Shown here: piece by piece, positions 1 through 64,000 of the stretch | Numbering within the stretch: position 1 is the stretch's first letter | How the letters are laid out: each line of letters begins with the position of its first letter | Source of the DNA: Thermoplasmatales archaeon BRNA1 | GTDB taxonomy: Archaea; Thermoplasmatota; Thermoplasmata; Methanomassiliicoccales; Methanomethylophilaceae | Length of the DNA stretch: 64,000 bases | Direction: 5' to 3' | Assembly (NCBI GenBank): GCA_000350305.1 | Contig: CP002916.1 | Location: forward strand, 558,001-622,000 | Position numbers and translations under genes: made by a program | The notes under the pieces: generated by a model | Seen by the model: only the letters and a program-made list of their open reading frames with translations | Databases searched by the model: none | Told to the model about the DNA's origin: nothing

Positions 1-1
1 G

Positions 2-694
2 CACGGTGCCGACATCGTCGTGGAGTCCGCCACCAAGTTCATCTCCGGACACGGGAACGTCATCGCCGGAGTGATCGTCGAGGGAGGCAAGTTCGACTGG
101 TTCGCCAAGCCCGAGCTTTACCCCCAGTTCACCGAGGAGGACCCCTCCTACCACGGGACCGTCTTCGCCAAGTTCGGACCGGGAGCGTTCACCACCTGGA
201 TCAGATGCATCCTGCTCAGGGACACCGGGGCATGCATCTCCCCCTTCACCGCATGGGTGCTCCTCCAGTCCGTCGAGACCCTCTCCCTCCGCGTGGAGAA
301 GCAGGTCTCCAACGCGCTTAAGATCGTCGACTACCTAAAGAACAACCCCAAGGTCGCCTCCGTCAGCCACCCCTCGCTCTCCTCCGGGAAGCAGAAGGAG
401 CTGTACGACAGGTACTTCCCCAACGGCGGTGCATCGATCTTCACATTCGACGTCAAGGGGACCAAGGAGCAGGCCCAGAAGCTCACCGAGAACCTGAAGC
501 TGTTCAGCCTCCTGGCCAACATCGCCGACGTGAAGTCGCTGATCATCCACCCGGCATCCACCACCCACTCCCAGCTCACCGAGGAGGAGCTTGAGGGAGT
601 GCACATCCGCCCCACCACCATCAGGATCTCCATCGGAGCGGAGAACCCGGACGACCTGATCGCCGACCTCGAGGAAGGTTTCAAGCTGATCTGA
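2..694 (+). CDS. metY: O-acetylhomoserine sulfhydrylase, C-terminal part (cut by window edge)
   Basis: PLP enzyme of the Cys/Met-metabolism family; it would make homocysteine from O-acetylhomoserine and sulfide in the cytoplasm. The reading frame is already open at base 2, so the true start lies outside the window. The PLP-lysine motif SATKF is at residues 9-13 of the fragment (Lys12), and the end carries the family pattern HPASTTHSQL followed by RISIGAEN. The metA-like gene at 22529 would supply its substrate, so the two probably act in one methionine pathway. The gene is convergent with argH and both run into a shared hairpin. A related cystathionine synthase or lyase is possible, but the length and the LQSVETLSLR region favour MetY. 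Confidence 0.88.
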   Translation, partial: HGADIVVESATKFISGHGNVIAGVIVEGGKFDWFAKPELYPQFTEEDPSYHGTVFAKFGPGAFTTWIRCILLRDTGACISPFTAWVLLQSVETLSLRVEKQVSNALKIVDYLKNNPKVASVSHPSLSSGKQKELYDRYFPNGGASIFTFDVKGTKEQAQKLTENLKLFSLLANIADVKSLIIHPASTTHSQLTEEELEGVHIRPTTIRISIGAENPDDLIADLEEGFKLI

Positions 695-769
695 AACCCC
701 AATCCAGCTCGGGCCCGATTGCAGGGTCCGGGCTGCTACTTTTAATATCTGGTACTTATGAAAAAAACC

Positions 770-794
770 GAGTGAAGGGGAATCCCCTTCACTC
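770..794. terminator. Bidirectional hairpin between metY and argH
   Basis: Perfect 11-bp inverted repeat (GAGTGAAGGGG, then CCCCTTCACTC) with a 3-base loop. It overlaps the last codons of argH and follows metY, so it may end both converging transcripts. Confidence 0.5.
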
Positions 795-2237
795 ATTCAG
801 AAGTTTATTCCAGCACTTCTCGATGAGCTGCTGCTTGAGGCGGACCGCATCCTGCCTGCGCATCAGATCCCCGAGGGTCAGGGTCATCTCCACGTCGGTG
901 GATGCGGGGGAGGTGCCTCCGTAGGAGTCCCTCTTATCGACGCAGTTCTTCACCGAGATGGCCTGGAAGACGTCCTCCTCGATGAGCGGGGAGAACTTGC
1001 GGAACTGGTCCAGGGTCAGGTTGTCCAGGGTGACCTTGTTGTCGATGCAGAAGCGGACGGTCTCCCCGACGATGCCGTGTGCCTCCCGGAAGGGGACGCC
1101 CTTGGTAACAAGGTAATCCGCCAGGTCGGTCGCGTTGATGAAACCGGCATTGGTGGACTCGAACATGCGGGCCTCGTTGACCTTCATAGTGGCGACGACC
1201 TTGGACATCATCTCGGCGATGTCGGTGACGCTCCTGAGGGACTGCATGAGGGCGTGCTTGTCCTCCTGCAGGTCGCGGTTGTAGGACAGCGGGAGGCCCT
1301 TCATGGTGACCATGATGTTCACCAGGGATCCCACGATGCCTCCGGTCTTCCCCCTGGAGAGCTCGGCGATGTCCGGGTTCTTCTTCTGGGGCATGATGCT
1401 GGAGCCGGTGGAGTACTTGTCGTCCATCTCGACGAACCTGAACTCCTGGGACGACCAGTAGATCAGCTCCTCGCAGAGGGAGGAGACGTCGATGGCGGTC
1501 ATGGCGGCATCGAAGGACAGTTCGGCGACGAAGTCCCGGCTGCCGACGGAGTCCATGGAGTTCTCGGTGGGGTCCTTGAATCCCAGGAGCTCCGCGGTCA
1601 TCTTGCGGTCGATGGGGTATGTGGTCCCGGCGAGGGCGGCGGAGCCCAGGGGGCACTTGTCCATCCTCTCGATGGCATCCATGAACCTGTCCGCGTCGCG
1701 TCCGAAGCGGAAGGCGTGTGCCAGCAGGTGCTGGGCGAGGGTGATGGGCTGCGCGTGCTGCATGTGGGTGAATCCCGGGAGGATGGTGTCCCTGTGTTCC
1801 TGGGCCACGTTCTGCAGTGACGAGATGAGGCGGTCGACGGCCTCGACGGCACCGAGGGCGCCGTCCCTGAGGTACATCTTGAAGTCGGTGGCGACCTGGT
1901 CGTTCCTGCTCCTTCCGGTGTGGAGCTTGCCCCCCGCCGGACCGATCATCGCGGTGAGGGTGTTCTCCACGTTGGTGTGGACGTCCTCGAGCTTGGAGTC
2001 CCATTTGAACTCCCCCTTCTCGAGCTGTTTCTCGATCTTCTTCAGGCCCTCGGTGATCCTGTCCGCATCCTCTGCGGGGATGATCCTGCATGCTTTCAGC
2101 ATACGGACGTGGGCGAGGGAGCCGAGCACGTCGTACACGGCCATCGCGGAGTCGACATCGAGGGAGGAGGTGAACGCGAGGGTGGAGTCGTCCATCCCCT
2201 CGGAGAACCTTCCGGACCAAAGCGCCTTTCCAGCCAT
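789..2237 (-). CDS. argH: Argininosuccinate lyase
   Basis: Last step of arginine synthesis: splits argininosuccinate into arginine and fumarate. The 482-residue length is normal for the fumarase/aspartase superfamily. The superfamily signature GSSIMPQKKNPD lies near residue 280, and the N-terminal substrate loop with HTGRSRNDQVATDF is intact. It starts 6 bases after the end of argG, so the two are almost certainly one transcript (argG-argH), divergent from argCJBD. Confidence 0.97.
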   Translation of the reverse strand: MAGKALWSGRFSEGMDDSTLAFTSSLDVDSAMAVYDVLGSLAHVRMLKACRIIPAEDADRITEGLKKIEKQLEKGEFKWDSKLEDVHTNVENTLTAMIGPAGGKLHTGRSRNDQVATDFKMYLRDGALGAVEAVDRLISSLQNVAQEHRDTILPGFTHMQHAQPITLAQHLLAHAFRFGRDADRFMDAIERMDKCPLGSAALAGTTYPIDRKMTAELLGFKDPTENSMDSVGSRDFVAELSFDAAMTAIDVSSLCEELIYWSSQEFRFVEMDDKYSTGSSIMPQKKNPDIAELSRGKTGGIVGSLVNIMVTMKGLPLSYNRDLQEDKHALMQSLRSVTDIAEMMSKVVATMKVNEARMFESTNAGFINATDLADYLVTKGVPFREAHGIVGETVRFCIDNKVTLDNLTLDQFRKFSPLIEEDVFQAISVKNCVDKRDSYGGTSPASTDVEMTLTLGDLMRRQDAVRLKQQLIEKCWNKLLNE

Positions 2238-2243
2238 GGTTTA

Positions 2244-3521
2244 TCACTTTTTCTTGCACGAGCTCTTGCACTTCTTGGCCTTGCCCTCGTGCGCCTTGGC
2301 CGCGGTGGAGTCGGGGAGTCCCCAGACGTAGATGAATCCCATCGCGGCGTGGTGGTCGAAGGTGTCAACGGTGTCCTTGGAGTAGGTGGCCAGACCGGTG
2401 TCGTACAGGGAGTACGGGGACTTCCTTCCGATGACGGTGTAGCTTCCCTTGTAGAGCTTCACGCGGACGGTACCGGTGACGAACTTCTGGGTCTCGTCGA
2501 TGAACGCGTTGATGGGTTCGCGGAGTCCGCCGAACCACTGTCCGTCGTAGACCATGCGGCAGAATTTCTTCTCGATGTCCTTCTTGAAGTCGAGGACCTC
2601 GCGCTGGAGGCACATTGATTCCATTGCCTTGTGGGCGGCGATGATGACGACCGCGGCGGGGCACTCGTAGGTCTCGCGGCTCTTGATCCCGACCAGGCGG
2701 TCCTCCACGTGGTCGATCCTTCCTACGCCGTTCTTTCCGGCGATGTCGTTGAGCTTGTCGATGAGGGCGACGCCGTCCATCTTCTTGCCGTCGAGGGACA
2801 CGGGGACTCCCTTCTCGAAGCCGATTTCGATGACGGTCGCCTTGTCGGGGGCCTTCTCGGGGTCGACGGTGTGTGCCCAGACGCCCTCGGGGGGCTCTGC
2901 CCAGGCATCCTCGAGGGCACCGCACTCGCAGCTGGCTCCCCAGAGGTTCTCGTCGCGGGAGAAGGGGTGCTCGCGGGTGGCCTTGATCTCGACGCCCTTT
3001 GCCTCGGCGTAGTCGATCTCCTCGTCGCGGGTGGCGACCCACTCGCGCTGGGGGGCGATGATCTTGAGGGAGGGGTCCTGTGCGATGATGCCCGCGTCGA
3101 AGCGGACCTGGTCGTTTCCCTTTCCGGTGCATCCGTGGGCGATGTACTTGGCGCCCTCCTCGTGTGCGATCCTGACGAGGGTCTTGGCCATCAGCGGGCG
3201 GGCGATGGCGGTGCTGAGGGGGTAGACGTCCTGGTACATTCCGTTGGCCTTGACGAGAGGCCAGACGTACTCCTCGACGAACTCCTTGCGGACGTCGAAG
3301 AAGTCGGCGCGGATGGCACCGTTCCTGTAGGCGCGGGAGACGATCTCCTCGCCGTCGGTCTCGGGCTGTCCGACATCGACGGAGATGGCTACGACGTCCA
3401 CGTCGTAGTTCTCCTGGAGCCAGCGGATGTCAACGGAGGTGTCGAGTCCTCCGGAGTAGGCAAGGACGACCTTGTCCCTCTTGCCGGATTTGGATTTAGT
3501 GTTGGCCATGCTCACGCGCAT
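2244..3521 (-). CDS. argG: Argininosuccinate synthase
   Basis: ATP-dependent condensation of citrulline and aspartate to argininosuccinate. The PP-loop motif AYSGGLDTSV sits near residue 25, and conserved patches such as AHGCTGKGNDQVRF and YECPAA are present. Length is 425 residues from the ATG at 3521. A second in-frame ATG at 3509 gives a start (MANTK) closer to that of relatives, and neither has a clear Shine-Dalgarno, so the exact start is open. It is first in the argGH transcript; about 190 bases of strongly structured sequence precede it. Confidence 0.96.
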   Translation of the reverse strand: MRVSMANTKSKSGKRDKVVLAYSGGLDTSVDIRWLQENYDVDVVAISVDVGQPETDGEEIVSRAYRNGAIRADFFDVRKEFVEEYVWPLVKANGMYQDVYPLSTAIARPLMAKTLVRIAHEEGAKYIAHGCTGKGNDQVRFDAGIIAQDPSLKIIAPQREWVATRDEEIDYAEAKGVEIKATREHPFSRDENLWGASCECGALEDAWAEPPEGVWAHTVDPEKAPDKATVIEIGFEKGVPVSLDGKKMDGVALIDKLNDIAGKNGVGRIDHVEDRLVGIKSRETYECPAAVVIIAAHKAMESMCLQREVLDFKKDIEKKFCRMVYDGQWFGGLREPINAFIDETQKFVTGTVRVKLYKGSYTVIGRKSPYSLYDTGLATYSKDTVDTFDHHAAMGFIYVWGLPDSTAAKAHEGKAKKCKSSCKKK

Positions 3522-3589
3522 GCGTTCAGAAGTTAATAGTTTCTGCTACGCTCGGCGCGGAGTCAAGGTTGGTTTACCGTGAAGAAAGG

Positions 3590-3690
3590 GAGACGTACAC
3601 AGGCAGTAAGCCGGCAGGTGGCGACACCGGATGTTGTCCCCACAGGGATAACACGTCGGTAGACCATCACGCCTGTTGCCTGTGTAACGT
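3590..3690. other. Structured intergenic element between argG and argC
   Basis: Nested inverted repeats: an outer 10-bp perfect pair TACACAGGCA (3596-3605) and TGCCTGTGTA (3677-3686); inside it a GGTG-GCGA-CACC hairpin with a GNRA-type tetraloop, and a second hairpin GTTGTCCC-CACA-GGGATAAC with one G-U pair. On the minus strand it falls in the presumed 5' leader of argG; on the plus strand it lies upstream of the argC promoter. It could be a leader regulatory RNA or a small RNA. No known riboswitch class was recognised. Confidence 0.4.
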
Positions 3691-3691
3691 A

Positions 3692-3737
3692 TTAGACATT
3701 TTGTGTCTGAAATTGTACAATACCTTTTTTAATCATA
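3692..3737 (+). promoter_or_regulatory. argC promoter region with two palindromes
   Basis: A 7-bp stem TTAGACA/TGTCTGA (3692-3710, one T-G pair) and a perfect palindrome ATTGTACAAT (3712-3721) sit directly upstream of a T-rich, TATA-like stretch (about 3725-3737). That stretch would start transcription about 15 bases before argC. The palindromes are plausible operators for arginine-dependent control, and an opposite TATA here could also serve argG. Confidence 0.4.
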
Positions 3738-3775
3738 TTTGGACTAGACCATCCCTTATCAAAAGGAGGGTAACC

Positions 3776-4798
3776 ATGACCTACAGAGTTGGTATAATCG
3801 GAGGGACCGGATACACGGGAAGCGAGCTTTCCCGCATCCTCAGCGTACACCCCGACATCGAGCTTGCCGCACTGACATCCCGCGCCAACGCGGGAAAGAG
3901 GGTCAGCGACGTGCACACTTTCCTCAAGGGATACACCGACATCTGCTTCACCGAGAAGATTTCCGATACCAAGGACCTCGATCTCGTGATGGTCGCCACC
4001 CCCTTCGGCGTTGCTATGGACGAGGTGCCCGCCCTGCACGAGCAGGGGATTAAGAGCATCGACCTCTCCGGCGACTACCGCATGAAGGACCCCGCCGTCT
4101 ACCAGAAATGGTACGGAAAGGAGCACACCGACCCCGAGGGGCTGAAGGACGCCGTGTTCGGACTCCCTGAGCTCTTCCGCGACAGGATCAAGGGCGCGGA
4201 CCTGGTGGCCAACCCCGGATGCTACGCAACATCCGCGATCCTCGCCATCGCCCCGCTCATGAAGTCCGGTCTGGTGTACCCCGATGTGTTCGTCGACGGG
4301 AAGTCCGGGACCTCCGGGGCCGGGATGAAGCCCTCGGAGCGCCTGCACCACCCCACCTGCGGCGAGTCGGTGATACCCTACAAGATCGGGAGCCACCGCC
4401 ACCAGCCGGAGATCGACATGGCGGTCGGGATGTTCGCCGGGGTCACCCCCGACGTGGCGTTCGTGCCCCACCTGATACCCATAGTCCGCGGAATCATCTC
4501 TTCCTGCTACTTCCGCACCAAGAAGGAGGTCACCCAGGAGGAGGTGGATGCGGTTTACGAGAAACAGTACGGAGCCGAGCGCTTCGTGCATTACGTCCCC
4601 GAGCCCTCGATCCGCGCAGTGGTCGCAAGCAACCACGCGCAGGTCGGATCGACCGTCCTGGGGAAGGACCGCGTGGTCTCGTTCGGAGTCATCGACAACC
4701 TCGTGAAGGGTGCCTCCGGACAGGCCGTGCAGAACATGAACCTGATGCTCGGGCTGCCCGAGACCGCCGGTCTCGACTTCCCCGGGCTGGGAGTGTGA
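3776..4798 (+). CDS. argC: N-acetyl-gamma-glutamyl-phosphate reductase
   Basis: NADPH-dependent reduction of N-acetylglutamyl phosphate to the semialdehyde. The Rossmann motif IIGGTGYTGSEL is at the N-terminus, and the catalytic cysteine is in NPGCYATSA (Cys149). I chose the ATG at 3776 because a strong Shine-Dalgarno (AAGGAGGG) precedes it and the protein then has the usual 340 residues. The frame stays open about 70 codons further upstream, but that extension is not family-like and runs through the promoter. First gene of argCJBD. Confidence 0.96.
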   Translation: MTYRVGIIGGTGYTGSELSRILSVHPDIELAALTSRANAGKRVSDVHTFLKGYTDICFTEKISDTKDLDLVMVATPFGVAMDEVPALHEQGIKSIDLSGDYRMKDPAVYQKWYGKEHTDPEGLKDAVFGLPELFRDRIKGADLVANPGCYATSAILAIAPLMKSGLVYPDVFVDGKSGTSGAGMKPSERLHHPTCGESVIPYKIGSHRHQPEIDMAVGMFAGVTPDVAFVPHLIPIVRGIISSCYFRTKKEVTQEEVDAVYEKQYGAERFVHYVPEPSIRAVVASNHAQVGSTVLGKDRVVSFGVIDNLVKGASGQAVQNMNLMLGLPETAGLDFPGLGV

Positions 4799-4802
4799 TA
4801 AG

Positions 4803-6029
4803 ATGGTAGAGATAATCGACGGCGGAATCACCGCCCCGCAGGGATTCAAAGCAGCAGGAGTTCACTCCGGAGTCAAGTACCGCTCCCTCGATCTGGGACT
4901 GTTGTACTCCGAGGTTCCCGCGACCGCTTTCAAGGCATTCACCTCCAACAAGGTGAAGGCAGCCCCCGTCCAGCTGATGATCGCCCAGGACAGCCCCACG
5001 CTGTCCGCGGTCGTCGTCAACTCCGGCAACGCCAACGCCCTCACCGGACGGAGGGGATACGAGGACGCCATGACCATGCAGAAGGCGGTGGCGGCCTCCC
5101 TCAACCTCCCGCCGGAGACCGTAGGCGTGATGTCCACCGGTCTGATCGGACGCTTCATGGACATGCACAAGGTCCAGTACGGGATCTCCAAGGCCGTCAA
5201 GGACCTGGACGTCGGACGCGAGGCCGATGCCGACATCACCGAGGCGATCATGACCACCGACACCGTCAAGAAGGAGTGCGCGGTCCGCGTCCGCCTCACC
5301 GACGGTACCCTGGTGTACATCTCCATGATCTCTAAGGGGAGCGGGATGATCTCCCCCCACCTCAGGACACTGCACGGGACCACCCTGTCGATGATCACCA
5401 CCGACGCCGTGCTCACCCCCAAGTTCGAGCCCACCTTCCAGAAGCTCCTGGACAACACCATGAACATGGTGTCCGTGGACAGCGACCAGTCGACCAACGA
5501 CACCTGCCTGATGCTGGCGAACGGCCTCGCAGGGGGCAAGCCCGCCGACGAGGACCCCAAGTTCATCGAGGCCCTGGACATGGTGCTCCACAAGATCGCA
5601 CGCACCATCGCCTCCGACGGAGAGGGAGCAACCAAGCTCATCACCGTCGAGATCAACGGCGCCAAGGACGAGGAGGAGGCCCGCATCGCGGCGAAGGCCA
5701 TCATCGACTCCCCGCTGGTCAAGACCGCGATCTTCGGATCCGACCCCAACTACGGCCGTGTGATGATGGCCCTCGGGAAGTGCGGAGTGGAGTTCAATCT
5801 CGAGGAGGTCCACCTCACCATCAAGGGAGGCGACATGGAGGTCCCCATCCTGGATTCCGGCGCACCGGTCTTCCAGGAGGAGAGGTCCGTCGAGGTCGTC
5901 AGGATGGCCATGGACAACAAGGAGGTCATCCTCCAGCTCGATCTTGGCGTCGGGGACGGAAGCGCCACCGCATGGGGCTGCGACCTGACCTACGATTACG
6001 TCCGCATCAACGCGGAGTACACGTCGTGA
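4803..6029 (+). CDS. argJ: Bifunctional glutamate N-acetyltransferase / ornithine acetyltransferase
   Basis: Transfers acetyl from N-acetylornithine to glutamate (cyclic route), possibly also using acetyl-CoA. The 408-residue protein belongs to the self-cleaving ArgJ family: KGSGMI is followed by the cleavage segment GTTLSMITTDA, in which Thr193 aligns with the nucleophile threonine that begins the beta chain. The C-terminal FGSDPNYGRV motif is also present. It starts 4 bases after argC. Presence of ArgJ fits the absence of separate ArgA and ArgE genes here. Confidence 0.95.
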   Translation: MVEIIDGGITAPQGFKAAGVHSGVKYRSLDLGLLYSEVPATAFKAFTSNKVKAAPVQLMIAQDSPTLSAVVVNSGNANALTGRRGYEDAMTMQKAVAASLNLPPETVGVMSTGLIGRFMDMHKVQYGISKAVKDLDVGREADADITEAIMTTDTVKKECAVRVRLTDGTLVYISMISKGSGMISPHLRTLHGTTLSMITTDAVLTPKFEPTFQKLLDNTMNMVSVDSDQSTNDTCLMLANGLAGGKPADEDPKFIEALDMVLHKIARTIASDGEGATKLITVEINGAKDEEEARIAAKAIIDSPLVKTAIFGSDPNYGRVMMALGKCGVEFNLEEVHLTIKGGDMEVPILDSGAPVFQEERSVEVVRMAMDNKEVILQLDLGVGDGSATAWGCDLTYDYVRINAEYTS

Positions 6030-6034
6030 TCGGG

Positions 6035-6850
6035 ATGTCCGGGATATTCCTCATCAAGTTCGGGGGGAACACCCTCTCAGAGCCCGACAACGTGAAGCGC
6101 CTCGCGAAGGAGATCGCAGATCTCCAGAAGGCGGGCAAGAGCGTCATCGTCGTCCACGGCGGCGGACCCTCCATCTCCGAGGAGATGAAGAGGAGGGGAC
6201 TGAACCCCGTCATGGTCGGAGGTCAGAGGATCACCGACGAGGCCGCGCTCGAGTGCGTCGAGGACACCCTCCGCGGGATCAACGAGATGTTCGTCAGGGC
6301 GCTGCAGGACGAGGGCGCAACCGTCGTCGGCCTGGGGGCGTTCCTGTTCACCCTGTCCGAGAAGAAGCCGCCCTACCACGTCCTGGTGGACGGGAAGGAG
6401 GAGGTCGTCGACCTCGGACTCGTAGGGAACGTGGTGAGCGTCAACGCGGAGACCGTCACGGACCTCCTCGCCGACGGAGTGCTCCCCGTCGTCTACCCCG
6501 TGGGGACCGACGGAAAGCACCACCTGAACGTCAACGCCGACACCATGGCAGCGGGGATCGCGGCCGGGGTGAAGGCGGAGGAGATGATCGCCGTGACAGA
6601 TGTGCCAGGCATCCTCAGGGACGTCCACGACCTGTCCTCCAAGATAGACAGGGTGAACCTCGCGGACATCGACAGGCTGATCGCCGACGGCACCATCTCC
6701 GGCGGGATGATCCCCAAGGTCGAGGCCTGCAGCAAGGCAGTGAAGGCCGGCGCATCCGCGGTCCGCATGGTGGACGGACGCGCCCAGGGAAACGTAATTA
6801 CAGAAGTGATCAACGGTGCCCAGCTCGGCACCCTCATCGTTAAAGAATGA
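6035..6850 (+). CDS. argB: Acetylglutamate kinase
   Basis: Phosphorylates N-acetylglutamate, the second step of the pathway. The amino-acid-kinase fold is seen in LIKFGGNTL at the start and VHGGGPSISEEM near residue 45; the C-terminal part has VPGILRD and GGMIPKVEA. About 271 residues. The ATG at 6035 has GTGATC just before it. A GTG at 6026, in the same frame and overlapping the argJ stop as GTGA, would add three residues and is equally possible. Confidence 0.95.
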   Translation: MSGIFLIKFGGNTLSEPDNVKRLAKEIADLQKAGKSVIVVHGGGPSISEEMKRRGLNPVMVGGQRITDEAALECVEDTLRGINEMFVRALQDEGATVVGLGAFLFTLSEKKPPYHVLVDGKEEVVDLGLVGNVVSVNAETVTDLLADGVLPVVYPVGTDGKHHLNVNADTMAAGIAAGVKAEEMIAVTDVPGILRDVHDLSSKIDRVNLADIDRLIADGTISGGMIPKVEACSKAVKAGASAVRMVDGRAQGNVITEVINGAQLGTLIVKE

Positions 6851-6860
6851 AGTGATAGGA

Positions 6861-8045
6861 ATGGAATTCCAGACAGTCAAAGACCTCAGCGACAAGTACC
6901 TCTTCCAGAACTACGGCCGCATGGACGTGTGCTTCGAGAGCGGCGAGGGCTGCTACCTCTACGACCTCGACGGCAACAAGTACCTCGACTCGGTGTCCGG
7001 AATCGCGGTCTGCTCGCTGGGATACTCCCACCCCGACTGGGTGAAGGCCATGCGCGACCAGGTGTCCCATCTGGTGCACGTCTCCAACCTCTACTACGTC
7101 CAGGAGCAGGCGCTCCTGGCCCAGAGACTCAACACGATCACCCCCGACGCCATCACCCGCACACTGTTCGCCAACTCCGGCGCGGAGGCCAACGAGGGGG
7201 CGCTCAAGACCGCCGTGAAGTACACCCAGCGTGGGAAGGTCCTGGCGGCCCTCAACGGATTCCACGGACGCACATCCGCATCGCTCGGCGCCACCGGCCA
7301 GAAGAAGTACCAGACCGGCTTCGAGCCCCTGATCTCCAACGCCTACCAATACTACGAGTACAACAATCTGGAGAACGTCAAGAACCTCATCGACCGCGAC
7401 ACCGCCGCACTCATAATCGAGGGCATCCAGGGGGAGGGAGGCGTCGTCTGCGCCACCCCCGAGTTCCTCAAGGGGGTCCGCGACCTGTGCACCGACAACG
7501 GCGCCCTGATGGTCGTGGACGAGGTCCAGACCGGGGTGGGAAGGACCGGTAAGTGGTGGTGCATGGACCACTTCGGCATCGTGCCGGACATCATCACCAC
7601 CGCCAAGGGACTGGGAGCGGGAATGCCCATCGGAGCGATCATGACCACCGACGAGATCGCCAAAGTCATGGTACCCGGCACCCACGGGACCACCTTCGGC
7701 GGCAACCCGCTGGTGACCGCCTCCGGATGCGCCGTCATCGACATCATCAACCGCGAGCGCCTCCTCGACAACGTCACCGCCGTCGGCAACAAATGGAAGG
7801 AGGATATGAAGGCGGTCAAGTGCCCGATGATCAAGGACGTCCGCGGACTCGGGTTCCTCATCGGGGTCGAGATGGACACCGACGACCACGCCGCCGCGGT
7901 CAAGAAGTACATGTTCAAGCACGGCATCATCGTCAACGTCTGCCACGGACACGTCGTCCGCATCATCCCCCCGCTCATCTTCACGATCGAGCAGGAGAAG
8001 GAGTGGATGACCGTCTTCAAGCAGGCCCTCCAGAACATCCAGTAA
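6861..8045 (+). CDS. argD: Acetylornithine aminotransferase
   Basis: PLP-dependent class III aminotransferase converting N-acetylglutamate semialdehyde to N-acetylornithine. Family marks are NSGAEANEGALKTA, the cofactor aspartate in VVDEVQTGVGRTG, and the PLP lysine in TTAKGLGAGMPIG (Lys249). The ATG at 6861 is used because GTGATAGGA precedes it, giving 394 residues, the normal length. Last gene of argCJBD, ending in a strong hairpin. Confidence 0.95.
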   Translation: MEFQTVKDLSDKYLFQNYGRMDVCFESGEGCYLYDLDGNKYLDSVSGIAVCSLGYSHPDWVKAMRDQVSHLVHVSNLYYVQEQALLAQRLNTITPDAITRTLFANSGAEANEGALKTAVKYTQRGKVLAALNGFHGRTSASLGATGQKKYQTGFEPLISNAYQYYEYNNLENVKNLIDRDTAALIIEGIQGEGGVVCATPEFLKGVRDLCTDNGALMVVDEVQTGVGRTGKWWCMDHFGIVPDIITTAKGLGAGMPIGAIMTTDEIAKVMVPGTHGTTFGGNPLVTASGCAVIDIINRERLLDNVTAVGNKWKEDMKAVKCPMIKDVRGLGFLIGVEMDTDDHAAAVKKYMFKHGIIVNVCHGHVVRIIPPLIFTIEQEKEWMTVFKQALQNIQ

Positions 8046-8055
8046 ACCCCAATCC

Positions 8056-8088
8056 GGCTCCGGGACACCTTTTGTCGGTCCCGGAGCC
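8056..8088. terminator. Strong hairpin after argD
   Basis: Perfect 11-bp inverted repeat GGCTCCGGGAC / GTCCCGGAGCC with an 11-base loop containing CTTTT. It can end argD on the plus strand and also the candidate RNA gene that approaches on the minus strand. Confidence 0.55.
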
Positions 8089-8277
8089 GCCAACCTGCGG
8101 GACCCTTCGCGCGTACGAGGTTCCTCAAGTCCGTCCTGCGGTTGCGGTGCGGCGAGGAAATGGAGTCCCACTCCTGCTGGACGCAGGACGGAATGGATGA
8201 AAACGTACCTTCCCGACCTGTCCCTCTGACCGAGACATTCTGTCCCGTTAGCGGTTCCAGATACCGTCAGAGGGACA
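8056..8277 (-). ncRNA. Candidate structured non-coding RNA
   Basis: No coding frame is credible here. Two long stems follow each other: a 12-bp perfect pair TGTCCCTCTGAC / GTCAGAGGGACA (8219-8230 with 8266-8277) and an 11-bp perfect pair (8130-8140 with 8182-8192) enclosing a GGAGT-CCC-ACTCC hairpin (8162-8174). On the minus strand a TATA-like TCTTTATGC (8297-8305) lies about 25 bases before 8277, which is exactly the 5' edge of the first stem, and the argD hairpin lies at the 3' end. Conserved motifs of SRP RNA and RNase P RNA were looked for and not found. Confidence 0.4.
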
Positions 8278-8355
8278 TAGCAATCCCATGTTTCGGCATA
8301 AAGAAACAACATGTCCGAGATAGGACATATATACGCAGCAAACGTTCTCGGGTGC

Positions 8356-9045
8356 ATGGCAGAAAGTGTTTCCCGCGAGAGTCTCGCGGAGAGGACCAGG
8401 ATTTACGTCGATGCACATCCCAGCATCAAGGACTGCGTCGCGAAAGGGCTCATCAACTACTCCTCCCTCGCGCGCCTCATCATGAAGGACATGGGAGTTG
8501 AGAACGAGGAGGCGGTGATGATCGCCTGCCGCAGGTACGCGAGCAAGCTCTCCATCACCACCGACCACGAGCTCTCCATCCTCTCCATCCTCAAGGATTC
8601 CAGGCTGGAGATGAGGACCAAGACATGCATCGTCACCGCGAAGAACGACTGGACCGTTCTCCACAAGATGGACAATCTCTTCAAGGACCTCTGGAACGAG
8701 AACTCTATCATGCAGTGCGTGCAGTCCGCCAGCGCCGTCACCATCATCGCTGAGAAGATGCTGAAAGACAGGATCATGGACACCGTCGGGAGGTTCAACA
8801 TCATCAAGGTCAGGGAGGACCTCGTCGAGATTGTCGTCAAGTCCCCCGAGGGCATCGTCGACACCCCCGGTGTCATCGCATACCTCATCACCAACCTCTC
8901 GGACGCCGGTATCAACATCGAGGAGACCGTGTCCTGCCACACCGACACCATCTTCATCGTGAAGGAGCCGGACATGATCAACGCCTACACGGTGCTGACC
9001 AAGTGCATCCAGTCCGCTGAGGAGACCGTCTCCTCAGGGAACTGA
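8356..9045 (+). CDS. ACT-domain protein of unknown function
   Basis: 229 residues. The C-terminal third (roughly residues 145-210) reads as an ACT-like small-molecule-binding domain (VDTPGVIAYLITNLSDAGIN followed by hydrophobic beta strands); the N-terminal half is helical and unassigned. ACT domains commonly bind amino acids, so a regulatory role next to arginine genes is conceivable but not shown. Start chosen at ATG 8356 because the TATA-like ACATATATA (8327-8335) is about 25 bases upstream, giving a leaderless transcript; an ATG at 8311 would lie upstream of that promoter. Confidence 0.75.
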   Translation: MAESVSRESLAERTRIYVDAHPSIKDCVAKGLINYSSLARLIMKDMGVENEEAVMIACRRYASKLSITTDHELSILSILKDSRLEMRTKTCIVTAKNDWTVLHKMDNLFKDLWNENSIMQCVQSASAVTIIAEKMLKDRIMDTVGRFNIIKVREDLVEIVVKSPEGIVDTPGVIAYLITNLSDAGINIEETVSCHTDTIFIVKEPDMINAYTVLTKCIQSAEETVSSGN

Positions 9046-9054
9046 AACTCAAAC

Positions 9055-9073
9055 CCCGGGCTTCTTGCCCGGG
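9055..9073 (+). terminator. Hairpin after the ACT-domain gene
   Basis: Perfect 7-bp stem CCCGGGC / GCCCGGG with a TTCTT loop, 10 bases after the stop. The next promoter (TTTTATAT, about 9092-9099) follows it. Confidence 0.5.
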
Positions 9074-9126
9074 TCCCCATCTTCTCGCGATTATTTTATA
9101 TCCCATTCCGATGGGCATCCGTTAAC

Positions 9127-10641
9127 ATGACGACGTTCGAAGAACTTGGGCTCGGATGGGAGATGACCAACGCCGCTGTCCAGGCGGGATGGAGGGAGCC
9201 CACCCCCGTGCAGGTGCAGGCAATCCCCGAGGGAATCAGGGGAAGGGACATCATCGCCAGGGCCCAGACCGGCACCGGGAAGACCGGCGCCTACTCCATG
9301 ATCGTTATGTCGAGGATCCCCTCGGGAAAGAAGTCCCCCTCCGCCATCGTCATCGCGCCGACCAGGGAATTGGCCCTCCAGGTCGACGGGGAGATGAGGA
9401 AGCTGTCCAGGCTTTCCGGCCACTTCTCCGTGCCCATATACGGCGGCGCGGAGGTCAGGAAACAGGTCTTCCAGCTCAACAGGGGAGCGGACATCGTCGT
9501 CGGCACCCCCGGGAGGATCAGGGACATGGTCACCAGGGAGGTCCTCGACCTGTCACACATCGAGATCGCCGTCATCGACGAGGCCGACAGGATGTTCGAC
9601 ATGGGGTTCGAGGAGGACCTCAACTTCATCCTCGACGCCCTCCCGGAGCGCAGGCAGACACTGATGTTCTCCGCCACCATGACCGACGACGTGCAGGGAC
9701 TCGCACAGTCGAAACTGAGGGACCCCGTCGAGATCGACGTGTCCGGGGAGACACCGGTGACGGGTCTCACAAAGCAGTTCATAGTAAAGTGCCAGAGGAA
9801 CGAGAAGAGGGACATCCTAAGGGAGATCCTCGGTAAGGGGACCCCCAAGACGATAGTCTTCGTGGCAACCAAGACCATGGTGGAGGAGCTCTTCACGGAG
9901 ATGCGCGCCGACGGCATGAAGGTGGGCACCCTCCACGGAGACATGCCCCAGGACCTGAGGGAGAAGATCATCGGGATGTTCAGGGACAACAGGATCCTGA
10001 CCCTTCTGGCGACCGACGTCGCGGCAAGGGGGCTGGACATCTCCGACGTCGATTTGGTAGTCAACTTCGACGTCCCATCCAGGCCGGAGACCTACCTCCA
10101 CAGGATCGGAAGGACCGGAAGGGCCGGCAACGAGGGGACCGCCATATCCCTGGTCACCAAGAGGGACATGGAGTACGTCCCGGACTTCGAGGAGGTCACC
10201 GATGCGAGGATCCGCCCCGTCAGGGTGGGCGATATCCCGCCCTTCGAGGTCTTCCACAAGACCGTCCACAGGGAGAAGGCGGACCGCAAGGAGAGGGAGA
10301 GGAAGAAGAAGGCCCTGGATCCCAAGGAGGCCGAGAGGAGGGCCCACGCGAAGGACAAGCCGTCCGTATCGGACGGCTTCGCGGTGATACAGATCGGGAT
10401 CGGCAAGGGCGACGGGTTCAACCGCACCCAGATCGCCGACTTCATACGCAAGAGGGCGAACATAGACGACGATGCCGTCGGGAAGGTCGGGCTGAAGGAC
10501 AGCGTCTCCTTCGTCGAGGTCTCCGAGGACGTCAGCGATTACGTCATACAGCAGCTGGACGGCTGCAGGGTAGGTAATAAAACGGTGAACGTTACTATCG
10601 CCCCCAAGAAGACCCGCTACGCGGACAAGGTCAAGGAGTGA
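9127..10641 (+). CDS. DEAD-box RNA helicase with DbpA-like RNA-binding C-terminus
   Basis: ATP-dependent RNA unwinding, likely in ribosome assembly or RNA turnover. Helicase motifs in order: Q motif region PTPVQVQAIP, ARAQTGTGKTGAY (Walker A), PTRELALQV, TPGR, VIDEADRMFD (DEAD), FSAT, ATDVAARGLDI and HRIGRTGRAG. After a Lys/Arg-rich linker, residues about 415-500 resemble the DbpA RNA-binding domain (FAVIQIGIGKGDGF), as in bacterial DbpA/CsdA relatives. 504 residues; TATA at about 9092-9099 gives a very short leader. Confidence 0.93.
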   Translation: MTTFEELGLGWEMTNAAVQAGWREPTPVQVQAIPEGIRGRDIIARAQTGTGKTGAYSMIVMSRIPSGKKSPSAIVIAPTRELALQVDGEMRKLSRLSGHFSVPIYGGAEVRKQVFQLNRGADIVVGTPGRIRDMVTREVLDLSHIEIAVIDEADRMFDMGFEEDLNFILDALPERRQTLMFSATMTDDVQGLAQSKLRDPVEIDVSGETPVTGLTKQFIVKCQRNEKRDILREILGKGTPKTIVFVATKTMVEELFTEMRADGMKVGTLHGDMPQDLREKIIGMFRDNRILTLLATDVAARGLDISDVDLVVNFDVPSRPETYLHRIGRTGRAGNEGTAISLVTKRDMEYVPDFEEVTDARIRPVRVGDIPPFEVFHKTVHREKADRKERERKKKALDPKEAERRAHAKDKPSVSDGFAVIQIGIGKGDGFNRTQIADFIRKRANIDDDAVGKVGLKDSVSFVEVSEDVSDYVIQQLDGCRVGNKTVNVTIAPKKTRYADKVKE

Positions 10642-10646
10642 GAATC

Positions 10647-11501
10647 ATGGCGTTTCTGAGCAAGAAGAAGGATGCGGCTGCCGAGGACGTTCCCCTGGAA
10701 CCCGTCCTCAACCTGTCGGACGACGCGAACTGGCACCTGTGGCTCGACGAGGGCATCAGGGTCCTGAAGGACGGGGACGTGGTCACCTCCGTGGCACACC
10801 TCATACAGTTCGTCGACCGTTTCGACGGCGATGCCAAGGACCTCTCCAGGGCCTACGACAGGATCACAGGGGCAACCATAGAGCTCATTCTAGAGAAGGC
10901 CGGGAACGGCAAGGCGGTGCCCACCCACATCCTCGCGGACATCGACAACGAGGTCCGCATCAAGCACAGGGACATGTATCCCGAGACCGATCTCATGGGA
11001 AGGATCATGGACGGGTGCGAGGCACAGTTCGGAGGCTGCGCCACAATCAACGAGCTGGTCATGATCGCCACCGGCGGCGCGTACGCGGGACTCGGGTTCC
11101 TGAGATACTCTCCGGACGTCAGGGATGACCTCATCGTCTCCGGCAGGTGCTGCGAGATGGAGGTCGCCGCCTCCCAGAGGGTCCCGGAGATCGGGAAGGC
11201 CAAGGGCAACCTCAGCCCCAAGCTCGCATACTTCTACGTGGCCAACTTCGCAAAGTTCTACGACATCGTGAAGATAATCATCAGGATGAATCTCGAGGGA
11301 TACGAGGATTCCGAACTCGATGCCCTCGCCGAGAAACATGTCGAGGAGGGGATGGACTGCATCGCGGAGCTCGTCGAGGCCATGGATGCAAGCAACTCCG
11401 TCCCGACTAACGGGAAGCTCGGAAGGCGCAAGCTCCTGAAGAATAGGGAGACCCACCTCGTGGAGTTCGTCGAGAGGAAGCTCCCCAAGAAGAAGGCCTG
11501 A
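10647..11501 (+). CDS. Conserved-looking protein of unknown function
   Basis: 284 residues, largely helical, no recognised domain. The start ATG 10647 is 5 bases after the helicase stop, with the Shine-Dalgarno AAGGAGTGA formed by the end of that gene, so the two are translationally coupled and probably one transcript. The middle contains Gly/Ala-rich GGAYAGLGF and the end is very basic (RKLPKKKA). Codon use matches the neighbours. Co-transcription suggests an RNA-related role, which is inference only. Confidence 0.7.
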   Translation: MAFLSKKKDAAAEDVPLEPVLNLSDDANWHLWLDEGIRVLKDGDVVTSVAHLIQFVDRFDGDAKDLSRAYDRITGATIELILEKAGNGKAVPTHILADIDNEVRIKHRDMYPETDLMGRIMDGCEAQFGGCATINELVMIATGGAYAGLGFLRYSPDVRDDLIVSGRCCEMEVAASQRVPEIGKAKGNLSPKLAYFYVANFAKFYDIVKIIIRMNLEGYEDSELDALAEKHVEEGMDCIAELVEAMDASNSVPTNGKLGRRKLLKNRETHLVEFVERKLPKKKA

Positions 11502-11550
11502 GGAAAATCCGTTTATACGACGGTATTCTAACCGAATGACGGAGAATAAC

Positions 11551-11700
11551 ATGGCAACTTCGAAGAAGACCAACACCATGAAGGCCCACAAGAGGGACGC
11601 CGAGAAGGAGGAACTCGCGAAGAAGGCCGCTGCCGGCGACACCTACGCCGCCGAGAAGCTCAAGAGGATGGAAGCCAGGGACAAGAACAAGAAGAAGTGA
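11551..11700 (+). CDS. Small lysine-rich basic protein
   Basis: 49 residues, about a quarter lysine, with alternating K/A/E typical of a helical, possibly nucleic-acid- or ribosome-associated peptide. It begins MATSKKTNTMK and ends RDKNKKK. GGAG 6 bases before the ATG at 11551 supports this start; an ATG at 11536 would give 54 residues. A TATA-like TTTATAC (about 11511-11517) sits 25-40 bases upstream. No family recognised. Confidence 0.6.
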   Translation: MATSKKTNTMKAHKRDAEKEELAKKAAAGDTYAAEKLKRMEARDKNKKK

Positions 11701-12166
11701 TATCTTTCTTGTCTGGCACATCTCAAAACCCTTTGACCTTCACAGGCCTTTTATTCATTTATGGACCGTTCTGCGGAAACGTATGATTCACATATTGATC
11801 ATTTTCAGGAAACGATGCAGATATGGATTACATTTGCATGTTTTGTTTAGTTATGTGGCAAACACAATAGTCAGACTGTAAGTTTGTGTTCCTGGGTGAG
11901 CCGATCCGGCGGCGGTTTTGCCGAAAAAACGTTCTGGGCTCTTGACATTTTCAACGTTTGTTGCCTAATCTCCTTAACAATCTTTTATTGTTCCAAAAAT
12001 TTACCTTTTATGCGAAATAACCCTTATATACGCGTAATAATTGGTATAACTATTGAGAAGACTCCAGGGAGCCGGTCAGGCCTGTATATGCGGGACTAAT
12101 CGGGCACGGAGAATTCCGTGTGAGTATTCCTGATCGACTCAAACAGAAAAAAAGGAGGAAAAGAAT
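11701..12166 (+). promoter_or_regulatory. AT-rich intergenic region with promoter and structured leader
   Basis: About 465 bases without a credible gene. The left part is AT-rich and featureless to me. A good TATA box (CTTATATACG, about 12022-12031) predicts transcription from about 12048, giving a leader near 120 bases for the surface-protein gene. The leader holds a hairpin CACGGA-GAAT-TCCGTG (12105-12120) and ends in the strong Shine-Dalgarno AAGGAGGA. Long leaders are unusual in this window, so post-transcriptional control is plausible. Confidence 0.45.
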
Positions 12167-12793
12167 ATGGATATGTATTCATCGGGAACTTCGAAAAAGA
12201 AGATGCTTGTCCCGCTCGTCGTCCTGATGCTCTGCGCGGTCGCCCTCGTTGGAGCGGGATATGCGTACAGTTCTTCCGTTTCGGACAATGGAGGAGCAGA
12301 CAGCGACTACATGGTGATTCAGTACTGGAAGAGTGATGGATCTGCAGCAATCACTGCAACCGGTCAGATGCCTACGGCATCCGGCTTTGTTGTCGTCACA
12401 GAGACCGATCTCAGCGGTCCGACGGTTAATGCTACTGTTGATGGAACCGCAACCATCCAGGCTTACTTCAAGATTGAGAGTGATGTATCTCCCGCTGCAG
12501 TTTACAGTGTTTCTGCGGACTTTGATATCGGTGATGTTACCACTGCTAACAGTACTGGAACCCTCGTGTTCGACACCGCCGTGACTTACCACCTTGCCAG
12601 TGACAACAGCGCAGTTTCAGCTAACACTTTTGTTGCAGGCACCCTGTACTATGTGAAGGTCGTTATCACCACTGATGACACGCTTGCCTTCGCCAACGGA
12701 ACTGCCAAGGTAGACGCCCTTGAGGTTCAGACTGCCATCAACGCTGCTACCTACTCTCTCGAAGTCACCGCAGCGAACTACGTTGCACCTTGA
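12167..12793 (+). CDS. Secreted or surface protein with SipW-like signal sequence
   Basis: 208 residues. Lys-rich start, then a hydrophobic segment (about residues 14-33, VLMLCAVALVGAGYAYSSSV) that resembles SipW-dependent signal peptides of TasA-like fibre proteins. The mature part is rich in Thr, Val, Ala and Asp, without cysteine, and reads as beta-sandwich repeats. Codon use is clearly shifted to GTT, GCT and ACT compared with the GTC/GCC-rich neighbours, which may mean high expression or transfer. Strong Shine-Dalgarno and terminator also suggest high expression. Function unknown. Confidence 0.75.
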   Translation: MDMYSSGTSKKKMLVPLVVLMLCAVALVGAGYAYSSSVSDNGGADSDYMVIQYWKSDGSAAITATGQMPTASGFVVVTETDLSGPTVNATVDGTATIQAYFKIESDVSPAAVYSVSADFDIGDVTTANSTGTLVFDTAVTYHLASDNSAVSANTFVAGTLYYVKVVITTDDTLAFANGTAKVDALEVQTAINAATYSLEVTAANYVAP

Positions 12794-12805
12794 TTAAACT
12801 TCAAA

Positions 12806-12825
12806 ACTCCGGGGAAACCCGGAGT
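12806..12825 (+). terminator. Terminator of the surface-protein gene
   Basis: Perfect 8-bp stem ACTCCGGG / CCCGGAGT with a GAAA tetraloop, followed by a pyrimidine-rich run (CCCTTTCCTTTTT). Confidence 0.65.
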
Positions 12826-12885
12826 CCCTTTCCTTTTTGGCTTTTAACCAATAACGATTAATCCCCTCATCCCCATCATCTTTCC

Positions 12886-13857
12886 ATGAAGATGATCCCC
12901 CTCGTCTGCCCGTACTGCGGCAAGGAGTTCTACGCCTATTCCGAGAGGCAGACCGTCGTGTGCACCCACTGCAGGCGCAAGTGCGCCCACGAGGACGGGA
13001 GGATAAGCATCATCGAATACTCCGAACCCTCGGACATCCACGAGGCTAGGAAGGTCATATTGGGTTCCTCGCCCGAGGATGCGGTGAACCTCTGCCACCG
13101 TCTCATCGACGAGGACGATTCCAATCCCCACGGATGGCTCCTGAGGGGCTTCGCGCAGCTGTGCACCTACGACCTCATGGGCGAGAGGACGGAACCCTCC
13201 GTGGGCACGAGGAGGGCGTTCGCATCCTGGAAGAACGCCATGCTCCGTCTGGGCAGCGACTACCTCTTCGACGATTTCATACAGCTCATCGGAGCATCCT
13301 TCGCCCGCAGGGACCTCATGGGTCTCCCTCCCTGCCCCACCATGGGTGCGGAGATGGAGCAGCTAGCGTACGTCCTCGACAGGGAGTTCGGCTTCGACAG
13401 CAGGCTCGTAATATGGCATCTGATCCGCAAGGGATACTCGGAGTGCATGAGGCACCTCGGGGACCCCGAGGAGGGCAACGACGCCGCCCTGCAGGAGATC
13501 GCGAGGGAGAGCGTGTTCTTCGAGGCGGATTACGCCGAGCTCATCAGCTCGTGCAGGCGCATGGCGGAGATGTCCGAGCGCAGGCACGGCAACGATGCCC
13601 AGCTGCTGAGGCTCATCGCGGACACCTGCGAGAGGAGGGCCAAGATGCTCCTTCCAGGCGAGCGTACGAAGATCATGTCCGCATGGGACAGCAGGGGCAT
13701 CGAGTTCAACCTGACCGATGCATGGAACGACGTCCTGAGGGCGAACGGGGAGGAACTCCCGGATCTGTTCTCCTCATTCCTCACGAGGAAGCCGAAGGAG
13801 ATGTCCATCGAGGAAGCGGTGGACAATTACATCATACAGTTCCTGCACCCGATGTGA
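12886..13857 (+). CDS. Zinc-ribbon protein of unknown function
   Basis: 323 residues. The N-terminus has a zinc ribbon (CPYCGKEF, then CTHCRRKC, residues 8-33). The rest is helical with TPR-like spacing (DAVNLCHRLIDED, HGWLLRGFAQL) and no catalytic motif I recognise. Start ATG 12886; an ATG two codons later is possible. Stands alone, convergent with the transporter gene, sharing a terminator hairpin. Confidence 0.7.
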   Translation: MKMIPLVCPYCGKEFYAYSERQTVVCTHCRRKCAHEDGRISIIEYSEPSDIHEARKVILGSSPEDAVNLCHRLIDEDDSNPHGWLLRGFAQLCTYDLMGERTEPSVGTRRAFASWKNAMLRLGSDYLFDDFIQLIGASFARRDLMGLPPCPTMGAEMEQLAYVLDREFGFDSRLVIWHLIRKGYSECMRHLGDPEEGNDAALQEIARESVFFEADYAELISSCRRMAEMSERRHGNDAQLLRLIADTCERRAKMLLPGERTKIMSAWDSRGIEFNLTDAWNDVLRANGEELPDLFSSFLTRKPKEMSIEEAVDNYIIQFLHPM

Positions 13858-13863
13858 AAAGTA

Positions 13864-13885
13864 ACAGCGGGCCGTAGCCCGCTGT
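13864..13885. terminator. Shared hairpin between convergent genes
   Basis: Perfect 9-bp stem ACAGCGGGC / GCCCGCTGT with loop CGTA, between the ends of the zinc-ribbon gene and the DHA2 transporter gene. Confidence 0.5.
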
Positions 13886-13892
13886 GTGAGAA

Positions 13893-15632
13893 TCAGTTTT
13901 GTCCGGAGTTGTCGTCCTCTGCGGTCTCCTCGGAGTCCTCCGCGACCTTGTTCTCGAGGCTCGCGTAGTTGGGTCCGCTGTAGGAGTCGGACTGGACGAC
14001 GGTCCCGTCCTCCATGGTAAGGGAGACGGGGATCTCCATGTAGAACTTCGGCTTGAAGAAGAACGCCGGGACGATGATGACCAGGGTGATGACGGCTCCC
14101 GCGACGAATCCGAAGTCGATGCTGTTAGCGAAGGACAGCAGGACACCGTTGAACAGCTCCTGCAGCGCCGCGGGGATGTCTATGAGGGGAACCCCGTCCT
14201 CCATGAGTTTCATGGTGACCCTGTTGATGAGGTCCTGGTTCTGGAGGTCGTCCAGGATACCGGTGTCGTGGGAGAGCATCGCGCTGATGTCCGCCGGCAG
14301 GTTCTTGTCGAGCTCCGATCCGATCTTGTTGGAGATGACCATCGCGAAGATGGCGGTACCGACGGTGGCTCCGATGGACCTCAGCAGGTTGACCGCGGAG
14401 GTGCTCATTCCCATCTCCTTCTCGCTGGAGCTGTTCTGCACACCGACCATGATGGTGGCCATCATGCATCCCAGTCCCGCTCCGAGGAGGAACAGGCAGA
14501 CGGCATAGTAGTTCAGGGAGGTGTCCATGGTCATCTTGGACATCAGAAGCATGGATGCGGCGGTGATCACCGTACCGATGATGATCCAGAACCTGTATCC
14601 CGTCTTCTCCAGGAACTTGCCGCTGAGGTTGACGGTGATGACCATTCCGGCGACCATGAACAGGGAGTAAAGTCCCGCGGTGATGGTGCTGTGGTCCTCG
14701 ATGAGGATGGTGATGGCGAACAGGGATGCGTAGGTCATCGATCCCATCATGGCGATACCGAAGATCAGCATCATGATGCAGGCGATGACGATCGGCCTGT
14801 TCTGCAGGAGGTGGGGTGCGAGGACCGGCTCGAGCGCGCCCTGCTCGATCTTCACGAAGACGACCATGAGTGCGATGAACAGTCCGATCATGGCCCCGGA
14901 TTCGATCGAGATCCAGGCGATCTCGTCTCCCGCGAACTCGAAGAAGAGGACGAGGTCCAGCAGCATGACGGACAGGACGGTCATTCCCTTGACGTCGATG
15001 ATCGGCTTGGAGTCGATCTCGGGTGCGGGGAACTTCTTGAGGGTGAGCACGTAGGCGACGATGGCGAGGGGGATGTTGATGTAGAACGCCCATCTCCATC
15101 CGAGCATGTCGCTCTCGGTGAGGAGTCCGCCGATCAGGGGACCGATACCGGAACCGATACCGAAGACGGCCCCGAGGGCACCCTGCATCTTGGGCCTCTC
15201 GACCGGGGAGTACAGGTCCGCGACGGCTGCGGTGGCAACGGGGATGAGGATACCTCCTCCCACTCCCTGGACGGCGCGGCAGACGATGAACATGGTCATC
15301 GAGGTGGACGCTCCCGCCGCGAACGAACCGAACACGAAGATGGTGAGTCCGATGAGGAAAAGGGGCTTCCTTCCGTAGAGGTCGGAGAGCTTCCCCGACA
15401 GGGGGATCATCACAGTCTCGCAGAGCAGGTATGCGGTGATCATCCAGGCGTAGAGACTGTTCCCCTCCAGGTCGGCCGCGATCTTCGGACCGCAGACCCC
15501 GACGATGGTACCGTCGAGACATGCGATGAGCATCGCGAAGATCAGACCGATCATGATCATCTTCCTGACCTTGGGGTCTATGTTCGCATATGTTACCTGC
15601 ACTGTTGCCATATGTCTAGTCGAAAAATCCAT
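13893..15632 (-). CDS. MFS drug exporter, DHA2 (EmrB/QacA-like) family
   Basis: 579 residues with about 14 predicted membrane segments, the DHA2 14-helix layout. Motifs include LDGTIVGVCGPKIA in helix 1 and GKLSDLYGRKP between helices 2 and 3. A soluble loop near residues 430-490 and a cytoplasmic acidic tail (EDSEETAEDD) are extra. Start at 15632 fits a leaderless transcript, because TATATAATT (about 15660-15668) lies 25-30 bases upstream; a start at 15611 is also possible. The regulator gene upstream on the same strand and the direct repeats over the promoter suggest inducible control. Confidence 0.88.
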   Translation of the reverse strand: MDFSTRHMATVQVTYANIDPKVRKMIMIGLIFAMLIACLDGTIVGVCGPKIAADLEGNSLYAWMITAYLLCETVMIPLSGKLSDLYGRKPLFLIGLTIFVFGSFAAGASTSMTMFIVCRAVQGVGGGILIPVATAAVADLYSPVERPKMQGALGAVFGIGSGIGPLIGGLLTESDMLGWRWAFYINIPLAIVAYVLTLKKFPAPEIDSKPIIDVKGMTVLSVMLLDLVLFFEFAGDEIAWISIESGAMIGLFIALMVVFVKIEQGALEPVLAPHLLQNRPIVIACIMMLIFGIAMMGSMTYASLFAITILIEDHSTITAGLYSLFMVAGMVITVNLSGKFLEKTGYRFWIIIGTVITAASMLLMSKMTMDTSLNYYAVCLFLLGAGLGCMMATIMVGVQNSSSEKEMGMSTSAVNLLRSIGATVGTAIFAMVISNKIGSELDKNLPADISAMLSHDTGILDDLQNQDLINRVTMKLMEDGVPLIDIPAALQELFNGVLLSFANSIDFGFVAGAVITLVIIVPAFFFKPKFYMEIPVSLTMEDGTVVQSDSYSGPNYASLENKVAEDSEETAEDDNSGQN

Positions 15633-15643
15633 AGTATAAGAAC

Positions 15644-15673
15644 AATTGGTTGGACATAGTATATAATTGGTTG
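15644..15673 (-). promoter_or_regulatory. Direct repeats flanking the exporter TATA box
   Basis: AATTGGTTG occurs at 15644-15652 and again at 15665-15673, 21 bp apart start to start (two helical turns), bracketing the TATA-like sequence of the DHA2 gene. This geometry suits binding of the adjacent regulator. Confidence 0.45.
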
Positions 15674-15752
15674 ATGTTATGCCCTGCGAAGTACATATGT
15701 ACCAGACATTTTGAATAATGAGGAAAATGTCATAAGAATATTTTACAAGTAT

Positions 15753-16628
15753 TCACTCGAAATCCTGGCCGAGCCGGGATGAGATCTGGTCCGATATCTC
15801 GTCCAGTCTGTTGTTAAGGCGTCCGATGCCTTTCCGGATCTGCATGCTCTCCTCCTCGGAGAAAGCGGCGAATACCATGCGGAAAACGTTTCTCGAAAGC
15901 TCCCTCAGCCTCTCGTACTGCTCCATCCCCTGCGGTGTCAGGGAGTACTTCGCGGGTTTCTGGTCGTTCTCCTGGGTGACGAATCCCTGGTCGATCATCT
16001 CCTTCAGGACGAAGGAGATCCTGGATCTGTCGAACGGCAGCACGTTCGCGAACTCCCTCAGGGTCATGCGGGGCTGGGCGCCGAGTTTCAGGACGAAGGC
16101 GATGTGGTGGCGCTTGATGTCCAGTTCCGATACGCATATGGCGGTGCAGAGGCGGAGGAACTTCGTGAGCCTCTCCGGGAGGAGGATGAGCTCCTTGGGG
16201 ATCGAGGGGTGGTCGATCCACGTGATGGCGCTGCCCCAGAGATTATCGATTTTCTTGACGTTCTCGGTACTGTCCATCATGGGCTGAAGGCGGGAGACGG
16301 AGGCCATGTTGGAATACCATCTCCTGACGGTGGCGGAGCTGAGGCCGAGTTTCGAAGCGGTCTCCGAGACCGACATGCCGGACTGGAGGCACTCCATGGC
16401 CTCGTCCATCTTGTCCACGTTGGTGCGTATGCCCTCGTAGACGGTGCCCGTACGGCTGTTGAAGGTGTGCCCGCAGCATCTGCAGAGGAATTTGCGGACG
16501 ACCTCCCCGCTTGCCTTGTAGGTCCCGTTGCCCACGATGTTCCCCTGGCCGGTCTGACCGTACTTCTCGCAGTCGCGGTTAGGACAGGCGATATCGGTGA
16601 ACTGCTGCTTGGGGCCCCTTTTTCCCAT
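15753..16628 (-). CDS. Regulator joining a transposase-type zinc ribbon/HTH to a MarR-like winged helix
   Basis: 291 residues. Residues 1-60 carry a zinc ribbon (CPNRDC, later CRCCGHTF) and residues 70-105 an HTH (MSVSETASKLGLSSATVRRW), the arrangement found at the N-terminus of IS1/ISNCY-type transposases. Residues 165-250 form a MarR-like winged helix (MTLREFANVLPFDRSRISFV, then YSLTPQGMEQYERL). No transposase catalytic domain is present. It is transcribed towards the DHA2 exporter gene, 120 bases ahead, and is probably its regulator. Confidence 0.75.
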   Translation of the reverse strand: MGKRGPKQQFTDIACPNRDCEKYGQTGQGNIVGNGTYKASGEVVRKFLCRCCGHTFNSRTGTVYEGIRTNVDKMDEAMECLQSGMSVSETASKLGLSSATVRRWYSNMASVSRLQPMMDSTENVKKIDNLWGSAITWIDHPSIPKELILLPERLTKFLRLCTAICVSELDIKRHHIAFVLKLGAQPRMTLREFANVLPFDRSRISFVLKEMIDQGFVTQENDQKPAKYSLTPQGMEQYERLRELSRNVFRMVFAAFSEEESMQIRKGIGRLNNRLDEISDQISSRLGQDFE

Positions 16629-16748
16629 GCGAACGGGTAGTCAGTCGAAGTATATTAGATGTTTCTATTTGACTGATAATTTAATTATTAATAGTTGATA
16701 ATTCAGAGATTTGCAGCTCTGTCTGTAACCATAGGCGATCAGAATGAG

Positions 16749-16820
16749 AGCCACTGGAGGGATTTGAACCCTCGACCGCTCGCTTACAAGGCGAGTGCTA
16801 TACCGCTAAGCCACAGTGGC
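16749..16820 (-). tRNA. tRNA-Thr (anticodon UGU)
   Basis: Full cloverleaf on the minus strand: 7-bp acceptor stem GCCACTG/CAGTGGC, anticodon stem CTCGC/GCGAG with loop CTTGTAA (anticodon TGT), T arm GAGGG-TTCAAAT-CCCTC, discriminator T, CCA not encoded. A TATA-like GTTATATC (about 16846-16853 on the minus strand) lies about 25 bases upstream. No intron. Confidence 0.95.
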
Positions 16821-16897
16821 ATCTTGTTTCGCCATTATGGAGACACGATATAACTGTTTGTTTCCTTTTCCCGAAATTACGCCTTGCTCTGTTCGGT

Positions 16898-16954
16898 CTA
16901 AATAAGATTTAGTTTAACCTAAATTATTAAATACAGATTTAGCTATAACTAAAT
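16898..16954 (+). promoter_or_regulatory. Pair of 18-bp palindromes bracketing a TATA box
   Basis: ATTTAG-N6-CTAAAT occurs twice, at 16907-16924 and 16937-16954, 30 bp apart, with a TATA-like ATTATTAAATAC (16923-16934) between them. A further CTAAAT at 16898 makes a third overlapping inverted pair. The first copy reads TTTAGTTTAACCTAAA, which resembles boxes bound by DtxR/IdeR metal regulators (consensus around TTAGGTTAACCTAA). The assignment to a metal regulator is inference. Confidence 0.5.
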
Positions 16955-16956
16955 TA

Positions 16957-17213
16957 ACCCCTGGAAGCGGTATCCGCCGATGGGGGGTATCGAGACAAAC
17001 GGCAACACAGAAGGAGGCGAAAACCGAAGACTGGCACAGATGAGGTGGATCTAAGATGTGACATATGTAGGGACGTGACCCGGCGCACGTCCGCCCTCCG
17101 ACTCCGTCGGAAGGAATTCCCCGTAATGCAGGGGGCCGCCGGGGTTTCCGAGGCTTTTCGGCCGAGGATCCATAGTCATTCCTCTGGGGCCTCCGGAAGG
17201 GGCCCCGCTTTTA
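16957..17213 (+). ncRNA. Candidate structured RNA downstream of the paired operators
   Basis: About 255 bases with no convincing gene. It starts near the site predicted from the TATA box and contains stems GCGG-TAT-CCGC (within CCCC...GGGG), GGACGTG/CACGTCC (17071-17092) and TCCGAC-TCC-GTCGGA (17097-17111). It ends in GGGGCC...GGCCCC (17186-17206) followed by GCTTTT, like a terminator. A short Cys-containing frame from GTG 17045 lacks a placed Shine-Dalgarno. No known RNA family was recognised; the FKBP gene has its own TATA box downstream. Confidence 0.4.
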
Positions 17214-17301
17214 CCATCCACACTATCGGGGCGGGGATACCTTTAATATAGAGGAGGTAATCGCGCGTAACATTCAACCGAACATATCACGGTGATTACA
17301 C

Positions 17302-18000
17302 ATGGCAGACGCAAAGAAAGTTATCCGCCTTAACTACAAGGCATACCTGGCCGACAGCGAGAAGATGTACGACACGACCGATGAGGCCGCAGCCAAGGAT
17401 GCCGGAATCTACAACGAGAAGGTCTCCTACAAGCCCATGGCCTACATCGTCGGATCCAACAAGCTGTTCCCCGCCCTCGACAAGGCCATCGCCGACGCGA
17501 AGGTCGGAGAGGAGTTCACCGTCGAGATCCCCTGCGAGGAGGGTGCCGGAGTCAGGAACCCCAAGCTCCTCGAGACCCACTCCATCAACGAGTTCTACAA
17601 GGCGGAGATCATGCCCCAGCCCGGCATGACCGTCACCCTCGGAAACAAGACCGGAACCATCATGACCGTCGGAGCAGGACGTGTCAAGGTCGACTTCAAC
17701 AACCCCCTCGCCGGCCACGACCTCAAGTACGTCATGACCGTCACCGAGGAGATCACCGACGACGCCAAGAAGGCCGAGGCCATCGTCGAGGCCGACTTCG
17801 GACCCGCCGACGAGTTCAAGTTCGACTTCCCCGGAGAGAAGGTCACCGTCACCCTCCCCGAGATCACCAAGTTCCACCAAGAGTGGCCCGTCGCAAGGTT
17901 CAGGGTCGTCTCCGACCTCCGCGAGGCCTTCGGTGTCGACACCGTCGAGTTCGTGGAGATCTGGTCCGCTGCCAAGAAGGCAGACGACAAGAAAGAGTGA
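17302..18000 (+). CDS. FKBP-type peptidyl-prolyl isomerase (SlyD-like, with C-terminal extension)
   Basis: Cis-trans isomerisation of proline bonds and chaperone action, cytoplasmic. The N-terminal FKBP core with an inserted flap (IPCEEGAGVRNPKL, later QPGMTVTLGNKTGTI and NNPLAGHDLKY) is the archaeal long FKBP layout; about 75 further residues form a C-terminal domain. 232 residues. TATA at about 17240-17250, GGTGAT before the ATG at 17302. Followed by a strong terminator. Confidence 0.9.
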   Translation: MADAKKVIRLNYKAYLADSEKMYDTTDEAAAKDAGIYNEKVSYKPMAYIVGSNKLFPALDKAIADAKVGEEFTVEIPCEEGAGVRNPKLLETHSINEFYKAEIMPQPGMTVTLGNKTGTIMTVGAGRVKVDFNNPLAGHDLKYVMTVTEEITDDAKKAEAIVEADFGPADEFKFDFPGEKVTVTLPEITKFHQEWPVARFRVVSDLREAFGVDTVEFVEIWSAAKKADDKKE

Positions 18001-18010
18001 AAAAGGATTT

Positions 18011-18035
18011 AAGACAGGAGCAAATCTCCTGTCTT
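18011..18035 (+). terminator. Terminator after the FKBP gene
   Basis: Perfect 10-bp inverted repeat AAGACAGGAG / CTCCTGTCTT with loop CAAAT, 10 bases after the stop. Confidence 0.6.
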
Positions 18036-18068
18036 ATCCGATTTCGGAAAAACACCTTTAATCCAAAC

Positions 18069-18146
18069 GGACGAGTGGCCTAGTCTGGATATGGCGGCAG
18101 CCTCCTAAGCTGCAAGCCGGGGGTTCGAATCCCCTCTCGTCCGCCA
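18069..18146 (+). tRNA. tRNA-Arg (anticodon CCU)
   Basis: Acceptor stem GGACGAG/CTCGTCC, anticodon stem GCAGC/GCTGC with loop CTCCTAA (anticodon CCT), T arm with GGTTCGAAT, discriminator G, and CCA encoded at 18144-18146. No intron. Confidence 0.95.
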
Positions 18147-18539
18147 TACTTCTCTCCCCGATCTTCTCCTCCGGCAGGTTTTCCCCGTCGTTTCTGTGTC
18201 CATAAAATGAATTCAGATTGCTGTTGGATTAGTATGTCAATCTGGGATACGATTAAATATGATTCCAGGTAAAAATCCGATATTGGATTGACTCACTTTT
18301 CATACTATTAAAAGAGGATGGATTGTTCGCAATTCTCTTTATATACAAATCAAATAGATACGAAGACGTCGATTGTATCTCGCAACCAACGGTCGCGGGA
18401 TGCGGTGTGGCATTTCACTCAAACCGTTTACCCCAGGCTCGGGAGCGGATTGTCGCTCTCCTCTACGCGCCGTTTCCGAGCGACACCTATCACGGGGATC
18501 AAACCGATTATCCTGCTAAACACCGAGGGGATGAAACAC
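18147..18539 (+). promoter_or_regulatory. Intergenic region with promoter and long leader
   Basis: About 390 bases. The left part is AT-rich and without features I can name. A TATA box CTTTATATAC (about 18337-18346) predicts transcription from about 18370, which would give the zinc-ribbon gene a leader near 170 bases. That leader contains a small stem GAGCG-GATTGT-CGCTC. The frame of the downstream gene is open through the leader, but its composition there is not protein-like. Confidence 0.35.
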
Positions 18540-18983
18540 ATGTCCGGACACGATGGTTTTGCGACGACGGGTACCTCCGGTTCCGTCTACACCTGCGCCC
18601 TCTGCGGCCATAACTGGGTCTCACGCAAGGACAACGGTGTCCCGAAATCGTGTCCCAAGTGCCGTTCCACCGTGTGGAACAAGGACTACCACGTCTGCGA
18701 ATGCGTCCGCTGCGGCTACAAGTGGGGGAGCACCCACGAGAGGCCCTCCAGGTGCCCGGGTTGCCATACCACCAAGTGGGATGTGCCCGAGGATTCCGCC
18801 GGCAGGAAGAAGCACAGGCGCCCTGCCCGCGTATCCGTGACGCCCGACAAGGCGGAGGAGATCAACTGCCTCTACGATGCCGGCGAGAACATCACCGCGA
18901 TTGCCCGCCACACGGGGCTCTCGTTCTGCAAGGTCTTCTCGGTGATCTCGGACTCCCGCCCGAAGGAGCAGCTGAACATCTGA
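18540..18983 (+). CDS. Double zinc-ribbon / helix-turn-helix protein
   Basis: 147 residues. Two tandem zinc ribbons: CALCGHNW with SCPKC, then CVRCGYKW with RCPGC. They are followed by a basic linker and an HTH-like segment (ITAIARHTGLSFCKVFSVI). This suggests a DNA-binding regulator. The start at 18540 is chosen because GAGGGGAT lies 8 bases before it; ATG 18531 is an alternative. Confidence 0.7.
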   Translation: MSGHDGFATTGTSGSVYTCALCGHNWVSRKDNGVPKSCPKCRSTVWNKDYHVCECVRCGYKWGSTHERPSRCPGCHTTKWDVPEDSAGRKKHRRPARVSVTPDKAEEINCLYDAGENITAIARHTGLSFCKVFSVISDSRPKEQLNI

Positions 18984-19025
18984 CCCCGTCACGTTTATCT
19001 ACCCAGCGGGGTTGGGGAGGTCATC

Positions 19026-19283
19026 ATGCCAGACGAGAGATACGGCAAATGCGACGTATGCAGGTACTGTGTCCACGACGGCGACGACTGGGCCTGCATG
19101 ATCAACAACAAGGTGACCTCCGCAAAGGGGTCCTGCGAGCGGTACCGCCCCGGGACCTGCGAGAACTGCTCCCATGCCGAGATCGTCTTTGGCGTGGTCA
19201 AGTGCGGCCTCACCGGCGAGGAGACCGACGAGCTCAACGTCTGCAGCGATTACGACCCCTGCGGCCGCAACTCGCTTCAGTAA
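19026..19283 (+). CDS. Small protein with two identical-spacing cysteine repeats
   Basis: 85 residues with 10 cysteines. Two copies of the pattern CX2C-X11-C-X12-C-X2-Y are seen, at residues 9-40 and 45-76, an internal duplication that probably binds two metal ions. TATA (GTTTATCT, about 18992-18999) and GGAGGT before the ATG support expression. The 3' end overlaps the convergent gene by 7 bases. No family recognised. Confidence 0.7.
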   Translation: MPDERYGKCDVCRYCVHDGDDWACMINNKVTSAKGSCERYRPGTCENCSHAEIVFGVVKCGLTGEETDELNVCSDYDPCGRNSLQ

Positions 19284-20191
19284 GTGGCGGTCCTGCCGTT
19301 CCTCAGCTGCAGCGCATTCTTCACGCTGAGCTTGGCCTCGCCGCGTCCCGCGATGGCCTTCCTGGCGGAGTCCGGAACGCCGAAGTAGACGATGTTATCC
19401 GTGACACCGGTCAGGCCCTTCATGCTCTTCCTGACCCTGGCGTAGGAGTCCTGTAAAGAGGCCATGGACTGCTTCACGGTTTCGGCTATCTGGTACATGT
19501 TGGCGTCCATGTATTCCTTACGGTTCACGAAACGGTCGCAGGAGACCAGGAACGGGTTGAACGTGCCGTCGGTGTAATCGTCCTCGAGGTCGTCCACCGC
19601 ATCCATAACGTACACCGCGGAGGTGAGGGCTGTGAACAGTTCCCTGAGGTCCGGCGAATCGTCCTCCCCGGCGATGTCCCCGAGGGGCTCCGCAAGGTAT
19701 CTCCCGAACTCCCTTCCCATGAAGACTGCATCGGAGCATTCTTTGTGCTCCAGCTCCCTCAGTCTCGCGAATCCCTCCCCCACGGTCCTGTCGTACTCCG
19801 GGAACCTCTCCTCCGCCTTGGCGATGGCCTTGGAGAGGGTAAGGTCCACGAACCGGGTCCTGACCGAGGGCTTGTCCACCATATCGTCGTAGAGCTCCCA
19901 CTTCGTGAGGAGCATGGTGTATCCGGCCATGCTGCGGAAGATGTCCGAATCCGCCCTGGGATTCCTGAAAACGCACGCGGGTCCCTTGGGCGTGCAGTCG
20001 AAGTACATCGCATCCCCCCTGAGGGCCTCCAGGACGATCAGGTTGAACGTCATGTCGTAGTTGACCGCGGCCGTGGATGCCACCCCGTATCCGTCCTTCA
20101 GCTGGTGGCAGGTCTCGCAGTAGAACCTCTGATAGTCGCCGAGGTCCGTTGCGGACATGCGCTGATAGTACGGGATGGTGTATCCGAACAT
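19277..20191 (-). CDS. DUF5685-like family protein
   Basis: 304 residues starting MFGYTIPYYQ, with YCETCHQLKDGYG near residue 25, NYDMTFNL near 45 and DAVDDLEDDYTDGTFNPF near 205. I recognise this as the pattern of the DUF5685 family, best known from Firmicutes; that match is from memory. The Asp-rich motif and all-helical look recall isoprenoid-synthase folds, but function is unknown. MFGY at 20191 is used as start because a TATA (TTTTATCT, about 20214-20222) lies about 25 bases upstream; ATG 20203 is possible. It is divergent from the Cys-rich peptide and radical SAM genes. Confidence 0.65.
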   Translation of the reverse strand: MFGYTIPYYQRMSATDLGDYQRFYCETCHQLKDGYGVASTAAVNYDMTFNLIVLEALRGDAMYFDCTPKGPACVFRNPRADSDIFRSMAGYTMLLTKWELYDDMVDKPSVRTRFVDLTLSKAIAKAEERFPEYDRTVGEGFARLRELEHKECSDAVFMGREFGRYLAEPLGDIAGEDDSPDLRELFTALTSAVYVMDAVDDLEDDYTDGTFNPFLVSCDRFVNRKEYMDANMYQIAETVKQSMASLQDSYARVRKSMKGLTGVTDNIVYFGVPDSARKAIAGRGEAKLSVKNALQLRNGRTATY

Positions 20192-20319
20192 CGCACATAC
20201 CATCCCCCAACGGATAGATAAAAAGCGCGTTGCTGGCGCATAAAATCCCTACCCAATCATTCTTATATCTTAAAGCGGTTCGGGAAACTATTACGGCCAG
20301 CAATGGCTAGGGTGAGCAA

Positions 20320-20613
20320 ATGTCACAGTCTTTCGAAGACCTTATCGCCTCTTACATGAGCCAGTCCCCTTCCGCTTTCATGGCGGTCGCCATCGAGACC
20401 GGCGAGCCCGAAGTCAAAGATTACAACGCCCCCAAGAACGCTGAGATCGAGGGCGGAGACGGACTCTGCTACGACTGCTGCTGCGACGACAGGGGATGCT
20501 GCAAGACTCCCGCCCAGCACCTGGCCTGCGCCGCGATGCTCGTCGTCTGCGTGGTCTGCTGCTGTTACGTCACCGACGGATTCTTCGGTCTCTGGACCTA
20601 CTGGCCGTTCTGA
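20320..20613 (+). CDS. Cysteine-rich small peptide, candidate RiPP precursor
   Basis: 97 residues. The first ~48 residues are polar and acidic (leader-like, no Cys). The rest has 11 cysteines (positions 50, 53-55, 60, 61, 70, 77, 80-82), several in CCC or CC runs, and ends in an aromatic tail FFGLWTYWPF. Residues 68-84 are also hydrophobic enough for one membrane helix, so a small membrane metalloprotein is an alternative. TATA CTTATATC (about 20262-20269) and GGTGA before ATG 20320. Only 11 bases separate it from the radical SAM gene. Confidence 0.6.
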   Translation: MSQSFEDLIASYMSQSPSAFMAVAIETGEPEVKDYNAPKNAEIEGGDGLCYDCCCDDRGCCKTPAQHLACAAMLVVCVVCCCYVTDGFFGLWTYWPF

Positions 20614-20624
20614 TCCGGTAACGC

Positions 20625-21764
20625 ATGAACCGCTACCTGTCGGTCATTATCAAACCCACCCTAGCCTGCAATATGGCTTGCAGGCACTGCTACCATTCCC
20701 CGGAGGAGAGGTCCTCCGAGGGAAGGATATCTTTTGAGAGACTCGAGAAACTTTTCAGGATCGCTTCCCGCGACTACGAGTCCGTATGGTTCATATGGCA
20801 CGGAGGGGAGCCCCTCGAGCTCCCCCTGTCCTTCTGGAAGAAGGCCATCGAGCTGCAGGAGAAGTACTTCGGGAACCACACCTGCGGCAACACCATACAG
20901 ACCAACGGCCTGAACATCGACAGGAAGTTCCTGGAGTTCTGCAGGAAGAAGCAGATCAACATCGGCGTCTCCCACGAGGGACCCTACGACGACCTCCTCA
21001 GGACCGACTGCTCCAAGGTGGAGGATACCATCAGGAAGATGTCCGACAAGGGAAGGGTGTTCTCCGTCAGCTCCACCATATCCAAGGGCGACGAATCCTC
21101 CCAGCTGGAGATCTACCGCCACTTCAGCGACATCGGGACCTCGCTGAGCATGGTCCCCGTGATCCCCGCGGGGTGTGCCGCAGCCCACAGGGAACTGGTT
21201 CCCGATCCGGACGCATACATCAGGTCGAGCATCGAGGCCTTCGATGCCTGGCTGCACGACAGGGATACCGAGATGCCCCTCAGCCCCCACTTCCTCTACG
21301 TCATGTCAGCTCTGGGGGATCCCCAGCCCTCGGACTGCGCCCACAGCTCCTGCCTGACCAGGTGGGTCTGCCTGTACCCAAACGGCGACCTGTATCCCTG
21401 CGCCAAGGCGTGCCCTTCCTCGATGAAGCTCTGCAATATCGACTCCGTCAATGCGGTCCCCGAGGCATTCAGGACCGAGGGATTCGCGGAGATCCTGAAG
21501 GGGACCATCGCCCGCAGGGAGAAGTGCCAGAAGTGCGATGTCTACGACTACTGCCAGGGCGGATGCAGCATCGACGCCTATTACGAGGAAGGCATCGGGA
21601 ACAACGGGAACCCCTCCTGCCGGATCTTTAGGGAGGTCTTCCTCCACATCAAGAAGGAGATGGATTCCATCATCTCCGAGAAGAAGGACCTGTCCCAATA
21701 CAACAGGTTCGTCAGGGACGCGGTACTCGGGAAGCTGGTAAACCCCGTTATGCAGTCCCCGTGA
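20625..21764 (+). CDS. Radical SAM / SPASM-domain peptide-modifying enzyme
   Basis: 379 residues. The [4Fe-4S]-SAM motif CX3CX2C is at Cys15/19/22, followed by GGEP at 60-63. The C-terminal SPASM-type cluster region has CLYPNGDLYPCAKAC and CQKCDVYDYCQGGC. Architecture matches anaerobic sulfatase maturases and RiPP maturases (sactipeptide, thioether and related). The gene lies 11 bases after a Cys-rich peptide gene, the usual substrate position. No sulfatase gene is nearby. Actual chemistry is unknown. Confidence 0.88.
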   Translation: MNRYLSVIIKPTLACNMACRHCYHSPEERSSEGRISFERLEKLFRIASRDYESVWFIWHGGEPLELPLSFWKKAIELQEKYFGNHTCGNTIQTNGLNIDRKFLEFCRKKQINIGVSHEGPYDDLLRTDCSKVEDTIRKMSDKGRVFSVSSTISKGDESSQLEIYRHFSDIGTSLSMVPVIPAGCAAAHRELVPDPDAYIRSSIEAFDAWLHDRDTEMPLSPHFLYVMSALGDPQPSDCAHSSCLTRWVCLYPNGDLYPCAKACPSSMKLCNIDSVNAVPEAFRTEGFAEILKGTIARREKCQKCDVYDYCQGGCSIDAYYEEGIGNNGNPSCRIFREVFLHIKKEMDSIISEKKDLSQYNRFVRDAVLGKLVNPVMQSP

Positions 21765-21778
21765 TCTTTCATCGTACA

Positions 21779-21820
21779 TTACAGGTTACGCTGTAAATCG
21801 TAAAATCGTACTATAAATTG
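21779..21820 (+). promoter_or_regulatory. Palindrome and TATA-like box upstream of a decayed gene
   Basis: Inverted repeat TTACAG-GTTACG-CTGTAA (21779-21796) is followed by a TATA-like CTATAAAT (21811-21818). These may be leftover control elements of the remnant gene downstream. Confidence 0.3.
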
Positions 21821-21903
21821 TATGATGGAGCGCGCTCTTTCCGAAGGGCATCTGTCCGGACTGACAATCAGGGAGGGAATCGAGCCGTCATCGGTGGAGG
21901 TAG

Positions 21904-22116
21904 TTAGGTGCGGCCGCCGCGGAAACCTTCGGAAGCACAGATTCCGCGGTCATCAGATTCCCGTCTGCCGATCAGGCCGCTCCGAGGGAGGACGTCGCCA
22001 ATGCCCTCGGGATATCTGCCAGTCCCGTCGCAAACAGCATCAATTCTCTCAAGTCTTCAGGGCGTCTGATCAGGGCGGGGAGCAACAAGACCGGCCACTG
22101 GGAAGTCCGGGATTGA
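21904..22116 (+). pseudogene. Remnant of an ATP-binding regulator (RecG/AlbA-like C-terminal winged helix)
   Basis: Open for about 70 codons to TGA at 22114. The frame reads DVANALGISASPVANSINSL then GRLIRAGSNKTGHWEV, the characteristic C-terminal winged helix of COG2865-type ATP-binding proteins. The N-terminal and ATPase parts are absent, there is no start codon with Shine-Dalgarno, and the frame is blocked upstream by TAG (21901). The interval 21765-22142 holds nothing else I can support. Confidence 0.5.
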
Positions 22117-22142
22117 AAAGACCCAGATATGGGGAAATGGTT

Positions 22143-22526
22143 TCATTCGGTCCTGACGCCGATGGCGGAGACCATGATCTTGACGCCCTTCGGGAGGTTG
22201 GAGACCTCCACGCAGCTTCTGGCCGGGTAGGGCTCCCCGAAGTAATCCTTGTAAATCAGGTTCACGGTCTGGAAGTCCTCGATGTCGGTCAGGTACACGG
22301 TGACGGACACTATACCGTCCTTAGCGACATGTCCCGCCTCCAGGACTGCGATGACGTTCTTCAGGGCCTGGTTGGCCTGCTCTTCGATGGTCTCGCCGAC
22401 AGCACCGGTGTGGGGGTCGACGGGGATCTCGCCCGCGGTGAACACGAGGTTCCCGGCAGAGATTCCCTGGGAGTAGGGGCCCACCGCGAGGGGGGCTTCT
22501 TCGGTCTCGATTCTTTCGATGGCCAT
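22143..22526 (-). CDS. ridA: RidA family enamine/imine deaminase
   Basis: Hydrolyses reactive enamine/imine intermediates made by PLP enzymes. About 127 residues with family marks GPYSQG near the start, FTAGEIPVDP, NVIAVLEAAG-like helix and PARSCVEV (substrate-binding arginine). It ends the cysK-metA-ridA cluster, where PLP chemistry by CysK and MetY makes such a protector useful. ATG 22526 has AAGGA six bases upstream; ATG 22532, overlapping the metA stop, would add two residues. Confidence 0.92.
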   Translation of the reverse strand: MAIERIETEEAPLAVGPYSQGISAGNLVFTAGEIPVDPHTGAVGETIEEQANQALKNVIAVLEAGHVAKDGIVSVTVYLTDIEDFQTVNLIYKDYFGEPYPARSCVEVSNLPKGVKIMVSAIGVRTE

Positions 22527-22528
22527 GT

Positions 22529-23452
22529 TCATTCCTTTCCTACGTCGTTCAGGTCGAACGGCGTGTTCTGATAGATGTAGTAGTTCAGCCAGTTCCCGAA
22601 TATCAGGTTGGCGGTGCTCCTCCAGGTCATCAGCGGGTCCCTGGAGGGGTCGTCGTCGGGGAAGTAGTGGTAGGGTACGTGGGGGTTCATTCCCCTTCCA
22701 AGGTCCCTGTAGTACTCGTAGGACAGGGTCTTGGCGTCGTACTCCATGTGTCCGGTGATGAAAACCTGGTTGGCCTTCTCGCTGATCACTATGCCTACGC
22801 CCGCCTCATCGGAGACGGCGATGATGTGGAGGTGGGGGTTCTTGAGGATGTCCCTCGCCCTGACCTCGGTGTGGCGGGAGTGGGGGAACCAGAAGACGTC
22901 GTCGCATCCCCTAAGGAGGGGGTCGTCGCCGACCAGCGCCCTGTGGGGGAACACCCCGGACATCTTCTCTTCCAGGGGGTACTTGTCGACCCCGTAGTGG
23001 TGGTACAGTCCGGCCTGGGCACCCCAGCAGATGTGCATGGTGCTGAAGACGTTCTTTACGGACCAATCCATGATCTCGCAGAGCTCGTCCCAGTAGTCGA
23101 CCTCGCTGAAGTCGATGTTCTCCACGGGCGCCCCTGTGATGATGAGGCCGTCCCATTTCCTGTCCTTGACCTCGTCGAATGTGGCGTAGAACTTGTCCAG
23201 GTACTCCTGGGAGATGTTCTTGCTGACGTGGGTGGACATCTGCAGCAGGGTGACGTTGATCTGGAGAGGGGTGTTGGAGAGCAGCCTCATGATCTGGATC
23301 TCGGTCTCCACCTTGGTAGGCATGAGATTCAGGACGATGATCTCCAGGGGACGGATGTCCTGGGTGTCCGCCCTGTCCTGCCTCATGACGAAGAGGTTCT
23401 CCTCCTCGAGGACTGTGGCGGCGGGCAGGTCGTTAGGTACTTTGATCGGCAT
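22529..23452 (-). CDS. metA: Homoserine O-acyltransferase (MetA type)
   Basis: Activates homoserine by O-acylation for homocysteine synthesis. 307 residues of the HTS/MetA family: [13 protein letters not shown] near the N-terminus, the nucleophile cysteine in [16 protein letters not shown], and FPHSRHTEV followed by [10 protein letters not shown]. Many MetA proteins use acetyl-CoA, and the MetY-type enzyme at the window's left edge fits O-acetylhomoserine as product. It lies 20 bases after cysK and is followed with overlap by ridA. Confidence 0.94.
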
Positions 23453-23472
23453 TTTTCCCCTCCTTCCGTAGT

Positions 23473-24381
23473 TCAGTCGTATATCCCCGTGCTCACGTAC
23501 TTGTCGCCGCCGTCCGGGAGGATGGCCACGACCTTGGAGCCGGGGTGTCTCTGTGCGATCTCGATCGCCTTGAATACGTTCGCTCCCGCGGATATTCCGC
23601 AGAAGATCCCTTCTTCGCGGGCGAGCCTGCGGGCAGTTGCGACAGCGTCGTCACCCTTCACGGTCTCGATGGTGCCGACGACGTCCCTGTCAAGGTTCCC
23701 GGGGACGAAGTTCGCCCCGATGCCCTGTATCTTATGGGGCCCGGCGGACCCCGAGGAGACCAGTGCGCTCTCCGCGGGCTCTACGGCGATGACCTTCCCG
23801 TCGGATCCAGCATCCTTCAGCGCCCATGCGATACCCGAGGCGGTGCCTCCGGTCCCGAATCCCGCAACCACGAAGTCAACGTCGGGGAGGTCTGCGAGGA
23901 TCTCCCTTCCGGTGGTGGTGCGGTGGGCGAGGATGTTGGCGGGGTTGTCGAACTGTCCCGCGATGATCGAGTTGGGTGTGCATGCGCAGAGCTCGTTTGC
24001 CTTGTCGACGCTGCCCTGCATTCCGAGTTTCCCGGGGGTGAGGACGACCTCCGCCCCGTAGGCCTTCATGAGCGCTATGCGCTCCTTGGTCATCGTGTCG
24101 GGCATGACCATGACGGCCTTGTAGCCCCTCGCTGCGGCTATCATGGCGATAGCGATTCCGGTGTTCCCGGACGTGGGTTCGATGATGGTCCCTCCTGGGG
24201 ACAGTCTGCCCTTGGCCTCAGCATCGTTGATGATCGAGAGAACCGCACGGTCCTTGATGGACCCCCCGGGGTTTCCCCTCTCGATTTTCACATACACGGA
24301 GCTTCCCGCGGGAGACATCCTACCGAGGCGCACTAGGGGAGTGTTCCCTATGGTCTCGGTGATGCTGTTGAAGATTGCCAT
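23473..24381 (-). CDS. cysK: Cysteine synthase (O-acetylserine sulfhydrylase type)
   Basis: PLP enzyme forming cysteine from an activated serine and sulfide. 302 residues; PLP lysine in [10 protein letters not shown] (near residue 44), SGNTGIA for the substrate loop, [10 protein letters not shown] for phosphate binding. First gene of the cluster with metA and ridA; TATA-like TTATTAATAC (about 24403-24412) gives an almost leaderless start at 24381. Some archaeal members use O-phosphoserine; the sequence alone does not decide. Confidence 0.92.
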
Positions 24382-24508
24382 AACGAATCCATCGTCAATG
24401 GTTTATTAATACTATGCTTATCGGATGTGGGTGTTTTTAGTCGGATAAGAATATTGAGGGATTTATCTGCGGTCAAAGCGTTCGATCCAGGAAGACGGTC
24501 CCTTCTTC

Positions 24509-24670
24509 TTACAGTACTCTTTCGGACTCCTTGATGTCACTCCTTTCCGTCATTCCCCTGTTGAATGAAGAAATGCGGAGGAGTGTCTTCATCTCATCCG
24601 TCAGCCCAGATATGACGAAGAATGCCGCCACATGTTCTTCCTGGATTCCACAGGTAGGTCCCTCGACGAA
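24509..24670 (-). pseudogene. Possible short coding remnant
   Basis: The 415-base gap between cysK and the next exporter has no intact gene. On the minus strand a 53-codon open stretch without a proper start reads like protein (EEHVAAFFVISGLTDEMKT then LLRISSFNRGM). I cannot assign a family. The rest of 24382-24796 holds the cysK promoter and nothing else I can name. Confidence 0.25.
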
Positions 24671-24796
24671 TCACTTCAGGTTTCCATTAAAAGACCCAGA
24701 TGTCCAAAATCGACTGATGGGTTATCCCATTTCAAAAGCCGGCGTTCCGTACGGCATGACGTTAACCGTAAAAACGGGGAACATATAGCGCCCATC

Positions 24797-26194
24797 ATGA
24801 GGGGAGGACGTCTCACCAGCGGCGAACTGAGGATGCTTCTTGCGGCGACCACCATCGCCACATTCGTCACCCCCCTGATGTCCACCATGCTGAACCTCTC
24901 CCTTCTGGATATCGGAGAGGAGTTCGACGTCGGTTCCCACGACCTCGGATACGTGAACACGATGTTCATCCTGGGTTCCGTCATCGGGATGGTCCCGGCG
25001 GCCAAGATCGCCAGCATCTACGGGATGAGGAAGGTCTTCCTGTCGGGGATCCTGGGATCCATGGCATCCGCGCTGATAATAATGTCCAGTCCCAACTTCC
25101 CGTTCCTCATAGTCCTCCGTCTCCTGACGGGGATATTCGCATCCCAGATCCTGGTCACGTCCGTTGCCATGATCGGTCTTTCCTTCCCGGTGGAGAACAG
25201 GGGATGGGCCATCGGCGTGAACACCACGGGGGTGTATATCGGTCTGTCCCTGGGACCCACCATCGGAGGGCTGCTGTCCGATACCTTCGGCTGGAGGTCG
25301 CTTTTCGTCCTCATCGTGGCCCTGTTCATGGTCGCCTTCGCGGTCTGCACCAGATACAAGGGCGAGATGAAGCCCCAGGAGGGCCGGATGATGGATTGGA
25401 AGGGGGCCGTGATGTGGGGCATCTCCATCTTCGTCCTGATGTACGGCGTGGTCAACATGAGCGAGGGATGGGCCCTCGTGATGATCGCCGTCGGAGGGGT
25501 CCTCACGGCAGCAACCATCTGGTACCTGCTCCGCGCTGAGTCCCCGGTGCTCAACGTCAAACTGTTCAGGGATCCGACTTTCGCGAAGGCGGCCCTCGCG
25601 TCCTTCATGAACTACGGCGCCTGTTACTCCATCGCCTTCTTCCTGGCACTGTATCTGCAGAGCATAGGGAAGATGACCGCAACCGAAGCCGGGATATTCA
25701 TGCTCCTGCAGCCTCTGATCCAGGTGCTGCTCACCGCAAAGGCGGGAGCGGTGTCGGACAGGATGCGGGACAAGAGGGTCGTCCCCGTGTTCGCATCCGC
25801 CACCACCGCCGTGGGGATCGCCATGTTCATAATGCTTGGGACGGACACCTCCATGTTCTACGTGGCCGTCATGATGGTCATCCTCGGGGTCGGACTGGGA
25901 TGCTTCGGCGCACCCGTGAACACAATCCTCCTCAACGAGGCCCCGGTCCAGTTCAGGGGGGACGCGTCCGGGGTCGTTGCCCTGGTGCGTCAGACCGGCA
26001 TGATGGTCTCCATGGGGTTCGGCATGGCCTGCATCTCGTTCATAATGGGGAGCACCGACAATCTCGGACCGGATACCTACGACCTGTTTATCGACGTCAT
26101 CCGCCTCGCGTTCTCCATCTGTCTGGTGATGTGCATCCTGGCGCTGATCTGCTGCCTGACCCTGAAGCCGGGCCGGGAAGTTAGGGAATCTTAA
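24797..26194 (+). CDS. MFS exporter, DHA2-like
   Basis: 465 residues, about 14 hydrophobic segments, no soluble insert. Helix 1 carries TPLMSTMLNLSLLDIGEEF and the cytoplasmic loop has AAKIASIYGMRKVF (variant of the MFS loop motif). Antiporter motif C-like glycines appear in GLSLGPTIGGLLSD. Substrate unknown, probably drugs or organic ions. ATG 24797 is used because family similarity begins there; the open frame continues upstream without likeness to transporters. Confidence 0.85.
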   Translation: MRGGRLTSGELRMLLAATTIATFVTPLMSTMLNLSLLDIGEEFDVGSHDLGYVNTMFILGSVIGMVPAAKIASIYGMRKVFLSGILGSMASALIIMSSPNFPFLIVLRLLTGIFASQILVTSVAMIGLSFPVENRGWAIGVNTTGVYIGLSLGPTIGGLLSDTFGWRSLFVLIVALFMVAFAVCTRYKGEMKPQEGRMMDWKGAVMWGISIFVLMYGVVNMSEGWALVMIAVGGVLTAATIWYLLRAESPVLNVKLFRDPTFAKAALASFMNYGACYSIAFFLALYLQSIGKMTATEAGIFMLLQPLIQVLLTAKAGAVSDRMRDKRVVPVFASATTAVGIAMFIMLGTDTSMFYVAVMMVILGVGLGCFGAPVNTILLNEAPVQFRGDASGVVALVRQTGMMVSMGFGMACISFIMGSTDNLGPDTYDLFIDVIRLAFSICLVMCILALICCLTLKPGREVRES

Positions 26195-26266
26195 TCCGAA
26201 AAACATGGAATTAGGCACAATTAACACGAAATAAGCCCTATATACGCAGTTACGGTATATCCGGCG

Positions 26267-27310
26267 ATGGCAGAGGAGAAGGTCTCGGCAGCGCGCAGGA
26301 ACTTCAATTTCCAGAAGGTCATAGCCGCCGTCGGGACGGTCCTGATGCTGGGCAAGTTCTTCGCATACTTGCTCACGGGATCCGTCGCCATCCTCACCGA
26401 CGCCCTGGAGAGCATTGTCAACGTGGTCGCGGGATGCATCGGACTTTACGCACTCTGGCTCTCCATGCAGCCCGCCGACCGTTCACACCCCTACGGGCAC
26501 GGGAAGGTGGAGCTCATCTCCTCCTCGGTCGAGGGCACGATGATAGTCATCGCCGGCCTGCTGATCATCTACGAGTCGGTCATGAGGCTCCTGAACCCGG
26601 AGGACATCCGCGAGCTGGATGTCGGCATCGTCATCGTGGCATTGGCAGCCATAGCGAACTTCGCCATGGGCGCCACCGCCATCCGTATGGGGAAGAAGTC
26701 GAATTCCATCGCCCTGGAGGCGAGCGGAAGGCACCTCTGCACGGACACCTACTCCTCCGTCGGAATCATCATCGGCCTCACCATAGTCCTTGCGGCCGAC
26801 TGGGCCGGATACGACTGCGCATGGATCGACCCAATCATGGCGCTCATGTTCGGTGCGTTCATCGTCGTCACCGGAGTCCGCGTGATCTACCGCTCCTTCA
26901 ACGGCATCATGGACGGGGCGGACAGGATCATCCTCCGCGAGGTCATCCGCTGCCTGAACAAGGTCCGCACCCCCGAGATCATCGACGTCCATCACCTCAG
27001 GGTCGTCAGGTACGGAACCGCCGTCCACATAGACGCGCACATGGTGGTCCCCCAGGACCTCTCCATAGAGCAGGTCTGGAACCTCCAGGTCACCATGTCC
27101 GATACCATCATGAGGATGATCGGGGAGAACGTCGACATCACCTTCCAGGCCGAATCCTGCGAGGAGAAGAGCTGCGCCCACTGCCCGAAGGAGAACTGCG
27201 GCAAGAGGGCGGAGGATTTCGTGAGGATCGTGTTCATCGGAGAGGAGGAGGCCACCGACAATTTCCCCGCGTCCTGGCAGAGCTGGCAGGAGAGGCACAG
27301 GAAACACTGA
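26267..27310 (+). CDS. Cation diffusion facilitator (CDF) metal exporter
   Basis: 347 residues with six membrane helices and a cytoplasmic C-terminal domain. Metal-site motifs: ILTDALESIVN in helix 2, HPYGHGKVE after helix 3, and LCTDTYSS in helix 5. After the usual C-domain there is a Cys/His-rich tail (CEEKSCAHCPKENCGK) that could sense or bind metal. TATA CCTATATACG lies 25 bases before ATG 26267 (leaderless). Substrate probably Zn, Mn or Fe. Confidence 0.92.
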   Translation: MAEEKVSAARRNFNFQKVIAAVGTVLMLGKFFAYLLTGSVAILTDALESIVNVVAGCIGLYALWLSMQPADRSHPYGHGKVELISSSVEGTMIVIAGLLIIYESVMRLLNPEDIRELDVGIVIVALAAIANFAMGATAIRMGKKSNSIALEASGRHLCTDTYSSVGIIIGLTIVLAADWAGYDCAWIDPIMALMFGAFIVVTGVRVIYRSFNGIMDGADRIILREVIRCLNKVRTPEIIDVHHLRVVRYGTAVHIDAHMVVPQDLSIEQVWNLQVTMSDTIMRMIGENVDITFQAESCEEKSCAHCPKENCGKRAEDFVRIVFIGEEEATDNFPASWQSWQERHRKH

Positions 27311-27355
27311 TCTCCCTGGGACACTCTTTTATGCTCATCCCCCATACACGGGATC

Positions 27356-27952
27356 ATGTTCGGTCTCGGCGGCTCAAACGTCCCCAAGCAGGTCAAAGAA
27401 GCGAAGATGTCCAAGTGGTACGGTTCCCTCTCGAACCAGAACCAGGTCAAGCTCAAGCGCTATCTGGACTTCGCAGACACCAGGGACGAGGCCGCCTTCG
27501 TGGTATCTGTCTGCAAGGCAGCCATCGACGACCACAACTACAAGTTCGCCGTCGCGGTGTACGAGAGTGTCTCCGAGATCAGGTTCGACGCCGTCCAGAA
27601 ATACGACGTCAACGAGGCCGCCATCCTCGCCTACTTCAACACCGAGCAGTACGACGAGTGCATGCGGCTATGCGACCTCGGCCTGGAGATGCTTAGGGAC
27701 ACCAACGTCAGGAACCATGTCCTCGACGGCAAGGACGTCTTCCCCGAGGAGGTCAACTGCCGCAACTACAAGATCAACGTGATGGTCGGCGTCCAGAAGA
27801 GATACGATGAGTCCAACGGAGTCCTGGACCAGTACGTGGCCGACGGCCTAATCTCCGCGGAAGAGGCGGAGTACAGGAAGAACTCCATCAAGACCTACAG
27901 GCTTCAGAGGACCTTCGACGGGATCTTCTCCCAGGTTCCCAAGAATCAGTGA
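27356..27952 (+). CDS. Protein of unknown function with TPR-like helices
   Basis: 198 residues, acidic, mostly helical; paired helices such as EAAILAYFNTEQYDECMRLC suggest a TPR-like region around residues 75-115. No catalytic motif. TATA-like CTTTTATGC (27326-27334) is about 25 bases upstream of ATG 27356, so the transcript is probably leaderless. Convergent with the next gene with a 7-base overlap. Confidence 0.65.
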   Translation: MFGLGGSNVPKQVKEAKMSKWYGSLSNQNQVKLKRYLDFADTRDEAAFVVSVCKAAIDDHNYKFAVAVYESVSEIRFDAVQKYDVNEAAILAYFNTEQYDECMRLCDLGLEMLRDTNVRNHVLDGKDVFPEEVNCRNYKINVMVGVQKRYDESNGVLDQYVADGLISAEEAEYRKNSIKTYRLQRTFDGIFSQVPKNQ

Positions 27953-28290
27953 ATCAGGCTTCTCCAGGCGATCTGGGGGACCACGTCCACGGCGGGTTCC
28001 TCGTAGGGGTGCACCCTGTCGATGATCTTCAGGACGTTCTCCAGGTCCTTCTCCCTGCAGACGAACTTTATCCTAATCTCGTCGGCGACGGTGATCTCAC
28101 CGACCTTTCCGTCGAAGGGATCCGCTCCCTCCTCCGTCCTCCAAGTCCCTTTGCAGGGCATGATGCAGAAGGTCCTGCTGTAACCGGGATAGACGGGTTC
28201 CATGACCTTGTCGATGGCGTCCATGAGAGCATCGGAATGGGATGCTGGCACATTTACGGAAATTCCGTAGATCCTCTCAGTCCCTTCCAT
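27946..28290 (-). CDS. YqfO/NIF3-insert-like small domain protein
   Basis: 114 residues. The run from YSRTFCIMPCKGTWR to RVHPYEEPAVDVV matches the PII/CutA-like domain inserted in some NIF3 proteins and found alone as COG3323. Binding of a metal or small molecule is likely from the fold; role unknown. Its start overlaps the end of the PHP-domain gene by 14 bases, so the two are co-transcribed. Confidence 0.65.
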   Translation of the reverse strand: MEGTERIYGISVNVPASHSDALMDAIDKVMEPVYPGYSRTFCIMPCKGTWRTEEGADPFDGKVGEITVADEIRIKFVCREKDLENVLKIIDRVHPYEEPAVDVVPQIAWRSLIH

Positions 28291-29239
28291 GGTCGTCGAA
28301 CTCCTCGATCATCTTGTCGATGTCCGCCAGCCTGCGATCGATGTGTCTCATGGCCTTCCTGGCCTTGCGTTTGAGGAAGGTCACGGAGAGTATGGTGGCG
28401 AGCATGGATACCAGGGGGAAGCGGTAAGCGTAACCTCCGTACAGGCCGGTGGCGTTCTTTATCGAGGTGTTCGTGAGGACCTTCGTGACCAGCCTGCTTC
28501 CCTCGACGGGCTGCAGCTCTCCCCTCAGCGCCTTCCTCATAAGTTCCTGGCCCCCCTTGACCACCTCCATGCTCCAGTAGACCTGCATGATCTCCGGAGC
28601 GGGGACGCCGACGGGGACGGTCTTCCTGTGCAGGATGGCCTGCCTGAACTCCTCGGCGGTGGTGCCGGGGAACTCGGTCCAGTTGTAACCTGCGGTGTAG
28701 AGTGAATGCGCATCGCTCCCGGAGAGGGCGGCCCATCTGCCGGGGTGCCTGTCCATGACGCACTGCGCGAACTAGTTGGAGTATACGTCGGGGTGGCCGC
28801 CGTTGATGGTCTCGAACCCCTCGATGGGGAGTTCGAAGATCTTCTCCTGCAGGCCGTTGACGTGTACGGAGAAGGGATGGGGTGCGATCGCTATGCCGCC
28901 CTGCTCGTGGATGATGTCCACGGTCTCCTCGGGGGACAGCAGGCTCTTGGGGGTCTCGGTCAGCCACAGGCCGATGACCTCTCCCTGGTTGGTCATGACC
29001 TCGTCGCCGACGACGATCTCGATGTCGTCGAACTGTCTGGCGTATTTCTGGGCGATGAAGCCTCCCCTGGTGTCGTTGTGGTCGGTGATGCAGAGGACGT
29101 TCAGCCCCCTGCGCCTGGCGTCGTCCACCTGGACGGAGGGCTCGATGACGGATTCGGGAAAACGGAGGATGCCCAGGCTGTTGAAGCCGGAGTAATTGGT
29201 GTGGACGTGCGTGTCCGCCTTTCCCGTCATCCCATCCAT
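28277..29239 (-). CDS. PHP-domain phosphoesterase-like protein with an in-frame TAG (possible pyrrolysine)
   Basis: 320 residues if TAG codon 156 (28772-28774) is read through. Before it: DTHVHTNYSG (first metal motif), ITDHNDTRGG, IVVGDEV, APHPFSVH; after it, in the same frame: LSGSDAHSLYT, the last PHP metal motif, then a basic membrane-like tail (FPLVSMLATILSVTFL). Both halves are needed for the metal site and neither shows other decay. Methanomassiliicoccales use TAG for pyrrolysine, and no gene here was seen to end in TAG. A plain nonsense mutation is the alternative. TATA about 29290-29300. Confidence 0.6.
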
Positions 29240-29320
29240 GCGATCTCAGCCCCTCTGCTTGTCAAATTGAGCAGTACTAAATTAGGTCTCCCTAATATAA
29301 CTTTGACCCAATGTTCCGGC

Positions 29321-31099
29321 TCATTCCTCGTCGGCGTAGTAGTACTCGCCCTTGGACTTCTGGGTCCTGTCCAGGTTGGAGTCCTCCTTGTTGATCCTGG
29401 GGCGGTGGGTGTCGGCATCCCTCCTGAAGGTGATGTCCACGCTCTTCAGGAACTTGTTCATGCCCTCCCTCATGAGGAACGGGCCCTCGGCGATACCGTG
29501 GTGTCCCGGATCCCCTCCGAACACCATCAGGGAGTCGGAGACCATGTCGATGAAGTAGATGTCGTGGTCGACGATGAGGGCCGACCTCCCGGTCTTCTCC
29601 ATCATCCCGGAGATGCACTTGGCGGCCTCCATCCTCTGGTTGGAGTCCAGGTACGCGGAGGGCTCGTCGAGCAGGTAGATGTCCGCGTCCTCCGCGAGGC
29701 ATCCCGCGATTGCGACCCTCTGAAGCTCTCCTCCGGAGAGGTTCTTCATAGGCTTGTCGAAGAGGAACTTGATTGCCAGGGGATTGATGACCTGGGTCTC
29801 GAAAAATCCCGAGGTCACGGTGTCGTAGTTCTTGGCATAGAGGTAGTCCTGCACGGTCCCCTCGTACTCCTGGGAGATGTACTGGGGCTTGTATGCGACC
29901 TTCATAACCCCGTTGACGCTCCCGGTGTCGGGCTTGATCTCGCCGGCGAGCATCTTGACGAAGGTGGTCTTTCCTGTGGCGTTCGGGCCGACGACCCCGA
30001 CGGACTCCCCGATCCTGACGGCGCCGGAGGACACGTCGAGTTTGAACTCGCCGAAGTCCTTGGATACGTTCTCGAAGTCGATGAGCTCGGGGGTGACCCA
30101 ATCCCCTTTCGGAGCGGATACCGCGAACTCGATGGGCTTGTCCCTGAACCTGATGTTCTCCTCCGGGAGGTATCCGGTCAGGTAGACGTTGATGGCGGTG
30201 CGGACCTGCCTCCCGAGGGTGAACACACCGTACGCCCCCTCGGATCCGTAGACCAGGTTGACGTTGTCCGCGAGATAGTCGAGGATGGCGAGGTCGTGCT
30301 CGATGACGACGACGAACTTGTCGTCGCTGGCGAGGGATTTGATGATGCGGGCCATCTTCACCCTCTGGTAGATGTCAAGGTAGGAGGTGGGCTCGTCGAA
30401 GAAGTAGATGTCGGCGTCCTTCATGCAGGTGGCCGCCATGGCGACCCTCTGCAGCTCTCCGCCGGAGAGCTTGGTCAGGTCCCTGTCGAGGATCTCGGTT
30501 AGGCCGAAGGTCCCGGCGGCCTCCTCGAGGGTCATGCGCTCCTGCACCTTGGAGAGCATGTCGCGGACCACCCCGTTGACCGCCTTGGGAATCTTGTCGA
30601 CATACTGGGGCTTGACGGCGGTCCTGATGCCCCCGCTGTAGACGTTTGAGAAGTACTCGTGGATGTCGGTACCCTTGAAGTGGGCGAGGACCTCCTCCTT
30701 GGAAGGGGGGTTCTCGTAGTTTCCGAGGTTGGGGATCACGAGACCGGAGAGGATGTTGATGGCGGTGGTCTTTCCGATTCCGTTGGGTCCGAGGATACCG
30801 GTGATCGCCCCCTTCTTGGGGACGGGCAGGCGGAACAGGCGGAAGGTGTTCTCGCCGTATTGGTGGACCATCTCCTCCTTGAGCTCGTCGGCGAGGCCGA
30901 TGAGCTTGATCGCCTTGAACGGACACTTGTTCACGCAGATGCCGCAACCCTGGCAGAGGGTCTCGGAGATGATGGGCTTGCCCCTCTCCCCGAACTCAAT
31001 GACGTTGACTCCTGTGCGGATAAGGGGGCAGAATTTCTCGCACTCCTTGTTGCACTTCTTGTTCTGGCACCTGTCGAACAGTACCGCCGCAATCCTCAT
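29321..31099 (-). CDS. Ribosome recycling factor ABCE1 (Rli1)
   Basis: Twin-ATPase that splits ribosomes after termination. 592 residues: N-terminal Fe-S domain (CQNKKCNKECEKFCP, then CQGCGICVNKCPF), first ABC domain (GPNGIGKTT, signature LSGGELQRVA), second ABC domain (GPNATGKTT, again LSGGELQRVA). ATG 31099 is used since the Fe-S domain starts there and a TATA (TTTATATGC, about 31120-31128) sits 25 bases upstream; open codons beyond are not family-like. Confidence 0.96.
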   Translation of the reverse strand: MRIAAVLFDRCQNKKCNKECEKFCPLIRTGVNVIEFGERGKPIISETLCQGCGICVNKCPFKAIKLIGLADELKEEMVHQYGENTFRLFRLPVPKKGAITGILGPNGIGKTTAINILSGLVIPNLGNYENPPSKEEVLAHFKGTDIHEYFSNVYSGGIRTAVKPQYVDKIPKAVNGVVRDMLSKVQERMTLEEAAGTFGLTEILDRDLTKLSGGELQRVAMAATCMKDADIYFFDEPTSYLDIYQRVKMARIIKSLASDDKFVVVIEHDLAILDYLADNVNLVYGSEGAYGVFTLGRQVRTAINVYLTGYLPEENIRFRDKPIEFAVSAPKGDWVTPELIDFENVSKDFGEFKLDVSSGAVRIGESVGVVGPNATGKTTFVKMLAGEIKPDTGSVNGVMKVAYKPQYISQEYEGTVQDYLYAKNYDTVTSGFFETQVINPLAIKFLFDKPMKNLSGGELQRVAIAGCLAEDADIYLLDEPSAYLDSNQRMEAAKCISGMMEKTGRSALIVDHDIYFIDMVSDSLMVFGGDPGHHGIAEGPFLMREGMNKFLKSVDITFRRDADTHRPRINKEDSNLDRTQKSKGEYYYADEE

Positions 31100-31153
31100 G
31101 GACGGCACCATCCGTCGCGCATATAAATAAAAAAGGGTGGGAAAAGGGGGAAG

Positions 31154-31172
31154 ACGGGGCTGTAAGCCCCGT
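31154..31172 (-). terminator. Hairpin after the small membrane-protein gene
   Basis: Perfect 8-bp stem ACGGGGCT / AGCCCCGT with loop GTA, just downstream of the gene ending at 31182, with T-rich sequence following on the minus strand. Confidence 0.55.
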
Positions 31173-31181
31173 GGTTTAGCT

Positions 31182-31364
31182 TCAGACGGTTCTGAGGGGG
31201 CGGGTGAAGATGGCCCTGTAGGCGAAGTGTCCGAGGACGACGATTCCGATGCAGGCATCGATCATGGCATTCTCGGCAACACCGAGCCCGTTGAACACGT
31301 TGAACGCGACAAGGGCGACGATGCCGATGATTGCGTAGAGCAGGTTTGTGATACTGAATTCCAT
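31182..31364 (-). CDS. Small two-helix membrane protein
   Basis: 60 residues with two hydrophobic segments (about residues 7-28 and 33-52) and a basic end (RAIFTRPLRTV). AGAGGA before the ATG, a TATA-like AAATATAAG (about 31419-31427) and a downstream hairpin support a real gene. No family recognised. Confidence 0.6.
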   Translation of the reverse strand: MEFSITNLLYAIIGIVALVAFNVFNGLGVAENAMIDACIGIVVLGHFAYRAIFTRPLRTV

Positions 31365-31541
31365 TTTGATTCCTCTCTGACTCCCGCCCTTGGAGTTTTC
31401 CCCGCCGGCTTAAGAGCTTATATTTCAAATTGTTGTCTAGTTTATAATATATTCGCAATTAATTATTTATACAAATGCAAAAAGACTGCGATTTCCGTTC
31501 GCAGAAATCTATATATTCATGTTTGTGGGGGTTGAGGCCAG

Positions 31542-32906
31542 ATGAACGAGACGAGAGGCACCAGGGTTCTGTTATCCGATCCGGTTTCCGCGATCCCCCA
31601 GCTGGCCCTCCCGCTGGCGGTCGCGATCTTCGTTCAGAACCTCAACGGGGTCACCGATGCGATGTGGGCCGCATGGCTCGGAGCCGATGCCCTCGGGGGC
31701 CTCGGGCTCGCATACCCCCTGTATGCCTCCATAGTCGGAATCGGCAGCGGACTCGCCATAGGGGTGGCGGCCGCCGAGGCGAGGGCGGTAGGTCTCGGCG
31801 ACCGCGAAGGCGCGTCGGGATACGCCGCTCAGTCGTTCACGATATCCCTCGTGATTTCCGTTGCGTTGGCAATCCCGTTGGTCATCTTCGCCGTCCCGCT
31901 CATGGACGCCTTCGGCTCAGGCGCCGCCAGCAGGGAGGCCGTGGACTACGGAATGCCGTTCTTCTCCTTCGGGTTCTTCATCATAGCGTCTGCCGTGATG
32001 TCCGGCATCCTGAGAGGGGAGGGCGCGGCCAAGGAGTCCATGGCCATCCAGGTGATCGGTGCCGCGACCAACATCGTACTCGACCCCGTTCTGATGTACG
32101 GGCTGGACATGGGTGTTGCCGGAGCGGGTTGGGCGACCGTCATCGCAGGTGCGGTTTCCCTCCTACTGGGTCTTTCCTTCTATGCGAGGAAGAAGATGTT
32201 CATCGTGCTCAGGCCCAGGGGTATGATCCCTTCCGCGAGGATGTCCAAGGAGATCCTGTATGTCGGGGCCCCCGAGGCGGCGGAACTCGCCACCATGTCC
32301 CTGATCAACATCCCCATGAACTTCATCATCGTGGGAGTGGGCGGCGCGAGCGCGGTGGGGTTCTACACCTCCGCATGGAGGATAGCATATCTGGTGCTCA
32401 TCCCAGCCCAGGCCATATCCGGTGCGATCGTATCGGTCTGCTCCACGGAATTCGCCCGCGGCAGGGGGGACCTGGTCCAGAGGGCATTCTCCTTCGGTAC
32501 GAGGATATCCCTGAAGCAGACCACCATCTTTGCCGTCGTCATGGCGGTGCTGTCCTATCCCCTGGCAATGGTGTTCACCGCATCCTCGTCCATGGATCCC
32601 TACCGCGGGGAGATGTGCATACTGATCATACTGCTGGCACTTATGCTGCCGGTCATGTCACAGGTGTTCGTGGGAAGTGCGTATCTGCAGGCCCTCAAGC
32701 ATTCCGAGATCGGATTCCTCAGCTCCTTCATCAGGAACCTCATCATGGTGTCGGGATACTTCGTCGCAGCAGAACTGTTCGGCGTGACCATGGGGATATG
32801 GGTGGCCTGCTCGGCCATCGAGATCTTCGGCGGGACCATGATGTGGCTGTTCGCCAGGAGGTACGTCAGGGCCTTCGTCTCCGCACATCCGTGCGCGCCC
32901 GCATGA
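31542..32906 (+). CDS. MATE family multidrug exporter
   Basis: 454 residues, about 12 membrane helices. MATE features: AIPQLALPLAVAIFVQNLNG in helix 1, GADALGGLGLAYPL, and a repeat of the same pattern in the second half (GAPEAAELATMSLIN). Exports cationic drugs or metabolites using Na+ or H+. TATA TCTATATATTC (about 31507-31517) places the start near ATG 31542. Confidence 0.92.
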   Translation: MNETRGTRVLLSDPVSAIPQLALPLAVAIFVQNLNGVTDAMWAAWLGADALGGLGLAYPLYASIVGIGSGLAIGVAAAEARAVGLGDREGASGYAAQSFTISLVISVALAIPLVIFAVPLMDAFGSGAASREAVDYGMPFFSFGFFIIASAVMSGILRGEGAAKESMAIQVIGAATNIVLDPVLMYGLDMGVAGAGWATVIAGAVSLLLGLSFYARKKMFIVLRPRGMIPSARMSKEILYVGAPEAAELATMSLINIPMNFIIVGVGGASAVGFYTSAWRIAYLVLIPAQAISGAIVSVCSTEFARGRGDLVQRAFSFGTRISLKQTTIFAVVMAVLSYPLAMVFTASSSMDPYRGEMCILIILLALMLPVMSQVFVGSAYLQALKHSEIGFLSSFIRNLIMVSGYFVAAELFGVTMGIWVACSAIEIFGGTMMWLFARRYVRAFVSAHPCAPA

Positions 32907-32958
32907 GCGCGCGTGCGACGGAATTATTAATAATGGGCTGGCGGGTTGCAGGTACATC

Positions 32959-35280
32959 ATGTCAAAGATACTCGTGAACATCGCATGGCCGTACTCCAAC
33001 GGACCCATCCACCTGGGCCACGTGGCCGGTTCACTGCTTCCCCCGGACATCTTCAGCAGGTACAACCGTCTCCTCGGCAACGAGGTCATGGTCGTCGGCG
33101 GATCCGACCAGCACGGTACCCCCATCACCGTCACCGCCGAGAAGGAGGGCGTCACCCCCGAGCAGGTAGCGGACCGCTACCATGCCATGAACAAGAAGGC
33201 CATCGAGGACCTGGGGATCGAGTACTCCCTGTACTCCAAGACCCACAACCCCGTCCACTTCGAGGTCACCCAGAAGCTCTTCACCAAGCTGCTGGACAAC
33301 GGCTACATCTACACCAAGGACGAGAACGAGTACTACTGCCCCAAGTGCAGGAAGTTCCTGCCGGACAGGTACGTGGAGGGTACCTGCCCCAACTGCGGCG
33401 CCACCGACGTCCGCTCCGACCAGTGCGATTCCTGCGGGACCACCTTCGAGCCCGGGGACGTCATCGATCCCCACTGCACCAGGTGCGGGACCCGTCCCGA
33501 GGTGAAGGCATCCACCCAGTTTTTCCTGAAGCTCAGCGCCTTCGAGAAGCCCCTTCTCGACTTCCTCGCGGACAAGACCTATTGGAGGGCCAACGTCCGT
33601 GCCTACACCCAGAACTTCCTCAAGGGAGGCCTCAAGGACAGGGCCATCACCCGCGACATGTCCTGGGGCGTGCCCATCCCCGTCGAGGGCGACGAATGGA
33701 AGGAGAAGGTCATCTACGTGTGGTTCGACGCCGTCATCGGATACCTGTCGGATTCCATCGAGTACTGCAGGAGCATCGGGAAGCCCGACATGTGGAAGGA
33801 CTTCTGGCTGGACAGGGACTGCAAGCACTACTACTTCATCGGCAAGGACAACATCCCGTTCCACTCCATCATCTGGCCCGCGATCCTGATGGGACAGGAG
33901 GAGGGCTTCAACCTCCCCTACGACATCCCCGCCAACGAGTATCTCATGTTCAACGGCGGGAAGCTCTCCAAGAGCAGGAAGGGAGCGGTCACCGACGCCG
34001 AGTCCCTGATCCCCAGGGACATGCCCCACGTCCTGGAGAAGTTCGACCCCGAGGAGATCAGGTACTACCTGTCCATCATCATGCCGGACACCCACGATGC
34101 GGAGTTCAGCTGGTCCGATATGGAGCAGAAGGTCAACTCCGAGCTCGTCGCAGCGCTCGGGAACTTCTACCACAGGACCCTCAGCTTCACCTTCAAGAAC
34201 TTCGGTTCCATCCCCGCGAACCCCTCCCCCGACCGGAAGGTCACCGACGCGATCAACTCCGCGATGGAGGACGCCAAGGCCAACCTGCAGGTGTGCAACT
34301 TCAAGAAGGCACTGCAGGACGTCATGGGTCTGGCACATTTCGCGAACGAGTACTTCAACTCCTGTATGCCCTGGAAGCTCATCAAGGAGGACAGGGAGAA
34401 GTGCGGAGCCGCCCTCTACGAGAACCTCCGCCTGGTGAAGGCCCTCGCCGTCCTGGCATGGCCCTACCTCCCAAGGTCCTCGGAGAAGATCTGGGAGTAC
34501 ATGGGACTCCCCGGAACCATCGAGGGGTGCGGATACGGAGGGATCCTAGAGGCGCTCCCCGCGGGAACCGCCATGAAGGAGCCCCTCCCGGTCTACGGGA
34601 AGATCGACATCAGGGTCACATTCCCCGACATCTTCCAGCAGGCGGAGGCCGAGGCCAAGAAGAAGATCGAGGAACCCAAGAAGGAGGAGCCCAGGTTCGA
34701 GGGCCCCTTCGCCGACTTCAGGATGCTCGACCTCCGCGTCGGACAGGTCATCAGGGTGGAGGACCACCCAAACGCCGACAAGCTGTTCAAGCTCACCGTC
34801 GACATCGGCGAGGACAAGCCCCGCACCATCTGCGCGGGCCTGAAGGCCTTCTACTCCGCCGACGAGATGCTCAACAGGAAGGCCATCGTGGTCTCCAACC
34901 TCGCTCCCAGGCCCCTTAGGGGAATAGAGAGCTGCGGTATGCTCCTGGCGGCGGACGACGAGGAGCTCGGAGGGAACTCCGTCCTCCTCCTGAAGCCCTC
35001 CGACCCCGACATCCCCGTGGGAACGAGGATGAACTGCGGTCTGGAGAACTCGTCCTCCGAGATCGACTACAAGAAGCACTTCTCCAAGGTCACCATGAAG
35101 GTCTCCCGCATCGACGGATCCAAGCTGGTCTCCCCCGAGATCGCCATCGACCCCAAGGGCTGCCCCGGAAGGATCGCCGCGGTCATCGACGGGGACAGGG
35201 CAGTGCCCCTCTCCGACGGAAAGGGATGTTTCGCCACCGTGGACGACAAGGAGATCAAGGACGGAGCGGGGGTGAGATGA
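32959..35280 (+). CDS. metG: Methionyl-tRNA synthetase with C-terminal tRNA-binding domain
   Basis: 773 residues. Class I motifs: HLGHVAGS (HIGH equivalent) near residue 20 and KLSKSRKG (KMSKS) near 335. Two zinc knuckles lie in the connective region (CPKCRKF, CPNCG, CDSCG, CTRCG). Residues about 585-690 form an EMAP/Arc1-type tRNA-binding OB fold (FRMLDLRVGQVIRVEDHPNA), followed by a further ~80 residues. ATTATTAATAAT (about 32923-32934) serves as TATA. The next gene, a copy of the C-terminal domain, overlaps the stop. Confidence 0.96.
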   Translation: MSKILVNIAWPYSNGPIHLGHVAGSLLPPDIFSRYNRLLGNEVMVVGGSDQHGTPITVTAEKEGVTPEQVADRYHAMNKKAIEDLGIEYSLYSKTHNPVHFEVTQKLFTKLLDNGYIYTKDENEYYCPKCRKFLPDRYVEGTCPNCGATDVRSDQCDSCGTTFEPGDVIDPHCTRCGTRPEVKASTQFFLKLSAFEKPLLDFLADKTYWRANVRAYTQNFLKGGLKDRAITRDMSWGVPIPVEGDEWKEKVIYVWFDAVIGYLSDSIEYCRSIGKPDMWKDFWLDRDCKHYYFIGKDNIPFHSIIWPAILMGQEEGFNLPYDIPANEYLMFNGGKLSKSRKGAVTDAESLIPRDMPHVLEKFDPEEIRYYLSIIMPDTHDAEFSWSDMEQKVNSELVAALGNFYHRTLSFTFKNFGSIPANPSPDRKVTDAINSAMEDAKANLQVCNFKKALQDVMGLAHFANEYFNSCMPWKLIKEDREKCGAALYENLRLVKALAVLAWPYLPRSSEKIWEYMGLPGTIEGCGYGGILEALPAGTAMKEPLPVYGKIDIRVTFPDIFQQAEAEAKKKIEEPKKEEPRFEGPFADFRMLDLRVGQVIRVEDHPNADKLFKLTVDIGEDKPRTICAGLKAFYSADEMLNRKAIVVSNLAPRPLRGIESCGMLLAADDEELGGNSVLLLKPSDPDIPVGTRMNCGLENSSSEIDYKKHFSKVTMKVSRIDGSKLVSPEIAIDPKGCPGRIAAVIDGDRAVPLSDGKGCFATVDDKEIKDGAGVR

Positions 35281-35858
35281 CGGACGGAGAGGAACCCTTC
35301 GCGGCATTCAGAAGGCTCGATCTCCGCATTGGCACGGTGGTGTCCGTGGAGGACCATCCCGACGCAGAGAAACTGTACATCCTCAAGGTGGACCTGGGCG
35401 AGGAGGAGCCCCGCACCGTGGTCACCAACATCAAGAGCTTCTACCCTCCGGAGAAGATGATGGGCAGGAAGCTCCTGCTCGTGGCCAACCTCAAGCCCGC
35501 CAACTTCCGCGGTGTCAAATCCTTCGGCATGCTCTGTGCCGCAGACGACATGGAGATGGGAGGGAACTCCCTGCTCCTGCTCGACCCCTCCGTCGACGTC
35601 CCCAACGGCACCGTCATGAACTGCGGGCTGGAGAACTCCCAGTCCAGGGTCGAGATGAAGCATATCGAGAAGGTCACCATGAAGGTCGCCAAACTCTCCG
35701 GCGGGAAGTTCATGGGCATGGACATAGAAGTGCCAGATGATGCACCCGAGCCCATCGTTGCGGTCATCGACGGCGACAAGGCCATCGCCCTCGGCGACGG
35801 GAACGGTTGTTTTATGACAGTCGACGGCGATATCAAGGACGGAGCACCCGCAATATGA
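35277..35858 (+). CDS. Stand-alone tRNA-binding (EMAP-type) domain protein, paralogue of the MetG C-terminus
   Basis: 193 residues aligning end to end with the last ~190 residues of metG: FRRLDLRIGTVVSVEDHPDA against FRMLDLRVGQVIRVEDHPNA, NCGLENSQS against NCGLENSSS, and the same ending (DGDIKDGA against DKEIKDGA). It overlaps metG by ATGA, so it is translated from the same mRNA. It may be a trans-acting tRNA-binding partner for MetG or another synthetase. Tandem duplication is the simplest origin. Confidence 0.85.
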   Translation: MTDGEEPFAAFRRLDLRIGTVVSVEDHPDAEKLYILKVDLGEEEPRTVVTNIKSFYPPEKMMGRKLLLVANLKPANFRGVKSFGMLCAADDMEMGGNSLLLLDPSVDVPNGTVMNCGLENSQSRVEMKHIEKVTMKVAKLSGGKFMGMDIEVPDDAPEPIVAVIDGDKAIALGDGNGCFMTVDGDIKDGAPAI

Positions 35859-36511
35859 TCGCAGACCTTCACGTCCACACCTGCTACTCCAAGGACGGCA
35901 AGTCGACCCCCCAGCAGGTCATCGACATGTGCATCGAGAAGGGGATCGGATGCGTAGCCATCACCGATCACAACAGCTTCCAGGCGTATTTCGACGTGAA
36001 GGACAACGGAAAGGTCATCGTGATCCCAGCGGAGGAGGTCTCCTCCAAGGAGGGGCACATAGTGGCCCTGGGAATCGACAGGGAGATCCCCCGCGGCCTG
36101 GGTATCCAGGAGACCATCGACGCCATCCACGAGGCGGGAGGGTACGCCTTCGCGGCCCATCCGTACAGGTGGTGGTCAGGTCTGGGGCCAAAGAACACCC
36201 TCGCCTACGATTTCGACGGTACCGAGGCCATGAACGCAAGGTCCATCCCCAGCGCCAACAGGAAGTCCATGAAGCTCGCCAAGAGGATCGGGAAGCCGAT
36301 CACCGCCGGCAGCGACGCACACTCCCCGCATCGCGTCGGATGGGGAAACGTCACCCTCCCCGACGGCCTCACCACATGGGAGGAGGTGGTGGCATCGATC
36401 ATGAGGAACGAGGCCACCGCACACAGTGCCAGCAGGCATTTCACCGAGACCCTGCGCTACGGTTTCAAGAGCATAGGGCAGTGGATTTTCCGCGGGTTCA
36501 GGAAGATGTGA
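35855..36511 (+). CDS. PHP-domain phosphoesterase-like protein
   Basis: 218 residues. Metal motifs are complete: ADLHVHTCYS, AITDHNSFQ, EEVSSKEGH, AHPYRWW, GSDAHSPHRVG. Family members hydrolyse phosphate esters or nucleic-acid ends; the substrate here is unknown. Start ATG 35855 overlaps the previous stop (ATGA). Comparison with the TAG-containing PHP gene at 28277 shows basic residues (ANRKS) near the TAG position. Confidence 0.85.
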   Translation: MIADLHVHTCYSKDGKSTPQQVIDMCIEKGIGCVAITDHNSFQAYFDVKDNGKVIVIPAEEVSSKEGHIVALGIDREIPRGLGIQETIDAIHEAGGYAFAAHPYRWWSGLGPKNTLAYDFDGTEAMNARSIPSANRKSMKLAKRIGKPITAGSDAHSPHRVGWGNVTLPDGLTTWEEVVASIMRNEATAHSASRHFTETLRYGFKSIGQWIFRGFRKM

Positions 36512-36666
36512 ACTGCACATTCCAGAAGAACAACGCCGACGCGAAGAGGTTCATCGACGCTTCCGGTGGTGATTCCGGTAATGGAGGGTTCCCCATCTGG
36601 ATCGTCGCAGTCGTCTCAATCGCAGCAGTCGGCGGTGTGTTCTTCTTCGTGCAGAAGAATGTCTGA
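36508..36666 (+). CDS. Tiny single-helix membrane protein
   Basis: 52 residues from a GTG that overlaps the PHP stop (GTGA). A polar N-terminus and a GGDSGNGG linker are followed by one hydrophobic helix (about residues 29-48) and QKNV. It looks like the C-terminal anchor of a secreted protein, so it may be a remnant rather than a working gene; the tight overlap favours translation. Confidence 0.4.
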   Translation: MNCTFQKNNADAKRFIDASGGDSGNGGFPIWIVAVVSIAAVGGVFFFVQKNV

Positions 36667-36807
36667 AACCATAATCCACGGGGCGGAGTGGAACCCTTCC
36701 CGCAAACAACATCAATCAGTATTTTTAATAGCAATTGAAAAATCCATCAATTTTATAAATTTTTAAAATACAATTAAAATTTATACCATAACATCATACG
36801 GTGCAAC

Positions 36808-38001
36808 ATGCAGATACCGAGAGACGACTACCTCTCGCTCCTGGAAGCGGGCAGAGACAGGAACGATGTTATCAAGGTCATCACGGGGATGAGACGTTCG
36901 GGCAAATCCACCCTGCTGGAACAGTACGCTGCAAGGCTGAAGGAACAGGGTATATCGGATAATTCCATCTTCATGATCAATTTCGAGGATACCGAATGGC
37001 AGTACATTACCGATCACACGATTCTCAACGAATGGATATCTGACAATATCCCGAAAAAAGGACAGTGTTACGTGTTCCTGGACGAGGTTCAGAACGTCGA
37101 CGGGTGGGAGAGGTCAGTATCAGGCCTTCAGAACAAAAAGAACTGCGACGTGTACATCACGGGTTCCAACTCCAAGATGCTCTCGTCGGAGCTAGCCACC
37201 CATATCTCCGGCAGATACACCGAGATAAAGGTGATGCCTCTCTCGTTCAGTGAATATCTGAAGCTCCGTCCTTCGGAGGATATCGAAGGACGTTTCCGTC
37301 AGTTCCTGACGTATGGGGGACTTCCGGCCGTGGATCCGGATGCGGACAGGAGGTTCAGCGGGGGTCTGCTGGAAGGGATATTCAATACGGTGTTGGTCAA
37401 GGACATACTATCGCGTCTGAAGACGGACGACGTATCCAAACTCACGGCGATAGCGAGGTTCCTGTACTCCAACATAGGCAACACGACCAACATCGACAGT
37501 ATAGCGGAGGCCACGGGTATCAGCAACCCCACCGTTTCCAAATACGTGGACGAGATGTGCAAGGCATTCCTCTTCTACCACGCAGAGAGGTATGACGTGG
37601 TGGGGAAGAAGATCCTGAAGACCAACGGCAAGTACTATGCGTCCGATCTCGGGATGAGGAACGTTATGCTCGGCGGACCTTCCGCGGGGGACATCAGCAG
37701 GCCGTTGGAGAACGTGGTTTATCTGGAACTGCTCCGCAGAGGGTATGAGGTCAGAGTAGGAAGCTACCGCGACTGCGAGGTGGATTTCACGGCGTCAGAC
37801 TCCGAAGGTACGGAGTATTTCCAGGTGTGCCAGACGATGATGGCCGAGGACACCTACGAGAGGGAGATGAGGCCGTTCAAGGGCATGAGGGACAACTACC
37901 CGAAAACCGTTCTTACGCTAGACAGGCTCGGTCTGGGATCCGACGAAGGTGTCCGGGTGGTCAACGTCATAGATTGGCTTCTGGATGTTCCTTCGCCGTG
38001 A
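36808..38001 (+). CDS. AAA ATPase with DUF4143 domain
   Basis: 397 residues. Walker A GMRRSGKST near residue 32, Walker B YVFLDEVQNVDGWE near 85, GSNSKMLSSEL sensor region, then the DUF4143 C-terminal part with an HTH-like stretch (SIAEATGISNPTVSKYVDEM) and a nuclease-fold-like end. These ATPases are common accessory genes, often mobile; function unsettled. Codon use is more AT-rich than the neighbours and the upstream 100 bases are very AT-rich (TATA AATTTATAC), both suggesting transfer. Confidence 0.85.
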   Translation: MQIPRDDYLSLLEAGRDRNDVIKVITGMRRSGKSTLLEQYAARLKEQGISDNSIFMINFEDTEWQYITDHTILNEWISDNIPKKGQCYVFLDEVQNVDGWERSVSGLQNKKNCDVYITGSNSKMLSSELATHISGRYTEIKVMPLSFSEYLKLRPSEDIEGRFRQFLTYGGLPAVDPDADRRFSGGLLEGIFNTVLVKDILSRLKTDDVSKLTAIARFLYSNIGNTTNIDSIAEATGISNPTVSKYVDEMCKAFLFYHAERYDVVGKKILKTNGKYYASDLGMRNVMLGGPSAGDISRPLENVVYLELLRRGYEVRVGSYRDCEVDFTASDSEGTEYFQVCQTMMAEDTYEREMRPFKGMRDNYPKTVLTLDRLGLGSDEGVRVVNVIDWLLDVPSP

Positions 38002-38003
38002 GG

Positions 38004-38126
38004 ATGAGGTTGGAATACGACGTGCCCAGGGAGACGGTGGCGGCCTTGTTCGGTGTATCCGAGGACACGATCACCAACTGGGTGAATGCCTGGAAGAAAT
38101 CCCATCCCTCTGACGAAACAACTTGA
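38004..38126 (+). pseudogene. HTH fragment of a transposase or regulator
   Basis: 40-codon stretch reading MRLEYDVPRETVAALFGVSE then DTITNWVNAWKKS, a helix-turn-helix as at the N-terminus of IS630-like transposases. No catalytic part follows. It begins right after the AAA ATPase stop. It could also be a tiny intact HTH protein. Confidence 0.4.
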
Positions 38127-38153
38127 TTCCTGCACGTCGCCCCATACCTTTCC

Positions 38154-38381
38154 GTGGAGATGGACAGGGCGGAGTTCGCCGCCCTGAGAGACTTTAAGGC
38201 GAGATGGCAGCGTTCCTACAGCTGGGCCATCTTCACCGTCAGCGACTATCTCAAGTATGCTGCTGGTAAGGTCTTGGATGAACTCGTAGAAGTACTGTTC
38301 TCGAAGTTCACCGGGCAGGGTTCGGACGGGTTTTACAGAGGGGGACGCAGGTTTCCTTTTGATTTTGAAATTTTCACGTAA
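38154..38381 (+). pseudogene. Unassigned 75-codon open stretch in a decayed region
   Basis: Open from ATG 38154 to TAA with protein-like composition (EFAALRDFKARWQRSYSWAI), but no family, promoter or Shine-Dalgarno I can support. It ends in a short direct repeat CACGTAAAT (twice in 38375-38394). Probably a remnant between two pieces of mobile-type genes. Confidence 0.25.
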
Positions 38382-38533
38382 ATGCACGTAAATCTTTCAT
38401 TCAATACATGTGGGATGCGTGCACGTCGGAATACGGAGGCCCTCGACAAATGGGCGGGGATCGACACGACAAGGAAGAATAGTGTGTGGGTCGGCGGGAG
38501 GGAGGTGACGCCACAATCCATACTCGTTCAGTA

Positions 38534-38755
38534 ATGGATAAGAACCGCTGCGAGGTGAACTTCCTTGTGAGAAATGGGAAGAAGATCGACCCCGTAGAAG
38601 TGAAACCTAGCGGATACTCCAGCCTCTCTTCCCTGGATTATCTGATGAACACCTATTCGAAGACTCTAGGGCAGCCGTACATCCTGTACTCCAAGGATAT
38701 GAAGAAGGACGGAAACATCCTGTTTTTGCCACTGTACATGGCAATCTGCCTGTGA
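38534..38755 (+). pseudogene. C-terminal fragment of a second DUF4143 ATPase
   Basis: The frame reads CEVNFLVRNGKKIDPVEVK and then SLDYLMNTYSKTLGQPYIL and GNILFLPLYM, the typical last ~70 residues of DUF4143 ATPases with the E-V-K nuclease-like motif. The AAA domain is missing. It differs from the C-terminus of the intact neighbour, so it comes from another family member rather than a recent copy. Confidence 0.6.
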
Positions 38756-38871
38756 AGTGTCCGTTATCCAGAATTGGGCCGAAGCGGGTGTGATTCGTCC
38801 CGACTTTCAGCAATGGATTAAAATACTAGATGTGCCGTGTCAAGTGTTAGCATACAACACGGTGAAACATC

Positions 38872-39669
38872 ATGTTCGGAAAGAATGTCAGAATGGAACG
38901 CGTAATGGACCGCAACACCGGGAACTGTGTGATCGTCCCCCTCGACCACGGAATCAGCGTCGGACCCATTCCCGGAATAGTGGATTTCAAGAAGACCGTC
39001 AGCGACGTCACCATCGGCGGGGCCACCGCGGTCCTCATGCACAAGGGAATGATCCCCCACGGACACAGGACGTCCGGACACGACGTGGGACTTATCCTCC
39101 ACCTCTCCGCATCCACCGATATAGGGGTCAACTCCCAGAGCAAGGTCCTCGTTGCCACCGTCGAGGACGGCCTCAAGCTCGGGGCCGATGCGATCTCCAT
39201 CCACATCAACGTCGGGGCCCAGGAGGAGCCCCAGATGCTCGCCGATGCCGGAAGGGTCTCCAGTTCCTGCATGGAATGGGGGATGCCCCTCATCGCCATG
39301 ACCTACGCACGCGGGCCCTCCATCAAGGATTCCTTCGACCCCGCCGCCGTCGCACATGCCGCAAGGGTGGGTGCGGAGCTCGGAGCAGATATCGTCAAGT
39401 GCTCCTACACCGGGGACATCGATTCGTTCTCGAAGGTCTGCGACGGGGCTCAGGTCCCCGTGGTCATCGCGGGGGGTCCGAAGATGGACTCCGACATGGA
39501 CATCCTTAACATGGTCGCGGATTCCCTTCAGGCCGGAGGCCACGGCGTCTCCATCGGAAGGAACGTGTTCCAGCACAGGGACGTGCAGGGCATCATGGGC
39601 GCCATCAGCGACATCTGCCTCCACGGCTTCACCGCGAAGGAGGCCTTCGACAAACACCTTTCCAAGTGA
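38872..39669 (+). CDS. 2-amino-3,7-dideoxy-D-threo-hept-6-ulosonate synthase (ADTH synthase)
   Basis: First step of the archaeal route to dehydroquinate for aromatic amino acids. 265 residues, class I aldolase TIM barrel: VPLDHGISVGPIPG at the start, Schiff-base lysine in ADIVKCSYTGD, and phosphate-binding IAGGPK and GVSIGRNVFQ. Enzymes of this group are closely related to archaeal FBP aldolase; since a bifunctional FBP aldolase/phosphatase gene is at 52144, ADTH synthase is the better call. TATA TTAAAATAC (about 38818-38826). Confidence 0.85.
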   Translation: MFGKNVRMERVMDRNTGNCVIVPLDHGISVGPIPGIVDFKKTVSDVTIGGATAVLMHKGMIPHGHRTSGHDVGLILHLSASTDIGVNSQSKVLVATVEDGLKLGADAISIHINVGAQEEPQMLADAGRVSSSCMEWGMPLIAMTYARGPSIKDSFDPAAVAHAARVGAELGADIVKCSYTGDIDSFSKVCDGAQVPVVIAGGPKMDSDMDILNMVADSLQAGGHGVSIGRNVFQHRDVQGIMGAISDICLHGFTAKEAFDKHLSK

Positions 39670-39709
39670 TCGCGGGCGAAACGTGGAGTAAATCCCAGGA
39701 GAACATTTG

Positions 39710-39725
39710 GTACCCTGCAGGGTAC
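39710..39725. promoter_or_regulatory. Perfect 16-bp palindrome
   Basis: GTACCCTGCAGGGTAC, fully self-complementary, 48 bases before the TfoX-like gene and 40 bases after the ADTH synthase stop. A dimeric regulator site is likely. Confidence 0.4.
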
Positions 39726-39772
39726 AGACGTCGCGGATTCCGGACTGCCGGAGAGGATCCGAGGGGAACATC

Positions 39773-40066
39773 ATGCCATCTAGTCAGATAGCACTAGACA
39801 AGGTGAAGAGCATACTGCCGGAAATCACATCCCGCAGGATGATGGGGGAGTACCTCCTCTATCTGGACGGTACGCTTTTCGGGGGGATATACGACGACCG
39901 CCTTCTCCTCAAGATAACGAAGGTCTCGGCAACCCTTCTTCACGACTGCGAGTCCGCGTTCCCTTACGAAGGGGGAGGGGAGATGATCCTGTTCCCCGAG
40001 CCATACGACGCGGATCTGCTGAGGGAGGTCGTCGAGGGAATGGTGGACGAGATCAACCGCCGCTGA
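39773..40066 (+). CDS. TfoX N-terminal-domain-like protein
   Basis: 97 residues resembling the TfoX N-terminal domain: ITSRRMMGEYLLYLDGTLFG near the start, LLLKIT, and a final helix DLLREVVEGMVDEINRR. Function of such short stand-alone proteins is unclear. GAGGGGA before ATG 39773 supports the start; longer in-frame starts upstream run into the palindrome. Confidence 0.75.
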   Translation: MPSSQIALDKVKSILPEITSRRMMGEYLLYLDGTLFGGIYDDRLLLKITKVSATLLHDCESAFPYEGGGEMILFPEPYDADLLREVVEGMVDEINRR

Positions 40067-40099
40067 ACCCAGGAAATCATTCAGAGAAAGGAAAAGGGT

Positions 40100-40119
40100 T
40101 CGGGGAATCGCTTCCCCGA
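40100..40119. terminator. Shared hairpin between convergent genes
   Basis: Perfect 8-bp stem TCGGGGAA / TTCCCCGA with loop TCGC, between the TfoX-like gene and the lipoprotein-like gene. Confidence 0.5.
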
Positions 40120-40128
40120 TAATGGATT

Positions 40129-40983
40129 TCAGGCCATGTAGATGAGGGTCTTCATGGATCCCTCATCATCGCCGAGGCAGGAGTTGTACTTCAGGATGAA
40201 TCCCTTGTAGACGTAGAAAGTCGCATCGGCCTTCTTGCCGTCCAGAGTTCCGGTGCCGTGATATACGGTGGCGTTGACACCGCCGATCTCCTTCTCGGAG
40301 GTCTCGACAGAGAGTCCTGTGAGCATAACGGGGTCGTAGTCAGTCAATACGGAGTCGTAGAAATCGGCAATGAGGACAGTCTCGGTTCCATTTCCCTTGT
40401 GGTCATACTTCACATCCAACTTGTTTCCGTCGGTCTCTACATCGTATTTGGTGATGAAACTCGAATCGGAACCGGTGAAATCAACAGTTGCCTTGCCGCT
40501 GACCGCCTTGACAGCCCCATCATAGGTGATCTTCACGGAATTATAGGTGGTTTTCTGGGTGCCGATAAGGGAATTGAGGGTCTGGGTTCCGTTGATGGTG
40601 TATACGTTGCCGTCCTTGCTGACGGTCACTCCCTCGGGATATCCGGAAGCGGCGGTGTAATCGAAGTCGATAAGGTAGCCGCTGGGTGCGAATTCGGCGA
40701 GCTCGAAGAAGTCATCGCTCTCAAAGGTAGTCTCCGATTTGTAGGAGTATGTCACTTTGCCATCGGCAACGGAGTCAACGACTGATTTATCGTAGCTGTA
40801 GTAATCCTGGTCATCGTTGACGAACTTAATCTCGACGGTCAGACCTTTCTTGATGTTGTCATTGCTGTCCATCAGAGTATAATCCGCATCGGGACCATCG
40901 TCTGACATGAGGTAGAATGCTGCGCATCCTGCCGCGGCCACGACAACGCCGGCCGCTATTAGAACTAAAGCTTTGGAAGCCAT
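40129..40983 (-). CDS. Putative secreted or lipid-anchored protein of unknown function
   Basis: 284 residues. The N-terminal hydrophobic segment ends in a lipobox-like VAAAGC (Cys20), then an acidic, Asp/Thr/Tyr-rich beta-strand region. No catalytic motif. TATA GTTATATAG (about 41010-41018) gives a start near ATG 40983. Lower GC than the neighbours, as for the surface protein at 12167. Confidence 0.7.
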   Translation of the reverse strand: MASKALVLIAAGVVVAAAGCAAFYLMSDDGPDADYTLMDSNDNIKKGLTVEIKFVNDDQDYYSYDKSVVDSVADGKVTYSYKSETTFESDDFFELAEFAPSGYLIDFDYTAASGYPEGVTVSKDGNVYTINGTQTLNSLIGTQKTTYNSVKITYDGAVKAVSGKATVDFTGSDSSFITKYDVETDGNKLDVKYDHKGNGTETVLIADFYDSVLTDYDPVMLTGLSVETSEKEIGGVNATVYHGTGTLDGKKADATFYVYKGFILKYNSCLGDDEGSMKTLIYMA

Positions 40984-41166
40984 GGAGGGAGAAACCGTGA
41001 TATCCCCCTATATAACTTGCCTTACAAATTGCAGAATAGACTGTTTGGATGGCATCATCAAATCGACACAGTTACGAAAACATCCGCTACTGCAGTCACG
41101 TTCCGGTGTCTCGGAAACTAACTGTACACTAACACCTTTAAATCTCCATAAGCCGAAAACTCACAT

Positions 41167-43173
41167 GTGAGGAAATCGCTCGTAGGCCTGGCAACCATTC
41201 TTCTTACGGTTACGGCGACGATCCTCACAGCCCCTTGCGCAGACGGGTCCGGCGACGGCTCCGTGCTGATAACGGAGGTGGATCCCGCCTGCGAGGGGAT
41301 AACCATAACCAATGTCTCGTTCTCATGGGTGAACCTCGAGGGGTGGTATCTCACAGACTCGGAGGGAAAGCTGTTCTTCCACTCCCGCACCCTGTCGCCG
41401 GGATGCAGTCTGACCGTCGTCAAGACCAGGGGGGACGACTGGTTCTCATCACGCGAGGATGTCGTGGAGTTTGGCATGGGAGGGACCACGAAGAGCGGCA
41501 GTCTGGTCCTAGCAAACGGCGGAGACGACATTTCCCTGTACAGCGGGAGCACCCTGATCGATTCGGTCTGCTACGGCAGTTCGGTGGGTGTCGCAGGCTG
41601 GAACGGAGCTCCCGTAGAATGTGCCAGCAGGCAGTATATGATGCGTGTGGGAGGGGATACGGACACCTCTTCCGATTGGATATCCACCAGGCCCGGATGG
41701 ACCAATCTGTCCTTTCCCGGCACCGGGGCATACGATGCCAGGGTGACCCCGTTCACGTTCCCCGAATCCGAAGGGATACCCATAATCGATGCGATCGGGA
41801 GCGCCCAATCCCGCATAGACATCTCGATCTACCTGCTGACAAGCAGGAACCTTTGCGCCCTTCTCTGCGACGTGCTGCAGAGAGGGGTCGAGGTCCGGAT
41901 CCTCCTCGAGGGCAGTCCCCTCGGTACGGACATCAGCAATGAGCTGTCCATGATGAAGAACATCACCGGCCTCGGAGGGGAGGTGCACCTCATCAACAGC
42001 GGTTCGGGGAACCCGCGTTTCACATACCTGCACAACAAGTATGCTGTGATCGACGGGGACAAGGTGATAATCACGTCCGAGAACTGGACGAATTCGAACT
42101 TCGGCGAGGAAGGTAACCGCGGATGGGGCGCGTTGGTTGAGAGCCCGGATTACGCATCGTACATGGAGGCGGTTTTCGAGAACGACTTCTCGACGGAATG
42201 GGGGGACGTCAGAGAGCTCAACGATGTCTATCCGAGCATTAAACCGATCGTGATGGACGATTTCACGGACCCGGGACAATACATGTGCCAGACTTTTGAT
42301 TGTACTGTTTCCCCTATACTGTCTCCAGACAATTCCTTCGATACGATGGGGTCCCTGATGTCCTCTGTTAGCACGGTCCTTTATTCGGAGCAGCTAGATC
42401 TCGGAAGCAACCTTTCGTCCGCTTCGGGAGACACTCCCGTATCGTGGATGGCATCCGCTGCATCGAGAGGTGCGGACGTTCGTTTCATCCTCGATGCCTC
42501 GCAGTCCACATCCGGCGACCACAGGGCCTACGTCAATCTCATCAACGGTACGACAGGGATACAGGCCCTCGCGGTGGACGGCAGGGAGGGTTTCGATACC
42601 ATACACAACAAGGGCATCATAATGGACAGCAGCGTGTGGCTGGGATCCGTCAACTGGACATCCACCTCCCTGAAGAACAACAGGGAGACTGCGGTGCTGA
42701 TCAACTCCGCGGAGGTCTCGCAGTACTTCTCCAGATATTTCCTGTCGGATTTCGGGGTGAGCATCCTCGATGTGGAGAGGTCCGGACTGAAGCTAACGGC
42801 ATCGGTGTTCACGTCCGGGAGTTCCGAGAAGGTACATCTGTCGGCGGACGGCCCTTCGGACTGCACTTACGTGTGGGAGTTCGGGGACGGAACCAGGAGG
42901 ATAACCGGCGTCCCCGATGTCGTGTTCGATGCCCCTTCCCCGGGGAAGTACATAGCGAAGGTGACCATCCAGGGGACGAACGTCCGTGACGAGGTAGAGT
43001 ACGAGGTGCCCGGGGAGGACGGCGGTCCCGCGTTCCTTTTTTATGGTTCGGCGTCGTTGATACTGGTGCTGGGAACGGCAGTCTCGTTCCTGAGGAACGG
43101 TTCGAATGGCAGGCATCATTCCAGGGATAGAAGTCCGTACAATGCGTCCCGGGGACGGGGACGGCGCCTATGA
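41167..43173 (+). CDS. Secreted, membrane-anchored protein with two phospholipase-D (HKD) motifs
   Basis: 668 residues. Signal peptide (1-26), a lamin-tail-like domain (about 30-165: SVLITEVDPACEG, NLEGWYLTD), two PLD domains with HNKYAVID (near 295) and HNKGIIMD (near 478) plus following SENWT/SVNWTS, a PKD-like domain (CTYVWEFGDGTR), one C-terminal helix (FLFYGSASLILVLGTAVSFL) and a basic cytoplasmic tail. Suggests an external nuclease or phosphodiesterase. The GTG start at 41167 fits TATA CTTTAAATC (about 41133-41141), leaderless. The end overlaps the next gene by 68 bases. Confidence 0.82.
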   Translation: MRKSLVGLATILLTVTATILTAPCADGSGDGSVLITEVDPACEGITITNVSFSWVNLEGWYLTDSEGKLFFHSRTLSPGCSLTVVKTRGDDWFSSREDVVEFGMGGTTKSGSLVLANGGDDISLYSGSTLIDSVCYGSSVGVAGWNGAPVECASRQYMMRVGGDTDTSSDWISTRPGWTNLSFPGTGAYDARVTPFTFPESEGIPIIDAIGSAQSRIDISIYLLTSRNLCALLCDVLQRGVEVRILLEGSPLGTDISNELSMMKNITGLGGEVHLINSGSGNPRFTYLHNKYAVIDGDKVIITSENWTNSNFGEEGNRGWGALVESPDYASYMEAVFENDFSTEWGDVRELNDVYPSIKPIVMDDFTDPGQYMCQTFDCTVSPILSPDNSFDTMGSLMSSVSTVLYSEQLDLGSNLSSASGDTPVSWMASAASRGADVRFILDASQSTSGDHRAYVNLINGTTGIQALAVDGREGFDTIHNKGIIMDSSVWLGSVNWTSTSLKNNRETAVLINSAEVSQYFSRYFLSDFGVSILDVERSGLKLTASVFTSGSSEKVHLSADGPSDCTYVWEFGDGTRRITGVPDVVFDAPSPGKYIAKVTIQGTNVRDEVEYEVPGEDGGPAFLFYGSASLILVLGTAVSFLRNGSNGRHHSRDRSPYNASRGRGRRL

Positions 43174-43585
43174 GGTGCTATGCAGCTCGCTCGACGAGTA
43201 CTTCGCGCGCGAGGTCCTGGATTACTTCATGATGCAGTGGCCCGCCGGTTCCTTCGTCGCCGTGGATTATGCGGGGAGGATCATGGGATACATAGCAGGA
43301 TCCAGGCTGCAGAACGGCAGGGCCGCGGTATCGCTGCTGTGCGTGAACCAGCTTGTGAGGGGAAGAGGTGTCGGAGAATCCCTGCTGGCACATCTCAGGC
43401 AGGCTGCCAGGATGGAGGGAATCAGGACCATCCAGCTGGAGGTCAGGACCACCAACACCGAGGCGATCAGATTCTACGAGCGCAGGGGGTTCAAACCCGT
43501 GGAATCCCTCCCGAGATTCTACAACGACGGGGGCGACGGGATAAGGATGATATCCTCGTCATCCGAGTCCCTGTCGAACAGTTGA
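43106..43585 (+). CDS. GNAT family N-acetyltransferase (RimI-like)
   Basis: 159 residues with the GNAT pattern: IEVRTMRPGDGDGAYEV (strand 1/helix 1), VNQLVRGRGVGESLL (acetyl-CoA loop Q/RxxGxG/A), NTEAIRFYERRGFKPV. Likely acetylates a protein N-terminus or small amine. Start ATG 43106 lies inside the previous gene in another frame; ATG 43142 would shorten the overlap but remove strand 1. Confidence 0.85.
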   Translation: MAGIIPGIEVRTMRPGDGDGAYEVLCSSLDEYFAREVLDYFMMQWPAGSFVAVDYAGRIMGYIAGSRLQNGRAAVSLLCVNQLVRGRGVGESLLAHLRQAARMEGIRTIQLEVRTTNTEAIRFYERRGFKPVESLPRFYNDGGDGIRMISSSSESLSNS

Positions 43586-43614
43586 TTATTTAGGGAGAAG
43601 TCAATCCACCACCC

Positions 43615-44325
43615 ATGGCAGACCGCAGTCGGTTCGAAGAGGGCATCCGTTGTTTCGAAGAGGCCGAATCCCTCATGGGCAAGGCGTTCCAGATCTTCGC
43701 GGAGGCATCCGATTCGGGAGACGCGGAGGCCCTTTACCGCTTCGGTCAGATGTTCGACCGGGGATACGGATGCACACAGAATCCCAAGGTCGCCATGAAG
43801 TACTACGCGATGGCAGCCGACCAGGGTCTCGCCGATGCGCAGTTCGCCATCGGGATCCTCCACTTCTACGGCAGGGGGACCCCCCAGGACTACTCCCTTG
43901 CAAGGGAATGGTTCGCCAAGGCCGCGGAGCAGGACTATGCCAAGGCCGTTTTCAACCTGGGGGTGATGGCGGAGAACGGCATGGGCTGCGAGGTCGACTT
44001 CGGTACCGCCAGGGAGTGGTACCTGAAGGCATCCGAACTCGGATCCGCCAAGGCGGAGTACAATCTCGCCGTCATGTACGGCAAGGGGAACGGCGTGGAG
44101 AAGGACCCGGCCAAGCAGTTCGAGTGGTACATGAAATCCGCCCGGCGGGGATACGCCAAGGCCCAGTACGGCGTGGGATTCTGCTATTACAAGGGTCTGG
44201 GAGTGGACCAGAGCGACTTCGAGGCGATGAAGTGGTTCCAGCTGGGGGCCGCCCAGGGACATATGCGTTCCCAGAAGATGGTCGACGTCCTCCGCGGTAG
44301 GCACAGGATCGTCAGCATATCCTGA
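43615..44325 (+). CDS. Sel1-repeat protein
   Basis: 236 residues made of about six Sel1-type repeats (for example AMAADQGLADAQFAIGIL, WFAKAAEQDYAKAVFNLG, WYLKASELGSAKAEYNLA), a helical scaffold for protein-protein binding. No signal peptide seen, so probably cytoplasmic. TATA-like GATTATTTAG (43583-43592) lies about 25 bases upstream. The partner is unknown. Confidence 0.88.
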   Translation: MADRSRFEEGIRCFEEAESLMGKAFQIFAEASDSGDAEALYRFGQMFDRGYGCTQNPKVAMKYYAMAADQGLADAQFAIGILHFYGRGTPQDYSLAREWFAKAAEQDYAKAVFNLGVMAENGMGCEVDFGTAREWYLKASELGSAKAEYNLAVMYGKGNGVEKDPAKQFEWYMKSARRGYAKAQYGVGFCYYKGLGVDQSDFEAMKWFQLGAAQGHMRSQKMVDVLRGRHRIVSIS

Positions 44326-44345
44326 GCGGGCTGACGAAAAGGATC

Positions 44346-44363
44346 CGCCGGGTCTCCCCGGCG
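44346..44363. terminator. Shared hairpin between convergent genes
   Basis: Perfect 7-bp stem CGCCGGG / CCCGGCG with loop TCTC, between the Sel1 gene and the LonB-like ATPase gene. Confidence 0.5.
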
Positions 44364-44373
44364 TAATTGATTT

Positions 44374-45903
44374 TCAGCCGAACATGTTGTCGTCCAGATG
44401 CTCGTTCTCCAGATAGTAGTCGGAGTTCTGCTTCTGGGCGTCGGAGATGTCGTGGGTCATTCCCTTCTGGTAGGAACCGTAGCGGGCCTTGATCTGGTCC
44501 TCGACGGGCACGGAGCGCTTCTTCGCCATGATGACGTGCTCCCTGGTGATGAGCTTTGAGCCCTCGATTACGGCGATGTCCCCCGCGGCGCGGATGAGAC
44601 CTCCCAGCTCCCTGAGCCTCAGGGTGAGGGAGTTGAGCTGGTTGTCCGCCTTCGCGCGGCGCTTGCCCTCGGCGATGATCTCCTCGACGGCCTCGATCGT
44701 GGCGTCGGGGATGTGGCCGTCCATGGCGATCTCCTGGGCCACGAACTGCGCGTACTTGGCGCGGTTGTGGGAGGTGTCGGGCATGGCGACATCCACCAGG
44801 ACCTCGTAACCGTTCCCGATGATCCTGCTCCTCAGGGGGGAGAGGATGTTCTGGAGGTCCTGCATGTTGCAGGCCGCCACCAGGATGAAGTCGCAGGGCA
44901 CGTTGTCCACGCGGACGCTGGCGCCCGAGGACTGGGGGTTCCTTCCGGTGATGGGGAACTTCTTGTCCTGCATCGCGGTGAGTATGAACCTCTGGAGGTT
45001 CCCGAGGTGGGAGATCTCGTCGATGAACAGGACGCCCTCGTGGGCCTCGTGGATGGCTCCGGGGATGACCCTCTGGTAGGTGGGAACACCGATCTTCTCG
45101 TGTCCGCCGTAGGGGTCGTGCCTCACATCCCCCAGGAGCTCGGTCTCCGATGCCCCGGTGGCCATGACGAACGGGTCCCTGTCTAGTTTCACGATGGTCT
45201 TGGTGTTGCTCTTCTTCTGGACGCTGTTCCTCTTCTGGAGTGCCTTTGTGTCCAGCTCGCGGATCTTGTCGCCCGCCCTCTCGAACACGACGGTCTCTTC
45301 GGAGCCGTCGGGTAGGATGTGGGTGGTGTTCACCCTCTCCTTCCCCGCGGAGAGTCCGGGGACGGCGTCGCCGAGCATGCCGAAGATGTCCCCGAAGGGA
45401 TTGTTGCCGGCGATGCCGCGGTCGAACTTGCTCTTGGCGCAGCTGGGGCAGGAGAGGTCCTCGGGGGTGGAGAAGGCGCCGCAGTACTTGCAGCGGTATC
45501 CCAGCCTCTCTGCCACGCTCTTGGGGACGTTCTGCGGGTCCCTGAGCTTCCCGATGCTCTCGTTCCTGTCGGCGGACTCGAGGTTAACATCCTTCTCGTC
45601 CAGGACCTCGAGGAACGGCCTCTCGGGGTTCTCGGGGTTGTTGGCCACCCTGATCTCCTGGTGGGCCTTGGGGAGGTTCATGGAGATCGCGCGGGCGATC
45701 ATCGACTTACCGGTTCCCGGGGGACCCACGAGGAGGAGGTTCCTCCTCTGGGTGGCTGCGATCTTCGCGAGTGCGATGGCCTCCTCCTGTCCGAGGACGC
45801 GGTCGAGGGGATCGTTGGGGATGAGTACCTCGGCGGTGCTTTTCATCCCCTGGATGTCCTCCCAGGTCTGCACTGCGACCTGTTTCTTCGTTCTTGCGGC
45901 CAT
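44374..45903 (-). CDS. LonB-like AAA ATPase lacking the protease domain, with a zinc-finger insert
   Basis: 509 residues. Residues 1-80 match archaeal LonB (TAEVLIPNDPLDRVLGQEEA, Walker A VGPPGTGKS); Walker B is VLFIDEISHLG near 295. Where LonB has membrane helices, this protein has a soluble insert with a zinc finger (CKYCGAFSTPEDLSCPSC, about 137-154). It stops after the AAA lid; the S16 protease domain with its Ser-Lys dyad is absent. It may unfold or remodel a substrate rather than degrade it. It sits 9 bases after dnaG and is probably co-transcribed. Confidence 0.75.
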   Translation of the reverse strand: MAARTKKQVAVQTWEDIQGMKSTAEVLIPNDPLDRVLGQEEAIALAKIAATQRRNLLLVGPPGTGKSMIARAISMNLPKAHQEIRVANNPENPERPFLEVLDEKDVNLESADRNESIGKLRDPQNVPKSVAERLGYRCKYCGAFSTPEDLSCPSCAKSKFDRGIAGNNPFGDIFGMLGDAVPGLSAGKERVNTTHILPDGSEETVVFERAGDKIRELDTKALQKRNSVQKKSNTKTIVKLDRDPFVMATGASETELLGDVRHDPYGGHEKIGVPTYQRVIPGAIHEAHEGVLFIDEISHLGNLQRFILTAMQDKKFPITGRNPQSSGASVRVDNVPCDFILVAACNMQDLQNILSPLRSRIIGNGYEVLVDVAMPDTSHNRAKYAQFVAQEIAMDGHIPDATIEAVEEIIAEGKRRAKADNQLNSLTLRLRELGGLIRAAGDIAVIEGSKLITREHVIMAKKRSVPVEDQIKARYGSYQKGMTHDISDAQKQNSDYYLENEHLDDNMFG

Positions 45904-45912
45904 TTGAAGTCC

Positions 45913-47661
45913 TCAGTCGAGGTCGTCCTTCACCCAGACGGTGATCTCGGAAGGGAGCTTGGTGATCTTTCCCTTCTTCTTTCCGACGAGGGTGCTGACG
46001 CCCTTCTTGGATGCGACGTTGATGAGGTTCTGTCCGACGACACCATCGGAGATGACGGCCGCGACGTCGGCTGGGGCCTCGGCCTCGCCGAGGAAGTCGG
46101 CGAGCCTCCTGACCTCGACCTTCGCGATCTCCTCGAGGTCGGAGTTCAGCAGGACCGCGTTGTGGGTCCCGATGACGTCGTGGAGGATGTCCCTGAGCTT
46201 CTCCTGCTCCTCGGAGAGGATCTTGGTGGAAGCCGCCCTGCGGGAGCGGGCGTCCCTCTTGTTGGGGCGGAGCTCCCTCTTGGGCTCGTCGTCCTCTTCC
46301 TCGGCGGGTGCCTCTGCGGGCTCCTCCTCGGCAGCGGGGGTCTCCTCGACGGCGGTCTCCGCGACCTCCTCGACGGTCTCCTCGATTACCTCTTCGGTCT
46401 CGGGTTCCTCGACCTCGACGACGACCTCGACGGGCTCGCGGCGGAACTCCTCCGCGGGCTCCTCGGCGATCTCCTCGACCTCGACGGACCTGGGCTTCGC
46501 GGGGATGGTGTCGACGGTCTGCTCGGAGATGTCGTCCTCGTAATCGGACTCCTCCTCGCGGCGTCCCCTCTTCTTGAACTTCTCCGCTGCATCGTTGTTG
46601 AAGCGGCCGTTGCGGTCCTCGGAGTCGCGCCTTCCGCGTCTGTCGCGGCGTCCCCTCCTCCTGTCGTCGTCATCCTCGGTCCTTCCGCGCCTGTCGTGTC
46701 CGGGGCGCTCGCGCCTCTCGCGGCGGAAGCCCTCCTCATCGTCATCGTCGGAGTAGTCGCGTGCCCTGCGGGGCTCGCGCTCCTCCCTGTCGGAATCCTC
46801 GCCGAGCTCGGACTCCTCGAAGCGGAGGTTGTTCATCTCCATGTACTGGTCGCCGGGGACCTTGTTCCTCAGGCACTTGACGAGCTGCTTGGCGGAGAGT
46901 TCCTCGACCTCGTGTGCGCGGGGTGCGCGGGCGACGAAGTCGATCTCGGAGGTCTGGAAGAGCTCACGGAGGATGAGCTCTCCTCCCCTGTCTCCGTCGA
47001 CGAATGCGGTGGTCACCCTCTCCTTGGAGAGCTCCTGGACGGACTTGGGGATGTTGGTCCCCTCGACGGCGACGGCGTTCTTGATTCCGGCCCTGAGAAG
47101 GTTCAGGACGTCGGACCTGCCCTCGACGATGATGATCGCCTCGGAGTTCTTCACGTTGGGTCCGGCGGGGCAGCGCTCGGGTCCGAAGGTGGTGATCTCC
47201 TCGACCTGCACGCTCTGCCTCACGTTCTGTGCGAGGTTGGCGCCGGTTCCCCTCGCCTGCTCGACGAGGTCGCCGAGGAGCTCCTTGGCGCGCTCGACGA
47301 TCTTCTCTCTCTTGGTGACGCGGACGTCCTCGATGCCGAGGACCTTGATCACTGCCTTGCAGGGGCCGACGCGGTCGATGGTCTCGAGCGCGGCGGCGAG
47401 GATGACGGTCTCGACCTGGTCGAGGGAGGAGGACATGTAGATGATTCCCTCCGATTTCCCTCCCTTGCTGGAGACCTCGACCTCGATCCTCCCGATCCTT
47501 CCGGATTTCTGGAGGTCCCTGAGGTCCAGATCGTCTCCGAGGAGACCCTCGGTCTGTCCGAAGACAGCGCCGACGACGTCGGGTTTGTCGACGATTCCGT
47601 CGGCGTTGATCTTCGCCTTTACCATGTATTTCGTTGCGTTTGGATCAACTGCGTTGTTCAT
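45913..47661 (-). CDS. dnaG: DnaG primase (archaeal)
   Basis: 582 residues. The N-terminal part and Toprim domain are typical ([30 protein letters not shown], residues about 170-260); archaeal DnaG can prime DNA and also joins the RNA exosome. Residues about 300-480 are a long low-complexity insert, first Arg/Asp/Glu-rich ([15 protein letters not shown]-like), then Glu/Val-rich repeats; this makes it longer than most archaeal DnaG. A conserved C-terminal domain follows. Start ATG 47661. Confidence 0.93.
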
Positions 47662-47935
47662 TGTGATTCACCGTGTGCAGGAAAAACCGCAGCCTGCCCA
47701 CGTAGCGCTAGCGCTGGTTGCGTTACAGTCCTCCGGCCGAGCGGGTCGGCCTTCCCCGGGCTGTATCAACCCTTCATGTTATCCCATTTTCCGACTTGAC
47801 CCGCGGTGACCTCATCGGTTCGTCGGGTCGTGAAGCACGGGCTCTGCCGCCGTGCGGTGATAGTGATGATGTGAGCAGGAGAACGGATTCTCCTCGGAGG
47901 GGAATCCTCCTCCTACTTAATAAAGAGAACTATCC
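47662..47935 (-). other. Structured region upstream of dnaG
   Basis: About 290 bases without a gene. On the minus strand a TATA-like CTTTATTAAG (about 47921-47930) would start an RNA near 47900 running to dnaG. It contains stems GGAGAA/TTCTCC (47878-47893), CACGG/CCGTG (47836-47854), GACCCG/CGGGTC (47798-47828), GGCCGA/TCGGCC (47734-47750). Either a long structured dnaG leader or a separate small RNA. No known RNA family recognised. Confidence 0.35.
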
Positions 47936-47953
47936 GCTGTACGAATGGATACA

Positions 47954-50080
47954 TCACAGCTCCGTAACGGACGCTCCTTCCTCGGCGAGGAGGTTCCTGC
48001 TCTCGCGGTCGCAGGTGAAGTAGATCACCTGTATCCTGTCCGAGAGAAGGCGTATGGCCTCCGCCGCTCCCCTCTTCCTTCCGCTGTCGGAGGTGAGGAG
48101 GACGTCGTCGAGGATCACCGGGGGCATCTCCTTCGAGAGCGACAGGGACACCGCCATCCTGATGGACAGCTTCACCTGGTCCCCGAGACCGGTGGACCAT
48201 TCCTTCTCTCCCTTAATCTCCCCCGTCGTCCTGTCGACGACGGTGATGTCCTGTTCCTTGGGGTCGAGGTTCATACCGTATCTCCCGCCGGTCATAGACG
48301 AGAGGAACGCATCGGTGTCCTGAATCACCGAGGGGCGGTGCGCGGAGTACGCCTTCTCGCAAGCATCGTCGAGAATCCTTTCGGTGAGGTACAGTCTCGC
48401 CCATCCGAGGACGGCATTGTAGACGTCGCCCTCCGCATCGGACGCGGCGGTGATGGCCTCCTCTACCTCGGTGTCGTTGAGAATGGATTTTATCGCCTCA
48501 TCCACCCTGGTCTTCTTCTCGATGAGGGTGTCCCTGCTGCTAGCTACATCGTTGACCTGCACGGTCACCTCGGGGACCTCCTCGTACGCATCCTCGGGAA
48601 GACGGTTCTTCAGCTCGTTGAGTGTGTTGACGGTTTCGTTGTAGCTCCTGCAGTCCTCGAGGGCCTTCTCGAACCTATCCTTCCCCCCGAACCCTTTCAG
48701 GAAGTAGTCGAGGTCTGCCTTGCAGCCCCCATCTTCGTCGGCGGCCTCGTTGTAAGCGTTCAGGGCATCGCGGTATGCGGCGGCGATCTCCTTCATGGAC
48801 GAGAGTCTGCGGGCATCGTCCTGTATGCGGAACGTTTTGATCCCGACGGCGGAGCATGTGGACATCCACAGTTCCTCGATCTCTGAGAGCTCGGCCTCCG
48901 CTTCCCTGTTGCGGCGCACTGCCGGTGCCCTCTCGACGGTCTTGGAGCTCTTCTGATAGACAACAGCGAATATGGCCGCACCGGCGACTGCAACTGCGAC
49001 ACCTCCGTAGAGGGATATCCCCAGTCCCGCTATCGCAAGTCCCGCTGCCATGATCAGGAGACCCACTGCGGACAGGGGCTTCATGCGCATGTGTTTCTCC
49101 GTCCTCTCATCGGGATGTGAGGTTCCGCGTGCGGCTTGGCCGTTGAGGTACTCGTAGCGGGTGACGGATTCCGAGAGCTTCTCGATATTCTCCCTTGATG
49201 CGAGGATGCGGTCGGCATCTAAACCGCCGAGACGCTGTTTGGCATCTGTGAGAGCCTCGGATCTGTCCCTGAGGGTCTTGGAGGAGTTCTCCGCCTTCAC
49301 CTGCAATTCGATGTAGGTGTTGCGGGCATCGTCGTCCGCCCTCTCGGCGTATTTCAGCAACTCCGCTTGGGCTTCCAATTCCCTGATTCTTTCTATATCC
49401 TTGGAGATGACTTCGCGGCGTGCGCTGTTGACCGCGGCGGTCTGTGCGCTGCCGAATTCCTCATCGGCCTGTCTGAGCCTGGATTCCAGATTCTCCTTCT
49501 CGTGAAGGAGCTCGGCGTAGTGGTCGTCGCCGTCCGTTCTGGATTTGAGCTCCCTTACTCTCTCCGATGCTGCCCTGCTTTTCGCCAGACTGTCTGCTAT
49601 GATGCTCTTAGAGCTCCACTTCTGGTCGGGGAGGTATTCCCTCCTTTCGCGGTCTAGTTCGGCATAGGCCTGCGGGAGGTCTCTGCCTCCCGGGATGGTC
49701 AGGAAACGGTTGCGTATGTTCCCTCCCGATATCGAGTCGGTGTCCCTGAGCTCGTCGGGGGAGATTGAATAGATGGAGATGTACTCCGCCGAGGTGATGC
49801 CGCAGATGCCCTCTGCGGAACCGTTGGACTTCTTGCCGTCCCTCTCGAACCTCATCCTCTGTCCGTCTGAGAGCTCCACGTCCAAGGTCCCGGAATCGGA
49901 CTGCTTCGGCGCAGGATACCTCAGCTTGCTGGCGGGGAACAGCGTGTTGGTGATGAACGTGCGGAGGGTGGACTTCCCCACCTCATTCTCACCGTAGACG
50001 ACGTTCAGCCCGGGGGAGAACTCCACTTCCCTGTCACGGAGATTCCCGAAGGAACCGATACGTGCCCTGAGGATCCTCAT
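47954..50080 (-). CDS. YhaN-like SMC/Rad50-type ATPase with a membrane hairpin
   Basis: 708 residues. Walker A in YGENEVGKSTLRTF near residue 33, coiled-coil stretches on both sides of a hydrophobic double segment (about residues 310-350), then signature GLGDQVKLSIRMAVSLSL and Walker B PPVILDDVLLTS. This order matches bacterial YhaN, partner of the YhaO nuclease. Start ATG 50080 overlaps the nuclease stop (ATGA); upstream in-frame codons lie inside that gene. Confidence 0.82.
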   Translation of the reverse strand: MRILRARIGSFGNLRDREVEFSPGLNVVYGENEVGKSTLRTFITNTLFPASKLRYPAPKQSDSGTLDVELSDGQRMRFERDGKKSNGSAEGICGITSAEYISIYSISPDELRDTDSISGGNIRNRFLTIPGGRDLPQAYAELDRERREYLPDQKWSSKSIIADSLAKSRAASERVRELKSRTDGDDHYAELLHEKENLESRLRQADEEFGSAQTAAVNSARREVISKDIERIRELEAQAELLKYAERADDDARNTYIELQVKAENSSKTLRDRSEALTDAKQRLGGLDADRILASRENIEKLSESVTRYEYLNGQAARGTSHPDERTEKHMRMKPLSAVGLLIMAAGLAIAGLGISLYGGVAVAVAGAAIFAVVYQKSSKTVERAPAVRRNREAEAELSEIEELWMSTCSAVGIKTFRIQDDARRLSSMKEIAAAYRDALNAYNEAADEDGGCKADLDYFLKGFGGKDRFEKALEDCRSYNETVNTLNELKNRLPEDAYEEVPEVTVQVNDVASSRDTLIEKKTRVDEAIKSILNDTEVEEAITAASDAEGDVYNAVLGWARLYLTERILDDACEKAYSAHRPSVIQDTDAFLSSMTGGRYGMNLDPKEQDITVVDRTTGEIKGEKEWSTGLGDQVKLSIRMAVSLSLSKEMPPVILDDVLLTSDSGRKRGAAEAIRLLSDRIQVIYFTCDRESRNLLAEEGASVTEL

Positions 50081-51276
50081 CTGGATCCCCCCGTGACGCG
50101 GTCGATGGCGTCCATCTCCGCCTCCTTTACGAGTGCGTTGAGCTTCCCGGATTCGGCGAACCAGGCGAGGTAGTTCCTGACCTCGGCCGCGGGTCTGCAT
50201 TCGAGCAGCACCCTCAGCAGTTCCTCGCCGCTCTTCCCAGAGTACATGTCGGCGGTGCGGATGATCTCCGATACGAGGGTCGCGCCGTTCCTCTCGGCAT
50301 CGAGGTCGATGTCGGGACGGGTCTCTATGCCCCTCACGGATACGGGGCATCCCGTAAGCGATGATATCTGGTCGGCGATCCCCTGGGGGTCCGCCCTGAC
50401 GGTACGGTCGAGGGGCCCCCTTCCCACGTATGTCAGGCTGATGATCGAACCGGGACGGGACATCTGCCTGACGCGCCCGATGAGTGCATCGGCACTGGCG
50501 ATCCCAGTGATGTCCGCCTCTATGTCCTGCCAGATGACGGACTGCGTGGGAACGAACTCCTTCTCCACGTTCCCGTCCTTCACGCTGACGAGATAGCAGC
50601 CTTTCTCGCCGGTCTCCTTCGGGGACCTGCCCTGTATGTTCCCGGGGTACACGATACAGGGGGAGGACTCCCTCAGGACCATTCTCTTATGGATATGTCC
50701 CAGAGCCCAATAATCGATGTTCTTCCCGAGCATGTCGGATACAGAGCATGGAGCGTAATCGCCGGATTCGGCGACATCGGAAACGGAGCAGTGGAGGACG
50801 GCGATGGTGAATGCGTCCGGGTTGCCGGAGAGCTTGGATGCGATGTTCTCCGAAGTGTGCTGGGTGCCGTAGCTCATGCCGACGATCTCAACGGTCTCAT
50901 TGCGGAAGTTCAGTGTCATCGACTGGGGGGAGTCCCTCAGGAGATGGACGTTGCTGGGGAACGGGATGCTGTCCGCCCAGCTGTCTCCGAAGTCGTGGTT
51001 CCCCTTCACCAGGAACACGGGTTTTGTCCCGAGACGTTTGATCTCCTCGCAGAAACGGAGCTTGGTCCTCAAGGTCATTGTGGATTCGTCGAAGGCATCT
51101 CCGGAGATGACCAGGAAATCCGCCTTCTCTTTCGTGAGATCGATGATGCGGCGGAAGGACTCGAAGGTGGATTCGAAGAGACGTTTTCCAAGGTCTGGGT
51201 CTTTCAGAGAAATGCCCCAGAAACGGCTGCCGAGGTGAAGATCGGCGGCATGTACGAAAGTGAAGTTGCATCCCAT
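50077..51276 (-). CDS. Metallophosphoesterase, YhaO/SbcD/Mre11-like nuclease
   Basis: 399 residues. Dimetal motifs: HAADLHLGSRF (D-x-H), ISGDAFDE (GD), VKGNHDFGD (GNHD), HCSVSD, and GHIHKR (GHxH). With the overlapping YhaN-like ATPase it should form an Mre11-Rad50-like complex that processes DNA ends. It is separate from the canonical archaeal Mre11-Rad50/HerA/NurA operon. Start ATG 51276. Confidence 0.87.
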   Translation of the reverse strand: MGCNFTFVHAADLHLGSRFWGISLKDPDLGKRLFESTFESFRRIIDLTKEKADFLVISGDAFDESTMTLRTKLRFCEEIKRLGTKPVFLVKGNHDFGDSWADSIPFPSNVHLLRDSPQSMTLNFRNETVEIVGMSYGTQHTSENIASKLSGNPDAFTIAVLHCSVSDVAESGDYAPCSVSDMLGKNIDYWALGHIHKRMVLRESSPCIVYPGNIQGRSPKETGEKGCYLVSVKDGNVEKEFVPTQSVIWQDIEADITGIASADALIGRVRQMSRPGSIISLTYVGRGPLDRTVRADPQGIADQISSLTGCPVSVRGIETRPDIDLDAERNGATLVSEIIRTADMYSGKSGEELLRVLLECRPAAEVRNYLAWFAESGKLNALVKEAEMDAIDRVTGGSR

Positions 51277-51473
51277 ACCGGGGAGTAGGAAATCTGATTA
51301 TATGAAAGGTGGGAAGTTATTGTTACCCATACCGTTGTTTATCCAAATCTCAACATGAACGGGTAATTTTGATTAATCTCAACATTTGACTCGTCAATGG
51401 ACCGAGGGCAACAAAACGCCGGCTGTGAATGGAAAACGAATGAAGTTTGAAAAGTGGTTTCGGAAGCAAAACA

Positions 51474-52151
51474 TCAGATTCCGCTTGCGAGGTCGCGCAT
51501 GACTGCGAGGGGATCGGCGGCCTTGACGACTCCTGATGCCAGGAGTACCCCCTCCGCGCCCAGTTTGATGGCTGCGGCGACGTCCTTTCCGTTCTTCACG
51601 CCTGCACCGCAGAGAACCGCGATCTTCCGATCGACGGAGTGCACGGCGGCGACGGTATCGGACACGACCTTGGGGTCGGCGGTGGTGACGCTGATGTCCC
51701 CTCCGATGAGCTCGGGGGGCTCCACCGCGATGAAGTCGGGGGAGAATCTAGCCAGGTCCCTGGCGATGTCGACGGTGTCGGCGCATACGCAGGTGACGAG
51801 CTCGCATCCCTTCGCGAGCTCCACGCATTTACTGACTGCCTCGGCATCGTACTTGTGCTCCGAGTGGTTGATGAGGGTCCCCGCCGCAGCGGTGGCCGCG
51901 ATCATGTCCGCGGTAACCCATCCGGTCTGGGAGCCCGGGGTCCGGGGGTCGATGCTCTGGGAGAAGACAGGGATGTCCACCGCCGCCGCGACGGCGGCGA
52001 GGGAGACCATGGGCGGCGCGACCGCTATGGAGACCCCGCTCTCGAGTGCGACCTGTTCGCAGGTCTGGGCAAGGGCTATGGCGCCCTCGCCGTGGACCTG
52101 CGGGTAGGCCTTGAAGTTCACGACGATGGTCGGAACGGCGAGTTCACTCAA
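51474..52151 (-). CDS. tpiA: Triosephosphate isomerase (archaeal short type)
   Basis: Interconverts DHAP and glyceraldehyde-3-phosphate. 225 residues, the compact archaeal tetramer form: NFKAYPQV (catalytic Lys), NHSEHKY (catalytic His), IAVEPPELIGG (catalytic Glu), and GAGVKNGKD for phosphate. Its start overlaps the end of the FBP aldolase/phosphatase gene by 8 bases, so both gluconeogenic genes are one transcript. Confidence 0.95.
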   Translation of the reverse strand: MSELAVPTIVVNFKAYPQVHGEGAIALAQTCEQVALESGVSIAVAPPMVSLAAVAAAVDIPVFSQSIDPRTPGSQTGWVTADMIAATAAAGTLINHSEHKYDAEAVSKCVELAKGCELVTCVCADTVDIARDLARFSPDFIAVEPPELIGGDISVTTADPKVVSDTVAAVHSVDRKIAVLCGAGVKNGKDVAAAIKLGAEGVLLASGVVKAADPLAVMRDLASGI

Positions 52152-53328
52152 CGTCGGTGTTCCCCTTTCCGAGAGTCTTCTTGTCGGAGTCGAGGTCGAC
52201 GAACCTGGTCTTCAGGTCCTTGAGGACTTCGGGGCGGGAGGTGTATTCCATCTCCTCGGCACCGAGGATGGAGGGCTGGAACGGTCCCTGGGACCTCATG
52301 AGCTTGGAAGCGCGGATGGCGTCGGCGCGGGCCTTGTCCCAAGTGTCGCTTCCGAAGATGTCGACGGGGATGTGTTCGCCGTTCTTGGCTCCCTCGGGCT
52401 CGAGTCCCTGGAGGTGTCCGTTGACGAGCTGGAATCCGAGGCAGCAGATCCTCGGCGGTCCGTCGTAGTAGACAGGGTCGGAGTTCTCGGGGCTGCAGGG
52501 GTAGAATGCACCGATGTGGGATCCGCGCATCCATCCGGCGACGAGCCAGGTGTACTGTGCGAAGACCTGGGTGTACTCTCCGACGGAGGGGAATCCGCTC
52601 TGGGCACGGCAGATGCAGACGGGGTCGTCCTTTCCGACGTAGCGGCCGGCGGTCATGTTGAGCTTGTCGGTGGAGACGACTGCTGCGGGTCCGAGGCCTG
52701 CGCGGCTGCAGACCCTCTTGATCGCGTAGCGGGAGGTGTCTCCGAGCAGGGAGAGGATGCTGAGGGTCTCCTCGGGGGAGGACATGACGACCTTCTTGTT
52801 GTCCATGACGTCCCTGATCTCGAAGTCGAATCCCTGCTTCGCCCTCTTGTCGATGACGAGTCCGGTGGTGGTGAAGGGGTCGAGGAAGATCCTGGAGAGG
52901 ATGGGGCTGTATGCGGAGGGCTCGGTCTTGTCCGCCATGAAGAAGACAAGGGGCTCGGCGGGCCTCTCCTCGAAGGTCATCTCGGCGGAACCGGGTCCGG
53001 CTCCCTTCACGTTTCCGGAGAAGGAGTCGGTCAGGAGGTCCTGTCCTGCCGCGTACAGGTGCATGCGGCGGGAGATCTTGGTGGCTTCCTGGAAGCAATC
53101 CCAGGCGGCCCCGTGGACCTCGGCGTTGTTCTCGCCCTTGTAGTGGGTCATGTAAAGGTTGATGTCGTCGCCGACGCGGGTAACGTAGAAGTCCTCGATG
53201 ACTCCCTGTTTCTGCTTGTCGGCCAGGATGTCTTTCGCAGCCTGCATCATCGAAGGGTGGGGGGTCATGTGGCCCGCGATCGATCCGATGTCGGCCTTAA
53301 TAATCGATACAGTGACTTTCTCTGCCAT
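52144..53328 (-). CDS. fbp: Bifunctional fructose-1,6-bisphosphate aldolase/phosphatase
   Basis: Gluconeogenic enzyme of archaea that makes fructose-6-phosphate from triose phosphates. 394 residues from ATG 53328 with the family marks TVSIIKADIGSIAGH, YVTRVGDDINLYMTH, KGAGPGSAEMTFEERP, and FTTTGLVID. Start chosen by GGTGA upstream and a TATA (ATATTATAAAG, about 53370-53380). It leads the fbp-tpiA transcript and is divergent from aspS. Confidence 0.95.
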   Translation of the reverse strand: MAEKVTVSIIKADIGSIAGHMTPHPSMMQAAKDILADKQKQGVIEDFYVTRVGDDINLYMTHYKGENNAEVHGAAWDCFQEATKISRRMHLYAAGQDLLTDSFSGNVKGAGPGSAEMTFEERPAEPLVFFMADKTEPSAYSPILSRIFLDPFTTTGLVIDKRAKQGFDFEIRDVMDNKKVVMSSPEETLSILSLLGDTSRYAIKRVCSRAGLGPAAVVSTDKLNMTAGRYVGKDDPVCICRAQSGFPSVGEYTQVFAQYTWLVAGWMRGSHIGAFYPCSPENSDPVYYDGPPRICCLGFQLVNGHLQGLEPEGAKNGEHIPVDIFGSDTWDKARADAIRASKLMRSQGPFQPSILGAEEMEYTSRPEVLKDLKTRFVDLDSDKKTLGKGNTDVE

Positions 53329-53457
53329 GTATTCACCGATAGTAACCCGCCGTATGTCTGACCCCTTTATAATATGTTTTAACACCGCGTGCGCGGGGCC
53401 ATGTGCGGAGGCATCACAAACTTACTAAATATGGTCTGCCGATGGGGTTGCGTTAAC

Positions 53458-54768
53458 ATGGCAGCAGTCAGAGACTCAAGCAACATCGCCTCGGCGGCCG
53501 GCACGGAGGCCACCGTCAAAGGATGGGTCCAGGACACCAGGAACCTCGGGGGGATCTCCTTCGTCACCCTCAGGGACAGGTTCGGAACCATCCAGATCAC
53601 CCTTCCCAAGAAGAAGATCGAGCCTGCCCTCTTCGACACCCTGACCAAGCTCCCCAGGGAGTCCGTCGTCGCGGTGACCGGAGAGGTCAAGGAGAGCAAC
53701 CAGACCGCCCTCGGAGTGGAACTCATCCCCTCCGCCTGCGAGGTCTACTCAGAATCCGCAGCCCCTCTCCCGCTGGGAGTGGTCGACAAGGTCAACGTCG
53801 AGATGGACACCCGTCTCAACTCCCGTTTCATGGACCTCAGGAAGCCCGAGATTAGGGCGGTCTTCGAGATTCGCTCCGAGGCCACCAGGCTCATCCACGA
53901 GTACATGACCTCCCAGGGGTTCGTCAATGTGGCGACCCCCAAGATCAACGCTTCCGGTGCCGAGGGAGGAGCCACCCTCTTCCACATCGACTACTTCGGG
54001 AAACCCGCATTCCTGGCACAGTCCCCGCAGCTCTACAAGCAGATGCTCATGAGCACCGGGCTCGACCGCGTCTACGAGATCGGCCCCGCCTTCCGCGCGG
54101 AGCACTCCAACACCACCCGCCATGTCACCGAGTTCACTTCCTGGGACGGCGAGTTCTCATGGATCGCCAACGAGGAGGAGGTCATGGACTTTATCGAGGG
54201 CGCGGTCCGCTACGTCATCAGGGGGATCAACGAGAACTGCAGGAAGCAGATGGAGCTTCTTGGCAAGGAGAGTATCGAGGTCTCTGACCAGCCCTTCCCC
54301 AAGCTCACCTACTCCGAGTGTCTCAAGATCGCACAGGATGCCGGTCTCGACCTGAAGGACGGGGACGACCTGGGGACCGACGGCGAGAAGGCCGTCGGCG
54401 AGTACATGGGCGCCAAGGGATTCGTCCTGTACTTCATCTGCGAGTACCCCGAGGAGGAGAAGCCCTTCTACATCATGGAGAAGGACGGGACCCACTACTC
54501 GTTCTCCTTCGACCTTGATTACAAGGGGCAGGAGATCTCCTCCGGAGGACAGAGGGAGCACCGCTACGACGTCCTCGTCGCCCGCATGGAGAAGAAGGGG
54601 CTCAAGCCCGCCGACTTCGAGGACTACCTGGCGGCATTCAGGTTCGGAATGCCCCCGCACGGAGGGTTCGGCATCGGGATCGACAGGTTCATCGAGAAGA
54701 TGCTCGACCTGCCGAACGTCCGCGAGGCCATCCTCTTCCCCAGGGACCTCAACAGGCTGTTCCCCTGA
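53458..54768 (+). CDS. aspS: Aspartyl-tRNA synthetase (archaeal type)
   Basis: Class IIb synthetase, 436 residues from ATG 53458: N-terminal OB fold (VKGWVQDTRNLGGISFVTLR), motif 2 FRAEHSNTTRHVTEF, motif 3 GFGIGIDRFIEKML. Archaeal AspRS may also charge tRNA-Asn; the sequence alone does not settle this. TTACTAAATATG (about 53422-53433) serves as TATA, giving a leaderless start. Upstream in-frame codons cross the promoter and are not used. Confidence 0.95.
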   Translation: MAAVRDSSNIASAAGTEATVKGWVQDTRNLGGISFVTLRDRFGTIQITLPKKKIEPALFDTLTKLPRESVVAVTGEVKESNQTALGVELIPSACEVYSESAAPLPLGVVDKVNVEMDTRLNSRFMDLRKPEIRAVFEIRSEATRLIHEYMTSQGFVNVATPKINASGAEGGATLFHIDYFGKPAFLAQSPQLYKQMLMSTGLDRVYEIGPAFRAEHSNTTRHVTEFTSWDGEFSWIANEEEVMDFIEGAVRYVIRGINENCRKQMELLGKESIEVSDQPFPKLTYSECLKIAQDAGLDLKDGDDLGTDGEKAVGEYMGAKGFVLYFICEYPEEEKPFYIMEKDGTHYSFSFDLDYKGQEISSGGQREHRYDVLVARMEKKGLKPADFEDYLAAFRFGMPPHGGFGIGIDRFIEKMLDLPNVREAILFPRDLNRLFP

Positions 54769-54775
54769 AACCTTT

Positions 54776-54793
54776 CCGGGGCTTCGGCCCCGG
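54776..54793 (+). terminator. Terminator after aspS
   Basis: Perfect 7-bp stem CCGGGGC / GCCCCGG closed by a TTCG loop, 7 bases after the stop. Confidence 0.6.
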
Positions 54794-54936
54794 ACCTTCT
54801 CATCTGGCACTTTTGTTCTTTCCTTCTGCATAGGGCAAATTATAAACCGATTCCCGCCGATTGGGAGACGAGCACGAGCCGGATGACGATCACCTGTGCT
54901 GATCCGTGATGAGCCCTATGAGTGCCGACGGCCGTC

Positions 54937-55521
54937 TCACTCGTCGCACGCCGCTTCTTCCTCGTACGACACGGCCTCTTCCGGCGGAAGGCTCTCGTAG
55001 CAGGACAGTCCGACGTAGTGCAGGAAGTCGCTGAGCTTCATCCCGTCGTTCCATCTCATGATGAAGTTCCCTCCCCTGCTCACGTCGAGCATGGGAATCC
55101 TCCTGCGGAGGAGCGCAGCGGTCCCCTTCAGGGGGCAGTCGGAGGGGATGGTGAATATCCTCCAGGGATCTCCCCTCACGCCCTTCAGGCGGTATGCGTA
55201 GATCGGGATGATGTGGGATTTGTTGCATGTGCTGAGCATCTCGTCCGCCTGGTCTCCCAGGCGCTCGCTCTTGCTCATGTAGAGGGTGTCCTTCTCGCTG
55301 CTCTTGACCTCGATGGGGAAGGAAAAGTCCCATCTCAGGGCCACGAGGTCGACGCCCAGGGAGCCTGCCGCGCGGATCATCAGAAAGGGATGGTCGAACA
55401 TCGACGTGTACGCGACGGTCTCCTCCTCGGAGCAGGTCTTGACCATCTTGCGGATGGTCTTCTCGTCCCCGGAAAGGAGGTACTTGAGTTCGCGTTCGTA
55501 GGTGTCACCGGCAGGTGCCAT
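54937..55521 (-). CDS. hjc: Holliday junction resolvase Hjc-like nuclease
   Basis: 194 residues. N-terminal GDTYERELKYLL (Glu of the active site), GSLGVDLVALR (Asp), FPIEVKSSEKDTLY (E-x-K): the Hjc/PD-(D/E)XK layout. A ~60-residue C-terminal extension with an acidic end (SYEEEAACDE) is longer than in typical Hjc (about 130-140 residues). Cuts four-way junctions in recombination. TATA CTTATATAC (about 55543-55551), leaderless start. Confidence 0.8.
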   Translation of the reverse strand: MAPAGDTYERELKYLLSGDEKTIRKMVKTCSEEETVAYTSMFDHPFLMIRAAGSLGVDLVALRWDFSFPIEVKSSEKDTLYMSKSERLGDQADEMLSTCNKSHIIPIYAYRLKGVRGDPWRIFTIPSDCPLKGTAALLRRRIPMLDVSRGGNFIMRWNDGMKLSDFLHYVGLSCYESLPPEEAVSYEEEAACDE

Positions 55522-55612
55522 ACGGAAACAATCGGCTAATGAGTATATAAGACGAATTCCGGGGGATAACCGAATCTGCCCGAATCTCCGAATGATACAA
55601 GTGCCAGACCGT

Positions 55613-56515
55613 TCATCCCAGGATGTCGGTCATCCTATTGACGGGGACGTACGCCTTCTCAGCGACGTCATCGGGGAGGACTATCTCGCCGGTCTCCTTC
55701 TCCAGGCACTCCAGGACGGATTCGGGGGAGATCATCTTCATGGTCATGCAGAGGGACTGGTTGGTGAAGTAGAACTTCTTGCCGGGGCAGGCCCGCTCCA
55801 GCCTGTGTCCCATGCCCATCTCGGTGAGGATGATGAACTCCTGGGCGGGGGACTCCCTGCAGTAGTTGAGGATGTTCTCTGTGGAACCGATGTAGTCGGA
55901 CATGTTGAGGACGTCGAGCCTGCACTCGGGGTGAGCGGCGACAACGGCCCCGGGGTGCTGCGCCTTCAGCTCCTCGACCTGCCTGACGGTGACGCACTGG
56001 TGGACGGGGCAGAAGCCGTTCCAGAGGACGACGTTCTTGCCGGATTTCTCCCTCACGTACCTCCCGAGGTTGACGTCGGGGACGAAGATGATGTCATCGC
56101 TCCCGATCGCCTTGACGACGTTCAGGGCGTTGGAGGAGGTGCAGCAGTAGTCCATCTCGGTCTTGGTGGCGGCATCGGTGTTGACGTATCCGACCACGAC
56201 GGCCCCGGGGTGCTGTGCCCTGACCTGCCTTATCTGCTCGGGGGAGCACATGGCGGCCATGGCGCACTTGGCCTCGGGCTCGGGGAGGAGGACCTTCTTG
56301 GCGGGGCTGAGGATCTTGGCGGTCTCGCCCATGAATGAGACGCCTGCGAAAACGATGATGTCGGCGTCGGTAGCCGCCGCCTTCTTGGACAGTCCGAGGG
56401 AGTCGCCCACGTAGTCCGCGAGGTCCTGGACCTCGGGGGAGGTGTAGTTGTGTGCGAGGATGACCGCGTTCTTCTCCTTCTTGAGGGCTGCGATGCGTTC
56501 CTGGACGGTCTGCAT
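55613..56515 (-). CDS. nadA: Quinolinate synthase
   Basis: Makes quinolinate for NAD from iminoaspartate and DHAP using a [4Fe-4S] cluster. About 300 residues: NYTSPEVQDLADYVGDSL, FAGVSFMGETAKIL, cluster-linked cysteines in CAMAAMC, YCCTSSNA and the C-terminal region NQSLCMTMK, and HPEC in the third domain. ATG 56515 is used; a TATA-like TTTAAA about 25 bases upstream supports it. nadB or aspartate dehydrogenase and nadC are not in the window. Confidence 0.95.
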   Translation of the reverse strand: MQTVQERIAALKKEKNAVILAHNYTSPEVQDLADYVGDSLGLSKKAAATDADIIVFAGVSFMGETAKILSPAKKVLLPEPEAKCAMAAMCSPEQIRQVRAQHPGAVVVGYVNTDAATKTEMDYCCTSSNALNVVKAIGSDDIIFVPDVNLGRYVREKSGKNVVLWNGFCPVHQCVTVRQVEELKAQHPGAVVAAHPECRLDVLNMSDYIGSTENILNYCRESPAQEFIILTEMGMGHRLERACPGKKFYFTNQSLCMTMKMISPESVLECLEKETGEIVLPDDVAEKAYVPVNRMTDILG

Positions 56516-56593
56516 GTTCACTCGGAATCCGATACACGGTTTAAATCTATCGAGAATCGAACGGATGATATATGATGACCAGAATTCGGAAGC

Positions 56594-56977
56594 ATGGACA
56601 GTTCCAGGGAGACGGAGGCGGGCTCGAGGTTCTCGTGCACCGAGTCCGAGAGGGCCTCGTTCGAGGCAGGCATCAAGATGGCCACCGTCTACCACCAGTT
56701 CGTAGGCACCCCGTTCTCGGAGAAGAACAAAGCGGACCTGGAACGTTCCATCGAGAAGTGCATCATGGCACAGCCGTACGTCGAGAGCGCACGCGTGAAG
56801 ATCTCCGTGAACGGAGGGGACAAGGGAGACCAGTACACCTACACGTCCCTGACCGGAGACATGATCGACGCGATTGTGGTGATCCTGCTCGGGAAGACCA
56901 GGGTCACCGCGGAGATGCGCTATGACAACGTGCTCAGGTATCCGCTCATGTACGTGTCGTCGGTCGAGAAGCTCTGA
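56594..56977 (+). CDS. mptD: Dihydroneopterin aldolase, MptD type
   Basis: 127 residues resembling the archaeal MptD/DHNA family: ERASFEAGIKMATVYHQFVG and TPFSEKNKADLERSIEKCI near the start, and LTGDMIDAIVVILLGKTRVTA. MptD releases 6-hydroxymethyl-dihydropterin in tetrahydromethanopterin/folate synthesis, which fits a methanogen. TATA GATGATATATG (about 56563-56572) shared with the nadA side, leaderless start. Family call is from motif memory. Confidence 0.75.
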   Translation: MDSSRETEAGSRFSCTESERASFEAGIKMATVYHQFVGTPFSEKNKADLERSIEKCIMAQPYVESARVKISVNGGDKGDQYTYTSLTGDMIDAIVVILLGKTRVTAEMRYDNVLRYPLMYVSSVEKL

Positions 56978-57072
56978 TTAGTCCAATTGCTTAAGAACCG
57001 GCGCGGATGCTGGCTATTATAGGCGACCTTATAAATAATTTAAAAGCTATACCCTTAGACGGGTGCTTTACA

Positions 57073-57627
57073 ATGGTCAACAGCGTCAAGATTGGCATCA
57101 CTGGTCTTCCCGGTTCGGGTAAGACCTACACTCTCAAGAGTGTCATCAAGATGCTGACCTCTGATGGCAAAGTGACCGTCGGAGGGATGATCGACGAGAA
57201 GATCAACGACGGCACCGGAAGGCACAAGATCGGGATCCAGGTGCGCAACATCCTGACCGACGAGTCGGTCGTGTTCGCGAACCCCGAGACCGAGAGCAAG
57301 ATTATGGTGGGCAACCTGGGAGTGGACCTCGCCCTTTTCGAGTCCGTCTCCATCGAGGCCATCAAAACCGCCTGCGAGCAGTGCGACATCGTCGTCATCG
57401 ACGAGGTCGGAAAGGTGGAAGTGGAGAGTCAGGCGTTCGTCGACGCGGTCAAAGAAGCCCTCGACGTCGACAAACCCATGATCATCACCCTCCACAAGAA
57501 ATCCAGGAACCCCCTCCTGCAGGACATCAGGAGGAGGGATGACGTGAGGATCCTCGAGGTCACCCCGACCAACAGGAAACTCCTCCCGTACAAGATCGTC
57601 CGCCTCATGAACGGGGAGAACATTTGA
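57073..57627 (+). CDS. THEP1-type nucleoside-triphosphatase
   Basis: 184 residues. Walker A GITGLPGSGKTYTL at the start, Walker B DIVVIDEVGKVEVES, and the THEP1 signature patterns KIGIQVRNI and NRKLLPYKIV. Hydrolyses nucleoside triphosphates; cellular role unknown. TATA CTTATAAATA (about 57028-57037). Start ATG 57073; overlaps trm1 by TTGA at its end. Confidence 0.88.
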   Translation: MVNSVKIGITGLPGSGKTYTLKSVIKMLTSDGKVTVGGMIDEKINDGTGRHKIGIQVRNILTDESVVFANPETESKIMVGNLGVDLALFESVSIEAIKTACEQCDIVVIDEVGKVEVESQAFVDAVKEALDVDKPMIITLHKKSRNPLLQDIRRRDDVRILEVTPTNRKLLPYKIVRLMNGENI

Positions 57628-58742
57628 TTCCAGAGGGCACGGTCATAACCGAGGGCTCCACCAGGATCCTCGTTCCCGAGACCCATTCCGTCTCCGGACC
57701 CGGCAAGATCAACGCGGGTTCGGTCTTCTTCAACGAACAGATGGCTTTCAACCGCGACGTCAGCATCATGCTCCTGAGGGCCCTGGGAAGGCCCAGCATG
57801 ACCGTCGCCGATGCCATGACCGCCACGGGTTCCCGTGCCGTGAGGATCGCCAACGAGGTCCCCGGCACCGACGTCCTCGCCAACGACTTCGACGAGAACG
57901 CCATGCCCTACATCCAGGCCAATATCGACCTGAACAATCTCACAAACTGCCGCGCGAACCATCAGAACATGATCTCGCTGTTCGCCGACAACTCGTTCGA
58001 CTACGTGGATCTCGACCCCTTCGGGTCCCCGTCGCTCTTCATTCAATCGGCCATCAGGGGGACCAGGAAGAGGGGGATCGTGGCCATCACCGCCACCGAC
58101 ACCGCCCCCCTCGCGGGAGCGCAGGCACCGAAGTGCAGGCGCAGGTACCAGTGCGAGCCGATACGCGGATACATGTGCCACGAGGGCGGACTGCGCATCC
58201 TGATGTGCAACATCGCGAGGGAGGTCGGCAAGTTCGACATGGGCATGCGTCCACTCCTCTCGTTCTATGCGGACCACTACTACAGGACGTACATCGAGCT
58301 CGTCCCCGGCACCAAGGCGTGCGACGACATGCTCGACCAGCTGGGATACATGAGGTACGACATGAAGACCCTCGAGAGGGACACTTCGAGGACCTACGAC
58401 AGGGACCACAGGCTGGGGCCCTTCTGGCTTGGCCCCCTCTTCGACAAGGGGCTCCTGGCGAAGATGAGTCCCGAGGGAATGGCGAAGGAGAAGAAGTGCA
58501 CCAACGTCCTCGACGTCTGGAGGAACGAGATCGATTCCACCCCGTTCGTCTACGACATGAACGAGCTCTCCCGCTTCACAAAGATCTCGCCCCCCAACCT
58601 GGAGGTCTTCATCGAGAAGCTCAACGAGATCGGTCCGGCATCCAAGACTCATTTCTGTCCCACATCCTTCGTCACCGAACTGCCCCTGGAGACCATTCTC
58701 GACGTCTACAGGGAGAACGGACACCCGACCCCGAAGGAGTGA
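57624..58742 (+). CDS. trm1: tRNA (guanine26-N2)-dimethyltransferase Trm1
   Basis: SAM-dependent N2,N2-dimethylation of G26 in tRNA. 372 residues: VFFNEQMAFNRDVS, SAM-binding DAMTATGSRAVR, catalytic-type motif DYVDLDPFGSP, then ATDTAPLAG and CRRRYQCEPIRGYMCHE, all typical. The start appears to be TTG at 57624, overlapping the previous stop; no better start lies upstream, and the frame needs it to include the N-terminal strand. Confidence 0.95.
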   Translation: MIPEGTVITEGSTRILVPETHSVSGPGKINAGSVFFNEQMAFNRDVSIMLLRALGRPSMTVADAMTATGSRAVRIANEVPGTDVLANDFDENAMPYIQANIDLNNLTNCRANHQNMISLFADNSFDYVDLDPFGSPSLFIQSAIRGTRKRGIVAITATDTAPLAGAQAPKCRRRYQCEPIRGYMCHEGGLRILMCNIAREVGKFDMGMRPLLSFYADHYYRTYIELVPGTKACDDMLDQLGYMRYDMKTLERDTSRTYDRDHRLGPFWLGPLFDKGLLAKMSPEGMAKEKKCTNVLDVWRNEIDSTPFVYDMNELSRFTKISPPNLEVFIEKLNEIGPASKTHFCPTSFVTELPLETILDVYRENGHPTPKE

Positions 58743-58744
58743 CC

Positions 58745-59545
58745 ATGGCGGGGATCACCGAGGGGTGCAGGTTGGTCAGTCAGCCTCCCGAGGGGCTGCT
58801 CCCCCTGGGCAGGTTCGATCCCGTCCCCATCTCCCTCAACGACGGCCGCGTCCTCAGCAGGGAGAACCTCGCCGGGGACATCGTCGGAGGGGCCGTGAGG
58901 CTTCTGGCGGCATGCGAGATGATCAGCAGGGAATCCGGCTACGACATGGACGAGAGGGCGATCCTCTCCAGGGCCGAGAGGGCGGTCTTCGAGGTCAGTC
59001 CGGAGAAAGTGCCAGACAGTGAATTCATAGATGTCTATTCGAGAGGCATAGCCGTCAAGTTCGGAGGCGGTTTCGATTACTCCTCCATCGACTGCGCCTG
59101 CAAACTATCCGCCTTCTTCATCGGGAACTTCGGGCAGTACGGCAACGCATCTAGGATCCGCGCGGACGACCGCACATGCGGGAACATCCGCACCATGGTC
59201 ACCCGCGTGGAGACCTTCCTGGACCTGGTGGGCCCGGTCAGGAGGATGTGCTTCCGCTTCCCCGGGGGGTACGGCAGGGCCATCGACGACGGCTGCGGGG
59301 AATACCTGACCGACGGGAGCCTCTGGGACGTCTGCACATCCCGCGACCCGCTCCCCCTCGACAACCGGTTGCGCCTGCTGGTCCGCTATGTGATGTGCAC
59401 CCACTCCAAGGACCCGCTCATGAAGGGCATCAAGAACATCGGCATCGTCAACCCCCGCCTCAACTGCGCCTACATGATGCCGGTGGACGAGATCCCCGAA
59501 GAGACCCTCTACTATGCGGAGAGAGGTATAGTTGGTCTCGATTGA
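58745..59545 (+). CDS. Protein of unknown function
   Basis: 266 residues, starting 2 bases after trm1, so in the THEP1-trm1 transcript. No family recognised. Features seen: two Cys-bearing patches (DCACKLSAF, RRMCFRFPGG), a Gly-rich MCFRFPGGYGRAIDDG, and NIGIVNPRLNCAYMM near the end. Composition is that of a soluble enzyme; codon use matches the neighbours. tRNA-related function is only suggested by position. Confidence 0.65.
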   Translation: MAGITEGCRLVSQPPEGLLPLGRFDPVPISLNDGRVLSRENLAGDIVGGAVRLLAACEMISRESGYDMDERAILSRAERAVFEVSPEKVPDSEFIDVYSRGIAVKFGGGFDYSSIDCACKLSAFFIGNFGQYGNASRIRADDRTCGNIRTMVTRVETFLDLVGPVRRMCFRFPGGYGRAIDDGCGEYLTDGSLWDVCTSRDPLPLDNRLRLLVRYVMCTHSKDPLMKGIKNIGIVNPRLNCAYMMPVDEIPEETLYYAERGIVGLD

Positions 59546-59582
59546 CTTTTAATACACGCGCGCATATGACGGGTCGATTCCA

Positions 59583-60887
59583 ATGCCCAGCCTCGCAGTT
59601 ATCGGGTCCCAGTGGGGAGACGAAGGAAAGGGAAAGATCATCGACTACCTCGACGAGAACGCGGACATCATATGCCGCTTTCAGGGAGGGAACAACGCCG
59701 GACACACCATCGTCGTCGGCGACCGCGTATTCAAGCTCCACGGTCTGCCCTCGGGGGTCGTCAGGCCCGGAAAGCTGGCCGTCATCGGCAACGGTACCGT
59801 CGTCAACATCGAGGAGCTCCTCGACGAGATCAAGCAGGTCGAGGACAACGGCGGAAGCATCGACGGCCTCAGGATCTCCGACCGCGCCGCCCTCATCATG
59901 AACTACCACAAGAAGCTCGACGGCGCCGAGGAGAAGTACAAGGGCAAGAAACAGGTCGGGACCACCGGCAAGGGAATCGGACCCGCATACCAGGACAAGA
60001 TCTCGAGGATCGGGTTCCGCGCGGGAGACCTCCTGGAGGACGACACCCTCAGGGAGAAGATCGCGATGCTCCTCCCCTACAAGAAGGACCTCATGAAGAT
60101 GCTGGGCGCGGAGGTCTGCTCCTGCACCGAGGAGTCCCTCTTCGAGAAGATGCACGGCTGGGGAGAGAAGCTGGGCAAGCACATCGTCGACACCTCCGTC
60201 CTCATCAACGAGTACCTGGACCAGGGCAAGAACGTCATGTTCGAGGGGGCCCAGGGTGCCATGCTCGACATCGATTACGGGACCTACCCCTACGTCACCT
60301 CCTCCGCAACCCTCGGAGGCGGGATCTGCACCGGTTCCGGAATCGCGCCCAACCGTCTCGACCACGTGATGGGGGTCGTCAAAGCGTACACCACCCGTGT
60401 GGGAGAGGGGCCTTTCGTCACCGAGCTCCACGGCGATGCCGAGGCGGAGCTCCAGAAGAGGGGAGGCGAGTTCGGGGTCACCACCGGCAGGGGAAGGAGG
60501 TGCGGATGGCTCGACCTCGTGGTCGTCAACCACGCCAAGAGGCTCTGCGGATTCGACTCCATGGCCATCACCAAGATCGACGTCCTCAACGACTACGAGG
60601 AGCTCCCGGTCTGCACCGCCTACGAGATCGACGGCGAGAAGACCAAGTACTTCCCCGGATCCATCAGGAAGCTGGAGAGGGCCAAGCCCGTCTACACCAC
60701 CTTCAAGGGATGGAAGGGATGGAACGACACCGAGGCCGTCGTCAAGGCCGGCTACGATGCCCTCCCGAAGGAGATGAAGACCTACATCGAGTTCATCGAG
60801 AAGGAGACGGGAATACCCGCAGATCTGGTCTCCGTCGGACCCGAGAGGGACGCCACCATCGCCCGCAAGTCGGACTGGTGGAACTGA
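59583..60887 (+). CDS. purA: Adenylosuccinate synthetase
   Basis: GTP-dependent step from IMP to adenylosuccinate. 434 residues: QWGDEGKGKIID at the start, NNAGHTIV (catalytic His), TTGKGIGPAYQDK, EGAQGAMLDIDYGTYP and TGRGRRCGWLD. TATA-like CTTTTAATAC (about 59548-59557) and a terminator after the gene make it a single-gene unit. Confidence 0.97.
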   Translation: MPSLAVIGSQWGDEGKGKIIDYLDENADIICRFQGGNNAGHTIVVGDRVFKLHGLPSGVVRPGKLAVIGNGTVVNIEELLDEIKQVEDNGGSIDGLRISDRAALIMNYHKKLDGAEEKYKGKKQVGTTGKGIGPAYQDKISRIGFRAGDLLEDDTLREKIAMLLPYKKDLMKMLGAEVCSCTEESLFEKMHGWGEKLGKHIVDTSVLINEYLDQGKNVMFEGAQGAMLDIDYGTYPYVTSSATLGGGICTGSGIAPNRLDHVMGVVKAYTTRVGEGPFVTELHGDAEAELQKRGGEFGVTTGRGRRCGWLDLVVVNHAKRLCGFDSMAITKIDVLNDYEELPVCTAYEIDGEKTKYFPGSIRKLERAKPVYTTFKGWKGWNDTEAVVKAGYDALPKEMKTYIEFIEKETGIPADLVSVGPERDATIARKSDWWN

Positions 60888-60897
60888 AACCAATCAG

Positions 60898-60911
60898 GGG
60901 CCGGAAGGCCC
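60898..60911 (+). terminator. Terminator after purA
   Basis: Stem GGGCC / GGCCC with a GGAA loop, followed by the T-rich CTTTTCTTCTTTT. Confidence 0.6.
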
Positions 60912-60938
60912 TTTTCTTCTTTTCTGACCGAAACAATA

Positions 60939-60960
60939 TCCGTTAAGTTAAATTAACGGA
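60939..60960 (+). promoter_or_regulatory. Operator-like palindrome over the TATA box of the NifX-like gene
   Basis: Perfect inverted repeat TCCGTTAA-GTTAAA-TTAACGGA. Its centre (GTTAAATTA) is also the best TATA box for the gene starting at 60978, so a bound protein would block transcription. Confidence 0.45.
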
Positions 60961-60977
60961 TGTTGTTTCCCCGAACC

Positions 60978-61322
60978 ATGAAGATTGCAGCAACCTACTA
61001 CAACGGCCAGATCTTCCAGCACTTCGGGCAGTCCCCCGGCTTCAAGATTTACACCGTCGAGGACGGCAAAATCGTCTCCTCCGAGGTCATCGACAACGGA
61101 GGCAACAGCCACGGAACCCTCATCGGATACCTGTCCCAGGCAGGAATCGACGCTCTCGTCTGCGGGGGCATCGGCAACGGGGCGGTGGACAAGCTTACCT
61201 CCATGGGCATCTCCATGTACACCGGTTTCAGCGGCGACGCGGATGCCGTCGCGGCCCGGATCGCCGAGGGGAAGGTCCAGCCCTCCATGGCCGGCATGCA
61301 CGCCTGCAGCCACAGCCACTGA
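60978..61322 (+). CDS. NifX/NifB-C-terminal-like Fe-Mo-cofactor-type small protein
   Basis: 114 residues: MKIAATYYNGQIFQHFGQSP, KIYTVEDGKIV, LVCGGIGNGAVDKL, ending HACSHSH. This is the dinitrogenase-cofactor-binding fold common in methanogens as stand-alone proteins; it may carry iron or an Fe-S precursor. No nitrogenase genes are nearby. ATG 60978 is used since it lies about 25 bases after the TATA; ATG 60960 falls in the operator. Confidence 0.85.
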   Translation: MKIAATYYNGQIFQHFGQSPGFKIYTVEDGKIVSSEVIDNGGNSHGTLIGYLSQAGIDALVCGGIGNGAVDKLTSMGISMYTGFSGDADAVAARIAEGKVQPSMAGMHACSHSH

Positions 61323-61344
61323 TTTTAAAACGACAAAAGACCCA

Positions 61345-61364
61345 GATGCCGGATTTCCGGCATC
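61345..61364. terminator. Shared hairpin between convergent genes
   Basis: Perfect 8-bp stem GATGCCGG / CCGGCATC with loop ATTT, between the NifX-like gene and the UbiD-like gene, T-rich on both sides. Confidence 0.55.
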
Positions 61365-61378
61365 CGGGAACGGATTTT

Positions 61379-62641
61379 TCAGTTCTTCTTGGGAACGGTC
61401 GCCTTGACGAACGGGGCCCTGTCGGCGCCCACGGGGATGGTGGCGTCGTAACCGACCTTCCAGGTGGTGCCGTTTGCGGAGGGGTCGAGGGATGAACCCG
61501 CGGCTCCGGGGATCTTTATGATCCTGTCCGCCTGCATCCTGGTGGCGACTGCCCACTCGACCTCGCGGTCGTCGAAGATGTCGATGTCGTCGTCGACGAT
61601 GATGACGTTCTTCATGGAGGGGTGTCCGGTGAACGCAGCCATGATGGCGTTCACTCCGTCTCCCTCCTTGTTCTTGGAGATGGAGACCACACCGTTCAGC
61701 CAGCAGCAGCCGCCCTCGGTGAGCCTGACGTTCTTGACCTTGGGGACGGCCTGACGGACGGTCCTGAAGATGACCGGCTCCCTGGGGACACCCATGAGCA
61801 GGAAGTGCTCGAACCCTCCGGGCAGGAGGATCTGGAAGACGGGATCCTTCTTTGCCCAGATCCTGTCGATCTTGACAACGGGCTGGTCCCTTACTGCATC
61901 ATATGTTCCGGCGATGTCCACGAACGGACCCTCGGAAGCGGTCTCGGAGGTGATCCTTCCCTCGAGGACGTACTCGCACTCCGCGGGGACGTACAGTCCG
62001 TTGTCGCATTTGGCGACCTTGAGGGGGGTTCCGTGGCCCTTGGTGTGCATGGCGGATGCGATGGTCAGCTCGTCAACTCCGAAATCGACGGACAGAGCTG
62101 CGGAGACCATGGCTTCCACGGGCGCACCGATGCATATGCTGATCTTGAGGTCCTGGCCGGCCTTCTTGGCCTCGTTGAACAGGGTGAAGGTGTGCCTGGG
62201 GACAAGGCGGATCCCGATCTCGTCCTTCCCGCGTATGAGCATGCGGTGGAAGGAGACGTTCCTCTTGCCCCCGAACTCGGAGACCACGATGCCTGCGGAG
62301 ATGTAGCGTCCCGCATCCTCGGGGAAGTACTTCACGATGGGGAGCTTGGTGAGGTCCAGGGGGAGCTCCTGCTGCTTGAACAGGGGTTCGGCGTCCTCCT
62401 CGGTGGGGACGGGGGCCGCGATGGCGTCCATGACATGCATGACGATCTGGTCCCTTTCGATGCCCATGGCCTTGGCGATCTTCTCCCTGGTGGAGTAGAC
62501 GTTCCCTGCCGCTTTCCCGCCGTTCAGTCTCTCGAAGAGGAAGGTGGCCTGCTGGTCATCCTGCATGTAACGGGTGGCGTCGTAGTTGTCCGGGTCGATC
62601 TCCTCGGAGATCACGCGAGCGCCCTTGGTGTCGATTGTCAT
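61379..62641 (-). CDS. UbiD-family decarboxylase (possibly anhydromevalonate phosphate decarboxylase)
   Basis: Prenyl-FMN-dependent decarboxylase, 420 residues. Family marks: FLFERLNGGKAAGNVYSTRE at the start, RNVSFHRMLIRGKDEIGIRL (prFMN/metal region), and the acidic active-site stretch EGRITSETASEGPFVD. In archaea with the modified mevalonate pathway a UbiD enzyme of this type decarboxylates anhydromevalonate phosphate; that assignment is inference. TATA CTAAAATAC (about 62666-62674), nearly leaderless. Confidence 0.88.
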   Translation of the reverse strand: MTIDTKGARVISEEIDPDNYDATRYMQDDQQATFLFERLNGGKAAGNVYSTREKIAKAMGIERDQIVMHVMDAIAAPVPTEEDAEPLFKQQELPLDLTKLPIVKYFPEDAGRYISAGIVVSEFGGKRNVSFHRMLIRGKDEIGIRLVPRHTFTLFNEAKKAGQDLKISICIGAPVEAMVSAALSVDFGVDELTIASAMHTKGHGTPLKVAKCDNGLYVPAECEYVLEGRITSETASEGPFVDIAGTYDAVRDQPVVKIDRIWAKKDPVFQILLPGGFEHFLLMGVPREPVIFRTVRQAVPKVKNVRLTEGGCCWLNGVVSISKNKEGDGVNAIMAAFTGHPSMKNVIIVDDDIDIFDDREVEWAVATRMQADRIIKIPGAAGSSLDPSANGTTWKVGYDATIPVGADRAPFVKATVPKKN

Positions 62642-62683
62642 TGCACGTGAATGGTCGCGCGTGTATTTTAGAAGTGTGCAGGT

Positions 62684-63385
62684 TCAGTCGCTGAAATCGC
62701 TGAACTCGGACAGCCTGTGGCCGAGGATGGACACGTCCTTCCCGACGATATATCCCGACATCTCCTCGACGATGCTCCTGACATCGAATGCCTGGATGTC
62801 GAAGATGGCACAGGCTCCCCTGATGAGGAGGGACATGGTCTCGTCGAAGTCGATGTTCATGCCGTTGGCGCACATGGCCGCGATGTTTCCGGTGGCTCCT
62901 ACCATGGCAATGACCTTCTTCCTCAGGAGTTCGTCGCTGAGGATCTTCCCGCTGTTCTCCGGCATGATGGCGGAGGCCCACTCGAGATAGCTGTCGGTGT
63001 ACTGCGTGACCGCGGCCCAGGATTTGTGTGCCGCGTAGATGAGGTCCGCGGCCTTGGCGGAACGGCTGGCGATGTAGATCTCGAGGGCGGATGGGAGAAC
63101 GAAGGCCACGATGGGGTTCTTGCTGTCCTTGAAGACGGTCTCGGCCTCCTTCATGAATTCCGACTGTCCGTCCGACACGAGGCTGAGCAGGATGTCCTCC
63201 TTGCTCTTGAAGCGGTTGTACAGGGTTCCGTTGAGGATCCCGGCCCGGTATATGATCTCGCGGGTGGTGGTCTTGTCGTAGCCCTGTTCGAAGAACAGAT
63301 CCATGGCCGCATTGAGGATCTTGACGCGGGTCTCCTCGCGTCTCTCCCCCTGGCTTTTTTTGACGACAAGCTTCCTCGGGCACAT
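62684..63385 (-). CDS. TetR family transcriptional regulator
   Basis: 233 residues. N-terminal HTH (YDKTTTREIIYRAGILNGTL then YNRFKSKEDIL), long helical ligand-binding domain after it. It is divergent from an RND/MMPL exporter, and near-identical palindromes lie in front of each gene, so it probably represses both and is released by an exporter substrate. TATA CTTTAATAC (about 63424-63432), directly beside the first palindrome. Confidence 0.92.
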   Translation of the reverse strand: MCPRKLVVKKSQGERREETRVKILNAAMDLFFEQGYDKTTTREIIYRAGILNGTLYNRFKSKEDILLSLVSDGQSEFMKEAETVFKDSKNPIVAFVLPSALEIYIASRSAKAADLIYAAHKSWAAVTQYTDSYLEWASAIMPENSGKILSDELLRKKVIAMVGATGNIAAMCANGMNIDFDETMSLLIRGACAIFDIQAFDVRSIVEEMSGYIVGKDVSILGHRLSEFSDFSD

Positions 63386-63431
63386 ACTGGATTACACTCT
63401 GTCCCTGCATACGCAGCTTCCAGTATTAAAG

Positions 63432-63449
63432 TTTTGAGTATGCTCAAAA
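63432..63449 (-). promoter_or_regulatory. Operator 1 (TetR gene side)
   Basis: Palindrome TTTTGAGTATGCTCAAAA abutting the upstream edge of the TATA-like box of the TetR gene. Same half-sites as operator 2. Confidence 0.55.
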
Positions 63450-63515
63450 AATTGTTTATAAATACCGTTTTTAAAGGCCTAAAGAGGCTGCCGTGTTGCC
63501 TTTTACGAATGATAT

Positions 63516-63533
63516 TTTTGAGCATGTTCAAAA
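63516..63533 (+). promoter_or_regulatory. Operator 2 (exporter side)
   Basis: Palindrome TTTTGAGCATGTTCAAAA, just upstream of the TATA-like GGTTAAATAC (63536-63545) of the exporter gene; differs from operator 1 in two positions. Confidence 0.55.
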
Positions 63534-63578
63534 TGGTTAAATACGGTTTGACCATAGGGTCTAGACAAGGTAATACAA

Positions 63579-64000
63579 ATGTTCGCGAGCATGGCAAACT
63601 TTGTCCACAAGCATTCCAAAGTCATCGTTGTACTTTGGCTCGTTGTGCTCGTATGCTCTCTGCCTTTCGGACTCAGGTCCGGCGACGTTCTCGAATACGA
63701 CATGGCAAACATGTCCGGCGCCGAGACCGAAGGTACCCAGGGTCAGGAGATCATCGACGAGTACTTCTCCAATTCGATCGACCTGTCGGAGATCCTCGTG
63801 ATCTCGTACTCTTCCCCCGCCGAGCTGGTTCAGGCCGGCGCCGTCGCCAACAAGTTCATCAGCCTGATGAACGGCAAGTACGCCGGGAAGATCGTCGCTT
63901 CCAACTACGGTTCGTTCTCCAAGACCGATGCAGCGAATGAGGGAATCCTCATGGTCGCCATCGCAAAGGTCGATGAGAACATCGACGTCTCCGACCAGAC
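63579..64000 (+). CDS. RND/MMPL family exporter, N-terminal part (cut by window edge)
   Basis: 141 codons are visible from ATG 63579 and the frame is open at the right edge. Begins MFASMANFVHKHSKVIVVLW, one membrane helix, then the extracytoplasmic start typical of MMPL/RND proteins (SGDVLEYDMANMSGAETEG, SIDLSEILVISYSSP). Likely exports lipids or drugs under control of the TetR gene next door. Confidence 0.85.
   Translation, partial: MFASMANFVHKHSKVIVVLWLVVLVCSLPFGLRSGDVLEYDMANMSGAETEGTQGQEIIDEYFSNSIDLSEILVISYSSPAELVQAGAVANKFISLMNGKYAGKIVASNYGSFSKTDAANEGILMVAIAKVDENIDVSDQ

Follow-up and report, generated by a model that had tools for sequence, protein, structure and literature searches.

A gene for a Cys-rich membrane peptide, a gene for a radical SAM/SPASM enzyme and a divergent DUF5685 gene form, judged from sequence and conservation, a fixed three-gene set in gut methanogens of one archaeal family. 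Our preferred reading, which we hold at about even chances from sequence, structure models and analogy, is that the DUF5685 protein would prenylate Cys-rich tails (or, in the archaeal peptide, the invariant C-terminal Trp) in a ComQ/PalQ-like manner, with the radical SAM enzyme as a second modifier in archaea. The features of the locus in the window (the whole stretch of 64,000 nucleotides analysed) are the following:

19277 to 20191, minus strand: DUF5685 (PF18937) protein, 304 aa, putative prenyl transferase (Pfam, AF2 models, Foldseek, alignment)
20192 to 20319, no strand: 128-bp intergenic region that separates the DUF5685 gene from the divergent peptide/enzyme pair (sequence)
20320 to 20613, plus strand: Cys-rich precursor or substrate peptide, 97 aa (ORF and 56 distinct homologues)
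20625 to 21764, plus strand: radical SAM/SPASM enzyme, 379 aa (NCBIfam/Pfam, structure matches, 27-sequence alignment)

The 128-bp intergenic region is presumed to be the promoter region, with an AT-rich CTTATATCTT near position 20262. An upstream ATG at 20203 would lengthen the DUF5685 protein by 4 residues; its true start is probably Met5 at 20191, since homologues begin with MFGY.

The ORF bears out the earlier description of a 97-residue peptide with a Cys-free, acidic first half and 11 cysteines in the second half. Residues 1-48 contain no Cys and carry a net charge of -7, and the cysteines lie at positions 50, 53-55, 60-61, 70, 77 and 80-82. The acidic N-terminal half bears a conserved SQSP-AF motif; the layout further comprises CxxCCC...CC, a hydrophobic segment and the C-terminal CCCYVTDGFFGLWTYWPF. 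The most hydrophobic 19-residue stretch was computed at 67-85 (mean Kyte-Doolittle 2.27), compared with the 68-84 given earlier. Among 497 stop-to-stop frames of at least 60 aa in the window, the peptide alone has at least 11 Cys within the final 50 residues, and phmmer finds the protein conserved in 23 of 61 related genomes; this solitary position and the conservation in relatives argue against a chance ORF, and we conclude from the sequences that the peptide family is real. CxxCC, CC(C)Y and a WP[FNYL] at the C-terminus are common to the 56 distinct homologues; among these features the first C, the CC, the C-Y and the W-P near the end are invariant. Trp is the third residue from the end in these 56 distinct archaeal peptides (exception L096), in a collection for which WP at the end was required.

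The enzyme is present in 29 of the 61 related genomes, and every one of these 29 also encodes DUF5685 and a peptide of the same kind (one copy is broken by frameshifts); in six genomes beyond the phmmer set, more divergent peptide copies sit between the DUF5685 and enzyme genes. Gene order is identical and divergent in all 55 archaeal loci with complete flanks, a count that sets aside one lone DUF5685 whose genome has the peptide and enzyme approximately 20 kb away. In 55 loci, as in a RiPP cassette, a short candidate precursor adjoins a putative peptide-modifying enzyme. The co-conservation of peptide and enzyme across relatives, which the earlier note had proposed as a check, is therefore strict (29 of 29 genomes, adjacent in 55 loci), and its proposal of a RiPP-type locus stands insofar as the adjacent pair behaves like a RiPP cassette. 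Its remark that DUF5685 "may belong" was right in direction and understated: the gene is co-conserved with both others, is the part common to bacteria and, on sequence grounds, is a core component of the cassette. The genes metA, cysK and ridA lie nearby and are syntenic in some of the loci; we did not count them among the cassette genes. The neighbourhood survey of archaeal loci showed no co-conserved exporter or protease, and this lack, together with the hydrophobic segment, favours the membrane-bound product suggested earlier. No description of the archaeal cassette was found in the literature searches made.

The enzyme starts 11 bases after the peptide (stop codon ending at 20613, ATG at 20625) and carries C15-x3-C19-x2-C22 (residues 15-22) and a full set of SPASM cysteines, as had been noticed before, together with a GGE motif; the CX3CX2C and SPASM cysteines are invariant in an alignment of 27 homologues. 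Its top-scoring peptide-maturase profiles are those of the DynA/DarE (dynobactin and darobactin maturases) and GrrM/OscB families, yet the enzyme falls far under the curated cut-offs: 165.8 bits against 450 for DynA (NF041298), 82.8 against 650 for DarE and 77.4 against 310 for GrrM. The window peptide is unrelated to the precursors of these families, and DynA, DarE and GrrM are C-C/C-O crosslinkers, not thioether formers. The thioether-RiPP maturases score lower than their cut-offs as well (PapB 57.4, cut-off 340; SCIFF maturase 50.7, cut-off 425). TIGR04083 (rSAM_pep_methan), an NCBIfam "peptide-modifying radical SAM enzyme", is matched by all 27 homologues, but the window protein, at 96.4 bits, stays below the cut-off of 300. 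PADLOC gave only one weak match, a viperin-like one to radical SAM, with nothing for the peptide or DUF5685, and a role in anti-phage defence was rejected.

The second-best profile is that of the anaerobic sulfatase maturases (TIGR03942, 148.6 bits), and the best solved-structure matches are also such enzymes (4k36 at 2e-43, and 4k37), along with the radical SAM protein 5wgg. The enzyme could on these grounds be a sulfatase maturase with the peptide incidental. We rejected this identity as practically inconceivable, because the score is far under the cut-off of 349.45 bits, the enzyme is strictly paired with its own dedicated peptide, and the complete host genome gave no match to the sulfatase profile PF00884 in a search in which 10 of 14 control genomes gave a match. 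The case named earlier as fatal to the RiPP proposal, a sulfatase maturase with its sulfatase encoded elsewhere, fails on the same genome search and sub-cut-off score.

The strict peptide-enzyme pairing, the nearest families (DynA, TIGR04083, DarE and GrrM, all peptide maturases) and the conserved tail WTYWPF, which resembles substrates of aromatic-crosslinking maturases, would all suit a radical SAM RiPP system whose enzyme installs thioether or C-C/C-O crosslinks in a Cys-rich or aromatic core; DUF5685, its prenyl chemistry lost, would then act in recognition or as an accessory. We regard this as rather unlikely, since the acidic motif residues of DUF5685 are kept across bacteria and archaea and bacterial DUF5685 pairs with Cys tails, while the flanks examined showed no adjacent radical SAM gene; DUF5685 thus appears to be more than an accessory of the enzyme. 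In the lineage L053/L142 the enzyme has lost CX3CX2C while the peptide and DUF5685 are kept, which suggests that radical chemistry is not required everywhere and counts against our preferred reading.

The gene facing the pair was described earlier as DUF5685-like, and it scores 143.7 bits against PF18937, above the cut-off of 26.7. A DDxxD motif lies at residues 102-106 and DxxxDxxxD at 197-205. An alignment of 37 archaeal and bacterial members shows C25, C28, C73, D102, E148, D197, D201, D205 and N212 to be invariant across both domains, with D106 nearly so. Two confident AF2 models of DUF5685 have pLDDT values of 87.8 and 90.3, and for the better model isoprenoid-synthase/UbiA-type prenyl enzymes make up 49 of the best 50 PDB matches in Foldseek (the other model is similar), with probabilities up to 1.00 but a weak best E of 0.0057 and TM of 0.3-0.5. 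Each aspartate motif lies at the C-terminal end of its helix (83-106 and 180-200), and three further helices separate the two. Such placement is the helix D/H arrangement of trans-prenyl synthases. Profile-profile comparison of DUF5685 with phytoene/prenyl synthases was non-significant, on shallow alignments for which the positive control (phytoene versus prenyl synthases) also failed. Among weak Pfam matches of DUF5685 members (E up to 10), a single SQS_PSY match at 0.23 was not counted, and a PDB sequence search with the DUF5685 profile returned only meaningless antibody light-chain matches. The one paper found to mention DUF5685 deals with uncharacterised proteins of C. difficile.

Squalene synthase HpnC and numerous prenyl synthases are among the fold matches, and a non-significant alignment places the second motif in register with the DxxxDxxxD/YLP region of phytoene synthase. 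DUF5685 might on this account be a squalene- or phytoene-like synthase of small isoprenoids, its link to Cys tails reflecting a membrane chaperone context and not a substrate. We consider this quite improbable, as the archaeal cassette lacks other isoprenoid pathway genes, and the varied partners (J-domain, TPR, small membrane peptide) have only the Cys tail in common, once fused to DUF5685 (L180).

ComQ, ChrPC-P and PalQ are trans-IDS-like peptide prenyltransferases (PMC13290415, PMC10853753). The DUF5685 system resembles ComQ/ComX, PalQ/PalX and ChrPC in its predicted isoprenoid-synthase-like fold, first aspartate motif, second or pseudo-second motif and adjacent small putative substrate peptide, although no significant sequence match to these enzymes was found. 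ComQ requires a Trp 2-4 residues from the C-terminus, a range that includes the Trp of the archaeal peptide (PMC5331326). In contrast, known Trp prenyltransferases are marked by a conserved Gln immediately ahead of their second motif (PMC13290415). DUF5685 lacks this Gln, and most members have Y-x-M/L/I-D before the motif. DUF5685 also differs in its three invariant cysteines, in its partners with Cys-rich tails, which in bacteria show no C-terminal Trp, and in the radical SAM partner of the archaeal members.

In Bacillota, a Cys-rich C-terminal tail is linked to DUF5685 in 34 of 35 DUF5685-bearing genomes (directly downstream in 29, fused to DUF5685 in the one case above, and within about 4-8 kb in 4), compared with 7 of 772 background genes. 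The carrier is usually a J-domain protein; TPR and DnaK-like partners also occur, and a polyprenyl synthase (PF00348) lies in 5 bacterial DUF5685 neighbourhoods. The J-domain and DnaK-like chaperone partners, the anaerobic hosts and the many CC/CxxC groups in the tails and in DUF5685 itself (C25-x2-C28, C73) could point to tails that bind metal or Fe-S, or to a redox- or metal-sensing membrane module, with DUF5685 inserting or protecting the metal and no prenylation. This we judge improbable: it leaves the predicted isoprenoid-synthase-like fold, the aspartate motifs and the polyprenyl synthase neighbours unexplained, and much of the archaeal Cys cluster is inside the hydrophobic segment.

The prenylation reading that we prefer starts from a small peptide whose C-terminal half is Cys-rich and partly hydrophobic and carries an invariant Trp-Pro; comparison of the loci shows it encoded just upstream of the enzyme and divergently from DUF5685. 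DUF5685, isoprenoid-synthase-like in its predicted fold, would hold a prenyl diphosphate with its two aspartate motifs and Mg2+ and pass the prenyl group on to the Cys-rich tail; two PF00348 enzymes of the host could supply the donor. The likely acceptor would be a cysteine thiol, since Cys-rich tails are the common feature of bacterial and archaeal partners, and a metal bound at C25, C28 and C73 could activate the thiolate. Were the invariant Trp near the C-terminus, third from the end, the acceptor instead, the reaction would recall ComQ acting on ComX; this alternative cannot account for both domains, because the bacterial tails lack that Trp. The radical SAM enzyme may modify the archaeal peptide a second time, oxidatively, by a crosslink in which Cys or the aromatic tail takes part, and the product probably remains cellular, a membrane peptide anchored by its lipid, as no exporter or protease is co-conserved. 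Bacterial DUF5685 would by the same step anchor J-domain or TPR proteins via their tails. Eukaryotic farnesyl/geranylgeranyltransferases and farnesylated J-proteins (Ydj1) offer a parallel in the Cys-rich or -CC C-termini of J-domain proteins (proposed sites) and the proposed Cys-bound metal, while the fold of the transferases differs from that of DUF5685 and there is no sequence link. We propose only tentatively, as a possibility still on the doubtful side, that DUF5685 is a prokaryotic Cys-tail prenyltransferase family of Bacteria and Archaea, isoprenoid-synthase-like in fold and unrelated to CaaX/Rab enzymes, to which archaea couple a radical SAM enzyme acting on one small membrane peptide; this would be protein Cys S-prenylation in prokaryotes.

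Eukaryotes anchor Ras, Rab and farnesylated J-proteins via Cys prenylation. Cys isoprenylation was undetected in prokaryotes as of 2017 (PMC5331326), and the characterised bacterial trans-prenyl-synthase-like enzymes all act on Trp (PMC13290415). Since DUF5685 is prenyltransferase-like and accompanies Cys-rich tails in bacteria, there may be an unrecognised prokaryotic protein or peptide lipidation. A widespread family that resembles prenyl enzymes and nearly always occurs with Cys-rich tails makes prokaryotic Cys prenylation directly testable. If true, it would give DUF5685 a function, account for a group of Bacillota J-proteins with Cys-rich tails, and add a new type of peptide cassette to those of archaea, here in gut methanogens.

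The source genome is a single contig of 1.46 Mb with a completeness of 99.7%. The earlier note had described a Cys-rich peptide ORF followed after 11 bases by a radical SAM/SPASM enzyme gene, and this arrangement was confirmed, facing a DUF5685 gene. The features of the locus are as follows:

19026-19283, plus strand: 85-aa protein with paired CxxC motifs, tail-to-tail with the DUF5685 gene and overlapping its end
19277-20191 or 20203, minus strand: DUF5685 gene (PF18937, by Pfam profile), facing the peptide/enzyme pair
20320-20613, plus strand: Cys-rich peptide (by ORF reading)
20625-21764, plus strand: radical SAM/SPASM enzyme, 379 aa (by ORF and profile matches)
22143-24381, minus strand: RidA, MetA-like homoserine acyl/succinyltransferase and cysteine synthase genes, adjoining the cassette

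The Cys density of the peptide is unique in the window (1 of 497 frames), and the peptide gave zero matches in Pfam, NCBIfam and PADLOC. No description of the cassette was found in the literature searched.

In a survey of 61 genomes (the source genome and 60 relatives) the radical SAM enzyme is present in 29, every one of which also has DUF5685. Two further genomes have DUF5685 as well, G027 with a partial copy and G058 with one of bacterial type. The peptide was recovered by phmmer in 23 genomes; in the remaining 6 enzyme-carrying genomes the enzyme and DUF5685 genes flank a Cys-rich peptide that is more diverged and ends with WP-F. One gene set is frameshifted in G013. A DUF5685 scan over 84,980 species yielded 61 archaeal loci, 55 of which show the three genes in one and the same divergent arrangement. 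A contig end truncates five others, and at the last one (L147) DUF5685 stands by itself, with peptide and enzyme ~20 kb away in that genome. The cassette-bearing contigs are labelled Candidatus Methanomethylophilus, Methanoplasma or Methanomethylophilaceae (order Methanomassiliicoccales); neither the peptide nor any close enzyme relative occurs in the genomes sampled from the other families in this order. All three genes are missing in some family members (e.g., G005, G014 and G026), thus the cassette is optional. The peptide-enzyme pairing in relatives, which the earlier note proposed as a check, is strict across these enzyme genomes and loci. We concluded that the cassette is real and strictly conserved, moves as a set and is more than a chance association.

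At one locus (L088, Candidatus Methanomethylophilus sp. 1R26) frameshifts from decay or assembly error break the peptide and radical SAM genes, and DUF5685 is intact. A homologue of the 85-aa protein is present in 39 of the 61 archaeal loci, possibly as a fourth cassette component or by plain synteny. RidA, the MetA-like gene and cysteine synthase each occur in 23-31 of the 61, possibly linked to Cys/Met supply or by synteny only.

When 56 distinct peptides were aligned, the first Cys was invariant, followed by a CC pair and then a second CC or CCC with Tyr after it (one variant has CCW). Trp-Pro precedes the final F, N, Y or L, a conservation partly by construction since the collection demanded WP near the end; WP was found at every complete locus bar L096, whose frame continues beyond WPF. 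Two sub-families are distinguished by their tails, ...CCCYxTxGFxGxWTYWPF and ...CCAYxxDGxCCxYCYWPF. Every member has a hydrophobic 19-residue window (Kyte-Doolittle 1.6-2.7), and the product may be retained in the membrane.

The radical SAM motif, GGE-type motif and SPASM cysteines are kept across 27 aligned enzyme homologues. At L053 (G015; same organism as L142), an enzyme in which the SPASM cysteines persist but CX3CX2C and GGE are gone lies beside an intact peptide and DUF5685. The top enzyme profiles were DynA (165.8 bits), anaerobic sulfatase maturase (148.6) and TIGR04083 (96.4), then DarE and GrrM, all far under the cut-offs; the closest solved structures are sulfatase maturases. No sulfatase was found in the source genome, which together with the low profile score ruled out a sulfatase maturase. 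Together these results place the enzyme in what appears from sequence to be a separate peptide-modifying group, from which thioether formers are more distant than C-C/C-O crosslinkers or sulfatase maturases are.

Two AlphaFold2 models of DUF5685 (pLDDT 87.8 and 90.3; pTM 0.87 and 0.89) are all-helical, and nearly all of the best 50 Foldseek matches in the PDB are trans-prenyl synthases, terpene synthases, squalene synthase, MoeN5 and UbiA-type prenyltransferases. Because the matches are weak (best E-value 0.0057, TM-scores 0.3-0.5), this likeness is remote and not an identity. In trans-prenyl synthases the first aspartate motif is on helix D and the second on helix H. In the DUF5685 model D102-x3-D106 ends helix 83-106 and D197-x3-D201-x3-D205 ends helix 180-200, and three helices separate the two, a predicted placement that matches that of the synthases and supports the remote likeness. 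G3, Y24, C25, C28, C73, D102, E148, D197, D201, D205 and N212 are invariant in 37 archaeal and bacterial members. When the DUF5685 profile was compared with those of phytoene synthases (A4) and archaeal prenyl synthases, no significant similarity emerged, and the control between those two known relatives likewise failed.

In bacteria, 33 of 299 genomes sampled from the phylum to which a Clostridia contig (L145) led have DUF5685, and two more were added (n=35). In 29 of the 35, the next same-strand gene downstream, mostly overlapping or <50 bp off, ends in a Cys-rich tail (e.g., DCCQTLCTIWCCDSCCECVGCDIIECC); the background rate of such tails is 7 of 772 genes. Most of these proteins have a J-domain and some are TPR-like. 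At L180:1501-2628 (G476) the DUF5685 protein carries the tail as a fusion, with 14 Cys among its last 45 residues, and a polyprenyl synthase gene lies two genes downstream. G379, G483, G551 and G575 have the Cys-tail gene 4-8 kb from DUF5685, in neighbourhoods that also hold a polyprenyl synthase, a DUF2232-type membrane protein and, in three of the four, a DnaK-like gene. This neighbourhood, seen at loci L263, L264, L271 and L267 (with the DnaK-like gene in the first three), is possibly a membrane-chaperone prenylation module. The sole genome without a Cys-tail gene, G460, has a broken DUF5685. The bacterial arrangement of DUF5685, J-protein with Cys tail and DnaK is also found in G058 (L269:6290-9596), a Methanomassiliicoccales genome of another family, which looks like gene transfer from bacteria. 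Among 14 control genomes one, Thermotoga maritima, has a DUF5685 match.

DUF5685 partners in both domains have a Cys-rich tail in common, and since DUF5685 resembles a prenyl-transferring fold, we propose prenyl transfer onto this tail as the simplest joint explanation; C25, C28 and C73 may have a role in it. The peptide-acting enzymes of the same fold, ComQ, ChrPC-P and PalQ, all target Trp and have a Gln ahead of their second motif (PMC13290415); DUF5685 has no such Gln. ComQ requires a Trp in a defined window near the peptide end (PMC5331326); the Trp third from the end of the archaeal peptide falls inside this window, whereas the bacterial tails lack such a Trp, making Cys the likelier acceptor for both domains. 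We likewise infer in what order the steps run and what kind of change the radical SAM enzyme would make. Since one tested ComQ-type feature was not found, the cassette, with its putative prenyl activity, is kept apart from the ComQ-type group.

The earlier note was half correct in its overall reading: the cassette it pointed to stands, and the DUF5685 gene, which it mentioned last, is what most deserves testing. From sequence and models, the cassette is probably peptide-modifying with a prenyl-enzyme-like partner, and, as a more novel reading, it may represent a prokaryotic Cys-prenylation system.

Follow-up and report, generated by a model that had tools for sequence, protein, structure and literature searches.

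The PHP gene and its in-frame TAG codon

We analysed a window of 64,000 nucleotides from the complete genome of Thermoplasmatales archaeon BRNA1 (genome G000), a methanogen of the gut with the capacity to produce pyrrolysine, the rare 22nd amino acid. It contains a gene encoding a predicted PHP-domain metal-dependent phosphoesterase, whose reading frame is interrupted once, by a TAG at codon 156 (table 1). This is the only TAG-interrupted gene among the 60 called in the window on the basis of codon usage. The gene call scored both sides of the TAG as coding (54.1 before and 46.5 after), in agreement with the first-pass annotation of the locus, which described the frame as clean on both sides. 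The same annotation stated that only the full product has all the PHP metal motifs. This is indeed the case: HVH (residues 11–13), DHN (53–55) and APHP (119–122) precede the TAG, and GSDAH (174–178) follows it. Termination at the TAG would leave a product of 155 residues without the last metal ligands (GSDAH). The gene lies between those encoding the ABCE1/RLI ATPase and a protein of 114 amino acids for which a Pfam search gave no match, and the order of the three genes is kept across the genus.

Table 1. Features of the PHP locus, with coordinates given as positions in the window.
Feature	Position	Strand	Remarks
PHP-domain metal-dependent phosphoesterase gene	28277..29239	minus	320 codons with TAG as pyrrolysine; stop TGA
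TAG within the frame at codon 156, interpreted as pyrrolysine	28772..28774	minus	28774-28772 in reading direction
Metal motif DTHVH, residues 9-13	29201..29215	minus	from the sequence; D9, H11 and H13 invariant
Metal motif ITDHN, residues 51-55	29075..29089	minus	
Metal motif APHP, residues 119-122	28874..28885	minus	
Metal motif GSDAH, residues 174-178	28706..28720	minus	encoded only past the TAG
Codon 160 (TGC, Cys)	28760..28762	minus	one helix turn past the TAG; Cys limited to the three TAG carriers
ABCE1/RLI ATPase gene	29321..31099	minus	upstream neighbour, same strand as the PHP gene; order kept in related genomes with spanning contigs
114-aa gene	27946..28290	minus	downstream neighbour; overlaps the PHP gene by 14 bases; adjoins the PHP gene in related genomes covering that end

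The protein scores above the cut-off of the Pfam profile PHP_C (25.7 bits for a cut-off of 21.3) and below that of the profile PHP (21.4 bits for a cut-off of 26.4). It matches none of the methylamine methyltransferase profiles (MtmB, MtbB or MttB) in Pfam or NCBIfam. The AlphaFold model of the full-length protein, built on 9 sequences, was poor (pLDDT 46) and was left out. We used instead a trimmed model of residues 1–210 (pLDDT 81, pTM 0.84), which shows the PHP barrel fold. A VIA fold search with this model retrieved PHP-family phosphoesterases: BVU_3505 (3e38, Z 20.7), TM0559 (2anu, Z 20.1), RNase AM (7ug9, Z 17.5; also 9etk) and CV1693 (2yb1, Z 16.5). These proteins have the same fold and the same HxH, DHN, APHP and GSDAH metal motifs, at 18–27% identity. 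The BRNA1 protein differs from them by a C-terminal extension with a hydrophobic stretch and by a pyrrolysine codon, present in the PHP protein of three species. Residues D9, H11, H13, D53, H54, E80, H121, D176 and H178 are invariant in all nine aligned orthologues. PHP homologues are found in 139 of the 147 genomes of the order, even if a few of these are matches to a paralogue only, and searches of plasmid and phage collections returned nothing close. The gene is an ordinary, vertically inherited predicted metal-dependent phosphoesterase with a C-terminal extension.

Pyrrolysine machinery and the use of TAG in the genome

The genes pylT, pylS, pylB, pylC and pylD, proposed in the first-pass annotation as a check on the reading of TAG as pyrrolysine, are all present in the same complete genome. 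The profile scores of pylC (339 bits), pylS (262) and pylD (192) exceed their curated cut-offs, and pylB (427 bits) also exceeds its cut-off. The tRNA-Pyl gene pylT was read by eye immediately ahead of pylS (L044 9643-9572, minus strand), and its anticodon is CTA; ARAGORN did not list it, and the stability computed for its fold is unremarkable. A search for the N-terminal domain of PylS gave no match, as expected because PylS is shortened in this order (PMC3941956). The genome also encodes two mtmB genes, each with one TAG.

We then quantified the use of TAG in a sample of 262 kb of G000, made of the window and L044-L053. None of its 248 called genes ends with TAG: 233 end with TGA and 15 with TAA. 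Judging by this sample, TAG in the BRNA1 genome seems to serve almost exclusively as a sense codon. Recent work has reportedly uncovered archaea in which every TAG is read as pyrrolysine, with proteomics support. The lack of TAG terminators in the sample, the pyl genes and the two TAG-bearing mtmB genes together point to pyrrolysine at codon 156 of the PHP gene.

Other genes with in-frame TAG codons were also noted. A GNAT-family acetyltransferase of G000 (G000:C1:438679-439107; L049 18679-19110) has one at codon 96, where four relatives have Leu or Tyr, meaning that this TAG is private to G000. A hypothetical ORF (G000:C1:134644-135447; L046 14644-15450) has one at codon 99; its coding score past the TAG is weak, and one relative, from G039 at 45% identity, has no stop. 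Two further candidates were rejected: L052:851-1576 looks like an antisense shadow frame, and L055:156-2207 looks like one over MetRS.

The TAG is shared by three species at the same codon

We searched the PHP orthologues for the TAG and found it only in G000, G034 and G035, at the identical aligned codon, between 'YSN' and 'FA'. These carriers are three species of the genus with separate assemblies, those of G000 and G034 consisting of a single contig. The alignment of orthologues, another check proposed in the first-pass annotation, thus shows a TAG conserved in three species and varied sense codons elsewhere. That all close relatives would have a sense codon, named there as grounds for dismissal, is contradicted by G034 and G035. 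One genome lacking the PHP gene, G039 (91% complete), was rejected as an informative absence: it also lacks ABCE1, probably owing to an assembly gap at this place.

Shared codon and pyl genes in the same genome both support the proposal that this TAG is read as pyrrolysine. Pyrrolysine insertion at codon 156 is by far the best reading, argued here from the pyl genes and from the conservation of the codon. Selection also acts past the TAG. Between G034 and G035 (dS about 0.18), dN/dS is 0.05 past the TAG and 0.08 before it, and this purifying selection implies that the downstream half is translated and selected in the carriers. The alternatives of a sequencing error and of gene decay, for which the TAG itself is the sole argument, are refuted by the test of selection and by the presence of the codon in three assemblies; the intact frame and the conserved gene order also speak against them, and we give them almost no credence.

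The TAG might also separate two proteins, with translation stopping there and restarting at a nearby ATG (28756), since an ORF of 159 amino acids begins with this codon 15 bases past the TAG. However, in most non-carriers this ATG simply encodes Met162, and in G034 and G035 it is replaced by TCC (Ser), so that it has not been maintained as a start codon. Inspection by eye showed no clear ribosome-binding site before it, and neither half has a full metal site. Production of two separate proteins is therefore extremely improbable.

Outside the carriers, position 156 varies widely. The column ranks 4 out of 296 for variability, with Met (20), Ala (13), Arg (10), Lys (6) and TAG (3), and also His, Ser, Pro, Leu, Thr, Asn, Phe, Trp, Val and Tyr. 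The first-pass annotation held that the site tolerates a lysine-like residue, from the presence of basic residues near this position in the second PHP protein encoded in the window. In that protein, 'SAN-R-KS' does align, by eye, with 'YSN-O-FA', which confirms a basic residue there, but the tolerance extends to many residues and is not limited to those resembling lysine.

Pyrrolysine is probably tolerated rather than catalytic

Since few columns vary as much as that of codon 156, pyrrolysine is probably tolerated at this site and not catalytic. Our preferred reading, to which we give a probability of about 0.72, is that pyrrolysine is inserted at residue 156, that the full-length enzyme is made and that pyrrolysine is tolerated rather than catalytic. 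The tRNA-Pyl (CUA anticodon), charged by PylS, would insert pyrrolysine at residue 156, and the ribosome would then complete the PHP phosphoesterase of 320 residues, with every metal ligand included. Residue 156 is predicted to lie near the start of the helix that follows the 'ETINGG' strand, where the family is especially variable. Given an efficient and probably constitutive pyrrolysine system, TAG mutations at such tolerant sites would be nearly harmless, which would allow the TAG to persist. The enzyme may now depend on the supply of pyrrolysine without using it in catalysis.

Such dependence might itself be regulatory. If scarce pyrrolysine led to a stop at residue 155, phosphoesterase activity would track the supply of methylamine or pyrrolysine, and it follows from the position of GSDAH that a working enzyme needs read-through. 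Yet the lack of TAG terminators in the 262-kb sample indicates constant and efficient decoding, and most relatives do without such a switch. We regard a regulatory role of the TAG as very unlikely.

Carriers are not a clade and share Cys160

The preferred reading is weakened in one part, that pyrrolysine is only tolerated, by the distribution of the carriers and by a Cys that they share. G000 is an early branch in a tree built from 10 syntenic proteins, and G034 and G035 group with G038. Forcing the carriers into one clade was rejected with the 10 genes (AU test, p = 0.0002) and with the PHP gene alone (p = 0.041). As the carriers are not one clade, the history of the TAG involves either two gains at a single codon or one gain followed by three or more losses. 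Gene exchange between carriers around the TAG was rejected as an explanation: beside the TAG, few pairs have a nucleotide identity as low as that of G000 and G034. The recurrence at codon 156 looks unusual because the TAG of the GNAT gene, the other comparable read-through gene of G000, is private.

The carriers have a second residue in common. Position 160 is a Cys in all three and in none of the 68 other orthologues. Only at columns 156 and 160 do both carrier lineages have a state in common that is absent in every other sequence; for comparison, lineage pairs have 0.31 such private shared columns on average. Both residues are in the same predicted helix of the trimmed model (152–164), one turn apart. 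Another residue common to the carriers, R302, is also present in other sequences. The pairing of TAG and Cys160 could be due to chance, to the space that a long side chain needs or to a chemical pairing of thiol with imine, and we take this link in two lineages as a lead, not a result.

The lack of a single carrier clade and Cys160 keep open a functional role for pyrrolysine. Its electrophilic ring may have been selected to act with Cys160 near the rim of the active site, by reversible thiol addition, as a staple or as a packing pair. The private columns, their proximity in one helix, the separate lineages and the lack of signs of local gene exchange all favour selection for function. Against it, no more than two independent events can be counted with certainty, and the link with Cys was spotted after the fact. 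Moreover, codon 156 is hypervariable in those relatives whose enzyme has no pyrrolysine, and the smaller side chain at 160 may do no more than accommodate a long neighbour. On balance, we find a selected function unlikely. The stronger proposal that pyrrolysine was recruited at least twice to the same PHP position together with Cys, giving the protein a property beyond the reach of the 20 standard residues, is somewhat more doubtful still; if true, it would mean functional pyrrolysine outside methyl transfer.

Relation to known pyrrolysine proteins

In the methylamine methyltransferases MtmB, MtbB and MttB, pyrrolysine is catalytic. The PHP gene resembles them in a TAG probably decoded as pyrrolysine, as in the single TAG of both mtmB copies of BRNA1, and differs in that pyrrolysine at position 156 is dispensable in most orthologues. 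It also resembles the predicted non-methyltransferase pyrrolysine proteins of Methanomassiliicoccales, which likewise have a single in-frame TAG where relatives have a sense codon, in the same order, with the same pyl genes and very few TAG terminators. For 'Ca. Methanomethylophilus alvus', sixteen such proteins were predicted, including Cas1 and MtxX (PMC4153887); for ISO4-H5, the published count is 46 genes bearing in-frame amber codons (PMC5011839). Borrel and colleagues argued for alvus that, under efficient decoding of pyrrolysine, a new in-frame amber codon is a stable mutation (PMC4153887), and the same argument gives the simplest explanation of the TAG in the PHP gene.

The novelty suggested by the first-pass annotation is thus partial. 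PHP proteins are absent from the published alvus list (PMC4153887) and from the ISO4-H5 genes named in the text (PMC5011839), and our literature search found no paper joining 'pyrrolysine' with 'PHP domain'. However, non-methyltransferase pyrrolysine proteins had already been predicted by dozens in the order (PMC4153887, PMC5011839). The PHP gene extends this known pattern to a new protein family, the idea itself being already published. What sets it apart from the earlier predictions, and goes beyond the routine, is a codon common to two separate, non-sister lineages and paired with a Cys.

The gene offers a clean test for a role of pyrrolysine outside the methylamine methyltransferases: the fold is well known, the codon is shared by species that are not sisters, relatives with an ordinary residue provide natural controls, and the Cys co-occurs. 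It also indicates that a conserved gene beside ABCE1 can become dependent on the supply of pyrrolysine, and that TAG-bearing enzymes of this kind would be split or cut short by standard annotation.

The second PHP protein of the window (35855-36511) provides a further candidate. Its orthologue in species G044 (L075; G044:C53, 5822-6475) has an in-frame TAG at codon 18 and aligns over its full length, on both sides of the TAG, with 72% identity, which makes it a candidate for pyrrolysine in a second PHP gene.
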